A DNA stretch of 64,000 bases from Sulfurospirillum sp. (GTDB lineage Bacteria > Campylobacterota > Campylobacteria > Campylobacterales > Arcobacteraceae), in NCBI GenBank assembly GCA_030491005.1, contig JAKZMJ010000030.1, positions 186,001 to 250,000 of the forward strand, given 5' to 3'. Within the stretch, counting starts at the first letter, position 1; every line of letters begins with the position of its first letter. The translations under genes and the position numbers were made by a program. Shown one piece after another: positions 1 to 64,000 of this stretch. Under the pieces are notes generated by a model that was not told the DNA's origin, did no database searches, and saw only the letters and a program-made list of their open reading frames with translations.

Positions 1-33
1 TATTTTGTACTATAATATGCTAAAGGATAAATT

Positions 34-1419
34 ATGAAATCTAGTGTTTTTGATATATTTAAAATAGGCATAGGTCCTTCAAGTTCTCATACAGTGGGAC
101 CTTTAATAATTGCAAATAAATTTGCTTTTTTATTAGAAGAAAAAAAACTATTAAATAAAATAAACAAATTACAAATTACTTTATATGGTTCTTTAGCAGC
201 AACTGGCTTGGGACATTCAAGTGATAAAGCTATATTAATAGGTTTAAGTGGTAAAAACCCACAAAATATTGATACCAAATCAATAGATAAAGAAGTTGAA
301 AAAATAAAAAAAGATAAAAAAATAAATCTTTTAGATAAAGTGTTCATACCTTTTAATTATAATAAAGATTTAATATTAAAAATGGAATTTTTACCATACC
401 ACCCAAATGCTGTAACTATAATTGCATATAATGAAAATGAAGAATTATTAAAGAAAACTTATTATTCTATTGGTGGTGGTTTTGTAATTGATGAAACTCA
501 AATAAATATAAAGAAAACAAATGAAACCCAAATAAGTATACCTTATGAATTTAATAGTGCTACAGAACTAATATCTTTATGTAAAGAAAATAATTTGAAA
601 ATTTCGCAACTTGTTATGGAGAATGAAAAAGCACTTAGAAGTGAAGAAGAAATAAACAATAAATTAAAGCAAATATGGGAAGTTATGCAACAATGTATTG
701 AAGATGGTTGTAAAGCTGAAGGATTAATGCCTGGGAGATTAAAAGTTCCAAGACGAGCTCATAAATTATATGAAAAATTAAATGCAAAAAAGAATTTTTC
801 AATGATAGATCCCTTAGAAGTAATGGACTGGATAGATTTATATGCTTTAGCAGTTAATGAAGAAAATGCTTCAGGAGGAAGAGTCGTAACTGCTCCTACA
901 AATGGAGCAGCAGGAATTGTACCTTCTGTTATAACTTATATGAATCATTTTATCAATAAAAATTTATCAAGTTATGATATGAAAAGTATTAATGAATTTT
1001 TATTAACAGCTGGTGCAATTGGAATGTTATATCAAAAAAATGCCTCAATTTCTGGTGCTGATGTTGGTTGTCAAGGTGAAGTAGGAGTTGCTTGTTCTAT
1101 GGCAGCAGGTGCATTAGCACAATGTATGGGTGGGACATTAGACCAAGTTGAAAATGCAGCTGAAATAGGAATGGAGCATAACTTAGGACTTACATGTGAT
1201 CCAATTGGTGGATACGTACAAATTCCTTGTATTGAAAGAAATGCAATGGCAGCCATGAAAGCTGTAAATGCTGCACGAATGGCTATTAACGGCGATGGAA
1301 AACATTTTGTTTCTTTAGATTCAGTTATAAAAACTATGTTTATTACAGGTAAAGATATGATGAATAAATACAAAGAAACATCTTTAGGTGGCTTAGCTGT
1401 TAATACGATTGAGTGTTAA
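34..1419 (+). CDS. sdaA: L-serine ammonia-lyase (iron-sulfur, single chain)
   Basis: Deaminates L-serine to pyruvate and ammonia in the cytoplasm. At 461 aa it has the usual length of the fused beta-alpha form. The N-terminal beta domain shows [10 protein letters not shown] near residue 14. The C-terminal alpha domain carries the cysteines expected to bind the [4Fe-4S] cluster, in [20 protein letters not shown] and IPCIERN (roughly residues 345-400), plus the [10 protein letters not shown] segment. The ATG follows AAAGGA at good spacing, and TATAAT lies about 20 bases upstream. Pyruvate from it could feed the PFOR encoded at 42-45.6 kb. The serine importer usually found nearby is absent from the window. 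Family identity is clear. Confidence 0.95.
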
Positions 1420-1482
1420 AAATTATATTTACAAGAAAGTATAAGTTAGAATACTTAAGTTAAAAAACATATAGGTAAAAAA

Positions 1483-2364
1483 GTGCAAATTAAATTAAAA
1501 ATACCTCAAGTAAAAGATTATATAAATTTATTTGCACTTTCTGCTATATGGGGTACAGCATTTATAGGTATAGAAATTGCTATTAAGCAGTTTGATTTTT
1601 TTCAAGTTACCTTTGCTAGAGTTTTTATAGCATTTTTGTTTTTATTGCCTTTTGCCTTATATAAAAAAGTATTATTTCCAAAAGATAAAAAAATATGGAA
1701 ATTATTAATATTGGCTTCAATACTAAATACAGCAATACCTTTTTCACTTATAAATGCAGGTCAAGTACATATAACAAGTGGTATGTCTGGAATTATGCTA
1801 GGCTTTGGACCTTTTATTACCTTACTACTTGCACATTATATGACAAACGATGAACATATATCAAAATATAAATTATATTCTGTTGTATTAGGATTTGTAG
1901 CTTTAATTTTACTTTTAGGCGATAACTTATTTGCCTTGGATATAAAACAACTTCAAGGTCAAGGTTTGGTTTTACTTGCCTCTTTATCTTATGCTTTATC
2001 TGGTTTGTTTATAAGAAAAATATATGGCGTATCATATTTAAACTTATCTTGTATTATGTTTGGTATTTCTTCTTTGCTTTTATTTCCTATGATGCTATAT
2101 TTATATAGAGATTTTCATATTGTTTTAAGTGACTCAACATTTGCATTAATATATTTAGGAATATTTCCTACAGCTATTGCTTTTGTATATAGAATTAAAT
2201 TAGTTCAAGAAGTAGGCATTCAATTTATGTCTCAAGTTGCATATTTAATCCCTATTTTTGCCCTACTTTGGGCATGGTTAATTTTAGATGAGATACCCAA
2301 AACGATAACTTTATTAGCATTATTTATTGTGTTATTTGGCTTATTTATTAGAAATAAAAAATAA
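1483..2364 (+). CDS. EamA/DMT-family metabolite exporter
   Basis: Predicted inner-membrane exporter of the drug/metabolite transporter superfamily, 293 aa with about ten hydrophobic segments arranged as two EamA repeats. AIWGTAFIGIEIAIKQ near residue 20 and the second-half GEATPGIF-like stretch YLGIFPTAIAFVYRIKLV are typical. It starts at GTG behind a weak AGGT; no in-frame ATG is better placed. It follows sdaA by 63 bases on the same strand, so amino-acid or related export is possible, but the substrate cannot be read from sequence. Confidence 0.85.
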   Translation: MQIKLKIPQVKDYINLFALSAIWGTAFIGIEIAIKQFDFFQVTFARVFIAFLFLLPFALYKKVLFPKDKKIWKLLILASILNTAIPFSLINAGQVHITSGMSGIMLGFGPFITLLLAHYMTNDEHISKYKLYSVVLGFVALILLLGDNLFALDIKQLQGQGLVLLASLSYALSGLFIRKIYGVSYLNLSCIMFGISSLLLFPMMLYLYRDFHIVLSDSTFALIYLGIFPTAIAFVYRIKLVQEVGIQFMSQVAYLIPIFALLWAWLILDEIPKTITLLALFIVLFGLFIRNKK

Positions 2365-2479
2365 GATTTATTCTATGTATCAAAATTTAAAAAGTAAAGT
2401 AAAGTAAAGTAATACTCTAAATAAATCTTGGCATTAACAAACTGTAGATTTTATTTTTAGATATTTTTTCATTTTATAT

Positions 2480-2740
2480 TTATGTAGATTTTTCGATACA
2501 TTTAATATAATCTTCAACTGAATGAAATATCATATAATCAGTTACATCTTCCCACGAAACTGCACATATTGTGCCTTCAGCCCAATTGTTATTAGTCACT
2601 CCTTTTGGAACAACACCAACTACAAATAATTTATTATTTTGTAATTCAAATTTTGGATTAAAAACTTCACAAATATCTTTCCCTATACTAAAAGTAACTA
2701 ATTTATTTAAAAAATATTGTTTTATATCACATTCATTCAT
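2480..2740 (-). CDS. hypothetical protein, 86 aa
   Basis: I do not recognise this protein. It is small, acidic and soluble, with a compact alpha/beta look (FVVGVVPKGVTNNNWAEGTICAVSWEDV) and no signal peptide or membrane segment. ATG follows AAAAGGTATAAA, a good ribosome site. It is the last gene of a minus-strand run of small accessory proteins (2.5-11.6 kb) that resembles an array of immunity-like genes; that context is inference only. Confidence 0.55.
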   Translation of the reverse strand: MNECDIKQYFLNKLVTFSIGKDICEVFNPKFELQNNKLFVVGVVPKGVTNNNWAEGTICAVSWEDVTDYMIFHSVEDYIKCIEKST

Positions 2741-2762
2741 TTTATACCTTTTATTTTTTATT

Positions 2763-3044
2763 TTACTTATTTGTTTTTTCAGAACTTATTATAAAATTAG
2801 CATCTTCAAACAGATTTTTTCCATCAAAATCAATATAATTATGTGATGGAAAAAAAGATATAGATAAAAAATATTCAAGAACTTCCCTCCATAAACTAGG
2901 CTCTAAACTTATTATAATTTCTGATTTTTTAATTTTATTCAAAATATTACCCTTATGTTTTGAATACAACATAATATTTAAGCCTTTAGCATTGATATAA
3001 TGTAAATCAGTTAAGTTAATAGATACATTAAGTACTACCAACAA
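2763..3044 (-). CDS. hypothetical protein, probably 5'-truncated
   Basis: A 93-residue reading frame with no recognised domain, beginning at TTG with no clear ribosome site and opening abruptly in a hydrophobic strand (VVLNVSINLTDLHYINAKG). It lies directly beside decayed fragments (3081-3176) and a degenerate duplication, so loss of the 5' end is likely. It is 23 bases upstream of the 86 aa gene on the same strand. A soluble, immunity-like protein is a guess. Confidence 0.4.
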   Translation of the reverse strand: MLVVLNVSINLTDLHYINAKGLNIMLYSKHKGNILNKIKKSEIIISLEPSLWREVLEYFLSISFFPSHNYIDFDGKNLFEDANFIISSEKTNK

Positions 3045-3080
3045 TTTAAAAATAACTCAATAAATACACTAAACTAACAA

Positions 3081-3176
3081 GTAATTAAAGATAATTATGC
3101 TATAATACAGAGGTGGTTCTCCATATACATATTCATCAATAATTTCAACCGTAATCAAATTGATATCCCCTCTACC
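3081..3176 (-). pseudogene. C-terminal gene fragment
   Basis: The minus strand reads a short open stretch without a start, beginning GRGDINLITVEIIDEYVYG and ending at TAA near 3081. It looks like the tail of a lost coding sequence cut off by the duplicated block that begins at about 3200. Family unknown. Confidence 0.35.
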
Positions 3177-3199
3177 TTGTTATAAATTCTTTAAAAAAA

Positions 3200-3433
3200 A
3201 TAAATGTTTTATCTTACCACTTGCTCAACTTTTATTATAAAAGTGTATAAAGCTTCTATCTCCTAAAAAAACAACTCTTTCATATAAAAATATAATTTTT
3301 TCTAAATCTTTTTTACAGTTTACTTTTGTATAAAATTTCAGCTAAGTCTTAATTGCTTTAATAAAATTTTTGTTGAAGAGTTTAAGTATAATACTAATCA
3401 TATCGTTTTTTTCTATATTTTTACAAATATCAT
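3200..3433 (-). pseudogene. broken copy of the 105 aa Sel1-like gene
   Basis: Matches the gene at 4760-5077 base for base over long runs but has many one-base losses that shift the frame every few codons. No usable reading frame remains. Confidence 0.7.
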
Positions 3434-3868
3434 TTCTTAATTCTAAAAATCTGATTGATTATTCGAAGATATCCAAGGAATATAGAGACTCAACAAAACA
3501 TACATAAAAACTTTATCATTCTTAATATTTTCCATATTAGTATATATGACATTTTATAGATGTGATTTCATTTTTAAATAATAGTTTAAATTTTTATTGT
3601 CTCTTTTGAAGATTCAAATACCATAGTAATAGTTCTTGTGTAAATAGTTTTTAAAGCCTATAAAAGATATTTATTTAAATAAATTTATTATTTAGACTAA
3701 AATTGTATTTTAGAGGATATTGTTTTGCTATTTGTAATGAAGTTGAAATTTTTTAGATGGTTTATAAATGAATACTATTTACACAATATTCTTTTTTGAT
3801 AAATACCTAGCATGAATATTAATAAAAACACTAAAAGATAATGATATACTATTTACTTTAGTTTTCAA
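3419..3868 (-). pseudogene. broken copy of the 163 aa anchored protein gene
   Basis: Corresponds to 5061-5552. The sequence is clearly homologous along its length, about 42 bases shorter, and frameshifted repeatedly by small deletions. Confidence 0.7.
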
Positions 3869-4180
3869 AATAACTTCACCGTATAATAAGCTATTGGAAT
3901 TCTAATACATTATAATAATTACAGATATATAAAGTCATTTTAGCTTACTTTTATCAATTTGCCTATTAAGTTTTTAAATACTTTTTTTTATAAAAAACCA
4001 ATGATATATAAACAAGAAATAAACATATAAATTGGAATAAGAACATTATATATTGAAGTTGAGATTTTTTATAATAAACGCTAAAGAAAAAAATACTTAT
4101 TAATATAAAAATCATCATTGAAAATGTTATAGCAAAAATTTTGGTATAAGATTTATAAAAATAATTTTATCATTTTTCAT
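3865..4180 (-). pseudogene. broken copy of the 113 aa membrane protein gene
   Basis: Corresponds to 5549-5890, about 26 bases shorter. The start codon region is kept but the frame is lost within a few codons. Confidence 0.7.
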
Positions 4181-4365
4181 TATGTTCCATTTCTGTTCTT
4201 GATTATTAATACTTAAATTTTTTTAACATGTATTAGTATAGATGAAACGCACTTATTATTAATATGCTAATTCCATCCACCATAACTGACACAAGATTAA
4301 AAATCAATGTTAAAAATACAAATATTCAAGAATTATAAAATAATTTCACACATATTATTTGCTTT

Positions 4366-4806
4366 ATATTTGTAAAGAATATGTTTTAATCTGAAAGCTT
4401 GTTAAATATTTAACAGCCATTCATAAGATATTAATTTTTATTAAAATGTATATACAACCCTCCTCCATCTTCATCATCTCAAATACAATACCCTCTTTAG
4501 AATTGTTATCATGGAGAAAGTTACTGTTATTGTTTGAGTCAATATTTAAAAAAAATTCTTGCTTTCTAATGCATTTTGGATGAATAAAAAGAAATTTATC
4601 ATCACAGATCTCTATATTCAACTTCCAAATTATCTTTCCAAGAAAATACTTTTATTATGTTTATATTCAATCATTGAACCTAAGCTATAAAATTCTTTAT
4701 ATCGTTCATACAAATTAACGCTTCTTTATTAGTAGAATTTTGATAAATAATCAAGTTCTTTACAAGAAGAAAGTTTTTATAAAATCAAACCAATAGTCAT
4801 ATTCAT
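4366..4806 (-). pseudogene. broken copy of the 155 aa hypothetical gene
   Basis: Corresponds to 6095-6562. A 66-codon open stretch at 4421-4621 is only a surviving piece of the same protein (LFIHPKCIRKQEFFLNIDSN against the intact copy). It is frameshifted on both sides. Confidence 0.7.
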
Positions 4807-5077
4807 TAGTAAGCTCATATATAAATGTTTTTATCTTACCTACTTGCTCAACTTTTATATATAACAAAGTGTATAAAGCTTGTCTATCTCCTAAAAAAAC
4901 AACTCTTTCATATAAAAATATAATTTTTTCTAAATCTTTTTTACAGTTATACTTTTCGTAATAATAAATTTCAGCTAAGTCATTAATTGCTTTAATAAAA
5001 TTTTTGTTTGAAGAAGATGTTAAGTACTCAATACCTATATCATATCGTTTTTTTTCTATATTATTTACAAATATCAT
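4760..5077 (-). CDS. Sel1/TPR-like small protein with a fused tail
   Basis: 105 aa. Residues ~15-75 look like Sel1/TPR-type helical repeats (YDIGIEYLTSSSNKNFIKA, INDLAEIYYYEKYNCKKDLEK, IFLYERVVFLGDRQALYTLL). The last ~14 residues (EYDYWFDFIKTFF) come from the neighbouring duplicated block, where the start of the 155 aa gene has been joined on, so the native C terminus is lost. It overlaps the 163 aa gene by 17 bases, so the two were probably translationally coupled. Function unknown; immunity-like repeat proteins of this sort are common in toxin-immunity arrays. Confidence 0.5.
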   Translation of the reverse strand: MIFVNNIEKKRYDIGIEYLTSSSNKNFIKAINDLAEIYYYEKYNCKKDLEKIIFLYERVVFLGDRQALYTLLYIKVEQVGKIKTFIYELTNEYDYWFDFIKTFFL

Positions 5078-5552
5078 TTCTTAATTCTAATAAATCTGAT
5101 TGATTATTCGAAGATATCCCAAAGGAAATATTAAGAGACTCAACAAAACCATACATATAAAACTTATTATCATTCTTAATATTTTCCATATTAGTAGTAT
5201 ATGAACAATTTTTATAAGATGTGATTTCATTTTTAAATAATAGTTTAAATTCTTTATTGTCTCTTTTTGAAGATTCAAATACCATAGTAATAGTTTCTTG
5301 TGTAAAATAGTTTTTAAAGCCTATAAAAAGATATTTATTTAATATAAATTTATTATTTAGACCTAAAATATTGCTTATTTTAGAGGATATTGTTTTGCTA
5401 TTTGTAAATGAAGTTGAAAACATTTTATAATAAGATGGTTTATTAAATGTAATACTATTTACACTAATATTCTTATTTTGATAAATACCTAGCATGAATA
5501 TTAATAAAAACACTAAAAAGATAAGTGATATACTATTTACTTTAGTTTTCAA
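5061..5552 (-). CDS. membrane-anchored hypothetical protein, 163 aa
   Basis: One N-terminal hydrophobic segment (residues ~8-24, ISLIFLVFLLIFMLGIY) followed by a ~135-residue polar domain, which suggests a single-pass protein facing the periplasm or an uncleaved signal anchor. Unrecognised fold. It starts at TTG, sharing bases with the TGA stop of the 113 aa membrane protein gene (TTGA overlap), so translation is probably coupled. It overlaps the 105 aa gene downstream by 17 bases. Confidence 0.55.
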   Translation of the reverse strand: MKTKVNSISLIFLVFLLIFMLGIYQNKNISVNSITFNKPSYYKMFSTSFTNSKTISSKISNILGLNNKFILNKYLFIGFKNYFTQETITMVFESSKRDNKEFKLLFKNEITSYKNCSYTTNMENIKNDNKFYMYGFVESLNISFGISSNNQSDLLELRNDICK

Positions 5553-5890
5553 AATAACTTCACCGTATAATAAGCTATTGGAATTACTAATACATTAATA
5601 ATAATTACAGATATATAAAAGTTCATTCTAGCCTTACTTTTATCAATTTGTCTATTAATGTTTTTAAATACTATTTTTTTTAATAAAAAACCAATGATAT
5701 ATCCAATACAAGAAAATATAAACATATAAATTGGAATAAGAACAATTATAATACTTGAAGTTGAAGATTCTTTTAATAATAAACGCTCAAAGAAAAAAAT
5801 ACTTATTAAATAAGTAAAAATCATTATTGAAAATGTTATAGCAAAGAATTTTGGTATAAGATTTATAAAAAGAATTTTATCATTTTTCAT
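5549..5890 (-). CDS. small membrane protein, 113 aa
   Basis: Three hydrophobic segments (residues ~10-33, 45-70, 92-110) with a basic loop KKIVFKNINRQIDKSKAR between the second and third. No recognised family. Its stop overlaps the TTG start of the 163 aa gene, so the pair probably works or is regulated together. There is no strong ribosome site; an AATGG-type stretch precedes the ATG. Confidence 0.55.
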   Translation of the reverse strand: MKNDKILFINLIPKFFAITFSIMIFTYLISIFFFERLLLKESSTSSIIIVLIPIYMFIFSCIGYIIGFLLKKIVFKNINRQIDKSKARMNFYISVIIINVLVIPIAYYTVKLF

Positions 5891-6094
5891 TATTGTTCCA
5901 TTTCTTGTTCTTGTTCTTGATCTTGATTATATAATACTTAAATTTTTTTAACATTGTATTAGTATAGATGAAACAGCACTTATTATTAATATGCTAATTC
6001 CATCCACCATAACTGACACAAGATTAAAAATCAATGTTAAAAATACAAATATTACAGAATTATAAAAATAATTTCACACATATTATTTCGCTTA

Positions 6095-6562
6095 TTATAT
6101 TTGTAAAGAATATGTTTTAATCTGAAAGCTTGTTAAATATTTAACCAGCCATTCATAAGATATTAAATTCTTATTAAAATGTATATACAACCCTCCTCCA
6201 TCTTCATCATTCTCAAATACAATACCCTCTTTAGAATTGTTATACCATTGGGAGAAAGTTATACTGTTATTGTTTGAGTCAATATTTAAAAAAAATTCTT
6301 GCTTTTCTAATGCATTTTTGGATGAATAAAAAAGAAATTTATCATCACAGATATCTCTATATTCAACTTCCAAATTATCTTTCCAAGAAAATACTTTATA
6401 ATTATGTTTATATTTAATCATTGAACCTAAGCTAGTTAAAAATTCTTTAATATCGTTCATACAAATTAACGCTTCTTTATTAGTAGAATTTTGATAAATA
6501 TAATCAAGTTCTTTACAAGAAGAAAAGTTTTTATAAAAATCAAACCATATAGTCATATTCAT
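6095..6562 (-). CDS. hypothetical protein, 155 aa
   Basis: Soluble acidic protein of unknown family, aromatic-rich (MTIWFDFYKNFSSCKELDYI at the start, DEDGGGLYIHFNKN near residue 120). No signal peptide or membrane segment. The size and composition fit a small immunity-type protein, but no family can be named. A broken second copy lies at 4366-4806. Confidence 0.5.
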   Translation of the reverse strand: MNMTIWFDFYKNFSSCKELDYIYQNSTNKEALICMNDIKEFLTSLGSMIKYKHNYKVFSWKDNLEVEYRDICDDKFLFYSSKNALEKQEFFLNIDSNNNSITFSQWYNNSKEGIVFENDEDGGGLYIHFNKNLISYEWLVKYLTSFQIKTYSLQI

Positions 6563-6640
6563 TTAGTAAGCTTCAATAGTACGATATTTTTCATATCTAA
6601 CCTCTATACTAATCATTAATTTGTTTCACAATATATTACC

Positions 6641-6826
6641 TTAATACCATATATTTTTACCATCTTTATATCTTTTACGAAAAAAGAATATGAGGAATAT
6701 ACTAGACAGTATTACACAAATTATTTTCCATTCTTTTTCTAAAAATTCAGTGAAGATTATTGCTAATCCTATAAGAAATATTATATAAATTAAATTGACT
6801 AATCTATTTATATTTTTTTTATGCAA
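6641..6826 (-). CDS. small membrane peptide, 61 aa
   Basis: Two hydrophobic helices (residues ~9-26 and 32-48) separated by a short charged turn (LEKEWK) and ending in a basic tail. ATG follows AAAGGAGGAAAATTTGC, a strong ribosome site, which supports a real gene. Function unknown. Confidence 0.5.
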   Translation of the reverse strand: MHKKNINRLVNLIYIIFLIGLAIIFTEFLEKEWKIICVILSSIFLIFFFRKRYKDGKNIWY

Positions 6827-6893
6827 ATTTTCCTCCTTTAATCATTACTTGTGTAATCAATTCATTTTTAAAATATCTTAATGTTTCAAAACT

Positions 6894-6967
6894 TTATTCA
6901 TCATCTGGATGTTTATATTTATAATATGTAAGGGGAATCCAAAAAATAAAGAATAAATTTATAATCA
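6894..6967 (-). pseudogene. fragment of a paralogue of the 114 aa membrane protein
   Basis: The minus strand reads LTLIINLFFIFWIPLTYYKY and stops soon after. It shares an almost identical run of about 24 bases (aataaatttataatcaagg...) with 8214-8238 inside the 114 aa gene, where the protein reads LTLIINLFFLDKQ. Only the tail of the paralogue survives. Confidence 0.45.
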
Positions 6968-7004
6968 AGGTTAATTATTCTATTCCCTCTTTGTCAATGC
7001 TCGA

Positions 7005-7799
7005 TTATTTTCTAAAGTTACTTTCATTTTCTCTTGATTCTTCTATCTCTACAATCATCTCAATAACTTTTTTATAACTATTAATAAAATACTTTTTAAA
7101 TAAAGTATAATTACCAGTTTCATAATAAGTTACTACTGATTTTAGATACTCTTTTACGCTCTCTTCATCTGGAATATATATCATATTTAAGGTATCTTTT
7201 AATACTACATTTAGCATCAATCTAGCTGTTCTTTTATTGCAGTCTGTAAAGTATTGAAGATATGCTAAATTATTATGAATATATAAAGCTTTATTAAATG
7301 GATTTTTAATAGTATCACTTATTTTAAATAAATAATTTAGTTCATCATCAAGTTTTTCTTTTGTAACTAATGGAATATAATTACATCCTGTAATCATAAC
7401 TTCACTATCTCTTGGTACTGCTCGTTTATTTTCAGTTACCATTTCAGCAGATAAAATATAGTGTAAATCTTTTAAGATCTGTTTTGTTGGTTTTAAATCT
7501 TGTGTTATAAATATATCATAAGCATCTCTTAAATTTAATATCATTTTAGCATCACTATATTTTTTACCTCCTGCTGTTCTTCCATATTCTATTAAAGCCT
7601 GAGTATCAAGTTTATCGTAAGTATTACCCTCAATAAGTGCAGATGTATGTATAAAATCTAATCCAAATTTATCTATATAACTTTTGTTATTTAAAAACTT
7701 TTTTAATGGAACTTTTTGATTTAATTCTTCTAAAAATTTAATTTCATTTGGTGTAAATATATCTGTATTATCTAAATAATTAGGATTGTATGTTATCAT
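7005..7799 (-). CDS. Fic-domain protein, catalytic His replaced by Gln
   Basis: About 264 aa. Fic proteins usually transfer AMP from ATP to hydroxyl side chains of target proteins. The class II inhibitory motif is present at HTSALIEGN (SxxxEG form). The active loop, which in the family reads HxFxDGNGRxxR, here reads QYFTDCNKRTAR: the catalytic His is Gln (codon CAA), and both Gly are Cys and Lys. Phe, Asp, Asn and both Arg remain. The start at 7799 is chosen because AAGGAG precedes that ATG; the open frame extends 26 codons further (to 7877) without such a site. AMP transfer is likely lost or altered. The gene sits alone among small hypotheticals. Confidence 0.8.
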   Translation of the reverse strand: MITYNPNYLDNTDIFTPNEIKFLEELNQKVPLKKFLNNKSYIDKFGLDFIHTSALIEGNTYDKLDTQALIEYGRTAGGKKYSDAKMILNLRDAYDIFITQDLKPTKQILKDLHYILSAEMVTENKRAVPRDSEVMITGCNYIPLVTKEKLDDELNYLFKISDTIKNPFNKALYIHNNLAYLQYFTDCNKRTARLMLNVVLKDTLNMIYIPDEESVKEYLKSVVTYYETGNYTLFKKYFINSYKKVIEMIVEIEESRENESNFRK

Positions 7800-8035
7800 T
7801 TTTAGCTCCTTGTTTTTTATTATTAGCATATCTTTATTTGTTAAATAAAACTCTTTTTTGCCTTTGGTATTAAACAAAACTCTACTTAATCGTTTGCTTT
7901 CTTCGCCAATTCACACTTAAAGTGCAACACCATCACCTAAATTAATCCATTAAATTATGCCACTTTTTTTCCTGAAAAATAATAAAGAAATAAAACTAGC
8001 GAAAGATAAAGAATAAAAATATATCTTTATAATAT

Positions 8036-8380
8036 TTAATATTTCTTTAAATATACATTATAATATAGGTAATATATAATTACTCCTAATAATACAAATA
8101 TAGTATAATCTAAATTATATTTATATATTAAAAAGATTAAACATAGTAAACTCAATAATGCACAAATTATACTTATGTATTTATAATTAATACTCAATTG
8201 TTTGTCTAAAAAAAATAAATTTATAATCAAGGTTAATATAGGAATAATCCAAAACACAATATCTAGTGAATACAAGTTTTTTCCAAACCAAGTTATTCCT
8301 ATTGGTATTACAATGGAATAATAAAAGATTATAAATAAGCTTATGATATATATAATAGCTCGTATTAATTTTATCATCAT
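8036..8380 (-). CDS. small membrane protein, 114 aa
   Basis: Four hydrophobic segments cover nearly the whole protein (residues ~6-30, 40-60, 65-85, 90-108). No recognised family. A fragment of a paralogue lies at 6894-6967. It starts with ATGATG and a weak ribosome site. It is probably an integral membrane accessory or immunity-type protein; this is a guess. Confidence 0.5.
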   Translation of the reverse strand: MMIKLIRAIIYIISLFIIFYYSIVIPIGITWFGKNLYSLDIVFWIIPILTLIINLFFLDKQLSINYKYISIICALLSLLCLIFLIYKYNLDYTIFVLLGVIIYYLYYNVYLKKY

Positions 8381-8405
8381 GTGAATATCAACAGTATATA
8401 AATTT

Positions 8406-9008
8406 TTATGAAATCCATTGTTTCAACTTAGCAAATTTATTCTTAAATATTCTTTGTTTGATTTTATATTTATTATATTTAATAATTGGTATTACAGTAT
8501 TAAATTTAAACTTTTTATTTTTGTTTAATAAAAAGAAATCCTCAATTACTATCTTTTGTAATCTTTTTTTATTGCCCATAAACTGCATATCTGTAGTAAA
8601 ATATATTTGACTTGAAGACGAACACTTAATTAAAATCTTTACTAAAGCCTTAATATCTTTCCATGCTTCTTTTTTAAAATTAAAATTAAAATTTATTAAA
8701 CTATATTTATCAATTAGATTGTATGCAAACGAACAATTTGTAAAATCATCATCTTGATTAAAGTTTTTTTCTCCTATGTGACATAATTGTCCTAAGCCAC
8801 AAGAATTAAAATATTTTTGCCATAAGGAAGAAGTTCTTTGTGACAAAGCAGGAGAAGAAAAGTAATAAGATATATGTTCATATTTGTGTTTATTGATTTT
8901 AAATTTTTTATCATCAAAATTTTTTACAAATATTTCTAAACTAGGCATAATTTTCCTTATGTTTTCTTGTATATATTCCGTACATATAATACTTCCAAAG
9001 ATGGGCAT
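8406..9008 (-). CDS. hypothetical protein, 200 aa
   Basis: Soluble, Lys/Phe-rich protein with no recognised motif. Several cysteines (GLGQLCHIGEKNF, NCSFAY, IKCSSSSQ) and a very basic C terminus (IKYNKYKIKQRIFKNKFAKL). The open frame is long for such AT-rich DNA and has a normal start, so it is probably a real accessory gene. Its neighbours are small membrane and hypothetical proteins on the same strand. Confidence 0.5.
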   Translation of the reverse strand: MPIFGSIICTEYIQENIRKIMPSLEIFVKNFDDKKFKINKHKYEHISYYFSSPALSQRTSSLWQKYFNSCGLGQLCHIGEKNFNQDDDFTNCSFAYNLIDKYSLINFNFNFKKEAWKDIKALVKILIKCSSSSQIYFTTDMQFMGNKKRLQKIVIEDFFLLNKNKKFKFNTVIPIIKYNKYKIKQRIFKNKFAKLKQWIS

Positions 9009-9073
9009 CTCTATTTTTTCATTTTAGTATATCCTACAATAGGTCTAAACCACAAGGCTTACGCTTTCTTAAT

Positions 9074-9598
9074 TTATTTTTTATTATTGTAGTATTTAAA
9101 AAGTTTTTTACTATATTCATCATCAAAATATATACAAGTAATGTCTTTTTTAGGTATTTGTGTGTGTTTTATACTTAATTTAGCATAAGGATTTAATTTA
9201 TTTACATATAATTTATTGCTATTAAATTTTACAATTTGACCTATTATAAATTGATTAACATCTTTTGTCGCACCTTCAATACATATTAAATTATAATTAT
9301 TTTTTAATGATAAAAATATACTATCAAGTGAATGTATATCTAAGTAATCAAGAGGATTATAGTTATTATTATTAACTTTTTTCATAACCTTTTCACGAAA
9401 TTTTTCTAATTTCTTATATTTAATCTTTTTTATATATTTTTTTGGAAAAATCATATATGAATGAAAATGCCAATCAACAATATCTACAATCAAAATAAAT
9501 TCCTTAGATTGTTTTAAAATATAAGCATATATTTCATCTTCAAAGTAGTACAATTTAACTTGCGAATAATTTTTAATGTAATCATCTATATTCTTCAT
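9074..9598 (-). CDS. hypothetical protein, about 174 aa
   Basis: Unrecognised soluble protein: an N-terminal alpha/beta part (YYFEDEIYAYILKQSKEFIL), a basic middle (KKYIKKIKYKKLEKFREK) and a C-terminal strand-rich part. The ATG at 9598 is preferred (GAAG upstream); a TTG at 9613 in the same frame would overlap the stop of the 42 aa gene before it. Either way the two genes are adjacent and probably cotranscribed. Confidence 0.5.
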   Translation of the reverse strand: MKNIDDYIKNYSQVKLYYFEDEIYAYILKQSKEFILIVDIVDWHFHSYMIFPKKYIKKIKYKKLEKFREKVMKKVNNNNYNPLDYLDIHSLDSIFLSLKNNYNLICIEGATKDVNQFIIGQIVKFNSNKLYVNKLNPYAKLSIKHTQIPKKDITCIYFDDEYSKKLFKYYNNKK

Positions 9599-9609
9599 TT
9601 TCTTCAATA

Positions 9610-9738
9610 TCAATTATTCTCTATTATAAAATAACATTTGGATATACCTAGATTAAAGTCTTCAAAAACTAACTCTTCATAGTTTGATATACGAATACAA
9701 GGTTCATTAATTATGGTTTGAAATTCTATTGCATACAT
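9610..9738 (-). CDS. 42 aa peptide resembling an antitoxin N terminus
   Basis: Reads MYAIEFQTIINEPCIRISNY and continues to 42 residues. The opening (M-x-A-I-E-F-x-T-x-I) is like the N-terminal strand of small antitoxin-type proteins in Campylobacterota, but the usual C-terminal toxin-binding helix is missing, so it may be truncated. ATG follows AATAAGGCGATAAG. It runs directly into the 174 aa gene, which could be its partner; no toxin fold was recognised there. Confidence 0.4.
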   Translation of the reverse strand: MYAIEFQTIINEPCIRISNYEELVFEDFNLGISKCYFIIENN

Positions 9739-9793
9739 CTTATCGCCTTATTATTGTTTTACAAGCCCAGTATAGCTAAATTCTTTAATTCTA

Positions 9794-10426
9794 TTAAATA
9801 TATATAAGAAAATTATAACTAGTATGAAAAATCATATTTCCCCATAATTGTTTAGTTTTTATAAACCACAATGTAGGAATCATAGAAAAAATAAATACTT
9901 CAATTAATTTTCCAAATCCTTGCCCCCAGTGTATTAAAGAAAAAATCAAAGAGCTTAATATTACTAATATTATGGTGCTTTTAATATGCTTATTTAATTC
10001 AGTAACGATAATACCTCTAAAGATAAGCTCTTCAATAATACCTGCTGATAAACTAGCATACAAGATTGTGATTAATCTTAAGGCTTTATCAGATGGAAAA
10101 GCATATCCTTGAAATAGGTTTGTTGGAAACATATCATTTAATATCAAACCAATAATTGAATAATCTATTATATACATAAATATACAAAGCAATAAAGCTA
10201 AAAATAAGTATGTTATTTTAAATGGAGCATTTAAAGGAATATGAAGCTTTGTAATTTTATTCTTTTTATAAAGATAGATTATTGTAACTACTGGAATGAT
10301 TGTATAAAAAATAATGTCTAACATCCACAGCAACATTATTTGTGATTGTGGAATAAATATTAAATAAAAATCATTTAATAAAAATGTCCAAGAGACTAAT
10401 AATATTATGAATATTGATTGTTTCAT
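9794..10426 (-). CDS. CPBP-family intramembrane metalloprotease
   Basis: 210 aa, about six membrane helices. It has the family's three conserved blocks: EELIFRG (the EExxxR glutamate pair, ~residue 132), LIHWGQG (metal-binding His) and FHTSYNFL near the C terminus (second His with Asn). The family (CAAX protease and bacteriocin processing, Pfam Abi/CPBP) includes type II CAAX proteases and bacteriocin self-immunity proteins. In this block of small immunity-like genes the second role is plausible, but nothing shows a substrate. The stop lies about 50 bases upstream of the 42 aa gene. Confidence 0.8.
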   Translation of the reverse strand: MKQSIFIILLVSWTFLLNDFYLIFIPQSQIMLLWMLDIIFYTIIPVVTIIYLYKKNKITKLHIPLNAPFKITYLFLALLLCIFMYIIDYSIIGLILNDMFPTNLFQGYAFPSDKALRLITILYASLSAGIIEELIFRGIIVTELNKHIKSTIILVILSSLIFSLIHWGQGFGKLIEVFIFSMIPTLWFIKTKQLWGNMIFHTSYNFLIYI

Positions 10427-10458
10427 TATTAGCTCAAAATTAATTAATTATTCGTAAT

Positions 10459-10722
10459 TTAATTTTCATAAATTTCATTCTCATTTTTATATAATCTTAA
10501 TTTAGAAAAGCAAATGCAGTTTTTATTTGTACATACTTTCCTTAAGCCTTTTTTATACAATCTATAACTTATATAAATTCCAATTATTAATAAAGTAAAA
10601 TCAAAAGCATTAAGCCCATTTATCCATATACCTATACTTACTATAAATATAGTAAAAATAACAAACATTTTACTTCTTATTTTAAAACTACTTTTACAAT
10701 ATATGCAATAATTATCTTTCAT
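10459..10722 (-). CDS. small zinc-ribbon-like membrane protein
   Basis: 87 aa. A CxxC pair at the N terminus (NYCIYCKSS) and CTNKNCICF near the C terminus flank two hydrophobic helices (residues ~18-35 and 40-56). This looks like a membrane protein whose two ends share a metal site. Family unknown. It lies 9 bases downstream of the DUF3592 gene on the same strand, so the two are probably cotranscribed. Confidence 0.5.
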   Translation of the reverse strand: MKDNYCIYCKSSFKIRSKMFVIFTIFIVSIGIWINGLNAFDFTLLIIGIYISYRLYKKGLRKVCTNKNCICFSKLRLYKNENEIYEN

Positions 10723-10731
10723 TATAACTCT

Positions 10732-11322
10732 TTAGTAAATATAAATTAGAATAAAATCCAATACAAGTATAGCTAAAAAAATAATTATCATATATATAGG
10801 TTTTAGCCATAAACCAAAGTTATTTTTTATCACTGCAATACTGTTTTCTTTATTATCATACAATACTGTAACTTTTTTATCAATAGTTTGTAATCCCCAA
10901 ATACTAATTTCATTATGAAACTTTATACTTTTATTATTAATATTCTTAAACATAACAATAGGTGCATTTGTATTAAATGGGGTATTCCCTTTTTCATATG
11001 AAACAATATTTCCAATTGTTACACAAGCACTTTTTTTAAATTTAATTCTTTTAAAGATTAGATAAATTGCACCTATGAAAATCATAAATGAAGATATATT
11101 TAATATCATAAATAAGATAATTGTAATCAAATCATTAGCTAAAATAATATGCAAAGATAGAATTAGAATAATTAAAAAATAATTAAAAGTAAATAATAAT
11201 TTATTTTCAATAGTGATAATATTAATTATTTTATTGATTAGCAATTTGATTTCCTGCATATTCCAAAAGACCATGCCTTGAACCTTGTATAGTATTATTG
11301 ATATAAAAAAAATATTTTCCAA
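10732..11322 (-). CDS. DUF3592-like membrane protein
   Basis: 196 aa as opened at TTG 11322. The central domain (GNIVSYEKGNTPFNTNAPIV, then KKVTVLYDNKENSIAVI) has the look of DUF3592, a domain of unknown role flanked by membrane helices; helices lie at residues ~45-65, 70-90 and 172-195. The true start is uncertain: ATG codons at residues 17 and 22 are alternatives, and the first ~20 residues overlap another open frame that reads IQGSRHGLLEYAGNQIAN. DUF3592 genes often lie in toxin-immunity arrays, which fits the block. Confidence 0.6.
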   Translation of the reverse strand: MENIFFISIILYKVQGMVFWNMQEIKLLINKIINIITIENKLLFTFNYFLIILILSLHIILANDLITIILFMILNISSFMIFIGAIYLIFKRIKFKKSACVTIGNIVSYEKGNTPFNTNAPIVMFKNINNKSIKFHNEISIWGLQTIDKKVTVLYDNKENSIAVIKNNFGLWLKPIYMIIIFLAILVLDFILIYIY

Positions 11323-11351
11323 ATTGTTGATATTTCATATTAAAAAAAACC

Positions 11352-11591
11352 TCATGCAGATATTAATGAATAAATATCAAATATCAATAAAATCATCAAA
11401 ATAATAATCCAATATTTATCTCTTTTTAATACTTTACTGATATGAATTTGTTCTTTTAATAAAATATATGTAAAATACAAAAATATTATTACAAAAACAT
11501 TAGAATCAAAAAATCTTAAAAAAAACTTCTCAATACTAAGAATTGAAACCATGGCTAAGAATACAAAAAAGAAAATACTAATTTTTTTCAT
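11352..11591 (-). CDS. small membrane protein, 79 aa
   Basis: Three hydrophobic segments (residues ~4-20, 28-46, 60-77) and little else. Unrecognised. It is the first gene of the minus-strand accessory run; the SDR gene upstream begins about 1.1 kb away. Confidence 0.45.
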   Translation of the reverse strand: MKKISIFFFVFLAMVSILSIEKFFLRFFDSNVFVIIFLYFTYILLKEQIHISKVLKRDKYWIIILMILLIFDIYSLISA

Positions 11592-11628
11592 AGCAGTAAC
11601 TTTTAAACTGGTTTGAGTTTTTTAATAC

Positions 11629-12687
11629 TCATATTTTTTTAAATACATTATTATCTATAAGTTGCTGAAAAAAATCATTAATAGTATCTTTAATTGGATG
11701 GTAATTTATGCCTAATTCTTTTATTCCTTTTGAATTATCTATATTCAATTGATAGTTAACATTCGTGCTAATTATATTTCTAGGAACTCCAACCATTGGT
11801 GCTATTAACCACACTAAGAATTTAGGTAAGTTTCCTTTAGGTAAGGGGTAGGTATCACCATACTTGTCTTGAAGTAATTGTGCTAATCCAAGGATACTTT
11901 TATTTTCAGCTGAGATTATATGCCTTCCCTTAGCACTTGGTCGAAAACCTGCTTCATAATGTGCGTTGGCAACATCACGAACATCAACAAGCCCCATAGT
12001 TATATTCACAGCACCCATTTTCATAGATCCATCACCTAATTGCTTTACAATTTTAAAGCTCTCAGAACTTGCAAAAGGATTAATTCCAGGACCAATAATC
12101 AAAGAAGGGTTAATGACTACGAGATCCCACCTATTTTGTACTTTATTTATTTCCCATGCTTTCTTTTCTGCTAAAACTTTAGAAAAGCTATATGGATTGT
12201 TTTTTAATGAAGATGAAGTGTTCCATTGTTCTTCTGTTAAGGTCATATTTGGATAATCCACTAAATCTTTACTACTTCCATAAATAGAAGCAACACTGCT
12301 TGTTAAGACAACTCTTTTAACACTACTTGTATCATTTACACTGTTCAAAACATTTTCTGTCCCTATTAATGCTGGGTCTACTAAATCTAATTGAGGATTT
12401 TTAACTCTTAGTGTAAAAGGGGATGCCGTATGAATAACTAGCTCACATCCTATCATTGCTTCATCATAAGATCCTTTACTCAATAAATCTGCTTTAAAAT
12501 ACTTAATCGAACCGTTAGATTTATACGCTATTGCATCTAAATATTTTGTTTTGTTCCCATTTTGTGGATCGCGTATTGGAGCATGAATTGTAATGCCTTC
12601 TTGTAATAGTTTTTCTGCTATTTTACCAGCTAAATATCCTGTTGCTCCTGTTAATAATACTGGTTTAGTTTTATCTATTTTCATCAT
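11629..12687 (-). CDS. extended SDR / NAD(P)-dependent epimerase-reductase
   Basis: 352 aa oxidoreductase of the extended short-chain dehydrogenase family, closest in pattern to dihydroflavonol-4-reductase-like enzymes. Rossmann motif GATGYLAGKIAEKL at residue ~14, the TSSVASIYG strand, and the catalytic YSFSKVLAEKKA (YxxxK, ~residue 167). The C-terminal half is the variable substrate domain. ATGATG start behind AAGGAAA. It lies 25 bases downstream of a second NAD-binding protein gene, with a CrtC-like gene above it, so the three may form a small operon acting on a lipid or terpenoid-like substrate; that is inference. Confidence 0.8.
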   Translation of the reverse strand: MMKIDKTKPVLLTGATGYLAGKIAEKLLQEGITIHAPIRDPQNGNKTKYLDAIAYKSNGSIKYFKADLLSKGSYDEAMIGCELVIHTASPFTLRVKNPQLDLVDPALIGTENVLNSVNDTSSVKRVVLTSSVASIYGSSKDLVDYPNMTLTEEQWNTSSSLKNNPYSFSKVLAEKKAWEINKVQNRWDLVVINPSLIIGPGINPFASSESFKIVKQLGDGSMKMGAVNITMGLVDVRDVANAHYEAGFRPSAKGRHIISAENKSILGLAQLLQDKYGDTYPLPKGNLPKFLVWLIAPMVGVPRNIISTNVNYQLNIDNSKGIKELGINYHPIKDTINDFFQQLIDNNVFKKI

Positions 12688-12712
12688 TATTTTATTTCCT
12701 TATTCATATTGT

Positions 12713-13405
12713 CTAATTTTTTTTAGATTCAATCATTTCTTTATAATGATAAATTGTAATTCCTTGTTTATTAGCTTTGGAAGCTTCTAACATAGATTTA
12801 GCAACATCATAAGCTTTGATAGGTCTAAGCTTCATGGGCAGTAAAAATGATAATGAATTCATAAGTACTTTAGCAATAGTTTCTCCTAATCTAAAATCTT
12901 CTCTTTTATCCAATAATTGTGATGGTCTAAAAATGCAAAGTGATGGAATATTTAAACTGCTTATAGTATCTTCAACTTCTCCTTTGAGGCTAGTGTAAAA
13001 ACTATTACTCTTACTATTTGCCCCATAAGCAGATACTAGTAAAAATTGTGTACAACCTGTTTCTAAACTTAATTTAGCAGCAGTTACGGGAATGTCATAA
13101 TCTACTTTTCTATATTGTTCTTTATTTCCTCCAGTTTTTTTATTTGTTGTCCCAACAGTGCAAAACACTGCACTACTCCCACTTATTTCTTCTTTAAAGG
13201 CTTTTTCATCATTAAAATCAATTATTGACACTTTAACTTTTGGATTACTAATCTTAACAGGTCTTCTAACTATTATTTTGATTTTACTAAATTCTAAGTC
13301 ATCTTGTAATAGGCTTAATAGTTTATTTCCAATTATCCCTGTTGCTCCTATGATAGTTGCTGTTTTTTCTACTAAAATTTCAGTAGCTTCTTTATTTTTT
13401 TTCAT
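12713..13405 (-). CDS. NAD(P)H-binding oxidoreductase (atypical SDR)
   Basis: 230 aa, with a Rossmann fold opened by IIGATGIIGNKLLS near residue 18 and the segment FCTVGTTNKKTGGNKEQYRKVDYD. It resembles the HTATIP2/NmrA-like atypical SDR group, which binds NADP but often lacks the usual YxxxK site. It has no clear catalytic YxxxK, only QFLLVSAYGANSKSNSFYTS and KGEVE. It sits between the epimerase-like gene (25 bases) and the broken CrtC-like gene (33 bases) on one strand, which suggests a shared role. Confidence 0.7.
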   Translation of the reverse strand: MKKNKEATEILVEKTATIIGATGIIGNKLLSLLQDDLEFSKIKIIVRRPVKISNPKVKVSIIDFNDEKAFKEEISGSSAVFCTVGTTNKKTGGNKEQYRKVDYDIPVTAAKLSLETGCTQFLLVSAYGANSKSNSFYTSLKGEVEDTISSLNIPSLCIFRPSQLLDKREDFRLGETIAKVLMNSLSFLLPMKLRPIKAYDVAKSMLEASKANKQGITIYHYKEMIESKKN

Positions 13406-13437
13406 TAATCTTATTTATCATTAAGAATATGCTCTTT

Positions 13438-14558
13438 TTATCTTCCATGTGGTTTTCCAAAATACATCAATTCCCAAACAGCTGTAGCACTAGAATGCTT
13501 TTCTATTAATTTATTTGCTTTAAATACTTTAATTTCTGATTTTCCTGCAAATCTAAAGTAAGCACCATCAAAACCAGTAATTGTTTTAGCCAAAAAATAT
13601 TTAAACCCCTTACTACCTAATGAATCTTCAAGAATATCTATTTCTTCAATTATCTTTTCTTTTATAAGATAAAGTTCATATCTATATTCATCGTCAGGAT
13701 TATTGTATATAAAAAGCAAGTCATCACTTATATCTTTATTGAATACAGGATGCATTTTCCCATAAGTTCTATATAATTTTACTCGCGCCCCATTATCTGC
13801 GATTGTTTTTCCATCTTTAGAAATATTAAATACAACTATATTATCATTGTTAAATTCTTTTTCTGAAATCATTTCAGATGCTATTATATTATAAGGACCT
13901 ATCTCAGCCCTTGACCAATACCAATTGTTAAACAATTTTGCCATACTAATATTGCCCCAGTTATGGTCATGATAACAAGAGCCTGAAGTAACAACAGTTT
14001 CATTATCGTGAGTATAAGTAAGATCTACTTTTCCTTGTGGAATAGCTACTACCCAATTGAATAATTTCTCTTTTTCTATCCCAAAAGTCATATGTCCTGT
14101 TTTTGGTCTCCAACTCTCAGTAGTTCTTTTGATTTTTGCTGTTAAGTTAAAATTTTCATCTTCAACATGAATTTCATATTCTTCTAAATTCCCTCTAAAG
14201 TAATTTTTATCTATTTTACATCACAAGTGTCTTTTGAAGCAGAAAACGCTTCTGCATCAAATCTTACTTCTTTTTTAATCTTAGTTCCGTCAGGCTTATT
14301 AAAGGTTGCAGTAACTTTTGGACTTAAAGGATTATTTAAATTAGTAATATCTTTAGTATAAAAAACTATAACTAATATACTTCCATCTTCTAAATGGGCA
14401 TCAAAATACCACCATTCATAAGTACCTTTTTCTCCAGTAGAGCGCATACCATCTTCCCATTTTTCAGGTGCATTTGTTTCTTTTAGATTAAATCTTTTGT
14501 AGTCATCACTAAGATTTGCTAATTTTTCCATATTATCTCCATAATAGTACAGAAGCAC
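13438..14558 (-). pseudogene. CrtC/lipocalin-like gene with a one-base frameshift
   Basis: Two adjoining frames (14211-14558 and the extension of 13438-14091) make one protein of about 370 aa related to the lipocalin-like hydroxyneurosporene-dehydratase (CrtC/AttH) family. The first part has the hallmark GTYEWWYFDAHLEDG; the second has GSCYHDHNWGN and NWYWSRAEIG. Between them the frame is lost at 14213-14219, where GTAAAATA should read GTAAAAATA: one A is missing from a short run. With it restored the protein reads on through KIDKNYFRGNLEEYEIHVED. A sequencing error or a true recent mutation are both possible. It sits upstream of two NAD-binding oxidoreductase genes on the same strand. Confidence 0.75.
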
Positions 14559-14645
14559 TTGTTGGCATTAGAATACAGCTTTTATACATGGTTTAAAAAA
14601 TTGTCATAAATAACTTCTTTATTAAAACTATCTTAGTAAATGAAA

Positions 14646-14664
14646 ACTTAAATAAATATTAAGT
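14646..14664. promoter_or_regulatory. palindromic operator candidate, ygbA side
   Basis: Inverted repeat ACTTAA-N7-TTAAGT between the CrtC-like gene and the ygbA-like gene. The same 19 bases, with about 10 conserved flanking bases, occur upstream of the PFOR gene at 45603-45621. Two identical palindromes upstream of different genes suggest a shared regulator, not identified. Confidence 0.5.
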
Positions 14665-14714
14665 GTAAAGATTGTTTATATAATAAGCTATACTTAATAC
14701 AAAAAGGATTTCTT

Positions 14715-15074
14715 ATTCATTTTGATAAATTCAAGAAAGAAGTTCACATATTAAAAATTTTTTTTGAACTTTATTGTAAAGATAAACATAATAGCAAAGC
14801 AATGACAAAACATAAACTAAACTATAAAAATCAAGACATCAACTTAGAGCTTGATTTATGTGAAAACTGTCTAACAAGTATTAATTATTCTTTTGATAAA
14901 TTGCTAATTTGTCCACATGAAGAAAAGCCAAGATGTAGAATTTGTCCTAATCCTTGTTATGAAAAAGGCAAATGGAAAGCATTATCAAAAATAATGCGAT
15001 ACTCAGGTGCAAAACTAGGTCTTACAAAATTAAAAAACAAAATAAAAGAAAAATTTAAAAAAATAATTTATTAG
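14715..15074 (+). CDS. ygbA: YgbA-like 'nitrous oxide-stimulated promoter' family protein
   Basis: Small cysteine-rich cytoplasmic protein of the YgbA_NO family. In E. coli ygbA is switched on under nitrosative stress. Conserved features seen: LDLCENCLTSINYSFDKL, then ICPHEEKPRCRICPNPCYEKG and a basic tail. The first ATG (14802) would cut off a conserved stretch (FKKEVHILKIFFELYCKDKH) that is open upstream. The frame extends to an ATT at 14715 that sits 7 bases after AAAAAGG, so a non-AUG start (or a mutated or misread ATG) giving 119 aa is likely. A palindrome shared with the PFOR promoter lies upstream. Confidence 0.75.
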   Translation: MHFDKFKKEVHILKIFFELYCKDKHNSKAMTKHKLNYKNQDINLELDLCENCLTSINYSFDKLLICPHEEKPRCRICPNPCYEKGKWKALSKIMRYSGAKLGLTKLKNKIKEKFKKIIY

Positions 15075-15228
15075 AAAAAAAATAATAGTGAAAACTCTTG
15101 CCATACTTGTAAAACCATAAAAATAACACTAATTTTAATGCTAACAAAGTTAAATCTGATTCTGATCTTAAAAACAAAAAGAGTTTTAATTAAGTCAGTT
15201 TTATTGTATATATTATCGTTTTATCTTG

Positions 15229-15318
15229 CTTCTTATTATGCAAATTAATCTGCATCTTAAGTCTATTAATAACAGTAGGCAATACCTGAAATTTGACTTG
15301 CATTACATAATGCTAAAG
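15229..15318 (-). pseudogene. decayed duplicate of the mnmG 3' end
   Basis: The minus strand gives LCNASQISGIAYCY before stops, against [14 protein letters not shown] in the real MnmG C terminus. The base match continues to the last codons (the plus strand reads cttcttattatgcaaattaa here and cttcttataatgcacattaa at 16788-16807). Rough identity is near 70-75%, with small indels. It is a direct repeat of the true mnmG end, placed on the far side of the helicase gene. Confidence 0.7.
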
Positions 15319-15327
15319 GCTTTATTT

Positions 15328-16665
15328 CTATGAATTTCTTGCTTGATTTGATGACCTATTCCTAGAACTTGGTCTTGAAGATGAATTATTCGTAGAAGAA
15401 TTTCTTCTATTATTTTTATCACCATTAGCTCTTGAAGTATTAAAATTATTATTTCTATTATTTGAAGGGCTTTTTGAACCTCTATTTCCACCACGACCCT
15501 TTTGTTTTTTAGGTTCTGCTTTAATTTTAGGATCAACTTCATAGCCATCTACATGAATATGTTCAATCTCTTTTTTTAATAATTTTTCTATATCAGTTAA
15601 ATACTCTTTTTCATCAATACAAACTAATGATATAGCATGTCCTTCTTTTCCAGCACGTCCAGTTCTTCCTATTCTATGTACATAATCTTCAGGTATATTT
15701 GGTAATTCATAATTAATTACATAAGGCAAGGAAACAATATCTATACCACGAGCTGCAATATCAGTAGCCACTAAAACTCTAATATTACCATTTTTAAAAT
15801 CAGCCAAAGCTTTTGTTCTAGCACCTTGCGATTTATTTCCGTGTATTGCGGCACTTTTTAGACCATCATAATCAAGTAATTTACTAAGTTTATTTGCACC
15901 ATGTTTAGTTCTTGTAAACACTAGAACTTGTTTCATATTTTGGTCGTTTATAATATGCGTTATTAAGTTGTTTTTATCTTTTTTATTTACTTTATGCACG
16001 ATATGTTTAACTTTATGATTGGTTGCATTTGCTTTTGCAACTTCTACTAATGTAGGGTCATTTAATAATTTTGCTGCTAATTCCTTAATACTTTTAGAAA
16101 ATGTTGCTGAAAATAATAAGTTTTGTTTTTTAGCAGGAAGCATCGCTAGTACTTTTTTAATATCGTGAATAAATCCCATATCAAGCATTCTATCTGCTTC
16201 ATCAAGTACAAAAAACTCAACAGCACTTAAATCTAAAGCTTTTTGATTTACTAAGTCTAACATTCTTCCAGGGGTAGCTACGAGTATATCAACACCTTTT
16301 TTGATTGCTGCTTTTTGAGGGTTGATTCCAACTCCACCAAATACAACCGCACTTGTAAAGTTTGTATATTTAGAATAAGTTACAACATTTGCATGTACTT
16401 GTGCTGCTAATTCTCTTGTAGGTGTTAAAATCAGAGCTTTTACTTGTAATTTTGCTACTTTTTTATTATTTTGGCTTAGTAGTTCTAACATTGGAAGTGT
16501 AAAACCTGCTGTTTTACCTGTTCCAGTTTGTGCCGCTGCTAACACATCTTTTTTTTCTAAGATAAGTGGTATTGCTTTTTCTTGAATTGGTGAAGGAGTT
16601 TTATACCCTTGATCGTTGATTGCTTTTAACAGAGGTTTACTAAGACCTAGTTTTTCAAATGACAT
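15328..16665 (-). CDS. rhlE: DEAD-box RNA helicase (RhlE type)
   Basis: ATP-dependent RNA helicase, 445 aa. All core motifs are present in order: Q motif (GYKTPSPIQ), AAQTGTGKT (I), PTRELAAQ (Ia), [15 protein letters not shown] (II), SATFSKS (III), [14 protein letters not shown] (V) and [10 protein letters not shown] (VI). After ~residue 385 comes a basic Arg/Asn/Ser-rich tail typical of RhlE-like enzymes that bind RNA. ATG at 16665; weak ribosome site. It lies between mnmG and a ghost of the mnmG 3' end, so it was probably inserted there. Roles in ribosome assembly or RNA decay are known for the family. Confidence 0.92.
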
Positions 16666-16782
16666 TTTAGCCCTTAATTTTTTTGGAAGTATAGCATAAG
16701 TTTATTTAGCAATATTATTTTGATATATATACAGCCATAGACACAAGTCTTGAAGCATACGCAACTTAATGAAAAAAAACAA

Positions 16783-18651
16783 TCACTTCTTATAATGCAC
16801 ATTAATATACATATGGAGTATATCAATAGCAGCAGGGGTTATACCTGATACTTGACTTGCATTAAATAATGTTGGAGGTCGAAATTTTTCTAATTTTTCA
16901 ACAGCTTCATTTGACAAACCAGGAATATCTTTATATATAAAAGTATTAGGTATTTTTAAATTTAACATTTTTTTCATTTTTTCAATTTGTTTTTGTTGTT
17001 TTTGAACATATCTATAATATTTTGCTTCAATAATAATTTGTTCTTTTATATAAGTATCCAAATCTTTATATTTTGGTACTAAAACATCAAAAGCATTTGT
17101 ATCAACAGTATTTCTTCCAATAATATCTAAAAGTAAGACTCTATCTTTAATTTTATCTTGTTTAAGTTTTTCTAATAATTCTAAATTTTCTTTTTTTGAA
17201 GTAAACCATTCTTCTTTCATAAAACTTATTGCTTCATTAATGATTTTATTTTTTTTTTGTACCTTTTGTATTGTTGTATCATCAATAAGACCAAAATTAT
17301 GACCATATGAACTAAGTCTAATATCAGCACTTTCTTCTCTTAAAAGAAGTCTATATTCAGCTCGTGAAGTAAACATTCTATAAGGTTCTGTGCTTCCTTT
17401 TGTAACTAAATCATCTATTAAAACAGCAATATAAGCTTCATCACGTCTGAGAATAAAGGGTTCTTTTTTGTCTATGGCTAAACTTGCATTAATTCCAGCT
17501 ATTAGTCCTTGTGCTGCTGCTTCTTCATAACCTGTTGTTGCATTTATTTGTCCTGCTAGATAAAGGTTTTTTATTTTTTTTGTTTCAAGTGTATGTTTTA
17601 ATTGTGTAGGATCAACATAATCATACTCAATTGCATATCCATATCTGACAATCTTAGCATTTTGTAAACCTTTAATTGATTTAATCATAGTTTTTTGAAC
17701 ATCAATAGGCATAGAAGTACTAAGTCCATTTATATAATATTCACTTTTCATAGCAGTTTGGGGCTCTAAAAATAATTGATGTCTATCTCGCTCAGAAAAG
17801 CGACTAATTTTATCTTCAATACTTGGACAATATCGTGGACCACTTCCTTGTATTTGACCTGTAAATAAAGGAGCTCTTGCAAAATTTGATGAAATAGTAT
17901 TATGTGTTCCTAAATTTGTGTAAGTTATATAACAAGGATGTTGTTTTGGATTAAATGTTTGTTTATTTGTTCTAAAAGAAAAGGGTGTTGGAATTTCATC
18001 ACCTCCGTGTTCATCCATTTGAGAAAAATCAATAGAATTTCCATCAATTCGTGCAGGAGTACCTGTTTTTAATCTTCCTATTTTTAATCCTAATTCTTTT
18101 AATTGACTTGAAAGTGTAGTTGAAGGAAGTTCCCAAGCTCTTCCTGCTTCATAAGTTTTTTCACCTATATGAATCAGACCTTTCATAAAAGTTCCAGTTG
18201 TTAAAATTACTTTTAAAGAGTTTAGTTGCTCACCTAATTTTGTTCTAACACCACATACTTCTTTTTTTTCATTTAAAGTAAGAAAAGATACTTCATCTTG
18301 GTAAACTTCAAGATTAGCTGTTTCATAGCAAATTTTTCTCATATACTCTTTATATTTATCCATATCAATTTGAGCTCTACTACCTTGAACGGCTGCACCC
18401 TTTGAAGCATTTAAAACTCTAAATTGAATGCCAGAATAATCTGTACACAAACCCATTTCTCCGCCTAAGGCATCAAGTTCACGTACTAAGTGTCCTTTAG
18501 CAAGTCCTCCAATAGCAGGATTACAAGAAGCTGCTCCTATTTGCTCAACTAACATAGTAATTAAAAGTGTTTTTTTACCCATTCTAGCACAAGACAATGA
18601 TGCTTCAATTCCTGCATGTCCTGCTCCTACGACTATAACATCATATTCCAT
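16783..18651 (-). CDS. mnmG: tRNA uridine-5-carboxymethylaminomethyl modification enzyme MnmG
   Basis: FAD/NADH-dependent subunit of the MnmEG complex, which modifies the wobble uridine of several tRNAs. About 622 aa. FAD-binding [12 protein letters not shown] near the N terminus, [15 protein letters not shown], a family-typical [11 protein letters not shown] and the C-terminal helical domain ending [17 protein letters not shown]. The start at 18651 is chosen because AAGGG precedes it at six bases and [11 protein letters not shown] is the conserved beginning; the open frame runs 18 codons further upstream. Its 3' end has a decayed duplicate at 15229-15318, and a fragment of the ribE 5' end lies just upstream. 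Confidence 0.95.
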
Positions 18652-18689
18652 TTTTTCCCTTAATTGCTTTTTGATTGTATTTTCGCCAT

Positions 18690-18815
18690 TATAGCAAGAA
18701 TTCATAAAAGGATTGATGTGTTCACGGGACTAATTCGTGCAGTGGCAGAAGTTTTAAGTTTTAAGTTTTAAGTTTTAAGTTTTAAGTTTTAAGTTTTAAG
18801 TTTTAATAATGATAA
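18690..18815 (+). pseudogene. duplicate of the ribE 5' end
   Basis: Matches the start region of ribE at about 29660-29740, including the ribosome site and start (aaaaggattgatgtgttcac against aaaaggatttatgtgttcac), the codons for GLIR and MAE, and the TTTTAATAAT that follows. A run of 7-base repeats is inserted at the sixth to tenth codons. The fragment is a direct repeat of the ribE start, 11 kb away, and marks the left edge of the island. Confidence 0.75.
18751..18806. repeat. 7-bp tandem repeat, eight units
   Basis: GTTTTAA repeated eight times without interruption. The matching place in intact ribE has only two units, so the array expanded after the ribE start was duplicated. Likely a slippage-prone locus; it lies in a dead gene fragment. 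The rest of 18807-19050 holds the promoter region of the cytochrome gene and nothing else I recognise. Confidence 0.9.
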
Positions 18816-19050
18816 AGATAAAGGGGATAGGTAACTTTACTCTAATCCTTTTTTCATGGTCTTCACTTTGGAATTGGTGATAATTCCATTCCACTTTTGT
18901 ACTTGAAATTATGTTACTTTTTTACTATATATTTAAAATAATATTTTTATTTCACTCTCACTGTAGAGTTTTAGTTAAAATAATTAAGTTTCTAACAAAC
19001 TTTAAGTATTAAAAAGATATCTTAAGGTACGATAAATAAAAGGAGAAAGA

Positions 19051-19347
19051 ATGAAAAAAATAGCTTTAGCTTTAGTATGCTTATATGGTATGAGTTTTGC
19101 TGGCGATTATGATGCCACACAAGGTCAAATGTTAGCACTATCATGTGCTTCATGTCATGGTACAGATGGTAAATCAACAGCAGTTACTCCATATATAGCA
19201 GGCATGGGGAAAACCACTATGTATAAAACATTGTTAGATTATAAATATGGAAGAAAAGTGGGAACTATGATGTCTAAACATGCAAAAGGTTTTTCAGATA
19301 ATGAACTAGAACAAGTTTCGTATTACTTTTCTAAAATTAAAAGATAA
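19051..19347 (+). CDS. c-type cytochrome subunit of sulfide dehydrogenase (SoxE/FccA-like)
   Basis: 98 aa with a cleavable signal peptide (MKKIALALVCLYGMSFAGDY) and one haem site CASCH near residue 35, with Met residues later as possible sixth ligand (GMGKTTMYKTL, MMSKHAKGF). Periplasmic electron acceptor for the flavoprotein encoded 9 bases downstream. ATG follows AAAAGGAGAAAGA, a strong ribosome site. The pair fits flavocytochrome c sulfide dehydrogenase, which oxidises sulfide and passes electrons to the respiratory chain. Confidence 0.88.
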   Translation: MKKIALALVCLYGMSFAGDYDATQGQMLALSCASCHGTDGKSTAVTPYIAGMGKTTMYKTLLDYKYGRKVGTMMSKHAKGFSDNELEQVSYYFSKIKR

Positions 19348-19356
19348 AAGGATATT

Positions 19357-20637
19357 ATGATGATGAATAGAAGAAATTTTAATAAATTAGTACTTGGTTC
19401 TTTTGCACTTTCTATGGCAGCTTGTAGTAGTCTGACAAAGGTATCTTTAGCAAAAAATAAAAAAAGAGTTGTAATTGTTGGTGGTGGATTTGGTGGAGCA
19501 ACTGCTGCTAAATATCTTAAAAAATTTAGTCCTGATACTGAAGTTATTTTAATAGAGCAAAATAAAGAGTATTATACTTGTCCATTTGGAAATACTGTAA
19601 TAGCTGGTATGAATGATATTGAGTATATCAAGCATGATTATAAAACTTTAGCTAGTAAATACAAAATACAAGTAATTCATGCGAAAGTTAAAAAAGTTGA
19701 TGGTGCTACAAATAGCGTTATTTTAGAAAATGGTGATGTTATCCCTTATCATAAAGCAATAGTTTCTCCAGGTATTGACTTCAAATATGAAAAAGGTTAT
19801 GTTAAAGGTTCTGAGTTACACTCTCCTCACGCATATAAAGCAGGAGCTCAAACTTCACTTTTAAGAAAACAACTTGAAGATATGAAAGATGGTGGCACTT
19901 ATGTGATGGTAGCTCCAACGAATCCTTTTAGATGTCCTCCTGGACCTTATGAAAGAATCTCATTGGTTGCTCATTATTTAAAAAATAATAAACCAAAATC
20001 TAAAATTATTATCTTAGATCAAAAGGAAAAATTCTCCAAACAAGGACTATTCCAAGAAGGTTGGGAAGATTTATATGAAGATATGATTGATTGGAGAAGT
20101 GTTGAGTTTGGTGGTAAAGTACTTGCAGTAGATCCTATAAAAAGAATCATTACTACAGATGAAGGTGATGTTCAAGCAGATGTACTGAACTATATCCCAT
20201 CTCAAAAAGCAGGTAAATTAGCATTTGATTCAGGACTTACAAAAGGTGACTGGTGTCCTATAAATACAAAAACATTTGAATCAAGACTTGTAAAAAATGT
20301 TCATGTTATAGGTGATGCTTCAATTGCCACAAAAATGCCAAAATCAGGTTTTTCTGCTAACTCACAAGCGAAAGTTGCAGCATTACAAATTTCTCGTATA
20401 TTAGCAAAACTATCAGTGATTAATCCTCCAAAACTAGCAAATACTTGTTATAGTTTACTCTCACCTACTTATGGTATCTCTGTTGCTGCTGTTTATGAAG
20501 CACACGAAGATAAAATTATTAAGGTTAAAGGTGCAGGTGGATTAAGTCCTATGGGAGCACCAAAAGATTACAGAATGCAAGAAGCAGAATTTGCAGTTGG
20601 TTGGTATGAAAACCAAATGGCTGATATATTTAGATAA
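19357..20637 (+). CDS. flavocytochrome c sulfide dehydrogenase, flavoprotein subunit
   Basis: 426 aa FAD protein of the FccB/SoxF family. The N terminus (MMNRRNFNKLVLGSFALSMA) has a twin-arginine-like RRNF motif and a hydrophobic core, so Tat export is likely. FAD-binding VVIVGGGFGGATAAKYL near residue 38, CPFGNTVIAG and the second conserved Cys in CPPGPYERISLVAHYL supply the redox-active cysteines. GDASIATKMPKSGFSANSQA is the C-terminal FAD motif. Operon with the cytochrome gene 9 bases upstream; a strong terminator follows. Well placed for sulfide detoxification or lithotrophy. Confidence 0.92.
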   Translation: MMMNRRNFNKLVLGSFALSMAACSSLTKVSLAKNKKRVVIVGGGFGGATAAKYLKKFSPDTEVILIEQNKEYYTCPFGNTVIAGMNDIEYIKHDYKTLASKYKIQVIHAKVKKVDGATNSVILENGDVIPYHKAIVSPGIDFKYEKGYVKGSELHSPHAYKAGAQTSLLRKQLEDMKDGGTYVMVAPTNPFRCPPGPYERISLVAHYLKNNKPKSKIIILDQKEKFSKQGLFQEGWEDLYEDMIDWRSVEFGGKVLAVDPIKRIITTDEGDVQADVLNYIPSQKAGKLAFDSGLTKGDWCPINTKTFESRLVKNVHVIGDASIATKMPKSGFSANSQAKVAALQISRILAKLSVINPPKLANTCYSLLSPTYGISVAAVYEAHEDKIIKVKGAGGLSPMGAPKDYRMQEAEFAVGWYENQMADIFR

Positions 20638-20653
20638 TCAAATTCTTTGTATG

Positions 20654-20689
20654 AAAAAAAGATACTTTTATTATAAAGTATCTTTTTTT
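20654..20689 (+). terminator. rho-independent terminator after the sulfide dehydrogenase pair
   Basis: Perfect inverted repeat AAAAAAAGATACTTT / AAAGTATCTTTTTTT with a 6-base loop, ending in a T run, 17 bases after the stop codon. Confidence 0.9.
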
Positions 20690-20719
20690 ATGGATACTTA
20701 ATAAAAAAAGGTATTAATT

Positions 20720-20852
20720 ATGTTTAACAAAATTAATAAATTTATAGGTAAATATTCATACAATGATAATATATGATGCCGTAGCAAATATAAAACTTAC
20801 AAAAAATAAGAACTTTTTTGATGTAACAAATAGAGAAGAGTTTCCAAGATAA
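20720..20852 (+). pseudogene. small gene remnant left of repeat element A
   Basis: A frame with an ATG at 20720 reads MFNKINKFIGKYSYNDN and then breaks. The next frame reads on as YDAVANIKLTKNKNFFDVTNREEF and soon stops. It may be the N-terminal piece of one small gene with a frameshift; FFDVTNREEF faintly resembles a rhodanese strand. No firm identity. Confidence 0.3.
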
Positions 20853-20887
20853 AGATTATTTACAATTAAGATATAGGTATATGGAGA

Positions 20888-21073
20888 CTATACCCCTGTG
20901 ATTGAATATCCACTCTTGATAATCTTACTAATCATTGAGGTTGATAATTTCAGATGTGTTGCTATCTTGACTTGAGTATATCCATCTTTATAAGCACTTA
21001 GTATAGCTAAATCTCTTTTTATCTTAGTATCGGTTTCATAAAGTCGAAGTATATCATAAAGGTGGATATTCAA
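20888..21073 (-). CDS. 61 aa HTH peptide of element A
   Basis: A stand-alone helix-turn-helix peptide: KRDLAILSAYKDGYTQVKIA followed by HLKLSTSMISKIIKSGYS. It looks like the C-terminal HTH tail of IS200-like Y1/REP-associated transposases, but the catalytic HUH domain is absent. It begins at TTG and its stop codon lies in the element's terminal repeat, so the frame fits the element exactly. It could be an internally deleted transposase (MITE) relic or a small DNA-binding protein for the element ends. Confidence 0.5.
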   Translation of the reverse strand: MNIHLYDILRLYETDTKIKRDLAILSAYKDGYTQVKIATHLKLSTSMISKIIKSGYSITGV

Positions 21074-21087
21074 TCACAGGGGTGTAT
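20890..21087. mobile_element. ~200 bp repeat element, copy A
   Basis: Bounded by inverted ends with the core CCCCTGTGATTGAATATCCA on the left and its complement on the right. The outermost GGGGTGTAT is repeated once more just outside the right end (21091-21099). The interior is nearly identical to copies B (22628-22837), C (25427-25623) and D (26265-26464). It carries one minus-strand ORF of 61 codons. No clear target duplication is seen. Confidence 0.85.
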
Positions 21088-21101
21088 ATCGGGGTGTATA
21101 T

Positions 21102-21272
21102 TTATTCTATTAATCCATGAAATATATCTATTTCGATTTTATGAAACTTATTTAAGTAATATTTTAAAATAAAAGGAATGAAGTTACAAGTTCCTTGAAT
21201 GTCTTCATTTTGTATTTTATTTGCGATTACTTTTGAAACTTTTTTTATAACTTCAATTCTTTCTGTATGCAC
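21102..21272 (-). CDS. 56 aa cassette-borne hypothetical protein
   Basis: GTG start behind AAAGGAAAATC, reading VHTERIEVIKKVSKVIANKI and on to 56 residues, ending FHGLIE. It begins 13 bases after the GTTAGGT core end of an attC site, exactly where integron cassette genes begin. Unrecognised soluble protein. The far side of the cassette is cut by repeat element A, so no attC follows it. Confidence 0.5.
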   Translation of the reverse strand: MHTERIEVIKKVSKVIANKIQNEDIQGTCNFIPFILKYYLNKFHKIEIDIFHGLIE

Positions 21273-21284
21273 GATTTTCCTTTA

Positions 21285-21416
21285 ACCTAACGACTGAACT
21301 GAAAAACAAGGGGGTATTTTCACTTGATAGTACGGTCTTTAATTTTAGCTTATTGAAACTTTAAAGGTTCAAAATTTCGCATTATACCCTTGTTTTTTTC
21401 CTATGTTTTGTTATCC
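21285..21416. other. integron-type attC recombination site 1
   Basis: 132-base imperfect palindrome. On the minus strand it starts with the GGATAAC core, which overlaps the stop codon of the AlkD gene, and ends with GTTAGGT, a perfect GTTRRRY core. Inner arms pair well: CAAGGG(GG)TAT with ATACCCTTG, and ACTGAAAAACAAG with CTTGTTTTTTTC. The site's length, core spacing and position between two minus-strand genes fit an attC (59-base element). Confidence 0.8.
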
Positions 21417-22115
21417 ATCGGCCCTATAAAGCTCTCTTGGATAGTCCAATATCTTTAGATTTTTTTGCTCTAGTTCTTTTAAAGCATTTTTTGCAATCCA
21501 TTGCGCAGATTTATTTTGATTTTGTAAAATTCTATTCGCACTTAAAATAGCTTTTTTATGTAAATCTATATTTCTTTTTCCAATATTTCTTAAAGCCCAA
21601 TTTACTGCTTTTTTTACATAAATTCTATCATCATTCACTTCTCTTTCAATAATTTTTAAAAATCTTTCAAATATTTTATTTGAAGCATTTTTATTTGCAA
21701 ATCCATAAGATGCCATTATTGTGAAACTTACTCGTTTAATAAATTCTTTTTTATTTTTTGACCATTCTTCAGTTTTTTGTAAAGCAAATTTACTTTTAGC
21801 AAAAAAACCCATACAAAAAGAATCACAAATTTCCCAATTTTCAAATGTTTTTACCCATTTTTCTATTAACTCTTCTGTAATATCATTAGGATTATATATT
21901 TTACTACATAGTATTTTTGCTTCGTATATTTCTGTATCAAATAACTGTACAGCTATTTGATTGTTTTGTCCAATCTCTTTTGCTAATTTTTTTAAATCTT
22001 TATGATAAATTCCTAAAGAATTATTTGAAATAATTCCAAATTTCTTTTCTTTAAATATAACTTTTTTTGGATTTGAAAGTTTATGAAGTTCATCTAAAAT
22101 ATTTTTTAATGTCAT
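21411..22115 (-). CDS. DNA alkylation repair protein (AlkD-like) in a gene cassette
   Basis: 234 aa HEAT-like repeat protein of the DNA alkylation repair family, which removes or bypasses N3/N7-alkylated purines. Characteristic segments are WEICDSFCMGFFAK (~residue 93), EFIKRVSFTIMASYGFANK, and DDRIYVKKAVNWALRNIGKRN (~residue 160), including the conserved Trp and Arg of the lesion-binding surface. ATG lies about 25 bases after an attC core and the TAA stop falls inside the next attC core, a typical compact cassette. It is the only cassette here with a clear function. Confidence 0.85.
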   Translation of the reverse strand: MTLKNILDELHKLSNPKKVIFKEKKFGIISNNSLGIYHKDLKKLAKEIGQNNQIAVQLFDTEIYEAKILCSKIYNPNDITEELIEKWVKTFENWEICDSFCMGFFAKSKFALQKTEEWSKNKKEFIKRVSFTIMASYGFANKNASNKIFERFLKIIEREVNDDRIYVKKAVNWALRNIGKRNIDLHKKAILSANRILQNQNKSAQWIAKNALKELEQKNLKILDYPRELYRADG

Positions 22116-22143
22116 TGATATTCCAATTTTTATTCATTATGAT

Positions 22144-22276
22144 GGCTAACGGCTGAAGCAAAGAACAAGTGACCCTCAGTCTGTTTGCTAACTTATTTTT
22201 ATAACTATACTATTTTAGTTAATTTATGCTTAAAAATTTGATGGGTCACTTGTTTTTTTTCGGTGTTTTGTTGGAT
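22144..22276. other. integron-type attC recombination site 2
   Basis: 133-base palindrome with cores ATCCAAC (minus strand start, RYYYAAC) and GTTAGCC (minus strand end). Inner arms are GAACAAGTGACC and GGTCACTTGTT. It matches site 1 in layout (AAC GGCTGAAGCAAAGAACAAG against AAC GACTGAACTGAAAAACAAG). It lies immediately before the AlkD gene. Confidence 0.85.
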
Positions 22277-22489
22277 GCTTTAGTGACTTTTAAGTTTTTT
22301 TATTTACTAGCTATAGTTAGATATATTTCTAAGTTCTTTAATATTCAAATTATTTTAAATATTTATCTTTTCATTGTTTATGAAAGTTTATTTTAAATTA
22401 GAAATTTATGTTACTATTTTATAGCTTTTTAAGTTGTTGATTCTTTAATAAATATCTTTTATTTTTTGAAACTTTTTCTTAATGTTGTC
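22277..22489. other. cassette without an evident gene
   Basis: About 215 bases between attC 2 and attC 3. No reading frame with a start and ribosome site is visible on either strand; the DNA is extremely AT-rich. Cassettes of this kind may carry promoters, small RNAs or nothing; none can be shown. Confidence 0.6.
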
Positions 22490-22627
22490 ACCCAACGGCT
22501 AAGGTGAGGAACGATGGCGATATTTCGTACTTAATTGTTCGGCTTTCAAGTTTCTTTATGAGACAGTTAAAAGCTTTGAATTTTCGCAGTATAGCCTCGT
22601 TTCTCTCCTCCGAGACTGTGAAAGAAC
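22490..22627. other. attC-like site 3, outer core lost
   Basis: The minus-strand end has GTTGGGT (perfect GTTRRRY) followed inward by CGTTCCTCACCTTAGCC. The opposite arm GAGGAGAGAAACGAGGC pairs with it. The other core (RYYYAAC) is missing: the sequence runs through GGAGACAG-like bases and straight into repeat element B. Confidence 0.65.
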
Positions 22628-22812
22628 TACACCCCTGTGATTGAATATCCACTCTTGATAATCTTACTAATCATTGAGGTTAATAATTTCAGATGTGTTG
22701 CTATCTTGACTTGAGTATATCCATCTTTATAGGCACTAAGTATAGCTAAATCTCTTTTTATCTTAGTATCGGTTTCATAAAGTCGAAGTATATCATAAAG
22801 GTGTATATTCAA
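22627..22812 (-). CDS. 61 aa HTH peptide of element B
   Basis: Identical to the peptide of copy A except Leu for Ser in HLKLLTSMISK. It keeps an open frame, which may reflect recent spread of the element more than selection. Confidence 0.45.
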   Translation of the reverse strand: MNIHLYDILRLYETDTKIKRDLAILSAYKDGYTQVKIATHLKLLTSMISKIIKSGYSITGV

Positions 22813-22837
22813 TCAGATATTCAATCACAGGGGTGTA
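22628..22837. mobile_element. ~200 bp repeat element, copy B
   Basis: Same ends and interior as copy A. The right end is scrambled by a small internal duplication (TATTCAATCAGATATTCAAT). It adjoins the broken outer core of attC 3 on one side and supplies the last codons (ITPL) and stop of the J-domain gene on the other, so it probably cut that gene's 3' end. Confidence 0.85.
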
Positions 22838-23754
22838 ATTTTGATTTGTTTATTTAGTTGTTTTAGTTCATCTTCAAAATCTTGTTTTAAATTATTAAAA
22901 TAATAATCTAAATTATCAATATGTGATAATATTTTGTAAGTATCACTATTTATCAATGTATCTAATTCATTTTGAAGTATATTTAATTTTTTTCTAATAT
23001 CATTAATTTTTAATTTTAATAACTCACTATCATTAAGGCTATCACTTGCCATATTAAATTGTATATCTTGCTCTAAATTATTTAAAATTTCTTTAACTTT
23101 ATTTAAATTATTCATTGAATATGCTTCGTTTAATTCTTTAAATATATTTGTAGCCTCCTCTTTTCTATCCTCATTAACTGTATCTGGATGACACAATTTT
23201 GCACTTTTCTTGTAAAGTTTTTTTAATTCTTTTTTATCATCATTTGAAATATTTGGTATATTCTTTTCTAATTGCTGTTGATATTGTTGTTTAAAATTAT
23301 TATAATCATTAATTGATTCTTTGTACTTATCTTTTAAATTTGGATTACTTTTAGATTGTTGCTCTAAAATTTGTTTTCGTAGTTTTAAAATTTCTTCTAC
23401 TAAATTTCCAACTTCTACATTATATTGTATATTAAATTCATCAATTAAATGTATATATTCTTCTTTTTTTTCATTTAGCTTTTGTAATTTATGTTCTAAT
23501 ACTTTAAGTTCTAATTTTAATCCTTGAATCTCACTATCTTCGTACTTTATTATACCTGAGAATTTTTTTAAATATTTTTCTATTAAATTTATAACTTGTT
23601 CATATTGAACATCATTAATTAAGTTTAATATGTCTTTTATTTCATTATCATAATTTAATTGTTTTATTTTTAATACTTGTATTTCAATAATCTCATTATC
23701 TTCGATTGGTATCGAATTTTTAATAATTTCTAGTCATTTAATAATTTCTATCAT
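22825..23754 (-). pseudogene. coiled-coil protein with J-domain motif, early in-frame stop
   Basis: Restored, it reads about 309 aa: MIEIIK then LEIIKNSIPIEDNEIIEIQ and a long coiled coil, then a J-domain-like helix with the HPD tripeptide (ELKKLYKKSAKLCHPDT, ~residue 187), then more coiled coil. HPD is the signature by which J proteins stimulate Hsp70. ATG at 23754 follows AGGAGA. Codon 7 is TGA, created by an 18-base tandem duplication (TAGAAATTATTAAATGAC type); without one unit the frame is clean. The 3' end is overwritten by repeat element B. It directly follows the LRR gene. Confidence 0.65.
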
Positions 23755-23756
23755 TT

Positions 23757-24414
23757 AATATTCTCCTATTCTTTTTTCTAAAAGATTTATAGTCTCATTT
23801 AATACTTTGTTACTTCTCCATTTTTGATCTTTTTTTGTTTTTTTAATAAAACTACTAAGTTTATAGTCAATCTTTTCTAATGGATTGTTAACTATATTAA
23901 AATCCTCAATTTTTGTATTGTTAATAAATTCATCAGGAATTATTTTAATAAAATTATTATTTAAGTGTAATATTTTTAAATTTTTTAAATAATGTATACT
24001 TATAGGAAATTCTAATATAACATTATGATTTATCTCTAATGTATGTAGTTTTTATAAATTTTTAATTGAAGTAGGAATTTTAGATATTTTGTTATTTGAT
24101 AAATTTAAGTACATTAACTTATTTAAATTAAATAGTTCTTTTGGTATATATGTTATATTGTAATTTTCAAGGGATAAAGTTTCCAATGAAAGTAATTTTT
24201 TCTTTTCTCTTGGTAAGCCTATATCCATATACTCATCATTCATAAACAAATCATCTATATTAAATTCATCTGCCCAATTCCATAATTTTTGTATCCAACT
24301 ATCATCTAATAAATCCAATTTATCGTTTAGTATTTTATTTGTGATACTAATTAAATTTTGTGATTTATTCAAAGCTAATTTTGAGTCTTGTTTTAATGTT
24401 AATTTATTATTCAT
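23757..24414 (-). pseudogene. leucine-rich-repeat protein gene with nonsense codon
   Basis: About 218 aa when read through. LRR units are visible: LSLETLSLENYNITYIPKEL, LNKLMYLNLSNNKISKIPTS and, after the stop, FPISIHYLKNLKILHLNNNF and IIPDEF. A TAA at 24052-24054 interrupts IKNL-stop-KLHTLEI, where CAA (Gln) is the obvious ancestor. There is no frameshift, so this is a single point change. It overlaps the HEPN-like gene by 4 bases (ATGA) and ends 3 bases before the J-domain gene. Confidence 0.7.
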
Positions 24415-25298
24415 TTTTGTTCCATTATTTGAGATAAAGATTGTATATCATTTAATCTTTCTTGTTTATTATTATGTTCACTTTGTAAAAAATCAATTTC
24501 ATCATATATAGCATCATCTATTATTGAGTTATTAGAGATTAAAGTGTTAATATATTGTTCCATTAGTAAATCATCCAAATTTAAAGATTTTATATTATTC
24601 AATAGTATTAATAATTCAGTATTTGATTTATTTTGTATTATAAATAATAATAATTCAATTGTAATGATTTTATCATTTAAAAAATTATATTCTTTTTTTA
24701 TAAATATTTTATATGGTTTTGAATTAGAACGAATTTCATCTGTCAAAATATTTTGTTTTCTTGCTTCTTCTTGAATTATTACATAGTATTTATTTGAAAT
24801 TGTTGATATTAAATTACCTATAAATATTTTTATATCATCATTATTTTTTGTAATTTCTATTTTTATATCATTTGAAATTATATATTTTGTATATTTAGTC
24901 AAAAAAGATATAAATTCTTTATATTCTTGATTATACTTTTTGTCTATCTTGAAATCAAATCTATCATATCTAGCTTTATCATAGAATATATTTAAAATTT
25001 GTATAAATTTATTGTGTTGTTTATCTGTTTTAATGTGATAGTATCTTTTTATTTCTTGAAATAACTGTTCATGGTTATGAGTTTTAATTTCAAATTTTAT
25101 TTCCTTATTTAAAGAAATAATAATTTTAAATAATCTCTCAATACCTACAGATATATTATATAAAAAATCAAATATTTCATCTTCATAGTAAAAAATTTTC
25201 ATTTGATGAAAAATTTTTATTCCATTAAATATACAATTACCAGATATATCTAATTCAGTACCTAAATTAAAATTTTTCCATAATTCAATGTTTGTCAA
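24411..25298 (-). CDS. HEPN-like helical protein, 295 aa
   Basis: Function not established. Residues ~40-120 look like a HEPN-type four-helix domain (FLYNISVGIERLFKIII, then KTHNHEQLFQEIKRYY and FYDKARYDRFD). The family's usual RNase motif (R, four to six residues, H) is not seen, so it may be a non-catalytic HEPN or something else. The second half is helical and acidic. It starts at TTG 25298, overlapping the end of the upstream gene fragment; the LRR gene overlaps its stop. Together with the LRR and J-domain genes it forms a tight three- or four-gene unit. Confidence 0.55.
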   Translation of the reverse strand: MTNIELWKNFNLGTELDISGNCIFNGIKIFHQMKIFYYEDEIFDFLYNISVGIERLFKIIISLNKEIKFEIKTHNHEQLFQEIKRYYHIKTDKQHNKFIQILNIFYDKARYDRFDFKIDKKYNQEYKEFISFLTKYTKYIISNDIKIEITKNNDDIKIFIGNLISTISNKYYVIIQEEARKQNILTDEIRSNSKPYKIFIKKEYNFLNDKIITIELLLFIIQNKSNTELLILLNNIKSLNLDDLLMEQYINTLISNNSIIDDAIYDEIDFLQSEHNNKQERLNDIQSLSQIMEQK

Positions 25299-25426
25299 TT
25301 GATTCCTTAATTTTTAATTTTTCTCTAATTTTGTATGATTCTATCATACCAATAGCAAAATTTCTTTCTATTTGTTCTTCTTTTGTAATTTTACCATCAT
25401 AAATCGCACCTTTTTCTTCAAGAAAC
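25285..25426 (-). pseudogene. 3' fragment of the first gene of the HEPN/LRR/J cluster
   Basis: An open stretch ending in ITKEEQIERNFAIGMIESYK and a stop at 25285. Its upstream part is cut off by repeat element C, which abuts it. It overlaps the HEPN-like gene by 14 bases, as the rest of the cluster does. Family unknown. Confidence 0.5.
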
Positions 25427-25614
25427 TACACCCCTGTGATTGAATATCCACTCTTGATAATCTTACTAATCATTGAGGTTGATAATTTCAGATGTGTTGC
25501 TATCTTGACTTGAGTATATCCATCTTTATAAGCACTTAGTATAGCTAAATCTCTTTTTATCTTAGTATCGGTTTCATAAAGTCGAAGTATATCATATAGG
25601 TGGATATCAATCAC
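25426..25614 (-). CDS. 62 aa HTH peptide of element C
   Basis: Same peptide as in copy A, but it starts MIDIHLYD because of the altered right end. Open throughout. Confidence 0.45.
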   Translation of the reverse strand: MIDIHLYDILRLYETDTKIKRDLAILSAYKDGYTQVKIATHLKLSTSMISKIIKSGYSITGV

Positions 25615-25623
25615 AGGGGTGTA
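25427..25623. mobile_element. ~200 bp repeat element, copy C
   Basis: Same structure as copies A and B, nearly identical inside; one T is missing in the right end (GGATATCAATC). Flanks are AAGAAAC on the left and ATTTGAT on the right, close to those of copy B (AAAGAAC and ATTTTGAT). This hints at a preferred target and no target duplication. It truncates the first gene of the HEPN/LRR/J cluster. Confidence 0.85.
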
Positions 25624-25796
25624 ATTTGATATTATTTTGGAAGATTTTAGCTATATAAATTTTCACTTAGAATTGCTGTTTACCCACAACTTAGTATATT
25701 TTTTAAGGAGATTCTGGTAAAATATGAGAAGTGATTAAAAAGAAACTGGTGGGTTTACACAGTTTATTTTACACTCTCAAGAAAAAGGAGATAGTT

Positions 25797-26065
25797 TTGT
25801 TAAAAATATTTTTTTTATTAGTATAATATTTAGTACTCAAATTTATGCTAAAAAAGATTGCTCTTGTCAAGATATACTGGATTCAATAGTAGGTCGTAGT
25901 TGTAAAAATAATCCAGTACAAGAATCAATAAAAGTAGATGGTAAATTTTTGTCAGTAAAGGAAAAATGTTATTGTAAGCTTAAAAATAAGAGATTTTCTG
26001 CTAAAAATATTTTTATTAAATGTCCACAAGATAATGTTGTATATATAGGAGGAAATGAATTATGA
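25797..26065 (+). pseudogene. small secreted Cys-rich protein, frameshift in a T run
   Basis: Restored length about 89 codons: a signal peptide (MLKIFF then ISIIFSTQIYA) and a mature part with seven cysteines (CSCQDILDSIVGRSC, KCYCK, KCPQD). TTG start at 25797 behind AAAAAGGAG. The eight-T run at 25809-25816 needs a ninth T to join the start to the rest. This could be a slippage (phase-variable) site, true decay or a sequencing error. It ends ATGA-coupled to the next small gene. It is one of few plus-strand genes in the island. Confidence 0.55.
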
Positions 26066-26184
26066 AAATACAATTTATTAAGTTCATACTAATATATGCC
26101 ATTGTTGGGCAATTATACTTAAATGCATTAGGATTAGAAGAATATAGGGCATCTCTAAAAATAGACAATAAAATTAATACTTAA
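26062..26184 (+). CDS. 40 aa membrane peptide
   Basis: MKIQFIKFILIYAIVGQLYL then a short polar tail ending IDNKINT: one hydrophobic helix that could be a signal or anchor. The ribosome site ATAGGAGGAAATGAATT is strong, and the start overlaps the stop of the Cys-rich gene, so the two are translationally coupled. Function unknown. Confidence 0.45.
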   Translation: MKIQFIKFILIYAIVGQLYLNALGLEEYRASLKIDNKINT

Positions 26185-26264
26185 TTAAATAATTAAAATC
26201 TTATATTTAAAGCATATAAAACTACTATTTCGCTACAATTACTATAAAAACTACACCCCTAAAC

Positions 26265-26464
26265 TACACCCCTGTGATTGAATATCCACTCTTAATAATC
26301 TTAACTAATCATTGAGGTTGATAATTTCAGATGTGTTGCTATCTTGACTTGTGTATATCCATCTTTATAAGCACTTAGTATAGCTAAATCTCTTTTTATT
26401 TTAGTATCAGTTTCATAAAAGTCGAAGTATATCATAAAGGTGGATATTCAATCACAGGGGTGTT
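26265..26464. mobile_element. ~200 bp repeat element, copy D (degenerate)
   Basis: Fourth copy. The outermost CTACACCCCT is doubled on the left (26251-26260) and GGGGTGTTATTA is doubled on the right (to about 26478). Two single-base insertions (aatcttaactaatc, cataaaagtcg) destroy the HTH frame. The rest of 26465-26621 holds a short plus-strand gene remnant reading LYKLLDESGLTLNNIQIFKF and nothing else. Confidence 0.8.
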
Positions 26465-26621
26465 ATTAGGGGTGTTATTATTATTTTTAGCTAACTTGAA
26501 CTAATTCAGTGCATGGCTTTAGATAAAGATTCTGAATGATTTGTATAAATTATTAGATGAAAGTGGTTTAACATTAAACAATATACAAATATTTAAGTTT
26601 CTTTTTGATGATATGTGATTA

Positions 26622-27821
26622 TTACTTTTTTAGTGAACTAATAATATCAGCTATTGTTATACTTGTTTCATCTTGTATAATACCAAAATTTGTTGGTCTA
26701 AAAATATTATCTAACATAATTTTCTTATCTTCTTTTGCAAAACTTTTACCTTCTTTTAGTAAAGCTAAGTATGTTCTAATCATTATTACTCTTTCCTGTG
26801 AATCTATTGAAAGATGATAGTTACTAAGTGTTATTTTAATAAGTATTTTAATAAACCATATCGATAATGTTGTTGATAAAGCTAAAAAACCATATTTCCA
26901 TATTTCAATTGTTTTATGATCTTGATGATTCATAAAGTCAAATACAAGGTATAGCAGGGCTATTGATAAAACAACTGACACACCAAAGTAAATCCAATAA
27001 TTTGAATTAAAACTTTTACCTTTCGATTCCCAAAATTTATATGATATTTGTAACTTTATCTCCTTTAAAACTGATTCTTTTGCATTTGAATAATCTGTTT
27101 CAATATTTTTGATATTTTTTTGAATTAAATTTAATTCTTGAAAGTTTTGTTTATATTTTGATAATTCATCTTCTAAATCTTTTAATTTACCATTTGTTTT
27201 TAATCTTTCATCTTCAAGTTTTGAAATTTTATCATTTGTTATATCAACTTGTTTTGTATCATTTTCTATTAATAAAGTTCTAAATGAATTGTCTCTTATA
27301 ATTTTTATTATAACTTCGATATATGATTTATAATAATCAATTATTTCGTTATCAAATATTATGCTATATAGTTTCTTTTTTGTAATATGCATTGCAGTTG
27401 TTTCATCACCTGCTTTTACTATTATAGAATCTTCATTGTTTTTAAATAATTTAAATGGTTTTTTTTCACTTTTTGTTTTTAAAATTAAAGTACATTCTTC
27501 TTGAGTTTGATTATTTAATAAACTAACTAATTCATCATATCGTTCTGAAAATTCATTTTTAGTAATTTCTTCTAAGTTTTGTTTGTTTGAAGTTGGTGCA
27601 TTCTCAATTAAGTAAGATATGCTATCTAGTATATTTATTTTATTTCTAATAATATCAGATTCTGAATTTGTTTTACTCATAAAATACTCTAATTTACTAT
27701 GTATTGTATGTACAAATTCATCTTCCGTTGTTTCATCAATTAATGTAATATTACTTAGATATGAATATATAGCATTCTGAAATTTATTAAAATCTATATC
27801 ATCTTTTAATTTAGATTGAAG
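26622..27821 (-). pseudogene. coiled-coil membrane protein gene, 3' part (split by an IS)
   Basis: About 400 codons from SKLKDDIDFNKF to ADIISSLKK. It has a soluble N-terminal part, a coiled coil (residues ~195-260, KISKLEDERLKTNGKLKDLE) and two membrane helices (NYWIYFGVSVVLSIALLYLV; YGFLALSTTLSIWFIKILI), then MIRTYLALLKEG and LDNIFRPTNFGIIQDE. The C-terminal region resembles DUF6161-type proteins; that match is from memory and uncertain. The open frame can be read from a TTG at 27839, but those first residues (MNLQVAL) are encoded by the terminal repeat of the IS. The real 5' end lies beyond it at 29314-29387. Confidence 0.7.
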
Positions 27822-29313
27822 AGCTACTTGCAAATTCAATCACAATCAAATATATAATTCTTAATAGTAACTATTTTAAGCTTTAAAAAAATAGTTATTA
27901 TTTCTAACTTGCATAATTTACAATATATTTACCAAATTTATTAAAAAATCACATTTTTTCTCCATTCCTTATGGTTAAATTGTAAAATTCAGTATTTTTA
28001 TATAAATTTCTATCAATGGTCATGTAATAAGTTTTAAACTTTGATGTATACAAATAGATAAAATTCCAAATGCTAAAACGCAAGCTACCTTATTTGCCCC
28101 TTGATAGTATATTTTATCACATCCAAAGTCATCTTTTAAGTATTTATTTACTCGCTCTACCATACTTCTTTGCTTGTAGTGATGTTTATCTGATGCTTGA
28201 GTCAAATTTAAATATTCAAATTTTTCTTTTTCCTCTTTTGCTAAAGCTATTTTTTCTTTTAGCACTTTAGAGTTTTTAGGATTTATATCTATGATTGGTT
28301 TATGATTTAACTCTTCAGAATACTCTGCAATAATATCACTATCATATCCAGCATCAAGTAAATCATGAAGATACATTACTCTTTTGCTAGTTTCATTTAT
28401 AAGTGGAAGTGCTACAGAACTATCATGAACATTTGCACCACTATAAAATGCAACTACTGGTATATCTCCATCAACAACACTAATATGAAGTTTACCACCT
28501 ATCCAAACTTCTCTATTACCTTTTGAATTTTGTTTAATACCAACTCCACATGATGTTGATACAAGTGATAACATATCATTAGTAGTTTTCATATCTTTTT
28601 GAAGTTCAAGAATCTTTGGTTTTATAGCTTCTCTTTTCTCACCTTTTTTAGGTCTTCCAACTTTATTTTTTGCTTTCTCTTTTTTCTCAACTTTTACAGG
28701 TTTTTCCCTAAGTGGTATTTTAGTAGCATCACTTGCATTGTACATAAATATAGTATCTGACAAATACTCTTCTATGAATTTTTGATGAGTTTTCTCAGCT
28801 ATTTTCATATCACTAAGTTGTTCAAACACTCTACTAAATTTTGATTCACTAGGAATATCTATTTTATATCTCCATCCACATAATACTCGCAATATTCTAT
28901 CCCTATGCAGTCTATGAATTAAATCTCTTGTTGTTTGTATATTATAAACTGATTTAGCAATAAATGCCCTTGCTATTTCTTCTCTATCTTTTGGAGTGTT
29001 TGTAATTGTTACAATTGTAACATGCTTTTCTATTTGGGCAAAATCTAATATTTTTATTAATTTTTCTTCTTTAGTGCTTAGTGTTCCTAGTTGTTCTTTT
29101 ATCTCAGGAAATAAACAATTTTCATGGTTTATAATCCTAAGCCACATTTTTGAAAGATTTGAAGATAATTTTGGTATAATATTTTTCATAAGTTGAATCT
29201 CTTTTCTGTTAAATTTTAGGATATAAAATTATAACTTATTTGAAATTTGATTCAACTTTTTTTACAAATAAAAACCTAAATTATGAACTTATTTGCTAAT
29301 TTGCAAGTGGCTC
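27822..29313. mobile_element. IS4/IS5-like insertion sequence, 1,492 bp
   Basis: Terminal inverted repeats of 16 bases, GAGCTACTTGCAAATT on the left and GAGCCACTTGCAAATT on the right (complement). It is flanked by a 4-base direct repeat TGAA (27818-27821 and 29314-29317). One transposase gene. Removing the element and one TGAA restores an uninterrupted reading frame across the junction (NNNIVQ-SKLKDD), which proves the boundaries. Confidence 0.92.
28020..29189 (-). CDS. DDE transposase (IS4/IS5 superfamily)
   Basis: 389 aa, full length. DUF772-like N-terminal part (KFSRVFEQLSDMKIAE), a Lys-rich linker with the GRPKKG motif, then DDE domain segments ISVVDGDIPV (first D), LLDAGYDSD (second D) and RSMVERVNKYLKDDFG (E). 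ATG at 29189 with a weak AGAG ribosome site. The gene looks intact, so the element could still move. Exact IS family needs a database comparison. Confidence 0.88.
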   Translation of the reverse strand: MKNIIPKLSSNLSKMWLRIINHENCLFPEIKEQLGTLSTKEEKLIKILDFAQIEKHVTIVTITNTPKDREEIARAFIAKSVYNIQTTRDLIHRLHRDRILRVLCGWRYKIDIPSESKFSRVFEQLSDMKIAEKTHQKFIEEYLSDTIFMYNASDATKIPLREKPVKVEKKEKAKNKVGRPKKGEKREAIKPKILELQKDMKTTNDMLSLVSTSCGVGIKQNSKGNREVWIGGKLHISVVDGDIPVVAFYSGANVHDSSVALPLINETSKRVMYLHDLLDAGYDSDIIAEYSEELNHKPIIDINPKNSKVLKEKIALAKEEKEKFEYLNLTQASDKHHYKQRSMVERVNKYLKDDFGCDKIYYQGANKVACVLAFGILSICIHQSLKLIT

Positions 29314-29387
29314 TGAACTATATTATTATTTAATCTTCTTTTTGTATTTTCTAATGCTAATTTTATTTTTTTAGTAGATTGTTGCAT
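29314..29387 (-). pseudogene. coiled-coil membrane protein gene, 5' part
   Basis: Reads MQQSTKKIKLALENTKRRLN then NNIVQ up to the IS. ATG at 29387 follows AAAGGAATTTA. Joined to 26622-27821 it gives an unbroken protein of roughly 420 aa. It begins just after an attC-like half site (29404-29462). Confidence 0.8.
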
Positions 29388-29403
29388 TAAATTCCTTTCT
29401 TAT

Positions 29404-29462
29404 GATAACACTTGAGTTGAAGGACAAGAGTTATTGCGACTTGATACTTTTGTCTTTTCGAG
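29404..29462. other. attC-like site 0 (partial)
   Basis: GATAAC, a spacer, then AAGGACAAGAG paired with CTTTTGTCTTT. The left half aligns with attC 1 and 2 (AAC CTTGAGTTGAAGGACAAG against AAC GGCTGAAGCAAAGAACAAG). The outer core on the right is not recognisable (AAATTC in place of GTT). It lies directly upstream of the split coiled-coil gene. Confidence 0.45.
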
Positions 29463-29571
29463 ATAAATCAAATTCTTTATACATGGTCTTCTCTTGGATT
29501 TAGTGATGATTTTACTCCCCATTCTTGCGAAGTTCATTTACTAATGGTGATTATCTTTTCTTTTTCATTTA

Positions 29572-29605
29572 TTTTAACACAGAATTATTTTATTCTGTGT
29601 TAAAA
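29572..29605. terminator. hairpin terminator upstream of ribE
   Basis: Perfect stem TTTTAACACAGAAT / ATTCTGTGTTAAAA with a 6-base loop, T-rich on both sides, so it could stop transcription in either direction. It insulates the island from ribE. Confidence 0.75.
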
Positions 29606-29686
29606 TTTAGCTTAGCACTGCATTCTCCTTAATTCATTTTTAATCACATTTTAGCTACTGTAATAAGAATTTATAAAAGGATTTAT

Positions 29687-30298
29687 GTGTTCACAGGCTT
29701 AATTCGTGAGATGGCAGAAGTTTTAAGTTTTAATAATAATGTATTAACACTAAAGGCAAAATATACACCAAAAATTGGTGATTCAATTGCTATTAATGGA
29801 GCTTGTTTAAGTGTAATAAAAATCGCCTCTTCTTCTTTTAGTGTTGAGATATCGCCTGAGTCAACAAGAATATTGGCAATGCAAAACTATACAAAAATAG
29901 TACATATTGAACCTGCCATGATGATGGGTGATAGATTTGAGGGACATATTGTTCAAGGGCATATTGATTGTTTAGGTAAAATTAAAAGTATAAAACAAAA
30001 TGGAAATTCAAGTGATTATATAATTACTTTGCCTAAGGAATTTATGAAATTTATTTCTCCTAAAGGTTCCATTAGTATTGACGGTGTATCTTTAACAATA
30101 AATGAAGTTTTTTTGGATTCTTTTAGATTAACTATAATTCCTCTTACTATTAAGAATACACTTTTTAATACATATAAAGTTGGAACATTGGTAAATATAG
30201 AAACCGATATGTTTGCTAGGTATGTTTATAATATTTTTTCTAAAAATGATAAAACACTTTATTGGGATGAAGTTGATAAGATTATGGCTTCTTATTAG
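29687..30298 (+). CDS. ribE: riboflavin synthase
   Basis: Converts two 6,7-dimethyl-8-ribityllumazine to riboflavin; acts as a trimer. 203 aa with two lumazine-binding repeats: MFTGLIREMAEV at the start, NGACLSVI, then GHIVQGHIDCLG and SIDGVSLTINEV in the second. GTG start after AAAGGATTTAT; MFTGL is the invariant family N terminus. A duplicated copy of this start lies at 18690-18815. The downstream order ribE - 64 aa protein - recA is on one strand. Confidence 0.94.
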   Translation: MFTGLIREMAEVLSFNNNVLTLKAKYTPKIGDSIAINGACLSVIKIASSSFSVEISPESTRILAMQNYTKIVHIEPAMMMGDRFEGHIVQGHIDCLGKIKSIKQNGNSSDYIITLPKEFMKFISPKGSISIDGVSLTINEVFLDSFRLTIIPLTIKNTLFNTYKVGTLVNIETDMFARYVYNIFSKNDKTLYWDEVDKIMASY

Positions 30299-30335
30299 AA
30301 TTTATATGTTAAGTTAATTACAAAGGATATTTTAG

Positions 30336-30530
30336 ATGATAAGTAGCTCAATTCCTGAAAATATATTAAAGATTCAAAAAAAACTTACAAGTTTAGAAAA
30401 AGATTCAAGATCTTATAAAAAATATACAAAAATATTAGCCAAACATATAAAAAAATATTCCATGAGACAAAGATTAAATTCACATATAAAAACTATTGAA
30501 TCTATACAAGAGCTAGAAAAAAAGGAATAA
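30336..30530 (+). CDS. conserved small helical protein, 64 aa
   Basis: Basic, all-helical peptide (ILKIQKKLTSLEKDSRSYKK, then KILAKHIKKYSMRQRLNSHI) with no membrane segment. ATG follows AAAGGATATTTTAG. It lies between ribE and recA with short spacing, so it is probably cotranscribed. Function unknown. Confidence 0.6.
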   Translation: MISSSIPENILKIQKKLTSLEKDSRSYKKYTKILAKHIKKYSMRQRLNSHIKTIESIQELEKKE

Positions 30531-30611
30531 AATATTACAATTTACAATAAATTAGAATGTTCGGTGAAAAAACTGCTACTATACACAAAACAAAAATAAT
30601 AGGAATTTAAA

Positions 30612-31607
30612 ATGGACGAGAATCAAAAAAAATCGTTAGACTTAGCAATTAAACAGTTAGACAAAGCTTTTGGTAAGGGTACATTATTAAGACTAGGGGA
30701 TAAAGAAATTTTACCAATTGAAACTATTTCTACTGGTTCTTTAGGTTTAGATTTAGCTTTAGGTGTAGGAGGACTTCCAAAAGGTAGAGTTATTGAAATT
30801 TATGGACCAGAAAGTTCAGGAAAAACTACTTTGACACTTCATGCAATTGCCCAGTGTCAAAAAGCAGGAGGAGTGTGTGCTTTTATAGATGCTGAACATG
30901 CACTGGATGTAATATATGCAAAAAACTTAGGAGTTGATACAGATAATTTACTTGTATCTCAACCTGATTTTGGTGAGCAAGCTTTAGAAATACTTGAAAC
31001 AGTTATAAGATCAGGTGCTGTTGATTTAATAGTAATTGATTCAGTTGCAGCTTTAACTCCAAAAATTGAGATTGATGGAGATATGGATGATGTACAAGTT
31101 GGTCTTCAAGCTAGGCTGATGAGTAAGGCTTTGCGAAAAATTACTAGTATTTTAAATAAGATGAATTGTACAGTTATTTTTATAAATCAAATTAGAATGA
31201 AAATAGGAATGACAGGATATGGATCTCCTGAGACTACCACAGGAGGAAATGCTTTAAAGTTTTATTCTTCAATAAGATTAGATATAAGAAGAATAGCTAC
31301 TTTAAAACAAGCAGAAAATCCAATAGGAAATAGAGTTAAAGTTAAAGTAGTAAAAAATAAAGTTGCACCACCTTTTCAAATTGCAGAATTTGATATTATG
31401 TTTGGTGAAGGCATTTCTAAAATGGGCGAATTAATAGATTATGGTGTTAAGCTTGATATTGTGGATAAAGCAGGTTCTTGGTTTTCTTATAATGATAGTA
31501 AAATAGGACAAGGAAAAGAAAACTCTAAAGTTTTTTTAAGAGATAATCCTGAAATTGCACAAGAAATTGAAAATAAGATTTTAGAAGCCATGGGAAAAAC
31601 AAATTAA
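30612..31607 (+). CDS. recA: RecA recombinase
   Basis: ATP-dependent DNA strand-exchange protein, 331 aa. Walker [27 protein letters not shown] (Walker B and loop L1), [17 protein letters not shown] (loop L2) and the C-terminal domain [22 protein letters not shown] follows AGGAATTTAAA. The last 49 codons and about 110 bases beyond are duplicated at 34381-34637, so the DNA after the gene was rearranged. Confidence 0.97.
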
Positions 31608-31719
31608 AAGATGCAAGGACTATAAAGAATAAATATTGCCAATGCAAACAGTTCCCCCTCAGTCTTTGTCTTTATAGTAAATTTATATTTAGCTGAGGGA
31701 GTTTACCATAATATTTAAT
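31463..31719. repeat. recA 3'-end direct repeat, copy 1
   Basis: 257 bases from the codons for DKAGSW to just past a CCCTCAG...CTGAGGG inverted repeat. About 99% identical to 34381-34637 (two or three substitutions, no indels). Confidence 0.93.
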
Positions 31720-31764
31720 GGTGCTAATACTGTAAATTTTATCTTTTATTCTTCACAATAATTA

Positions 31765-32039
31765 GATATTTTAGCTTGCTATCCTGCACTATCTATTCTA
31801 GCTCTATCAAATCTCTTACCTATAAGAAGTTGCGATACACATTGTTTTATAAATTCTAAGTTTTTATCTGCTAGTGATACATTACTATCTCTAAAGTCAA
31901 CATCAATTACATAACCACCGTTAATATGTCCAAGCATTGGCATATATCCAGATTCTTTTAGATAAGAATATTTGCAGTATTTTTATTGGCTTCTACAAAT
32001 GTTGCATTTATATCTAACATCAAATCTTTATTTTTCATT
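31765..32039 (-). pseudogene. IS1380-like transposase remnant
   Basis: Broken frames on the minus strand read MKNKDLMLDINATFVEANKN and, in another frame, GYMPMLGHINGGYVIDVDFR and FDRARIDSAG. These match the middle of IS1380-family transposases (the LGH..G.......R.GN and R.DSA blocks). The ends are missing and a frameshift lies near 31965. Confidence 0.65.
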
Positions 32040-32110
32040 AAGTCGTTTTTATCCTTTATTTTATTGTTTTAATTTTACTCTTTTAGGAATTAAAATTTAC
32101 AAATAGTTAT

Positions 32111-32662
32111 TTATTTTTCTTGGGGTAGTATAATATCTAAGAATTTTTTAATACTAATAAGAGTTTTATTAAAATAAGATATATTTGTCTTTTCATACAA
32201 AACTGTTCCTTTAAGAAGCATAATAATTGATTGTATTTCATTGTCATCTAGTCTATAGTCTTCGTTTAATATCTTTTTTAAATTTTTAAACTCAATATTA
32301 ATCAATTCATCTATACCTTTTTTCATAGATGAGGGTAAAGTTCGATATTCATTTAGCAAAGGAACAATAGGACAAATGGCTCGCCCTTTTTTAGCGATTT
32401 GATATAGGTCGTAGTATGCCTCTAACTTTACAAAAGTATTTGCTGGCAAGTGGTGAATTTCAAAAAAATCATTTTCTAATGATAATTTTAAATAGTCTAA
32501 ATATGCTACCCCCAACTTCTCTTTTGTTTTAAAATGGTGATGTACATTCTCTCTACTTGTAGAAATTCTTTCGGCAAGGCTTAAGAAAGTGATTCCCTTA
32601 AATCCTTTCTCGTGAATCATACAGTTTACTTCATTTAAAATATGCTCTTTTACTGTTGTCAT
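32111..32662 (-). CDS. TetR/AcrR-family regulator
   Basis: 183 aa. N-terminal HTH: IHEKGFKGITFLSLAERIST then RENVHHHFKTKEKLGVAYL, the standard TetR DNA-binding fold; the rest is the ligand-binding helical domain. It is divergent from a plus-strand promoter with a perfect palindrome between them (32716-32735), the likely operator, so it probably represses both itself and that promoter. The original target gene beside the operator has been replaced by an IS3 fragment; the peroxidase gene now lies downstream. Confidence 0.88.
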   Translation of the reverse strand: MTTVKEHILNEVNCMIHEKGFKGITFLSLAERISTSRENVHHHFKTKEKLGVAYLDYLKLSLENDFFEIHHLPANTFVKLEAYYDLYQIAKKGRAICPIVPLLNEYRTLPSSMKKGIDELINIEFKNLKKILNEDYRLDDNEIQSIIMLLKGTVLYEKTNISYFNKTLISIKKFLDIILPQEK

Positions 32663-32683
32663 AAAAATCCTTTTAATCTCTAC

Positions 32684-32712
32684 TTGACATTATAGCAAAA
32701 CTTATGTAGAAT
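32684..32712 (+). promoter_or_regulatory. sigma-70 type promoter
   Basis: TTGACA (32684-32689), 17-base spacer, TAGAAT (32707-32712). It reads toward the peroxidase gene. A palindromic operator starts four bases downstream. Confidence 0.6.
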
Positions 32713-32715
32713 GTT

Positions 32716-32735
32716 TACTTACGTGGAAGTAAGTA
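32716..32735. promoter_or_regulatory. TetR operator candidate
   Basis: Inverted repeat TACTTAC-N6-GTAAGTA, 20 bases, immediately after the promoter and 54 bases upstream of the tetR start. Size and symmetry are typical of TetR-family operators. Confidence 0.65.
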
Positions 32736-32799
32736 TATTTTCTCAACAAGGATTATAATGAAATATAGTAGGTTGAAGATTATTGAGTTGGCATTTATG

Positions 32800-32935
32800 C
32801 TTCAAATTTAGATGAGAAATATGTTGCTGATATTACTTATATAGCAAAAGGATAAGGATGGATATATCTTGAAATTGTAATAGACTTATATTTAGAAAAG
32901 TTGTTGGTTGGTCTATGAAGTATTTCAATGTTTCA
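32800..32935 (+). pseudogene. IS3-family transposase (orfB) fragment
   Basis: Reads EKYVADITYIAKG-stop-GW and then IYLEIVIDLYLEK and VGWSMKYF across frames, the DDE core start of IS3 orfB (WVTDITYI...[20 protein letters not shown]). It lies just after an ATG with a ribosome site (32759, MKYSR) whose gene it seems to have cut. Confidence 0.65.
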
Positions 32936-32972
32936 GGCTAATTTAAATTTAATTATATAAAAAGGAACTACA

Positions 32973-33938
32973 ATGTTTACAAGTAAATTACTAACATCTC
33001 TTTTATTGACCTTTAGTGTACTTCAGGGAAATGAAAAACTTCCAGATTCTAATAAAATAATTGGTTTTTTTGAAAAAACTTTTGGGAAACATAATTCACA
33101 AAGACGTAATCATCTCACAGGTTTCTGTTTTAGCGGAGAATTCATACCCAATAAGGGAAAAATAAATGAGTATTCAAAATCAAATGTGTTCATACACAAT
33201 AGCCAAGTAAATGGTAGATTTTCACATAAAGACGGTATTAAATTAAATGAAAGCAAAGTAGGACATTTAGGTATGGCCATTAGCTTTGATTTACCGTTTC
33301 AAGAGAATTTTATAACAACTCTTAATACTTTAGATTTTTTTCCAGCTTCTACAGCAGAAGCTTTTTACCAAATCATGAAATATAAGGCTACTAAAGATAA
33401 AGAACTTTTAAAAAGTATTAAACAGACTTATCCTGAACTAGTAAAATTTAAGAAGTATTACAAGAAAAATCCAATAGTATTAAAAGGATATGAGAATAGT
33501 CAATATAATTCTGTTAATAGCTTTGTATTGGTTAATAACAAAGGAAAAAGAAAGTATGTTAGGTGGAGTTTTGTGCCAAGAGATTTAAACAACGTCATTA
33601 ATCAAAGTAAAACTGTTGACTTTTATACAACACTTAAAAAGAAATTATCTAATTCTAGTGCTCAATGGGATATGATAATAATTTTAGCTAATGATGAAGA
33701 TAAAGTTAACGATCCAAGTATAATGTGGAGTCCTCAAAATCATACAAGAATTAATGCAGGAACATTAATAGTCTCAAAAATATCTAAAAAAGGATCCTGC
33801 AATGATGTGAATTTTGATCCTTTAATTCTACCCTCTGGTATAAAACCATCTGAGGATTCTGTTCTAATATTTAGAAGTTCTGCCTATGCTATATCTTTTG
33901 GAAAGAGACTTGGCGAAAAACTACAAAATAGTAAATAA
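32973..33938 (+). CDS. periplasmic catalase-related peroxidase (SrpA-like)
   Basis: 321 aa haem protein of the catalase superfamily, likely acting as an organic or hydrogen peroxide peroxidase. Signal peptide MFTSKLLTSLLLTFSVLQG. Distal haem His in RRNHLTGFCFSGEF (family form NHAKG), the catalase segment YNSVNSFVLVNNKGKRKYVR, and the proximal haem Tyr in RSSAYAISFGKR (RxxxY). It lacks the C-terminal parts of full catalases, as SrpA-like enzymes do. ATG behind AAAGGAACTACA. It lies downstream of a TetR-controlled promoter, so induction by the TetR ligand is plausible. Part of the insertion next to recA. Confidence 0.82.
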   Translation: MFTSKLLTSLLLTFSVLQGNEKLPDSNKIIGFFEKTFGKHNSQRRNHLTGFCFSGEFIPNKGKINEYSKSNVFIHNSQVNGRFSHKDGIKLNESKVGHLGMAISFDLPFQENFITTLNTLDFFPASTAEAFYQIMKYKATKDKELLKSIKQTYPELVKFKKYYKKNPIVLKGYENSQYNSVNSFVLVNNKGKRKYVRWSFVPRDLNNVINQSKTVDFYTTLKKKLSNSSAQWDMIIILANDEDKVNDPSIMWSPQNHTRINAGTLIVSKISKKGSCNDVNFDPLILPSGIKPSEDSVLIFRSSAYAISFGKRLGEKLQNSK

Positions 33939-34039
33939 TATTTTGTAGTTAGTAAGAAATAATTAAAGAAACCTAAATTTGGACTTAGAAAATTAAAAAA
34001 CTATTGGTATAGTATTTAATATATATAAGAGAGTATTTA

Positions 34040-34380
34040 AAAAGTAATCGTGCTTACAAATCAACAAAGTGGACATAGAAACTTTACTTTTTAGTTTTCT
34101 ATCCATGATTATGAAGCTACTAGGATTGATTTTAAGGTAAGATAATAGTTAGAAGAAAAGAATAGTTTAACCTGTATAAGAAAAGGTTTATTAAAAAAAG
34201 AATACGCATTAGAACTTGAAAATCTTTCTGGAAGCTAACTCCTAATATACTAAATAGAGGTTTTTATGGGATCAACTCCTGATGAAAAATATGCTGGTGA
34301 TATCACATATATTTCAAAAGGAGAAGGATGATTATACCTTACAACTGTAATGATTTATATTTAAGAAAAGCTAATTGTTG
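34040..34380 (+). pseudogene. second IS3-family transposase fragment
   Basis: Decayed orfB: traces of the HTH_21 region followed by SWKLTPNILNR and then [18 protein letters not shown] in the next frame, with several stops. It ends at the codons for VGW, where it is fused without any spacer to the recA 3' duplicate. Confidence 0.65.
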
Positions 34381-34637
34381 GGATAAAGCAGGTTCTTGGT
34401 TTTCTTATAATGATAGTAAAATAGGACAAGGAAAAGAAAACTCGAAAGTTTTTTTAAGAGATAATCCTGAAGTTGCACAAGAAATTGAAAATAAGATTTT
34501 AGAAGCCATGGGAAAAACAAATTAAAAGATGCAAGGACTATAAAGAATAAATATTGCCAATGCAAACAGTTCCCCCTCAGTCTTTGTCTTTATAGTAAAT
34601 TTATATTTAGCTGAGGGAGTTTACCATAATATTTAAT
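34381..34637. repeat. recA 3'-end direct repeat, copy 2
   Basis: About 99% identical to 31463-31719. It contains the last 49 recA codons still open (from DKAGSW) but no start of its own, so it is a gene fragment. The short open frame at 34328-34525 is this fragment joined to IS3 bases. Confidence 0.93.
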
Positions 34638-35934
34638 TGCTAAGCACTTCTTCTACATTAACAATGTATTGTTGTCTTATATTCTCATGAACAGAGTCTA
34701 TAGATACTTCAAGAGAATTTGGTTTCCATCGCGGATGTAAATCACAACGATTTTCTTTTCCTAAAGTTGGTGAAGTATAAAAAGTACCAATATCAAAACA
34801 CTTATTTGTATCTTCGTTATATAACAATAATAGCCTTTCATTACTTGTAGTATCAGGATAAGTATCTGTTAAAAGCCAATTTGAATTTGGAGCATAGGTC
34901 ATATGACCATTTTCAGTTAATACATCTTTTGCAATTTTACGGACTTGTTTGTTTTTAGTATTATATAAGTGATATGCAATTTTATCATTATGTGGAGTCC
35001 ATGCAATAATTTCATCATTGTTTTTCCAAGCAGGATGTGATATTTGATATTCAGATTTTTCATAATCAAAAAAGCCAACATTATTAATATCAAAATTAGC
35101 ATCAAGTTGAGGCAAAGGATGATCGGTACATTCCAATAAAGATAAGTTACTTCCATCACTATTAATAGTAAATAACCTATGTAAATAACATGTTTCATCT
35201 TCCACGCGTTGGGACCATCTATGAATAAATAATATACTTTTAGAATCTGGACTTATTTCTATATGAGTAATCCAATGAATAGCTTTATCCATTGATGCTA
35301 CATTTTGAAAGTTTTTTAAATTATTAAGACTCAAAATTAATTGATGTTCAAAAGTATTTAAATTCATAAAATACATTCCATCATTTTTTGGTGCATTTTC
35401 TAAGACAGGCTCTTTTACAGTGCTATAATATCCGATTGTTCTATGTGTTACTTGAAATCTTGAATAATCTACACTCAAAGAATAAGAGCCATCAGGTGCC
35501 ACTACATAGATAGGTAAAGGAAGAGTGGTTTTTGTTTTTGTATCTACATCATAAATAATTGAACAAAAATCTGGATAAATATATTCACTATTTGCCTTTT
35601 CTTCTACTTCATTAACTCTTGTATTATATATAATTTTGAGGTTCTTTTTACTTGTATTTTGTTCTCCACCTAACCATTGAAGCTGACAACCCATTTGCCA
35701 ATTCCATGTAGTTGTTTTACCAATACTTATATATTCATTATTTTTATTTAAATCAAAATAACCAACTTGACTTATTTCTGTTCCCGTTAAATCTTCACTC
35801 ATTTTATCAACACGATTAGATAATACATAATCACCCGTGGCATTCCACGGACTTTTATTATAATAACCAAAAAAGTGATGATATTTATTTCCACTATAAA
35901 GTGATTGTAATTTACATCTGCTTTCTATAAACAT
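34633..35934 (-). CDS. beta-propeller protein related to oligogalacturonate lyase
   Basis: 433 aa, no signal peptide. It has repeating beta-propeller blades (ISPDSKSILFIHR, YAPNSNWLLTDTYPD, CDLHPRWKPNSLEVSIDS) and the segments FGYYNKSPWN near the start and CDLHPRW near the end, which recall the seven-bladed oligogalacturonate lyase/TolB-like group. ATG after AAAAGGAATAAAG. It lies 16 bases downstream of tctA, so it is probably cotranscribed with the tctCBA transporter. It might process a sugar acid the transporter imports, or serve as a non-catalytic propeller. Its stop codon lies inside the recA repeat. Confidence 0.6.
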   Translation of the reverse strand: MFIESRCKLQSLYSGNKYHHFFGYYNKSPWNATGDYVLSNRVDKMSEDLTGTEISQVGYFDLNKNNEYISIGKTTTWNWQMGCQLQWLGGEQNTSKKNLKIIYNTRVNEVEEKANSEYIYPDFCSIIYDVDTKTKTTLPLPIYVVAPDGSYSLSVDYSRFQVTHRTIGYYSTVKEPVLENAPKNDGMYFMNLNTFEHQLILSLNNLKNFQNVASMDKAIHWITHIEISPDSKSILFIHRWSQRVEDETCYLHRLFTINSDGSNLSLLECTDHPLPQLDANFDINNVGFFDYEKSEYQISHPAWKNNDEIIAWTPHNDKIAYHLYNTKNKQVRKIAKDVLTENGHMTYAPNSNWLLTDTYPDTTSNERLLLLYNEDTNKCFDIGTFYTSPTLGKENRCDLHPRWKPNSLEVSIDSVHENIRQQYIVNVEEVLSN

Positions 35935-35950
35935 CTTTATTCCTTTTAAT

Positions 35951-37447
35951 TTACTTTACTTTACTTTTTTTATTTTGTGTAAAGCCTCTATATAAAGTAT
36001 ACACACACAATAATAATATAACTAATGATATTGGTCTAGTAACTAATTGTAAGAGAAAATTTCCAATATTACCATGTACTAAAGATAAAGATCTTGCTAA
36101 CTCACTTTCTGCCATTGTTCCTAAAACAAGACCTAAAATAAGTGGTGCCCTTGGCACTCCAAAGAAATTTAATACATAACCTAATATTCCAATAAAAAGC
36201 ATAATAATTACATCTTCTAAAGAACCTCTAATTGAATATGAACCAATTACAGCTAAACACAAAATAATAGGTGCTAAGATAGAATATGGAATTTGTGTTA
36301 TTTTAATAAAATATTTTGCTATGATAAATCCAATAGGGACAAACAGTAGATTTGAAATAAATAAACTTAGAATAAACCCATAAGTAATATCACTATTTAC
36401 TGTAAATAATTCAGCTCCAGGGCGTAAACCATGAATCATAATTCCACCTAAAAATACAGCAGTAACTGGATTACCTGGTATTCCTAAAGTTAAAAGAGGA
36501 ATTAATGTTCCTCCTGTTACTGCATTATTAGCTGTTTCTGATGCAACAATACCATCAGGAGATCCTTTACCAAATTCTTCAGGCTTTTTTGAATATCTTT
36601 TAGCGGTATCATAAGCTATAAATCCACCAATACTAGAGCCAACTCCTGGAATAATTCCTACTATTATTCCTATAATTGAAGAACGTAAAATATTCATTTT
36701 TTGTTGTAAGATTTCAGGAAAAAATTGAGTAAAACTATTTTTTTGCTTAACTTTAGTTTCATTTTTAATGGTCGAACCTGTAGACAACATACTTATAACT
36801 TCGGGAATAGAAAAAAGACCAATAAGAGACACTACTAAAGGAATACCATCATATAAAGAAGGTATATCGTAAGTAAATCTTGTAAATCCTGTCAAAGGAT
36901 GAAAACCAATAGTACTTAATAATAATCCTAAACCTCCCGCAATAAAACCTTTTTCCATTGCTCCAACTGATAATGAAGCAATAACTGTTACTCCAAATAA
37001 AGCTAATAAAAAGTACTCATAAGAACCAAACTTTAAAGAAAATTCAGCAAGTGGAGGAGCAATAAGTAAAAGTGCAAATACACTAACAATTCCTCCTATA
37101 CAAGATGCAAATGTAGATAGTACTATAGCTCTATTTGATTCACCTCTTTTTGACATAGGATTACCATCAAGTGCTGTTGCGACTGAAGCTGGAGTTCCTG
37201 GAATATTTAGTAAAATCGCACTAATAGAGCCACTATAAGTAGAAGCTACATAAATACCACCAAGCATCGCTAATCCAACATGAGGTGGTAAAGTAAATGT
37301 AAGCGGAATAAGTAAAGCAATTGCCATAGTACTAGTTAGACCTGGTAAAATACCAACAACAACACCACCTACTACACCAGCAACTATTGAAAATAACATT
37401 AAGCCATCAGCTAATGTATATAAACCTGTTAATATGTTTTCAAACAT
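35951..37447 (-). CDS. tctA: tripartite tricarboxylate transporter, large membrane subunit
   Basis: 498 aa, about eleven membrane helices. Family signatures GVVVGILPGLTSTMAIALLIPLT... near residue 25 and GIIPGVGSSIGGFIAYDTAKR near residue 262 (paired GxxPGxGxxxG motifs), plus LGIPGNPVTAVFLGG. Transports a carboxylate delivered by the periplasmic TctC, driven by an ion gradient. Order on the minus strand is tctC, tctB, tctA, propeller gene, all closely spaced. Confidence 0.93.
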   Translation of the reverse strand: MFENILTGLYTLADGLMLFSIVAGVVGGVVVGILPGLTSTMAIALLIPLTFTLPPHVGLAMLGGIYVASTYSGSISAILLNIPGTPASVATALDGNPMSKRGESNRAIVLSTFASCIGGIVSVFALLLIAPPLAEFSLKFGSYEYFLLALFGVTVIASLSVGAMEKGFIAGGLGLLLSTIGFHPLTGFTRFTYDIPSLYDGIPLVVSLIGLFSIPEVISMLSTGSTIKNETKVKQKNSFTQFFPEILQQKMNILRSSIIGIIVGIIPGVGSSIGGFIAYDTAKRYSKKPEEFGKGSPDGIVASETANNAVTGGTLIPLLTLGIPGNPVTAVFLGGIMIHGLRPGAELFTVNSDITYGFILSLFISNLLFVPIGFIIAKYFIKITQIPYSILAPIILCLAVIGSYSIRGSLEDVIIMLFIGILGYVLNFFGVPRAPLILGLVLGTMAESELARSLSLVHGNIGNFLLQLVTRPISLVILLLCVYTLYRGFTQNKKSKVK

Positions 37448-37475
37448 AGATACCCTTTAAATATAAAAGTTATTA

Positions 37476-37916
37476 TTATGGTGCACTAATTCCTAGAAAA
37501 TGAAAAAATATCAAATATAAAGCACCATAAAAACCAACACTAATTAAAATGTTATATATTAGGTTTCTAAATCCTAATATATACATCATTACAGACAAAA
37601 ATATAACTGTTGCAATACTATAATCTATATTTTGTAAAGCAATTACATACAAGACAAGAGATATAAAAATCAGAGCTCCTGATTTAAAAGTTTTAATTTG
37701 TTCTGCTTTAGCCTTATCATTAGCCTTATCCTCTTCCTTATTCTTAAGTGTTCTAATAAATAAAATTACACCCATACAAAATAAAAAAAGTGTCAAAAAT
37801 CTTGGGAAATATGATGACTCAAGAGGATACGACAATAATACCAATCCTACAACAATTGAAATACACATTGTCATAAGAGCAAATAATTTATCTTTTTGTT
37901 TATTATTAATATACAT
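37476..37916 (-). CDS. tctB: tripartite tricarboxylate transporter, small membrane subunit
   Basis: 146 aa with four membrane helices and a polar loop (RTLKNKEEDKANDKAKAEQ) after the second. Typical TctB size and position between tctC and tctA. It pairs with TctA in the membrane. ATG with weak ribosome site; 28 bases upstream of tctA. Confidence 0.88.
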   Translation of the reverse strand: MYINNKQKDKLFALMTMCISIVVGLVLLSYPLESSYFPRFLTLFLFCMGVILFIRTLKNKEEDKANDKAKAEQIKTFKSGALIFISLVLYVIALQNIDYSIATVIFLSVMMYILGFRNLIYNILISVGFYGALYLIFFHFLGISAP

Positions 37917-37943
37917 AATTATATCTTTTCATATGTCCACCTT

Positions 37944-38891
37944 TTATTTTAAAAGATGAATATATTTTTTGATTTCTTTTTGTGTATTTTTTAGGTAAGC
38001 ATCAAAATCTTTTGCATTCATATAATATAAAGGTAAACTTACTTTTTTAGCATATGTTAAAAATGTTTGGTCTTCCATAGTTTTAGCAAATGCCTCTTCT
38101 AAGAATTTCTTATGCTCTGCTTTAATTCCTTTAGGAGCAGCTATTCCTCTTAAAGATGCACCAACACTTGGTACATCTATTCCTGATGCTTCTGAAATAG
38201 TAGGAACATTTGGTAAATATTCATAGCGTTTATCTGAAAATACAGCTAAGACTCTTAATCTACCATTTTTTACATGGTTTGCAGCAGATGATGCAGAGGG
38301 AACAGAAGCATCTATTTGTCCACCTAGGGTAGCAGTAATTGAAGGACCTGAACCATTAAAAGCAACAAAGTTTGTTTTGAAACCTATCTTATCTTCTGCA
38401 ATTAATAATTGAAGCTGATTATTTGATTGAGGACCATCTCCTCCAATATTTATTTTCTTTTTTTTACTTGCAGTTAAAAAATCTGCAAATGTTTTATAGG
38501 GACTATCTGTTTTGACAGCTAAAACAACTGGATCTAATTGAATATTTCCAATAGTTTCAAAATCATCCATATTATATTTTACATTTTCACGTAATTCTTT
38601 TACTAAAAAAATAGATGGGATATTAACAAAACCAATAGTATATCCATTATTATTAGCTCTTGACAAAGAAGTAAATCCAATTTGTCCACCAGCACCTGGC
38701 TTATTCTTAATAATAAGTCTTTTTTGTAAATAAGGTTTAGCATATTTTGCAACAACTCTTGCAGCTGTATCTGTACCACCACCTGGTGAATAAGCAACTA
38801 TCATAGAAATAGGCTTAGATGGATAATTTTTTGCATTCGCAAAACTTACAAACATAAACGCACATAACATTAGTAATAATTTCTGTTTCAT
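37944..38891 (-). CDS. tctC: tripartite tricarboxylate transporter, solute-binding protein
   Basis: 315 aa periplasmic receptor of the Bug/TctC family. Signal peptide MKQKLLLMLCAFMFVSFANA, then YPSKPISMIVAYSPGGGTDT, the family's first ligand-binding loop, and NKPGAGGQIGFTSL. ATG follows AAGGAAGATTTA. First gene of the tct operon. The ligand cannot be told from sequence; the neighbouring lyase-like gene suggests a sugar-acid or related carboxylate. Confidence 0.92.
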   Translation of the reverse strand: MKQKLLLMLCAFMFVSFANAKNYPSKPISMIVAYSPGGGTDTAARVVAKYAKPYLQKRLIIKNKPGAGGQIGFTSLSRANNNGYTIGFVNIPSIFLVKELRENVKYNMDDFETIGNIQLDPVVLAVKTDSPYKTFADFLTASKKKKINIGGDGPQSNNQLQLLIAEDKIGFKTNFVAFNGSGPSITATLGGQIDASVPSASSAANHVKNGRLRVLAVFSDKRYEYLPNVPTISEASGIDVPSVGASLRGIAAPKGIKAEHKKFLEEAFAKTMEDQTFLTYAKKVSLPLYYMNAKDFDAYLKNTQKEIKKYIHLLK

Positions 38892-39194
38892 TAAATCTTC
38901 CTTAAATAATTGAGATACAAAATGATATAACTAATAAACTTAATTATATATTAATTGTAATCTTAATAAATAAAAAATAAATCTTTATATTAATGAACCT
39001 TTTGGTTTTTTAAATAAGCTTTAATGAGCGATGAAACGATGAGAAAGAAAGTATATTTTATATAATAAAAACATAATCAGTACTAGCAGAGAATTCAAGA
39101 GGGTAAAAAGCTAAAATTTGCAGGTTCTTATTTGATAAAATTATCTAAAAAATTGATTGTCCTCCCCCTTCATTAAGATTGGTTTGTTTAGTGT
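38892..39194. other. intergenic region with no recognised feature
   Basis: About 300 bases between tctC and the DUF445 gene, very AT-rich. It must hold the tct promoter. I see no open frame, RNA gene or repeat. Confidence 0.6.
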
Positions 39195-39902
39195 TTATTT
39201 TATCAATGTACTTAAAAAACCAATCAAGCCGCCAAGAATAGCACCCCAAACAACTAACCAACCTAAATGTTTTTTAATAATATCTTCAATAAGAACTTTT
39301 ACCATCTTAGGACTTAATTCATCAAGTCTTTGATTAACTATTAGACTTAGTTTAGAATATATCTCATCTGATAAATCTTTTGAACTTAAAGCGTTTTTTA
39401 TAGTTTCTTGAAAAGACTTAGTTTGTGTAATTAAGATAATAGATTTTTTTAATTTTTTCGTAAATGGTTCTTTTAAAGGCTCTAATGCAGCTTCACCTCC
39501 AAACATACCTAACATTCCACCAAATGAAGATTCCATAACTGCATCTTTTAGTGAAATATAAGCAGGGCTAAAGTCTGTTTTGTTTAAAACTTCTTCAAAA
39601 TTTATTGTTTTTTCTACACTAGAAAGTTCATCTTGAAAAAATCTATTTAAATTATCTTTTGTGAAGAATTGGTTCATTATTAAAGTATGAATTGATTCTT
39701 TAAATTGAGTAAACCTATTTTCAATAACACCACTTCCATATAAATATGGTACTTTTTCAAATAACATATAAATAGCTAAAGTATTTGTAATAGAACCACT
39801 TAGGGCAAAAATTCCTATGCTAAAAAGAATATCATTTTGGCTTGAATATCCAAATGCCATAATCAAAAATGCTAAAATATTACTTATGTCTGATTTGTTC
39901 AT
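39195..39902 (-). CDS. DUF445-family membrane protein
   Basis: 235 aa. N-terminal helices (residues ~8-50, LAFLIMAFGYSSQNDILFSI, GIFALSGSITNTLAIYMLFE), then an amphipathic middle (RFTQFKESIHTLIMNQFFTK) and a C-terminal membrane hairpin LVVWGAILGGLIGFLSTLI. This layout, with the N-A-I-xxxLFxKVPxLYGSG segment, is that of DUF445 (YheB/YjiN-like), role unknown. Single gene; ATG after AAGGAATTTT. Confidence 0.8.
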   Translation of the reverse strand: MNKSDISNILAFLIMAFGYSSQNDILFSIGIFALSGSITNTLAIYMLFEKVPYLYGSGVIENRFTQFKESIHTLIMNQFFTKDNLNRFFQDELSSVEKTINFEEVLNKTDFSPAYISLKDAVMESSFGGMLGMFGGEAALEPLKEPFTKKLKKSIILITQTKSFQETIKNALSSKDLSDEIYSKLSLIVNQRLDELSPKMVKVLIEDIIKKHLGWLVVWGAILGGLIGFLSTLIK

Positions 39903-40035
39903 AAAATTCCTTAAATAAAAAAGAATTTTAACATAATATTAATCAAAAAAGTGTTTATGGTTTAATTGTATATGGATAAGTTTTAGTTTTTTGTGATAAA
40001 ATTGTTAGATATTAAAAAAATTGGAGAGAAATAAA

Positions 40036-40419
40036 ATGGAAATGATAAATACGAAAAATGCACCCGCTGCCATTGGTCCCTACTCTCAAGCTATTGTAAC
40101 AAATGGTTTTGTGTACACTTCAGGACAAATAGCCCTAACACCAAATGGTGAACTAATACAAAGAGATATTAAACTACAAACAAAACAAGTTCTAAGTAAT
40201 TTGAAAAATGTTTTAGAAGCAGCAAATAGTTCTTTAGACAATGTAGTAAAAGTTACTATTTATTTAGAAAATATGGAAGATTTCGGAATAGTAAATGTAA
40301 TATATGCCGAATATTTTGCAGATCATAAACCAGCAAGAAGTACCGTAGCTGTAAAAACTTTACCTAAAAATGTCCTTGTAGAGATGGATGTTATTGCGAC
40401 AGTTTCACTTTTTCAATAA
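40036..40419 (+). CDS. ridA: RidA-family enamine/imine deaminase
   Basis: 127 aa trimeric protein that hydrolyses reactive enamine/imine intermediates such as 2-aminoacrylate. It carries NAPAAIGPYSQAI near the start, YTSGQI, the Arg in PARSTVAVKTLPKN that binds substrate carboxylate, and VEMDVIAT near the end. The ATG at 40036 is chosen (GGAGAG eight bases upstream); the frame also opens at an upstream TTG. Serine dehydratase, present at 0-1.4 kb, is a source of aminoacrylate. A hairpin follows the stop. Confidence 0.92.
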   Translation: MEMINTKNAPAAIGPYSQAIVTNGFVYTSGQIALTPNGELIQRDIKLQTKQVLSNLKNVLEAANSSLDNVVKVTIYLENMEDFGIVNVIYAEYFADHKPARSTVAVKTLPKNVLVEMDVIATVSLFQ

Positions 40420-40442
40420 AACTATTTTTATAAAAATAGTTT
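40419..40442 (+). terminator. short hairpin after ridA
   Basis: Perfect stem AAACTATTTTT / AAAAATAGTTT with a 2-base turn, overlapping the ridA stop. No T run follows, so it may only attenuate transcription into the transporter gene 37 bases on. Confidence 0.5.
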
Positions 40443-40479
40443 AGGTTTATCTAATAAATATTTTAGAAAAGGACATATT

Positions 40480-41928
40480 ATGAAAAGTGAAGTTAGTGTT
40501 TTAGAAGGTGCAAGAATTTTTCCCTTGCTTGCTACTCTTACTTTGGGAATTATTATTTGGTTTATTCCAGTTCCTTCTGGTTTAAAAGTAGAAGCTTGGC
40601 ATTTATTTGCTATATTTCTTTCTACAATTGTAGGTATTATATTAAAAGTTTTACCAATAGGAGCAGTTGCAATTATAGGCATAGCCGTGGTTGCAATTAC
40701 TGGTGTACTAGATCCAAATAGTACAAAAGGTGCTGTAAAACTAGCACTTAGTGGTTTTTCAAATCATGTTATTTGGCTCATTGTTTTAGCTTTTTTTATA
40801 GCTCGTGGTTTTATTAAAACAGGTTTGGGAAGTAGGATTGCTTATATCTTTGTGCGAGCATTTGGTAAAAAAACTTTAGGTTTAAGTTATAGTTTATTAG
40901 GTGCTGATTTGATTTTAGCTCCTGCTGTTCCATCTAATACAGCTCGTGGTGGTGGGATTATTTATCCTATATTACGCTCCCTTAGTGAAAGTTTTGGTTC
41001 ACTTCCAGATGGTAAAACAAATCGTAAAATAGGTTCTTTTTTAATTCTTAGTGCTTTTCAAGGAAATATTATAACTTCTGCTATGTTTATGACCGCAATG
41101 GCTGCTAATCCCCTTGCTGTTAAACTTGCAGGTGATTTAGGAGTAGAGATTACATGGACTGGGTGGGCATTAGCTGCTCTTGTTCCTGGGATAATTGCTT
41201 TAGTTGTTATTCCTTATTTTATTTATAAAATATTCCCACCCCAAATTAAAGAAACACTAAATGCTCCAAAAATAGCAAATGAAAAACTTAAAGAAATGGG
41301 AAGTATAAAAATTCAAGAATACATTATGTTAGCTACTTTTGTGATGTTGCTTGTGATGTGGATTTTTGGAAAAAGCTTAGGAATTAACGGTACAGCTGCT
41401 GCCTTAACTGGACTTGGTGTTTTATTAGTTACTGGTGTTTTAACTTGGGGAGATGTTAAAAAAGAAACAGGGGCTTGGGATACTTTAGTTTGGTTTTCAG
41501 CTCTTGTTATGATGGCAACATATTTAAATAAATTAGGATTTATTTCTTGGTTTAGTGGAAATGTCCAAGGAGTTGTAGGAGATATGTCTTGGTATATCGC
41601 ATTTCCTGTATTAATTACAGTTTATGTATATGTTCATTATTTCTTTGCAAGTGCAACTGCACAAGTTGCTGCCATGTATGCTGCATTTTTAAGTTTAGGT
41701 ATTGCTGTTGGAGTTCCTCCCATGTTAATGGCACTTTCTTTAGCTTTCATGAGTAATATTTATGCAACGATGACTCATTATGGAACGGGACCTGCCCCTG
41801 TATTTTTTGGTTCTGGTTATGTGGAACTTAAAGACTGGTGGAGAATAGGATTTTATATTTCTGTTATTCAAATGTTTATTTGGTTAGGCATTGGTGGAGT
41901 TTGGTGGAAAGTTCTTGGTATTTGGTAA
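40480..41928 (+). CDS. DASS-family anion (dicarboxylate/citrate) transporter
   Basis: 482 aa, about twelve membrane helices, divalent anion:sodium symporter / CitT family. Substrate and ion motifs seen: APAVPSNTARGGGIIYPI (SNT motif, ~residue 152), HYFFASATAQVAAMYAAF and MTHYGTGPAPVFFGSGYV (~residue 435). Close in pattern to bacterial 2-oxoglutarate/malate or citrate/succinate exchangers. ATG after AAAAGGACATATT. It shares a bidirectional terminator with the convergent PFOR gene. Confidence 0.88.
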   Translation: MKSEVSVLEGARIFPLLATLTLGIIIWFIPVPSGLKVEAWHLFAIFLSTIVGIILKVLPIGAVAIIGIAVVAITGVLDPNSTKGAVKLALSGFSNHVIWLIVLAFFIARGFIKTGLGSRIAYIFVRAFGKKTLGLSYSLLGADLILAPAVPSNTARGGGIIYPILRSLSESFGSLPDGKTNRKIGSFLILSAFQGNIITSAMFMTAMAANPLAVKLAGDLGVEITWTGWALAALVPGIIALVVIPYFIYKIFPPQIKETLNAPKIANEKLKEMGSIKIQEYIMLATFVMLLVMWIFGKSLGINGTAAALTGLGVLLVTGVLTWGDVKKETGAWDTLVWFSALVMMATYLNKLGFISWFSGNVQGVVGDMSWYIAFPVLITVYVYVHYFFASATAQVAAMYAAFLSLGIAVGVPPMLMALSLAFMSNIYATMTHYGTGPAPVFFGSGYVELKDWWRIGFYISVIQMFIWLGIGGVWWKVLGIW

Positions 41929-41935
41929 TATAATT

Positions 41936-41977
41936 TTTTTTACAAGATAAAGTAAAACTACCTCATCTTGTAAAAAA
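41936..41977. terminator. bidirectional terminator between the DASS transporter and nifJ
   Basis: Stem TTTTTTACAAGAT / ATCTTGTAAAAAA around a 16-base loop; T runs on both strands. The two genes converge here. Confidence 0.85.
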
Positions 41978-41980
41978 TAT

Positions 41981-44900
41981 TTAATTAACTTCTTCTTCAA
42001 CTATCTCATCAGACCAATTAGCAGCAGCCATTCTTGTTAATTGTCTATATCTAAACTGTGCATCAGATTTATTTTTGGCAAATAATTCTTGTGCATGTTT
42101 TGGATTTGCTTTTTTTAAATTTATATATCTATTTTCACTCATTAAAAAATCATGGTATTTTGACCAATCAGGTTTTTTACCTGAGATTTTAATAGGATTT
42201 TTACCTTGCTGCGTTAGTCTTGGGTCATAAGTATATATAGGCCAATATCCAGATTTTGTAGCTAAATCTGCTTGTACAACTGATTTCATTAGTCCACCTT
42301 TTATACCATGGGCAATACAAGGTGAGTAGGCAATAATTAACGAAGGTCCAGAATAAGCTTCTGCATCTTTTATAGCTTGTATTGTTTGCTTTTGAGAAGC
42401 TCGTGAGTTAATTTGTGCTACATAAATATTACCATAAGTCATAGTAATATAACCAAGATCTTTTTTAGCACTTGATTTTCCATCATTCGTAAACTCAGCA
42501 ATTGAACCAGCACGTGCTGATTTAGATGACTGACCTCCTGTATTTGAATAAACTTCAGTATCCATAACTAAAACATTAATATTCTCGCCAGTAGATAAAA
42601 CATGATCTAATCCACCATAACCAATATCATAAGCCCATCCATCTCCTCCAAAAATCCATTGTGACTTTCTAACAATATATTTCTTTAAAGAAAGAAGATC
42701 TTTTACTCCATCTTCATTTGCATAATTTTCAAGTGCAGGTACAAGTAAATCTCTTAATCTTTGAGTTTTAACTCCATCGTTTCTATTATCAATCCATTCT
42801 TGAAATAATGTTACTAAAGGATTTGAAACTTTATCCATATTTTTTTCCATTATAGTTTGAATTCTATTTCTTATAGTTTCAGTTGCTTTGTGCATTCCAA
42901 AACCAAACTCAGCATTATCTTCAAACAATGAATTAGCCCATGCAGGTCCTTCTCCTTTATCATTTTTAGTATATGGAGTTGAGGGAGCTGATGAAGCATA
43001 AATTGAAGAACATCCTGTAGCATTTGCTATCATTAGTCTATCTCCAAATAATTGTGTAATAAGTGAGATATATGTAGTCTCACCACATCCTGGACAGGCT
43101 GAATGAAATTCAAATAAGGGTTTAGCAAATTGTGAACCTTTTAATGTTTCTTTAGATACAACATAATCTTTATATTCAACTTCATTAAATAAATAATCAG
43201 CACTTATATGTTCATCTTTAGCTTTTTCATCTTTATAAGGAACCATAACAAGAGATTTTTCTTTTGTAGGACAAACATCAACACAAACATTACAACCTGT
43301 ACAATCTTGAATAGATACTTGAATTTTAAATTTATAATTACCTTTAATAGCTTTTCCAGTACCATCAAGAAGATGATCTTGTACACTTTGTGGAGCATTT
43401 TGTACATCTTTATCATCTAGTAAAAATGGTCTGATTACTGCATGAGGACATTCAAATGCACATTGATTACACTGAATACAATTCTCTTCTATCCACATAG
43501 GAACGATATCAGAAATTGCCCTTTTTTCGTATTTTGTTGTACCATTTTCAAAAGTACCATCTTCTCTACCTGTAAAAATAGATACAGGTAAAGTATCTCC
43601 CTTAGCAGCATTTACAACTTTAGCAAAATTCTCAACAAAAGGAGTTCCTGTGTAATCTGAACTAAGAACTAAGTCTTCACTTTTGTATTCTAACCACGAA
43701 GAGTCAACTATAACTTCTTCAAGACCATTAGCACCATTTTCAATAGCTTCAAAATTCATCTTAACAATTGCATCACCTTTACTTTCATAAGACTTTTTTG
43801 CAAATTCTTTCATATATTCTTTTGCCTGAGTATATTCAATAACATTTGCTAATTTAAAAAAAGCTGATTGCATAATTGTATTTGTTTTTGTTCCTAAGCC
43901 TAAGTCACGTGCCAATTTTGTGGCATTGATTACATAAAATTTTGCTTTTTTAGAAGCTAGTAATTTTTTAACTCTATTTGGCATTTTGTTTATTATTTCT
44001 TTTGCTGAATGAATTGAGTTAAGTAAAAATGTCCCACCTTGTCTTAAACCATCAATAACTTCATATTGATCCAAATAAACCTCTTTTGAACAAGCCACAA
44101 AACTGGGGTTAGTAACAAGATATGTTGATTTAATTACATTTGGGGAAAATCTTAAGTGTGATCTTGTAAATCCACCTGATTTTTTTGAATCATATGCAAA
44201 ATATGCTTGAGCATATAAATCAGTCTTATCTCCTATAATTTTTACAGAGTTTTTATTAGCTCCAACTGTTCCATCAGAACCAAGTCCATAAAATAAGCAC
44301 TCTCTTACTTCATCAGATGTAACAGAAATATTTTTTCCAACTTCAATTGATCTAAAAGTTACATCATCATTAATACCAACTGTAAATTTTTTCTTAGGAT
44401 TAGATGAAGCAAGATTGTCATAAATAGCGATAATTTGAGCAGGTGTTACATCTTTTGAAGATAAACCATATATTCCTCCAATAATCATAGGCTGATGTTT
44501 TTGATCATAAAAAACACTTCTAACATCAAGATATAAAGGTTCACCTAAAGATCCAGGCTCTTTAGTTCTATCTAAAACACAAATTTTATTAACTGTTTTT
44601 GGTAAAACATTCATAAAGTATTTAATAGAAAATGGTCTATATAAATGCACAACTAATAAACCTACTTTTCTATTTTCTTCTTTTCTTAAAAAATCAATTG
44701 TTTCTTTTATTGTTTCATTTGCTGATCCAATACAAACAATCATATCTGTCGCATTTTCATCCCCATAATAAGTAAAAGGTTTATATTCTCTTTTTGTTAT
44801 TTTAGAAATTTCTTCCATATATTTATTTACAATATCAGGCACTGCATCGTAAAACTTATTACTGGCTTCTCGTCCTTGAAAATAAATATCATCATTTTGT

Positions 44901-45556
44901 GCAGTTCCTCTTGTAATTGGAGATTCAGGATTAAGTGAAGTATCTCTAAATCTTTGTACTGCATCATAATCTAATAATCTATCAAAAACATCATAAGACA
45001 AAACTTCTATTTTATTTATTTCATGTGATGTTCTAAAACCATCAAAAAAGTGCATAAAAGGCACTCTTCCCTCAATAGCAGCTAAATGAGCAATGCCACC
45101 TAAGTCCATAACTTCTTGAACTGAAGAAGATGCAAGCATTGCATAACCTGTTGCCCTTACAGACATAACATCTTGATGATCTCCAAAAATTGATAAAGCA
45201 TGAGTTGCTAATGCTCTTGCTGATACATGAATGACACTTGGCAATAATTGTCCTGCCATTTTATACATATTTGGAATTTTTAATAATAGTCCTTGAGATG
45301 CTGTATAAGTTGTAGTTAAAGCCCCAACTTGTAATGATCCATGTACAGCTCCTGCTGCTCCTGCTTCACTTTGCATTTCTATAACTTTAACTGTTGTTCC
45401 AAATAAATTTAATTTACCTTGTGCTGCCCATTTTTCAGTATCATCTCCCATTTGTGATGATGGGGTAATAGGATAAACTCCTGCAACTTCAGTAAAAGCA
45501 TAAGAGACATATGCGGCCGCTTCATTTCCGTCCATAGTTTTTAAAATTTTTGACAT
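41981..45556 (-). CDS. nifJ: pyruvate:ferredoxin (flavodoxin) oxidoreductase
   Basis: 1,191 aa single-chain enzyme that oxidises pyruvate and CoA to acetyl-CoA and CO2, reducing ferredoxin or flavodoxin. Domains in order: pyrimidine-binding YPITPSSQMGDD (~residue 29), transketolase-like domains, two [4Fe-4S] ferredoxin motifs CIQCNQCAFECPHAV and CTGCNVCVDVCP (~700-775), the proximal cluster CPGCGETTY and TGCSSIY, and TPP-binding GDGWAYDIGYGG with DTEVYSNTGGQSS. Full length. ATG after GAGGAG. A palindrome shared with the ygbA region lies upstream (45603-45621). Oxygen-sensitive enzyme, so redox control is plausible. Confidence 0.96.
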   Translation of the reverse strand: MSKILKTMDGNEAAAYVSYAFTEVAGVYPITPSSQMGDDTEKWAAQGKLNLFGTTVKVIEMQSEAGAAGAVHGSLQVGALTTTYTASQGLLLKIPNMYKMAGQLLPSVIHVSARALATHALSIFGDHQDVMSVRATGYAMLASSSVQEVMDLGGIAHLAAIEGRVPFMHFFDGFRTSHEINKIEVLSYDVFDRLLDYDAVQRFRDTSLNPESPITRGTAQNDDIYFQGREASNKFYDAVPDIVNKYMEEISKITKREYKPFTYYGDENATDMIVCIGSANETIKETIDFLRKEENRKVGLLVVHLYRPFSIKYFMNVLPKTVNKICVLDRTKEPGSLGEPLYLDVRSVFYDQKHQPMIIGGIYGLSSKDVTPAQIIAIYDNLASSNPKKKFTVGINDDVTFRSIEVGKNISVTSDEVRECLFYGLGSDGTVGANKNSVKIIGDKTDLYAQAYFAYDSKKSGGFTRSHLRFSPNVIKSTYLVTNPSFVACSKEVYLDQYEVIDGLRQGGTFLLNSIHSAKEIINKMPNRVKKLLASKKAKFYVINATKLARDLGLGTKTNTIMQSAFFKLANVIEYTQAKEYMKEFAKKSYESKGDAIVKMNFEAIENGANGLEEVIVDSSWLEYKSEDLVLSSDYTGTPFVENFAKVVNAAKGDTLPVSIFTGREDGTFENGTTKYEKRAISDIVPMWIEENCIQCNQCAFECPHAVIRPFLLDDKDVQNAPQSVQDHLLDGTGKAIKGNYKFKIQVSIQDCTGCNVCVDVCPTKEKSLVMVPYKDEKAKDEHISADYLFNEVEYKDYVVSKETLKGSQFAKPLFEFHSACPGCGETTYISLITQLFGDRLMIANATGCSSIYASSAPSTPYTKNDKGEGPAWANSLFEDNAEFGFGMHKATETIRNRIQTIMEKNMDKVSNPLVTLFQEWIDNRNDGVKTQRLRDLLVPALENYANEDGVKDLLSLKKYIVRKSQWIFGGDGWAYDIGYGGLDHVLSTGENINVLVMDTEVYSNTGGQSSKSARAGSIAEFTNDGKSSAKKDLGYITMTYGNIYVAQINSRASQKQTIQAIKDAEAYSGPSLIIAYSPCIAHGIKGGLMKSVVQADLATKSGYWPIYTYDPRLTQQGKNPIKISGKKPDWSKYHDFLMSENRYINLKKANPKHAQELFAKNKSDAQFRYRQLTRMAAANWSDEIVEEEVN

Positions 45557-45602
45557 TAATAACTCCTCTCATCTTGTAATTAAACAATCTTATTAAATGA
45601 AA

Positions 45603-45621
45603 ACTTAAATAAATATTAAGT
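45603..45621. promoter_or_regulatory. palindromic operator candidate, nifJ side
   Basis: ACTTAA-N7-TTAAGT, 47 bases upstream of the nifJ start and identical to 14646-14664. Flanks match as well (ATGAAA before, G after). Possible site of a redox- or NO-responsive regulator; the regulator is not in the window. Confidence 0.5.
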
Positions 45622-45818
45622 GCAAGCATTAGTTATACAAATATTTAGTATAAAGAATTGTTATAATTTGCTAGTATTTTATGATAATAAGATATACTAA
45701 TATTTAATTATAATTTATTTAAATAATAAAAATTGAACTTTTTAAATAAAGAATTAACAATTAATCATTCTAAAATTTAAATCAAAATTATAATTCTTTA
45801 TTTAAATTTTTGTATCTT

Positions 45819-45845
45819 TTCACATATTAATATACATTTATTCAC
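45819..45845. other. oriC upstream part: DnaA boxes before dnaA
   Basis: Two TTCAC cores (45819-45823 and 45841-45845) inside TTTTCACATA and TATTCACATA, in the 345-base AT-rich gap between nifJ and dnaA. TTCAC is the known core of epsilonproteobacterial DnaA boxes. The rest of 45622-45900 is over 85% A+T by eye. Confidence 0.65.
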
Positions 45846-45901
45846 ATATAAAACAAATTTAGCTACAATTATAATAATTTAAATTAAGAAGTGATTACTA
45901 A

Positions 45902-47218
45902 ATGACAAATAAAGAATTTCTAGGTATTATAAAAAAAGAATCTAATCCAAATGATTATAATCAATACTTAAAACAATTAATATATAAAAAAAATTCTTCT
46001 GATAAAAAAATAGCAATTTTTGAAGTGTCTAATAAATATATAGCTACTTGGATTAAAAGTAAATTCACTCATATTATACAAAATTGTTTTGAAATTTTTG
46101 ATGGTACAAAACCAAATATAGAAATAAAAATAATAGGTGAAAGAAAAAGTAAAAAAGAAATTTTAATTCAAATGCAAAAAAATGAAACAGCTGAAAGTAC
46201 CATGTTAAACCCCTCTTATACTTTTGATTCTTTTGTTGTAGGATCTTCTAATCAAATGGCTTACAATGCTTCAATAGCTGTTTCTAATAAACCTGGAATT
46301 CAATATAATCCATTATTTATTTATGGTGGTACTGGTTTGGGAAAAACACATTTACTTCAAGCTATTGGTAATTTTGCAATTGAGCAAGGAAAGTCTGTCA
46401 TTTATGTAACAATTGAGCAGTTTATGAATGATTTTACTTTTTCAATTAAAAATAAGAATATGGAACATTTTCGTGCTAAATATAGAAAATGTGATATTTT
46501 ACTAATAGATGATATACAATTTCTAAGTGGAAAAGAGCAAACACAAGAAGAATTTTTTCATACCTTTAATGAATTACATAATGCAAAAAAACAAATCATT
46601 ATGACCTCAGATAGGCTACCATCACAAATAGCTGGTTTAGTTGATAGATTAAAATCTAGATTTGATTGGGGATTAACAGCTGATATTCAATACCCAAATT
46701 TAGAAACAAAAATAGCTATTATAGAAAAAAAATCGGAATTAAATGGTATATTTTTAACAAAAGAAATTATAAATTATATAGCAAGTAGCTTAGATAATTC
46801 TATTAGAGAAATAGAAGGTGTTTTAATTAGAATCAATGCATCAGCAGCCTTACTTAATCAAGAAATAAATCTTGAAATGGTACAAAATTTATTAAAAGAA
46901 CAAATAAAAGAAAAAAAAGAACATATAAAATTACCTGATATAATATCATTAGTAGCAAATGAATTAAATATAAAACCAAGTGATATAAAATCAAAAAAAA
47001 GAACAGTTGCAGTAGCAAATGCTAGAAGAATAGTAATATATCTAACAAGAGAACTAACTCACAATTCAATGCCTGATATTGCTAAATTCTTAGGAATGAA
47101 AGATCATAGCTCTATTTCTAAAAATATTCAAAAAACAAATGAACTAATAGAAAAAAATGAAAATTTTAAATTAGTAATAAAAAATTTAAAAAATAAAATA
47201 GTAAATAAGGAATGGTAA
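45902..47218 (+). CDS. dnaA: chromosomal replication initiator DnaA
   Basis: 438 aa AAA+ initiator that binds DnaA boxes and opens the origin. Domain I ~1-90, linker, AAA+ with Walker A GGTGLGKTH and Walker B LLIDDIQFLSGK, sensor regions, and domain IV DNA-binding helices ending RRIVIYLTRELTHNSMPDIA and the DnaA signature KDHSSISKNI. Boxes lie on both sides of the gene. ATG after AAGAAGTGATTACTA. Confidence 0.97.
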   Translation: MTNKEFLGIIKKESNPNDYNQYLKQLIYKKNSSDKKIAIFEVSNKYIATWIKSKFTHIIQNCFEIFDGTKPNIEIKIIGERKSKKEILIQMQKNETAESTMLNPSYTFDSFVVGSSNQMAYNASIAVSNKPGIQYNPLFIYGGTGLGKTHLLQAIGNFAIEQGKSVIYVTIEQFMNDFTFSIKNKNMEHFRAKYRKCDILLIDDIQFLSGKEQTQEEFFHTFNELHNAKKQIIMTSDRLPSQIAGLVDRLKSRFDWGLTADIQYPNLETKIAIIEKKSELNGIFLTKEIINYIASSLDNSIREIEGVLIRINASAALLNQEINLEMVQNLLKEQIKEKKEHIKLPDIISLVANELNIKPSDIKSKKRTVAVANARRIVIYLTRELTHNSMPDIAKFLGMKDHSSISKNIQKTNELIEKNENFKLVIKNLKNKIVNKEW

Positions 47219-47240
47219 TTATGAGACAAGTTAAATATAT

Positions 47241-47327
47241 GTGAATATATGTGAATAAATATGTTTAAATTAAATTCAATTAAGAGACTATTATATAATC
47301 TCTATAGACATATATTCACTTATTCAC
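47241..47327. other. oriC downstream part: DnaA boxes between dnaA and dnaN
   Basis: Four cores: GTGAA at 47241 and 47251, TTCAC at 47315 and 47323, two on each strand and facing each other around about 60 bases of AT-rich DNA with TTTAAATTAAATTC, a likely unwinding element. Origins downstream of dnaA are described for Arcobacter relatives. Confidence 0.7.
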
Positions 47328-47372
47328 TGTAACTACTACTTCTACTATAATAATTTAATATAAAGGTATAAA

Positions 47373-48443
47373 ATGAAATTTATTATTACAAAAAGTATTT
47401 TTGAAAATATCATTTCTTCAATGCAGTCTTTTTTAGAAAAAAAAGATGCAAGTGAAATAACATCACATATTTATTTAGAAATAAATGATTCAAATCTTAT
47501 AATAAAAGCAAGTGATTATGAAATAGGTTTAGAATCAACAACAAACAATATAAATAATACAGATAATGGAAAAGCAACAGCAAATGGTGCAAATTTATTA
47601 GGAATAATAAAAAGACTTAAAAATGATGATATTACGATACAAACAGAAAAAAATCATTTGATTATAAATCAAAATAAATCAAAATTTAAATTACCTATGT
47701 ATGATCCACTAGAATTTCCAAATTCCATAAAAAAAGAAAAATTACTTAAATTAAATATCTCAACTTTCAATTTAATAAATTCGATAAAAAAAATTACACC
47801 CTCAATTGATAACAATAATGCAAAATTTGAATTAAATGGAGCATTAATTGATATAAAAGAATCTAAAATAAATTTTGCATCAACAGATACTAGAAGATTA
47901 GCAGTTTCTTATTTAGAAAATATTAAAAATGAAATAGGTCAAATAATAATTCCTAAAAAAGCTATAATTGAAATTCAAAAATTATTCTTAGATGATGCAA
48001 ATATAGAGTATAATGATAACAATTTAATAATATCAAATGAAACAAATAAATTTTTTACTAAATTAATAAATGGAAAATATCCAGACTATGAAAGAATAAT
48101 ACCTAAGAATTTAAATAACAAAATATTAGTACCTAAAAATTTATTTATTGAATCAATTAAATTAGTAACTTCAATATTTTCAAATATAAAGATTTCATTT
48201 TCATCAAGTAATATTATATTTGAAAGTTTAGATGAAGAAAGTGAATCTAAAACTCAAATAGATATAAATTTAGATATAAAAGATGAATTCTTTTTTGCTG
48301 TAAATGCTAGATATTTACTTGATTTTTTATCTCAAGCAAATAATGAAAATATATTAGTAGGCTTTAATGACTCAAATTTACCATTTTATTTAGAAGATGA
48401 AAAATTTTTTACAGTTGTCATGCCAATAATATTAGAAAAATAG
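47373..48443 (+). CDS. dnaN: DNA polymerase III beta sliding clamp
   Basis: 356 aa; dimeric ring that tethers polymerase to DNA. Three-domain clamp with the usual short elements: FELNGALIDIKESKINFASTD, TDTRRLAVSY, NGKYPDYERIIP and the C terminus LPFYLEDEKFFTVVMPI (family: MPMR-type ending). Position between dnaA and gyrB is the conserved origin order. ATG after AAAGGTATAAA. Confidence 0.96.
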   Translation: MKFIITKSIFENIISSMQSFLEKKDASEITSHIYLEINDSNLIIKASDYEIGLESTTNNINNTDNGKATANGANLLGIIKRLKNDDITIQTEKNHLIINQNKSKFKLPMYDPLEFPNSIKKEKLLKLNISTFNLINSIKKITPSIDNNNAKFELNGALIDIKESKINFASTDTRRLAVSYLENIKNEIGQIIIPKKAIIEIQKLFLDDANIEYNDNNLIISNETNKFFTKLINGKYPDYERIIPKNLNNKILVPKNLFIESIKLVTSIFSNIKISFSSSNIIFESLDEESESKTQIDINLDIKDEFFFAVNARYLLDFLSQANNENILVGFNDSNLPFYLEDEKFFTVVMPIILEK

Positions 48444-51969
<3,526 letters not shown>

Positions 51970-51990
51970 ATATTAATATTTATAAAAAAA

Positions 51991-53142
51991 TTGTTAAAAA
52001 ATAAACTTATTGTAAATTCTTTTGATAAATTACCAAGCCCATGTTATGTATGTGAACAAGATTTATTAGAAAATAATTTAAAATTATTAAAAAAAGTCCA
52101 AGATGAAGCTAATGTGAATATTATACTTGCATTAAAAGGTTTTGCACTTTGGTTTAGCTTTGATTTGTGTAAAAAATATTTAATGGGTTGTTCTTCTTCT
52201 GGTTTAAATGAAGCAAAACTTGCAAAAGAAGAATTTAAAAAAGAAGTTCATACTTATAGTCCAGCTTTTAAAGATGAAGAAATTGATGAAATATTAGAAC
52301 TTTCTGATTATATAATTTTTAATTCATTTTCACAATGGAAAAAATATAAAAATAAAGCAATAAAAAAAGCATCTTGTGGCTTAAGAATAAATCCACAATG
52401 TTCATTAGTTGAAGTTGATTTGTATAATCCTTGTTCTATTAACTCAAGGCTTGGAATTATTAAAGAAAATTTTGAAGAAGATGAACTTGACGGAATAGAA
52501 GGTTTTCACTTTCATGCTCTTTGTGAACAAAATGTAGGTGACTTAGATAAAGTTTTAGAAAAGTTTGAGCAGAATTTTTCAAAATATTTTAAAAACTTAA
52601 AATGGTTAAATTTTGGAGGAGGACATCATATTACAAAGTCTACTTATGATGTAGAGGCTTTAGTCAAACTATTGAAAAACTTTAAAAAAAAATATCCTCA
52701 CTTAAAAATATATTTAGAACCAGGAGAAGCTGTAGCATGGGAGAGTGGATATTTACTTTGTACAGTTTTAGATATAGTAAAAAATGGTATGGACATAGTT
52801 ATTTTAGATACTTCAGCTGAAACTCATATGCCTGATGTTTTAGCAATGCCTTACAAACCAAGTATCAAAGGAGCATCTTCAAATATAAATGAAAAAGAAT
52901 TCATATATAAATTAGCAGGTAATACTTGTTTAGCTGGAGATATAATAGGAGATTATTCTTTTGATAAGAAATTAAAAATCGGAGATAAAATTATATTAGA
53001 AGATATGATTCATTATACTATGGTAAAAACTACAACTTTTAATGGTATAAATTTACCATCAATAGCAATAAAGCTTAATAAAACATCTTATAAAATTATA
53101 AAAAACTTTGGATATAATGACTACAAATTTAGACTTTCTTAA
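51991..53142 (+). CDS. nspC: carboxynorspermidine / carboxyspermidine decarboxylase
   Basis: 383 aa PLP enzyme of the alanine racemase-fold decarboxylase family; second step of the same polyamine route. PLP lysine in ILALKGFALW, GFHFHALCEQ, FGGGHHITK and LEPGEAVAWESGYL (pyridoxal phosphate cradle). It opens at TTG 51991 with no evident ribosome site, 21 bases after the synthase stop, so coupling is likely; no in-frame ATG lies nearby. Confidence 0.92.
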   Translation: MLKNKLIVNSFDKLPSPCYVCEQDLLENNLKLLKKVQDEANVNIILALKGFALWFSFDLCKKYLMGCSSSGLNEAKLAKEEFKKEVHTYSPAFKDEEIDEILELSDYIIFNSFSQWKKYKNKAIKKASCGLRINPQCSLVEVDLYNPCSINSRLGIIKENFEEDELDGIEGFHFHALCEQNVGDLDKVLEKFEQNFSKYFKNLKWLNFGGGHHITKSTYDVEALVKLLKNFKKKYPHLKIYLEPGEAVAWESGYLLCTVLDIVKNGMDIVILDTSAETHMPDVLAMPYKPSIKGASSNINEKEFIYKLAGNTCLAGDIIGDYSFDKKLKIGDKIILEDMIHYTMVKTTTFNGINLPSIAIKLNKTSYKIIKNFGYNDYKFRLS

Positions 53143-53157
53143 AATTAAGGTATTAAT

Positions 53158-54012
53158 ATGAGAAAAAATGAAGATTATATAAACAAAGATAATAAGAAAA
53201 ATAAACAAAGTAAGAAGAATCATAAAATTCGTATTTGGGTTAAAAAAGAAACACTTGAATATGAAAAAGAATTGATTAAATTACAAATAGAGTTATTAAA
53301 ATTACAAAATCATATAAAAGATAAAAACTTAAAAGTTCTCATGCTTTTTGAAGGAAGAGATGCTGCTGGTAAGGGTGGCACTATTAAAAGAATAACTGAA
53401 CATCTAAATCCAAGAGGGGCTAGAGTAGTTGCTTTAGAAAAACCAAGTGATACAGAAAGCACACAATGGTATTTTCAAAGATATATACACCACCTTCCAA
53501 GTGCTGGTGAAATAGTACTTTTTGATAGGTCTTGGTATAATAGAGCAGGAGTTGAGCCTGTTATGAATTTTTGTGATTCGCAAGAACACCATGAGTTTTT
53601 AAAAGAAGTTCCTGAGTTTGAACAAATGTTAGTTAATTCAGGAATTATATTGTATAAATTTTATTTTTCTGTTTCAAAAGAAACGCAAGCAAAAAGATTT
53701 AAGAAAAGACAAATTGATCCATTAAAACAGTATAAACTATCTTTAGTTGATAAACAATCACAAAAATTATGGGATAAATATACTGTGGCAAAGTTTTCTA
53801 TGCTTATGGCATCTCATACTCAAATAGCTCCTTGGGTAATTATAAAAGGCGATGATAAGAAAAAAGCTAGAATTAATTGTATGAAATATATTCTAAAAGA
53901 GATTTCTTATAAAAATAAAATTACAAATTTTAAAATAAATTCAAAAATTTTAACTATGGGAAATAAAGAAATTAATAATATGGAAAAAGAAAATAAATTT
54001 GCGAAGGCATAA
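53158..54012 (+). CDS. polyphosphate kinase 2 (PPK2)
   Basis: 284 aa; class I-type PPK2, which moves phosphate between polyphosphate and nucleotides. Walker A LFEGRDAAGKGGTIKRI (~residue 63), the lid and substrate motifs LEKPSDTESTQWYFQRYI and FDRSWYNRAGVEPVM. N-terminal Lys-rich tail. ATG after AAGGTATTAAT. Followed after 2 bases by a second PPK2. Confidence 0.92.
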   Translation: MRKNEDYINKDNKKNKQSKKNHKIRIWVKKETLEYEKELIKLQIELLKLQNHIKDKNLKVLMLFEGRDAAGKGGTIKRITEHLNPRGARVVALEKPSDTESTQWYFQRYIHHLPSAGEIVLFDRSWYNRAGVEPVMNFCDSQEHHEFLKEVPEFEQMLVNSGIILYKFYFSVSKETQAKRFKKRQIDPLKQYKLSLVDKQSQKLWDKYTVAKFSMLMASHTQIAPWVIIKGDDKKKARINCMKYILKEISYKNKITNFKINSKILTMGNKEINNMEKENKFAKA

Positions 54013-54014
54013 GT

Positions 54015-55118
54015 ATGAATTTTAGTGATTTCGAGAAAACAAGTTATAGTGGACTGTATATATCAAAAGCTACACATGATATTTTTGGAAAAAAATATAT
54101 AGCTAGATTTCAATATCAAAATAAAAGATATGTAAAAGTATTGGGATATAGTAAAAAAAATAATTTAAGTAAAAAAATGGCTTTTAATTTAATGGAAGAA
54201 TTAAAAAAAACAATTATGCAAGATGATACAAATGATATAAATATTAAAGAAGAACATAATGATAAAGAAGAATTATTAATAGATGAGAATAATAAATATA
54301 AAAAATTATTAGGAAATTATACTAATTTAAGTAAAAATGTATTTAAAACAGGAATACAAAAAATTTATGATTTTGAAAAACTAAAACCATATCAAATAGA
54401 ACTTATAAAATTACAAAACTATTTAGAACATGAGAATAAAAGAATGATTATTATTTTTGAAGGAAGAGATGCTTCTGGAAAAGGTGGAGCTATTAGAAGA
54501 ATAACTAGATATATGAATAACAAGCATTATAGAGTCGTAGCCCTTGGTAAACCTACAGAAACACAAAAAAACCAGTGGTTTTTCCAGCGATATATTGAGC
54601 ATTTCCCAACAGGTGGAGAGATACTACTATTTGATAGGTCGTGGTATAACAGAGCTATGGTTGAACCTATATTTGGATTTTGTAAACAAGAAGAATATGA
54701 GATTTTTATGGAAGATGTTGTAAATTTTGAACAAGATTTAGTAAGACAAGGAATGATTTTAATCAAACTTTATTTTTCTGTTTCAAAAGATGAACAAAAA
54801 AAAAGATTTGATAGAAGAATTAATGACCCATTAAGGCATTGGAAGTTTTCAGAAGTTGATATGCAAGCTCAAGACTTATGGGATGAATTCTCAGAAAAGA
54901 AATATGAAATGCTTAGACGAACTTCTTCAAAAAGTGCTCCATGGAATATAATAAGATCAAATAATAAACATTTAGCAAGATTAGAAGCTATGAAAATAAT
55001 TTTAAATTCTGTAAATTATGATGGAAAAAATAATTCTTTAGATTTTGAGGATAATATGGATATAAATATTTCTGTTCAAAAAGAATTAATGCACATGAGA
55101 AAATCAAAAAATTATTAG
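54015..55118 (+). CDS. second PPK2 with a DNA-binding-like N-terminal extension
   Basis: 367 aa. Residues ~130-345 are a full PPK2 domain: FEGRDASGKGGAIRRI, LGKPTETQKNQWFFQRYI and FDRSWYNRAMVEPIF. The first ~75 residues are foreign to PPK2: SGLYISKATHDIFGKKYIAR, then FQYQNKRYVKVLGYSK, like the arm-type (AP2-like) N-terminal domain of phage-type integrases, followed by an acidic linker. This may add a nucleic-acid-binding role or be a chance resemblance. Tandem with the PPK2 before it; the two may differ in nucleotide preference. Confidence 0.85.
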   Translation: MNFSDFEKTSYSGLYISKATHDIFGKKYIARFQYQNKRYVKVLGYSKKNNLSKKMAFNLMEELKKTIMQDDTNDINIKEEHNDKEELLIDENNKYKKLLGNYTNLSKNVFKTGIQKIYDFEKLKPYQIELIKLQNYLEHENKRMIIIFEGRDASGKGGAIRRITRYMNNKHYRVVALGKPTETQKNQWFFQRYIEHFPTGGEILLFDRSWYNRAMVEPIFGFCKQEEYEIFMEDVVNFEQDLVRQGMILIKLYFSVSKDEQKKRFDRRINDPLRHWKFSEVDMQAQDLWDEFSEKKYEMLRRTSSKSAPWNIIRSNNKHLARLEAMKIILNSVNYDGKNNSLDFEDNMDINISVQKELMHMRKSKNY

Positions 55119-55153
55119 ATTAATAAAGAAAAAAGTGAAAAAAAAGGATTATA

Positions 55154-55750
55154 TTGTTACATGATATTGCAAATACTATTGTAGATATTGTAGGAGATTT
55201 AGGATATGCAGGTGTTTTTATACTAATGTTTTTAGAAAGTACCTTTTTTCCATTTCCTTCAGAAATCGTTATGATACCTGCAGGTTACTTAGTATATAAA
55301 GGTGAGATGAACTTTTTTATGGTTCTTTTTTGTGGAATTACTGGAAGTTTAGCTGGAGCTTTGTTTAACTATTATTTAGCAATTTATTTAGGAAGAGCAT
55401 TATTGATTAAATATGGTAGATATTTTTTTATAAGTGAACAAACTATTGTAAAAATGGAAGTATTTTTTAAAGATCACGGACATATTTCCACTTTTTCAGG
55501 AAGATTAATACCAGCTATTAGACAATTGATTTCTTTTCCAGCAGGATTAGCTCGTATGAATATAGTCACTTTTTGTTTTTATACCACACTTGGAGCATCT
55601 ATTTGGGTTATTATTCTAACTTGCTTGGGTTATTATATTGGAGATAATCAAGATTTAATTAAAGAGTATTTAACATATATAATATATTCACTTATATCTA
55701 TTTTGGTACTTGTAGGATTTATTTATTATAAGAAAAAGCAAAAGGTTTAA
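55154..55750 (+). CDS. DedA-family membrane protein
   Basis: 198 aa, about five membrane segments. DedA/SNARE-associated domain: FLESTFFPFPSEIVMIPAGY (~residue 27, with the conserved Glu), GSLAGALFNYYLAIYLGR, and FSGRLIPAIRQLISFPAGLA (Arg pair). The family acts in lipid-carrier flipping and membrane homeostasis. It starts at TTG behind AAAAGGATTATA. The SDR gene begins one base after its stop. Confidence 0.88.
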   Translation: MLHDIANTIVDIVGDLGYAGVFILMFLESTFFPFPSEIVMIPAGYLVYKGEMNFFMVLFCGITGSLAGALFNYYLAIYLGRALLIKYGRYFFISEQTIVKMEVFFKDHGHISTFSGRLIPAIRQLISFPAGLARMNIVTFCFYTTLGASIWVIILTCLGYYIGDNQDLIKEYLTYIIYSLISILVLVGFIYYKKKQKV

Positions 55751-55751
55751 G

Positions 55752-56399
55752 ATGTTTGCACTTGTAACTGGCTATAGCTCAGGTATTGGAAAAGCAATAT
55801 GTGAAGTCTTAGAGCAAAATTCTTATAAGATAATAAAATTAAAAACACGACTTGAAGATAGTAAAAACTTAGAACTTGAAGTTAAAGAGATTTTAAAAAC
55901 AACAGATATAAATGTTTTGATTAATTGTGCAGGTATTGGAGTTTTTAAACCTCATGAAGAAATATCTGTTTTGAAAATAAAAGAGTTAATTGATGTAAAT
56001 TTAACTGCACCTATTGTTTTATCAAGTTTACTTTTGCGAACGCTAAAAAAAACAAAAGGGCATATTATAAATATAAGTTCAATTGAAGCAACCAAACACT
56101 CAAAATTTTCAGCCCTTTATACAGCTAGCAAATCAGGACTTAGAGATTTTTCTTTGTGCTTATTTGAAGAGTTAAGAAAAGCAGATATAAAAATAACATC
56201 AATAAACCCAGATATTACAAAAACAGCTTTTTTTAATGAACTTAACTTTGAAGCAAGTGATAAAACAAATACTCATTTATTAGCAAAAGATATAGCTAAA
56301 ACTGTATTAGATATTCTTAAGTTTAAAGGAGTTATTACGGATATAACTTTACGAGCTCAAAGGTTTGAGATTAAGAAGAAAATTTCTAATAAGACTTAA
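55752..56399 (+). CDS. short-chain dehydrogenase/reductase
   Basis: 215 aa classical SDR: cofactor motif TGYSSGIGKAIC at residue 6, NCAGIG at ~60, catalytic Ser in ISSIEA and YTASKSG (YxxxK). Unknown substrate. It directly follows dedA, so they share a transcript. A second SDR lies at 57306-58127; the two are only distantly alike. Confidence 0.85.
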   Translation: MFALVTGYSSGIGKAICEVLEQNSYKIIKLKTRLEDSKNLELEVKEILKTTDINVLINCAGIGVFKPHEEISVLKIKELIDVNLTAPIVLSSLLLRTLKKTKGHIINISSIEATKHSKFSALYTASKSGLRDFSLCLFEELRKADIKITSINPDITKTAFFNELNFEASDKTNTHLLAKDIAKTVLDILKFKGVITDITLRAQRFEIKKKISNKT

Positions 56400-56447
56400 T
56401 AAAAAATAATGTTAAGAACAATTTATAACTAACACACCATTCTGATA

Positions 56448-57227
56448 TTATAATATCTTTTCTTGACCAATTCGGTATAAAGCAAAATCATATTTAATAG
56501 GGTCATTACTATCAAAAAGTTTTAATTTGTTTGTAATTTCTATTGCTGATTTAAGGTCATAAGTTTTTCTTTTTAAAAGTCCTAATTTCTGACTTACTTT
56601 AAAAGTATGAGTATCTAAAGGAAGTATTAAATCTTTTTTATTTATGTTATTCCATAAACCTAAATCTAGTTTATCCTTTCTGCTCATCCATCTTAAAAAC
56701 ATATTCCATCTTTTATAAGGTGAGTTACCAATATGTTTAATGATATTTTGCTTATCTCTTTTTAAAGGACTTGCGATTAAAAACTTATAGCCTTGTGATT
56801 TATGTGGATTTATTTTATGAATTGTATTGATTAACATATCAATACCCTCTAATATATTATTTTCTTTTTTATATGCTTGTACAAAAAGTTCATTTAAGGA
56901 TATTTCTTGTTTTAAGCGTCTAAAGGCTATAAATACTGCAATAATATCATCTGTATTTTGAAAACGATAATAAATATTTTGTAAGTCTTTTCGTATTGTA
57001 ACTTCAGATTGATTTAAAAGTGAAAAATCTAGCTTATCTAAAAACTTAACTATCATAGAGGCTTTGCCATAAGCAAATAATGCACATAAAAGGATGATAT
57101 ATTCATCTGTATGTTTTTTTGCTATTAAAAGTGGGTCTGGCTTATCATAAGAGAGTTCATCTTCATTATTACGCTTTTGTACTTCTTTATCTAATAGTTT
57201 TTTTAAACTTGTATTATCATAAGTCAT
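56448..57227 (-). CDS. TIGR02757 (DUF2400) family protein
   Basis: 259 aa soluble helical protein. Conserved parts seen: DPLLIAKKHTDEYIILLCALFAYGKASMIVKFL, then FKFLIASPLKRD-like, NMFLRWMSRKDKLDLGLW and LPLDTHTFKVSQKLGLLKRK. These fit the TIGR02757 family; a DNA-glycosylase-like fold has been suggested for it, role unknown. Single minus-strand gene between two SDR genes. Confidence 0.8.
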   Translation of the reverse strand: MTYDNTSLKKLLDKEVQKRNNEDELSYDKPDPLLIAKKHTDEYIILLCALFAYGKASMIVKFLDKLDFSLLNQSEVTIRKDLQNIYYRFQNTDDIIAVFIAFRRLKQEISLNELFVQAYKKENNILEGIDMLINTIHKINPHKSQGYKFLIASPLKRDKQNIIKHIGNSPYKRWNMFLRWMSRKDKLDLGLWNNINKKDLILPLDTHTFKVSQKLGLLKRKTYDLKSAIEITNKLKLFDSNDPIKYDFALYRIGQEKIL

Positions 57228-57305
57228 ATTATACTGTACCTTTTTGTTTTGCCATTAATTATTTTAGATATAATAACATCTAAAAAAAATTTATAGGTTA
57301 ATTTA

Positions 57306-58127
57306 ATGAAAAATATATTAATTACGGGATGTTCGTCTGGTATAGGGCTTGAAACGGCTCTTGTTTTAAAACATAATGGATACAAAGTTTATGCAAGTGC
57401 AAGAAAAAAAGAAGATGTACAAAAACTTCAAAATTTAGGTTTTTTGACATTTAAAATTGATGTAAGAAATAAAGAAGATATAAAAAGTGCCTTAAGTAAG
57501 ATAATACAAAATGATAAAAGTTTAGATGCAGTTTTTAATAATGCTGGCTATGGTCAAACAGGTGCTTTAGAAGATATTAATACAGAAGTATTAAAAGAAC
57601 AATTTGAAACAAATATTTTTGGACTTCATGAACTAACATATCAAAGTATGAAAATATTTAGAAATCAAGGCTTTGGTAAGATAATACAACACAGTTCAGT
57701 TTTAGGACTTATATCTTTAAAGTTTAGAGGTGCATATAATGCAAGTAAATATGCCGTTGAGGGTCTTTGTGATACTTTAAGACAAGAAGTACAAGGAAGT
57801 AATATATATATTTCTACTATTAATACAGGTCCAGTTACTTCAAAATTTAGACGAAATGCTCTTAAAAAATTTAACGAACATATAGATATAGAAAATAGTT
57901 TTTTCAAAAATACCTACAAAGAACAATTAAAGCAAAGACTTGAAAGTAAAGTAGATGATACACCTTTTAATCTTCCAGCTACTTATGTAGCCAAAGTAGT
58001 CCTACATATAATGAAAAGTAAAAAACCAAAACCTAGATACTATGTAACATATGCAACTCATTTATTAGCTTTTGCAAAAAGAATTTTATCAACAAGCTTA
58101 CTTGATAAGCTTTTAAATAAATTTTAA
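57306..58127 (+). CDS. short-chain dehydrogenase/reductase
   Basis: 273 aa classical SDR: TGCSSGIGLETALVL at residue 7, NNAGYGQTGALED, SSVLGLISL and YNASKYAVEGLCDTL (Tyr-Lys pair). The pattern is that of the retinol/17-beta-hydroxysteroid dehydrogenase-like SDR group; the bacterial substrate is not known. Its end converges on the ABC permease gene over three 11-base repeats (AAGTTTTTATT). Confidence 0.85.
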   Translation: MKNILITGCSSGIGLETALVLKHNGYKVYASARKKEDVQKLQNLGFLTFKIDVRNKEDIKSALSKIIQNDKSLDAVFNNAGYGQTGALEDINTEVLKEQFETNIFGLHELTYQSMKIFRNQGFGKIIQHSSVLGLISLKFRGAYNASKYAVEGLCDTLRQEVQGSNIYISTINTGPVTSKFRRNALKKFNEHIDIENSFFKNTYKEQLKQRLESKVDDTPFNLPATYVAKVVLHIMKSKKPKPRYYVTYATHLLAFAKRILSTSLLDKLLNKF

Positions 58128-58134
58128 GTTTTTA

Positions 58135-58944
58135 TTAAGTTTTTATTAAGTTTTTCTGATTTGCTTTAGTTTGTAAAAAATCAGATATTTGCATTAAACA
58201 AAAAGTAATTATAAAAATCAAAAGACCAGGAAAAAAAGTAAGCCACCATGCTATATCCATGACACTTTTTCCATCGCTTATTAAACTTCCCAAAGACATC
58301 TGAGGTGGATTAATCCCAAGTCCTAAATATGATAAACCCGATTCTGCTAATATTGCCCCACCTACGCCTAGAGTAAATGATATTAAAGCAATGGGTGCTA
58401 ATAAGGGTGCAAAATATTTAAATATGATTTTAAGTTTAGAGACATTTGCGATTTTAAGTATCTTAATATATGGCTCGTTTCCAATGGCAAAACTTTGTGA
58501 TCTAATTAATCTTGCCATTCCCATCCAACTAGTAATAGAAATAACAATAATTAAGACTAAAGAAGAAGCTTCAAAATATGAAACAAGTGCTAAAAGGAGA
58601 AAAAATGTTGGGAAAGTTAAAAATAAATCAATCATTATCGTAATACTTTTATCAATATTACCTTTTAAGTACCCTGCATTAATACCAATAAAAAGACCAA
58701 CTAAAGATGAAATTCCAGCACTTAAAAAACCAATAATAAGTGAAGTTGTAGCACCTTGTAAAAGTCTAGCAAACAAATCTCTACCTAGTCTATCTGTTCC
58801 AAGAATATGTTCTAATGAAGGCTCTTGTAAAATCTTCAAAGGATTTAAATCATAAGCTGAAACTGTATAAATAAAAGGCAAAATAAGTATGCTAAGAATT
58901 ACAAATACTAATAAATATATAGAAAATTTAAACATTTGCATCAT
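58135..58944 (-). CDS. ABC transporter permease (DppC/OppC-like)
   Basis: 269 aa, six membrane segments. N-terminal LEHILGTDRLGRDLFARLLQGA and the cytoplasmic EAA-like loop (YIKILKIANVSKLKIIFKYF then APLLAPIALISF) place it with peptide/nickel importer permeases, OppC type. The partner permease, ATPases and binding protein are not in the window. It overlaps rsmD by 17 bases, at the end of the fabD-mtnN-rsmD run. Confidence 0.88.
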   Translation of the reverse strand: MMQMFKFSIYLLVFVILSILILPFIYTVSAYDLNPLKILQEPSLEHILGTDRLGRDLFARLLQGATTSLIIGFLSAGISSLVGLFIGINAGYLKGNIDKSITIMIDLFLTFPTFFLLLALVSYFEASSLVLIIVISITSWMGMARLIRSQSFAIGNEPYIKILKIANVSKLKIIFKYFAPLLAPIALISFTLGVGGAILAESGLSYLGLGINPPQMSLGSLISDGKSVMDIAWWLTFFPGLLIFIITFCLMQISDFLQTKANQKNLIKT

Positions 58945-59539
58945 TTATATTATTAAATTGCAAATATGATAAAGAACTTTTACCAAATTTCTTTGTTTTT
59001 TGTAAGATAAATCTATTTAAAATTTGTGGTACTTCTAAGTTTGAATAATGCTCAATTATTATCATAAAAATATTATCGTTTTTAATATTTTTAATCATAT
59101 CAAAAACTTTTATATAAATATTTTCCATATTGTCTCTAAAATCAAAAGGTGGATCTATGTAAACTATGATATCTTCTTTAGAATTTTTTAATGAATTTAT
59201 AAGTATAGGAGTTTGGACAAAGGTGTCTGCATAAAAAGTTTTGCATTTACAAATATCAATTAATTTACAGTTTTGTATTAAAGTTTTATACGAATGTTTA
59301 TCTATTTCTATAAAATAAGCTCTTTTCGCACCTCTTGAAACAGCTTCTAGCCCAATTGAACCTGAACCTGCGAATGCTTCTATAAAAAGTTTATCTATTA
59401 TATCGTATTGTAAAACATTGAAAAAAGATTCTTTTAATCTTGATTTAGAAGATCTTGTAACTTCTAGTGAAGGTAATTTTAGTTTTTTTCCCTTATATTT
59501 ACCTGCTATAATTTGTGTGTATAATACATTTTGCTTCAT
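58928..59539 (-). CDS. rsmD: 16S rRNA guanine-966 N2-methyltransferase
   Basis: 203 aa Rossmann methyltransferase acting on helix 31 of 16S rRNA. IIAGKYKGKKLKLP at the start, RSSKSRLKESFFNVL, FAGSGSIGLEAVSRGA (SAM site) and YIDPPFDFRD (catalytic DPPF). Its start region, TTTTGCTTCATAATATA on the plus strand, is duplicated in tandem (59533-59566); the upstream copy gives only a six-codon frame MKQNIL. Confidence 0.92.
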   Translation of the reverse strand: MKQNVLYTQIIAGKYKGKKLKLPSLEVTRSSKSRLKESFFNVLQYDIIDKLFIEAFAGSGSIGLEAVSRGAKRAYFIEIDKHSYKTLIQNCKLIDICKCKTFYADTFVQTPILINSLKNSKEDIIVYIDPPFDFRDNMENIYIKVFDMIKNIKNDNIFMIIIEHYSNLEVPQILNRFILQKTKKFGKSSLSYLQFNNINDANV

Positions 59540-59571
59540 AATATATTTTGCTTCATAATATATTTTAAAGT

Positions 59572-60288
59572 TTATTTATTTTCAATACTTTTAAGGTACT
59601 TTAGTTTATTAAGCATATGTAAAATAAAATTAGCCGATGTTTTAGAACTAGATTTTAAAAATTCATCAAAATCAAATCCTGCATCCATATTAGCAGTATC
59701 AGAAATTGATCTTAGAACTAAAAAGGGTACATTTAAAGCATCACATACTAGGGCTACACTTGCACCTTCCATTTCTAAAGCATCTGCATTGAATGTGTTT
59801 TTAATAAAATCTTTTTTACTATTTGAGTTTATAAATTGATCACCCGTTGCAATGCAGGCTAATGATAATTTTATGTTATTTTCACTTGCAACTTCAAAGG
59901 CTAAGTCTCTTAGTATTTTTGATGTTTCAATAAAAACTTTGCCTTCAGGAATGTAACCATAAGGATGTCCAAAAGCAGTAATATCTATATCGTGCTGACA
60001 TAACTTACTAGCAATTAATAAATCTCCTATTTTAAGCTCAGGATTAATAGCACCTGCAACACCTGTAAATAATAAAACATTGCATTTAAATTTCTCAATT
60101 AACACACTTGCAGTTAAGCTAGCATTTACTTTTCCTATCTTTGAATATGCTAGAACTATTTCTTGGTTATCGTATTTAAGTTCATAATATTTGTTATTAG
60201 CATATTCATTTACTTTTACATTAGAAAAGTGTTTTAATAAAGGTTCAATCTCTTCTTGCATTGCACCCATAATTGCTAACTTAAGCAT
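59572..60288 (-). CDS. mtnN: 5'-methylthioadenosine/S-adenosylhomocysteine nucleosidase
   Basis: 238 aa; cleaves adenine from MTA and SAH, and in this phylum also acts on aminodeoxyfutalosine in menaquinone synthesis. MLKLAIMGAMQEEIEPLL start, LLFTGVAGAIN, ATGDQFINS, ADALEMEGASVALVC and LRSISDTAN with the catalytic Asp. It overlaps fabD by 8 bases. MTA is a by-product of polyamine synthesis in many bacteria. Confidence 0.94.
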   Translation of the reverse strand: MLKLAIMGAMQEEIEPLLKHFSNVKVNEYANNKYYELKYDNQEIVLAYSKIGKVNASLTASVLIEKFKCNVLLFTGVAGAINPELKIGDLLIASKLCQHDIDITAFGHPYGYIPEGKVFIETSKILRDLAFEVASENNIKLSLACIATGDQFINSNSKKDFIKNTFNADALEMEGASVALVCDALNVPFLVLRSISDTANMDAGFDFDEFLKSSSKTSANFILHMLNKLKYLKSIENK

Positions 60289-61213
60289 TTAAAACCTCTA
60301 ATGTTTTTTCTAAGGATTCAAAGTTGTTAACATTCAAAGTAGGAGTACTCTTATCAATTTTTCTATTTAAACCTTTTAATACAGAACCATTTCCAAACTC
60401 AATAAAAAAATCAACTTCTGATGATTTTGATAAAATACTATGTTTATATTTAACGGGTGATATTAATTGTGCAGTTAATAAGTCAATGGCTTCATCTTTC
60501 GTTGTATATGCTTTTGCTGTCACATTCGAAATTACAGGTAAGAATTCATCTTTTAAATATTCTTCTAAATAAGGTCTTAAGTTCTCAACTGCACTTCTTA
60601 ATAGCTCACAATGCGAAGCTATGCTCATATTTAATACAATAGCTCTTTTAGCACCTGCTTTTGTAAAGACATCAGTAAGAGATTCTAGGTCTTGTTTAAT
60701 TCCTGCTAATACAAGCTGTCCATCCATATTATAATTTGCTGTCCAAATTTGTTTCTCATTTTTTCTTTCTTCTTTACAAATATTTTCAATACTTTGATCA
60801 TCTAATCCAACAATAGCCATCATACCTGCTTGAATACCATCACAAGCATCATTCATAAAGAGACCTCTTTTATGAACTAGTTCTATTGCATCTAAGTAAT
60901 CAAGTGCTCCTGCATCAACTAATGCTGAGAATTCTCCCAGCGAATGTCCTAAAACAAATTCTGGTTTTATATCAAATTTATTTTTAAATATATGATTTGC
61001 AATTAAACTTACTAATAAAATGGCTGGTTGAGTAAATTGTGTTTTATTTAAATCATCATTTTGTTCAAACAATAATTCTTCAAAATTAATTCCCATTCTT
61101 TTACTAGCTTTTGATATCATTTCTTTAGCAATTTTGCTATTATCAAAAAAATCTTTACCCATTCCTATAGCTTGACTGCCTTGTCCTGGAAATATGAAAG
61201 CAACTTTTTTCAT
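60281..61213 (-). CDS. fabD: malonyl-CoA:ACP transacylase
   Basis: About 310 aa; loads malonate on acyl carrier protein for fatty acid synthesis. VAFIFPGQGSQAIGMG at the start, active-site FVLGHSLGEFSALV (Ser), and SIASHCELLRSAV (His). The start at 61213 is preferred because AGGGG lies eight bases before it and MKKVAFIFPGQGS is the family start; the frame extends 13 codons further. Overlaps mtnN. Confidence 0.94.
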   Translation of the reverse strand: MKKVAFIFPGQGSQAIGMGKDFFDNSKIAKEMISKASKRMGINFEELLFEQNDDLNKTQFTQPAILLVSLIANHIFKNKFDIKPEFVLGHSLGEFSALVDAGALDYLDAIELVHKRGLFMNDACDGIQAGMMAIVGLDDQSIENICKEERKNEKQIWTANYNMDGQLVLAGIKQDLESLTDVFTKAGAKRAIVLNMSIASHCELLRSAVENLRPYLEEYLKDEFLPVISNVTAKAYTTKDEAIDLLTAQLISPVKYKHSILSKSSEVDFFIEFGNGSVLKGLNRKIDKSTPTLNVNNFESLEKTLEVLNA

Positions 61214-61390
61214 CTTAATAACCCCTATTTCTATATATTCTTTTGTCTTCAAATAAAACTATGTACTAAAATCAATAAATTAATCTTAATACATGGTTTT
61301 GCTCAAGTAATATTACTTGAGCAATGTGATTTTTTGTAATTTATAAAATAAAATTTTATATTTTCAAGTATTTTGGTAAACTACCAACTA

Positions 61391-61936
61391 TTAATTACAA
61401 CCACAACCACCACGACTTTGAACTGGCTCATCTGCTTTTGGTTCACCACCTCCACAACATCCGCCACCCATTGAAGCCATACCACCAATAACACCTGTTT
61501 GTATTTCTTCTTCACTAGCTTCTCTAATAGCAAGAATAGAAACAGAAAACATTAGTGTTTTCCCTGCCATTGGATGATTATAATCAATTACAACTTCATC
61601 ATCACGAAGAGACTTAACTGTAACTTGCACAGTCTCACCTTGCTCACCTGTACCGTATAAACTCATACCTTCACTTAATTCAATACCTGCAAATTGTTCT
61701 TTTGGTAAAGTTTGAATTGCATCATCTTTAATCTCACCATAAGCATCTTTAGATTCAACTAAAACATCTGCTTTTTCATTTTCACTCATTTCTATAAGTT
61801 TAGATTCTAAACCTGAAATTATCTGACCTTTTCCTGTAATAAACTCCAAAGGTTTACCATTTATATTTGAATCAAGTTGTTCACCTGATTTTGCATCTTT
61901 TAAGTCATACTCGATGCTAATAACTCTAACTGACAT
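61391..61936 (-). CDS. slyD: SlyD-type peptidyl-prolyl isomerase
   Basis: 181 aa FKBP-type isomerase and chaperone. The FKBP part has ITGKGQIISGLESKLIEM and VESKDAYGEI; the insert-in-flap domain follows; DYNHPMAGKTLMFSVSILAI is the SlyD signature. The tail is rich in Cys and Gly (GGGCCGGGEPKADE then GGCGCN), which in SlyD binds nickel and other metals. ATG after AGGAGGAAAT. Confidence 0.94.
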   Translation of the reverse strand: MSVRVISIEYDLKDAKSGEQLDSNINGKPLEFITGKGQIISGLESKLIEMSENEKADVLVESKDAYGEIKDDAIQTLPKEQFAGIELSEGMSLYGTGEQGETVQVTVKSLRDDEVVIDYNHPMAGKTLMFSVSILAIREASEEEIQTGVIGGMASMGGGCCGGGEPKADEPVQSRGGCGCN

Positions 61937-61960
61937 ATTTCCTCCTGTTTTAAATTTAAT

Positions 61961-62935
61961 TTAATTTATTTTTGATAAATTAATACTTGCTTGTTTTGCC
62001 TCTTGTGAATTTGGGTAAACATCTATTAATGTAGAATAAAAATTAATAGCACTAGAAAAATCATCCATATTCTCAAAAGAAATAGCACTATGCAACATAA
62101 GCTTTGGCATATAATCAGCTTTATCGTATAAAATAGCTGAAGTCTTAAAGTATCTTATTGCTTTTTCATATTTCTTTCTATAATACCAAATATCTCCTAA
62201 GTAAAAATTACTACTTGCTCTTTTATAATTAAGCTTTATTAATGTTTCAAACATTGGAATAGCTTTAGTGAAATAGTCTTTTTTAAATAAGCTAATTGCA
62301 TTATTCAACATACGTGCTTTTTCATTATTTGAAAGTTTTTTTACTGTTTTCATTTTTGTAATTTTTTTAACTTTTAACGATTTATTAGCTAAAGAATTAA
62401 ACTCTTCTTTAGTTATAAATTGCTTCATATTCGACTTAAATTCTTTCTCTGATATATACGAAGAATTGATACTATTAATAGATTTAAGTAATTGTTCAAT
62501 AACTTTTTTCAAATCTTTAATATTCTTCTCATTGCTAATTATAGTTGCTTCTTGAACTTTTAAAATTTCAAGAGCCATATTCCTAAGTTCTAAAATATTA
62601 TCGCTATTAGCTTGTGTAGCTATTTTATTTTCTTCAAATTCTTTTACAAACTTATTCGTTTGTATAGCTAGCCTATTTACTTTTTGTGAATCACCTTCAA
62701 AAATTGACTCAAGCCCGTCTAGTCTTTCGTTCAAAGATTCAAGTACTTGTTTTGAATTTTTAATTTTACTATCAATTTTACCTAAAGTTCTTTTATTCTT
62801 AAGAATATTTTTTTCAGTTGAATTTAGACCATAAGGGTTTTTTGATTCTAAGTTGCCTGCTTCAAAAACTGAAACTTCAGAATTCTTAGCTAGGCTTATA
62901 GATACTATAATTAATATTAATACTAATTTGTTCAT
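61961..62935 (-). CDS. Tol-Pal system protein CpoB/YbgF
   Basis: 324 aa periplasmic protein. Signal peptide MNKLVLILIIVSISLAKN, coiled coil (residues ~50-190) and a C-terminal TPR part: YFTKAIPMFETLIKLNYKRA, YLGDIWYYRKKYEKAIRYF, SAINFYSTLIDVYPNSQEAK. It links cell wall synthesis and outer membrane constriction through Tol-Pal. 4 bases after pal on the same strand. The long middle coiled coil is larger than in E. coli. Confidence 0.88.
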   Translation of the reverse strand: MNKLVLILIIVSISLAKNSEVSVFEAGNLESKNPYGLNSTEKNILKNKRTLGKIDSKIKNSKQVLESLNERLDGLESIFEGDSQKVNRLAIQTNKFVKEFEENKIATQANSDNILELRNMALEILKVQEATIISNEKNIKDLKKVIEQLLKSINSINSSYISEKEFKSNMKQFITKEEFNSLANKSLKVKKITKMKTVKKLSNNEKARMLNNAISLFKKDYFTKAIPMFETLIKLNYKRASSNFYLGDIWYYRKKYEKAIRYFKTSAILYDKADYMPKLMLHSAISFENMDDFSSAINFYSTLIDVYPNSQEAKQASINLSKIN

Positions 62936-62939
62936 TTAT

Positions 62940-63542
62940 CTATTTTGTAAGTTTATGCTCAACTCTTCTGTTTTTTTGCCAACAGTTTTGAGTTTTTTGT
63001 GTACAAACGGGACTACTTTCTCCAAAACTAATTAAGTCAATTACATCACCATCAATTCCTTCAGCTATTAAGCTATTTCTTACTGTTTTTGCTCTTTTGA
63101 CACCTAAGGCTTGATTATATTCACCACTTCCCCACTCATCAGTATGACCTTCAAGTTTAATTCTTGTACTTGATTCAACTTTTGATAATTTAAAAGCATT
63201 ATTTTGCGAAGTATTTTGCATACTTTCATCTAAATTATATTTATCAAAAGCAAAATATATATTTTCTATAAATACTTTTTTACCATTTATGATATAAAAA
63301 TGTCCATTGTCTTGGCTATTTACTAACATATCATTAACAACACCTATTACTTCATGGTTAACTTGTGGCTCATCAATGTTATTTAAATTACTCTCAGATG
63401 CACTTGATGAAGTGTTACTTTGAGTAGTACCATTGCTACTGCTACTGTTACTATTGCTACTATTACCTTCAACTTTTTTCTGACTACACCCTGCTAATAA
63501 AAATACTGCAAGTAAAACTGCATATATACTCATTTTCTTCAT
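62940..63542 (-). CDS. pal: peptidoglycan-associated lipoprotein Pal
   Basis: 200 aa outer-membrane lipoprotein. Signal and lipobox YAVLLAVFLLAGC (Cys ~19), a Ser/Asn-rich linker, then the OmpA C-terminal domain: FAFDKYNLDE, LEGHTDEWGSGEYNQALGVK and RAKTVRNSLIAEGID. Binds peptidoglycan and TolB. Between tolB and cpoB. ATG after AAGGAAAGAAA. Confidence 0.95.
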   Translation of the reverse strand: MKKMSIYAVLLAVFLLAGCSQKKVEGNSSNSNSSSSNGTTQSNTSSSASESNLNNIDEPQVNHEVIGVVNDMLVNSQDNGHFYIINGKKVFIENIYFAFDKYNLDESMQNTSQNNAFKLSKVESSTRIKLEGHTDEWGSGEYNQALGVKRAKTVRNSLIAEGIDGDVIDLISFGESSPVCTQKTQNCWQKNRRVEHKLTK

Positions 63543-63597
63543 TTTCTTTCCTTAATATAATTTTCTAAAGTGTACAAAAATAAAACTTAATAGCCAC

Positions 63598-64000
63598 TTA
63601 CCAATCAAGAGATTGAATTTTGCCTCTTTTGTATGGAAATAAATATGATTTAGAGTGATGTAATCTAATTATTCCAATTGAACTTATATTATTCTTATGC
63701 TTTAAAAAAATAATAGACTCTCCATTGCTAGAAAATTTTGGAAATTGATTACGACCACTGATAGTTAGCTGTTTTAAAAAACTATCTTTTGTAGATATTA
63801 AATATAAATTAAAATTTTTTTTATTATTTTCTTCTCTACTTACATAAACAACTAAATTTTTATGTGTGCTTAATGATGAATTATTTCTTCCGTGATATAC
63901 TAAGCGTTCAACAATTCTTCCATTCATTTTTTTTGAGAATATATTAGGAAACTTTAATCTATTAGAAACAAATACAATTTTTGTATCATCTTCTACAAAA
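63598..64000 (-). CDS. tolB: TolB, C-terminal part (runs off the window)
   Basis: About 134 codons, open to the window edge. Reads DTKIVFVSNRLKFPNIFSKK then MNGRIVERLVYHGRNNSSLS and blades such as FPKFSSNGESIIFLKHKN. This is the end of the TolB beta-propeller that binds Pal. The start lies beyond base 64000. Same strand and order as pal and cpoB. Confidence 0.88.
   Translation of the reverse strand, partial: FVEDDTKIVFVSNRLKFPNIFSKKMNGRIVERLVYHGRNNSSLSTHKNLVVYVSREENNKKNFNLYLISTKDSFLKQLTISGRNQFPKFSSNGESIIFLKHKNNISSIGIIRLHHSKSYLFPYKRGKIQSLDW

Follow-up and report, generated by a model that had tools for sequence, protein, structure and literature searches.

The 64,000-nt stretch of Sulfurospirillum sp. 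DNA analysed here (the window, on contig C30 of the assembly) raises the question of whether the imperfect palindromes around an alkD-like gene form a genuine array of integron gene cassettes and, if they do, how such an array came to lie far from any integron integrase gene. The features concerned are listed in Table 1; positions on other contigs of the same genome are given as contig:position.

Table 1. Features of the cassette array and its surroundings (positions in the window; core boxes of the attC sites are given with their sequences)
Feature	Position	Strand	Remarks
Insertion of ~10.9 kb relative to the empty mnmG-ribE site of sister genome G041	18764..29626	.	Flanked by direct repeats
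MITE-like repeat of ~200 bp	20887..21086	+	Terminal inverted repeats of ~25 bp
Start of next cassette	21087..21290	-	Cut by repeat element; short ORF from GTG at 21272, 12 nt after core A
attC site A (132 nt)	21285..21416	-	R'' GGATAAC (21416-21410), R' GTTAGGT (21291-21285)
alkD cassette	21291..22149	-	859 bp between two G/TT crossover points; boundaries inferred from the known crossover position
alkD-like gene (234 aa)	21411..22115	-	PF08713 DNA_alkylation, full length, 102.6 bits, E 3.1e-29
attC site B (133 nt)	22144..22276	-	R'' ATCCAAC, R' GTTAGCC (22150-22144)
Gene-less cassette (346 bp)	22150..22495	-	Ends in site B; related copy with both flanking sites at C31:38075-38548 (86.8%)
attC site C	22490..22621	-	R' GTTGGGT (22496-22490) intact; R'' damaged, AAC changed to CAC
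MITE-like repeat	22626..22837	+	Abuts the damaged R'' end of site C
MITE-like repeat	25425..25623	+
MITE-like repeat	26263..26463	+
Gene with DUF6161/AbiZ-like match	26622..27839	-	PF19658 E 1.2e-14; AbiZ E 1.2e-11
DDE transposase of an IS1182/IS5-like IS element	28020..29189	-	Inserted in the first cassette
Degenerate attC	29403..29509	-	Right half recognisable (CAAGTCGCAATAACTCTTGTCCTTCAACTCAAGTGTTAT), left half gone

The three minus-strand imperfect palindromes with outer cores that had been proposed in the initial annotation are present, but the left end of site C is damaged: its covariance match stops at 22621 and not at 22627, and a repeat element begins at 22626. The R'' box of site A departs from RYYY at two positions and retains the AAC, the R' box of site B has one mismatch with GTTRRRY, and site C agrees with the core consensus in part only, its R' box fitting and its R'' box being damaged. 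Alignment showed that the R'', spacer, L and R' boxes are conserved between the sites of the window and sites adjoining intact intI genes.

We then scored the sites with covariance models. Model R1 was made from 16 attCs of class 1 integrons taken from plasmid records, while model R3 was made from ten attCs of ~133 nt from related Arcobacteraceae genomes and contained no sequence from the present genome. The source arrays of R3 and of a further model, R2, with the loops excised, were located with the integron integrase model TIGR02249. The standard layout of an integron places the array 5' of intI and in the opposite orientation; the training sites of R3 came mostly from arrays lying directly 5' of an intact intI in the opposite orientation. 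Arrays of the relatives that are located beside an intact intI hold sites of 69 nt and of ~133 nt. R1 recognised the 69-nt sites (best E 3e-8), which ties the family to the class 1 attCs, and did not report the ~133-nt attCs beside intact integrases when default filters were used. R3 gave matches in all six relatives that have intI; among eight relatives without an IntI match, four had none at E<=0.01 and four had one or two.

The results of the search with R3 showed that all three sites of the window are scored, in one orientation: site A with 100 bits (E 2.1e-16 in the whole 2.69-Mb genome and 9.5e-19 in a 12-kb search), site B with 56 bits (E 1.7e-7) and site C with 55 bits (E 3.1e-7), the last two values being from the whole-genome search. 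The degenerate site at the other end of the insertion, which is probably the upstream end of the array, scored 28 bits (E 0.1 genome-wide and 4e-4 in the 12-kb search). When default filters were applied to the 64-kb window, R3 missed everything, including the 100-bit site, and turning the filters off recovered the sites; we attribute these misses to the filters and not to the model because the 12-kb search without filters finds the sites. R1 gave nothing convincing in the window and no score at the three sites, which counts against the attC reading; with default filters R1 also misses the long attCs beside intact integrases. R2 gave chance-level matches only in the window, and Rfam gave zero matches there. 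Failure of the covariance models at all three sites had been named in the initial annotation as grounds for giving up the attC assignment; this was the outcome for the class 1 model and not for R3. Because R3 was built from other genomes, its E-values (rounded, 2e-16, 2e-7 and 3e-7) argue that the sites are not due to chance, and on model and anatomy together the three palindromes can be assigned to real integron attC sites. Scans for palindromes with loose cores were dropped, as shuffled DNA gave as many matches as real DNA, and were replaced by core-restricted scans and the covariance models.

Recombination in integrons uses the folded bottom strand of the attC, with the crossover at G/TT. 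The predicted folding energies of the bottom and top strands were -12.0 and -11.0 kcal/mol for site A, -20.3 and -17.9 kcal/mol for site B, and -16.4 and -13.4 kcal/mol for site C. The bottom strand, which is the plus strand of the window, is at least as stable as the top strand at all three sites, with a small gap of 1.0 to 3.0 kcal/mol, and by comparison with shuffles site B alone was far off (z -5), the energies of sites A and C being unexceptional. From known integrons we infer that the attCs of the window recombined through their folded bottom strand, with which the folding agrees weakly. It is doubtful that site B, with its short R stem, and site C, with no normal R'' box, are competent at present.

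Comparison of the array with other loci of the genome located the ends of the shared segments. The segment made of site C, the gene-less cassette and site B has a related copy on C31 (Table 1), C5:10119-10233 repeats the end of site B (95.7%), and C15 and C2 have copies that are shorter or weaker; the similarity of the site B copies on all four contigs stops at or beside GTT. Before the GTT, 96/101 and 99/103 positions are identical between the window and C31 and C5, respectively, while after it 59/76 and 65/86 aligned positions match, values which are close to the null, though high within its range (free end gaps flatter both, and the null was computed alike), and different genes follow. The null from unrelated A+T-rich DNA was 46 +/- 14 matches per 100, with a maximum of 67. 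At the level of sequence, similarity that ends at GTT reads as the trace of past IntI crossover at G/TT, and it supports the attC assignment strongly and independently of the models.

The alternative that the palindromes are ordinary terminators, a possibility raised in the initial annotation itself, or transposon ends resembling attC, in keeping with their A+T-rich stems and with the unexceptional energies of sites A and C, was rejected as having practically no chance of being correct, since it is contradicted by the genome search with R3 (E down to 2e-16) and by the cassette breakpoints at GTT, while the boxes are common with sites beside intact intI genes and a terminator-like match is absent from region 21000-22700.

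The alkD-like gene has the compact layout of a cassette gene, with one gene starting soon after R' and ending inside the next attC. Site A is the downstream end of this cassette, and the stop codon of alkD (TAA, 21413-21411) falls within the R'' box of site A, as had been noted from the sequence. The claim that genes start 13 to 25 bases after a core was close, but the ATG of alkD is located 28 nt past core B and the GTG of the following ORF 12 nt after core A. No ORF of at least 60 aa was found between sites C and B. The alkD-like cassette remains intact, and a promoter upstream of it or within it may drive its expression.

The nearest solved relatives of the alkD product by sequence were AlkF (3zbo) and a related hypothetical protein, both weak (E ~3e-6), while AlkD itself was unmatched even at E<=10. 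Because these relatives are AlkF and a hypothetical protein and not AlkD, the product can be called, as far as the evidence goes, AlkD-like at most. Relatives of the product have a patchy distribution in the family (6/104 genomes) and are frequent in Bacteroidota and in some Gammaproteobacteria; one close relative came from an Arcobacter sp. record. No attC flanks were found around AlkD relatives elsewhere, either with R3 (0/9 loci) or with a crude scan (0/26 loci), and a limited search of the open-access literature found nothing joining integron cassettes with DNA alkylation repair.

The initial annotation had described the array as one without an integrase. This was correct locally, as a profile search gave no IntI match on contig C30, but did not hold for the genome, in which broken copies of intI exist. 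Three near-full copies were found at C15:4807, C2:166389 and C23:29443, with 381, 370 and 369 bits, respectively (TIGR02249, cut-off 265), together with several fragments. All three near-full copies and two fragments in which the frame could be read carry an identical in-frame TAG, to which a TGA is added in C2 and C23; the C15 copy is a mosaic without four residues whose C-terminal part stays open. Sequencing error is an unlikely source of a stop that all copies share, and the intI of the sister genome G041 is uninterrupted. The locus, having at least two attCs and no nearby intI on its contig, thus agrees with the CALIN structure first proposed for it; it is not a complete integron, the intI genes being located on different contigs and broken by stop codons. 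Since the near-full intI copies are all interrupted by stops, the array would be a piece of a large, scattered and decayed integron and not one that never had an integrase. The C2 and C23 copies are included in a segmental duplication of 9.5 kb (98.4%; C2:166.1-175.6 kb and C23:29.2-38.7 kb).

The genome is thus one without a findable intact integrase, every near-full copy being broken in the present assembly, which is a draft of 33 contigs, 97% complete, with several arrays at contig ends, so that an intact intI may be missed. It is improbable that the integron is still active and its cassettes mobile, through an intact intI in an assembly gap or through readthrough of the C15 TAG. The array on C15 does reach the contig end, C13 is a 3.5-kb contig with three attCs and the C-terminal part of the C15 intI is open, and in class 2 integrons a stopped intI regains activity once the stop is suppressed (PMC2426708), which counts for an active integron. 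However, at least two fragments share their TAG with all three near-full copies, the C15 copy lacks four residues, two copies have a second stop, and little of the genome is missing at 97% completeness.

Comparison with the sister genome G041 showed that the array is part of an insertion between mnmG (gidA) and ribE, which are adjacent in G041 and in most other relatives examined. Besides the array, the insertion contains a cytochrome and a flavoprotein gene, which are located on its left side. Imperfect direct repeats of ~107 bp (81%) are located at its ends (18657-18763 and 29626-29733) and contain the ribE start region and sequence from upstream of mnmG. Several tandem copies of the motif AAGTTTT, at ~18755-18810, follow the left copy of the ribE start.

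Off-target insertion of cassettes is listed among three origins of CALINs (PMC8618304), and the array, instead of being a fragment of a broken integron, may have been seeded at this position by IntI acting in trans, its cassettes having been inserted at places other than attI while the integrase was still alive. The dispersal of attCs over about a dozen loci, the clean empty mnmG-ribE site of G041 and the related cassettes with GTT junctions at different arrays favour such seeding. We nevertheless regard it as somewhat unlikely: the cytochrome and flavoprotein genes lie inside the insertion but outside its attC-bounded part, off-target insertion would not create the diverged ~107-bp direct repeats, and the 9.5-kb duplication around intI shows that large rearrangements occur in this genome.

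The explanation that we prefer, and that is very probably correct, is that of a true attC array, formerly shuffled by IntI, whose integrases are now pseudogenes and which is itself likely to be frozen. IntI would once have recombined the folded bottom strands at G/TT, by which the cassettes were assembled and shuffled; the intI genes are today pseudogenes with one common stop, so that the array is most likely frozen, and repeat elements and an IS are now eroding it.

Erosion by these elements is visible at three places of the array, where the R'' box of site C is gone, the IS interrupts one cassette and a repeat truncates a second. Near-identical copies of this IS sit in other arrays. The repeat of ~200 bp encodes a 61-aa HTH-like ORF and has 36 matches in the genome and none in the 103 other genomes of the family; 29 of the 36 are located within 10 kb of an attC or an intI copy, a zone that makes up ~12% of the genome. 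A few copies border or disrupt an attC, and ten are spread over the array at C5:2-14 kb, spaced about a gene length apart. It is conceivable, if quite unlikely, that the repeat prefers arrays, inserts in or beside attCs and gradually replaces them as cassette separators, thereby freezing the array. The gene with the DUF6161/AbiZ-like match probably belongs to the cargo carried by the part of the array that is now eroded.

The search with R3 and R2 found at least 30 attC sites at about a dozen loci of the genome, a count which is a lower bound as the best candidates alone were scored. These loci include C31:29-48 kb, C5:104-112 kb, C15:0-4 kb and C13. The array at C15:43-3871 adjoins the intI pseudogene at C15:4807 in the standard layout, with five one-gene cassettes beside intI and one gene per attC.

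At least one attC of the same type was found in 56 of 104 Arcobacteraceae genomes, the present genome being among the three richest, and TIGR02249 scored above its cut-off in 16 of the 104, 13 of which have no internal stop. The statement that such arrays are little known in Campylobacterota could not be maintained in view of these numbers and of the literature, in which the integron-bearing phyla already include Campylobacterota (PMC8618304) and CALINs are reported from Sulfurimonas autotrophica and Sulfurovum (PMC10295459). Beyond passing mentions, a limited search of the open-access literature gave nothing on Arcobacter attC arrays. Integrons and leftover cassette clusters are thus common in Arcobacteraceae, and R3 serves as an attC model specific to this taxon, the long sites of which are missed by a model derived from class 1 integrons.

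The array resembles described CALINs (PMC9024848, PMC8618304) in having at least two attCs in one orientation, compact cassettes and no nearby integrase, and differs from them by its A+T-rich sites of ~133 nt, of which one has a damaged core, and by its invasion by repeats and an IS. It shares its type of attC with the sedentary chromosomal integrons of Arcobacteraceae relatives (G067, G085, G099 and others), in which an intact intI lies beside the array, whereas here the copies are broken and located on other contigs. Integrons with intI pseudogenes, such as class 2 integrons with their intI2, also have an in-frame stop in intI and retain their cassettes; an early survey found about one third of intI genes to be pseudogenes and more than one intI in one fifth of bacteria (PMC2426708). 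The present case differs in that one stop is common to several dispersed copies of a single genome. Class 1 attCs (aadA2, blaVIM-2 and others) have the same RYYYAAC...GTTRRRY architecture and L stem but are shorter and G+C-rich, and the model made from them finds the short attCs of the relatives and not the long ones of the window.

Many of the attC loci carry defence genes, and the genome would illustrate clearly how a cassette reservoir with such genes (Zorya II among them) is retained after the death of the integrase. Further cargo includes a GNAT acetyltransferase and a ParE-type toxin. The Zorya type II set (ZorA2/ZorB2/ZorE2, C5:107060-109838) lies between the attCs at C5:106989 and C5:109865, like a multi-gene cassette. 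Genes for a HinP1I-type restriction enzyme, a cytosine methylase, a GmrSD-like protein and an FRG-domain protein are located between attCs at C31:32066-35778, and a second HinP1I-type gene is present on C13.
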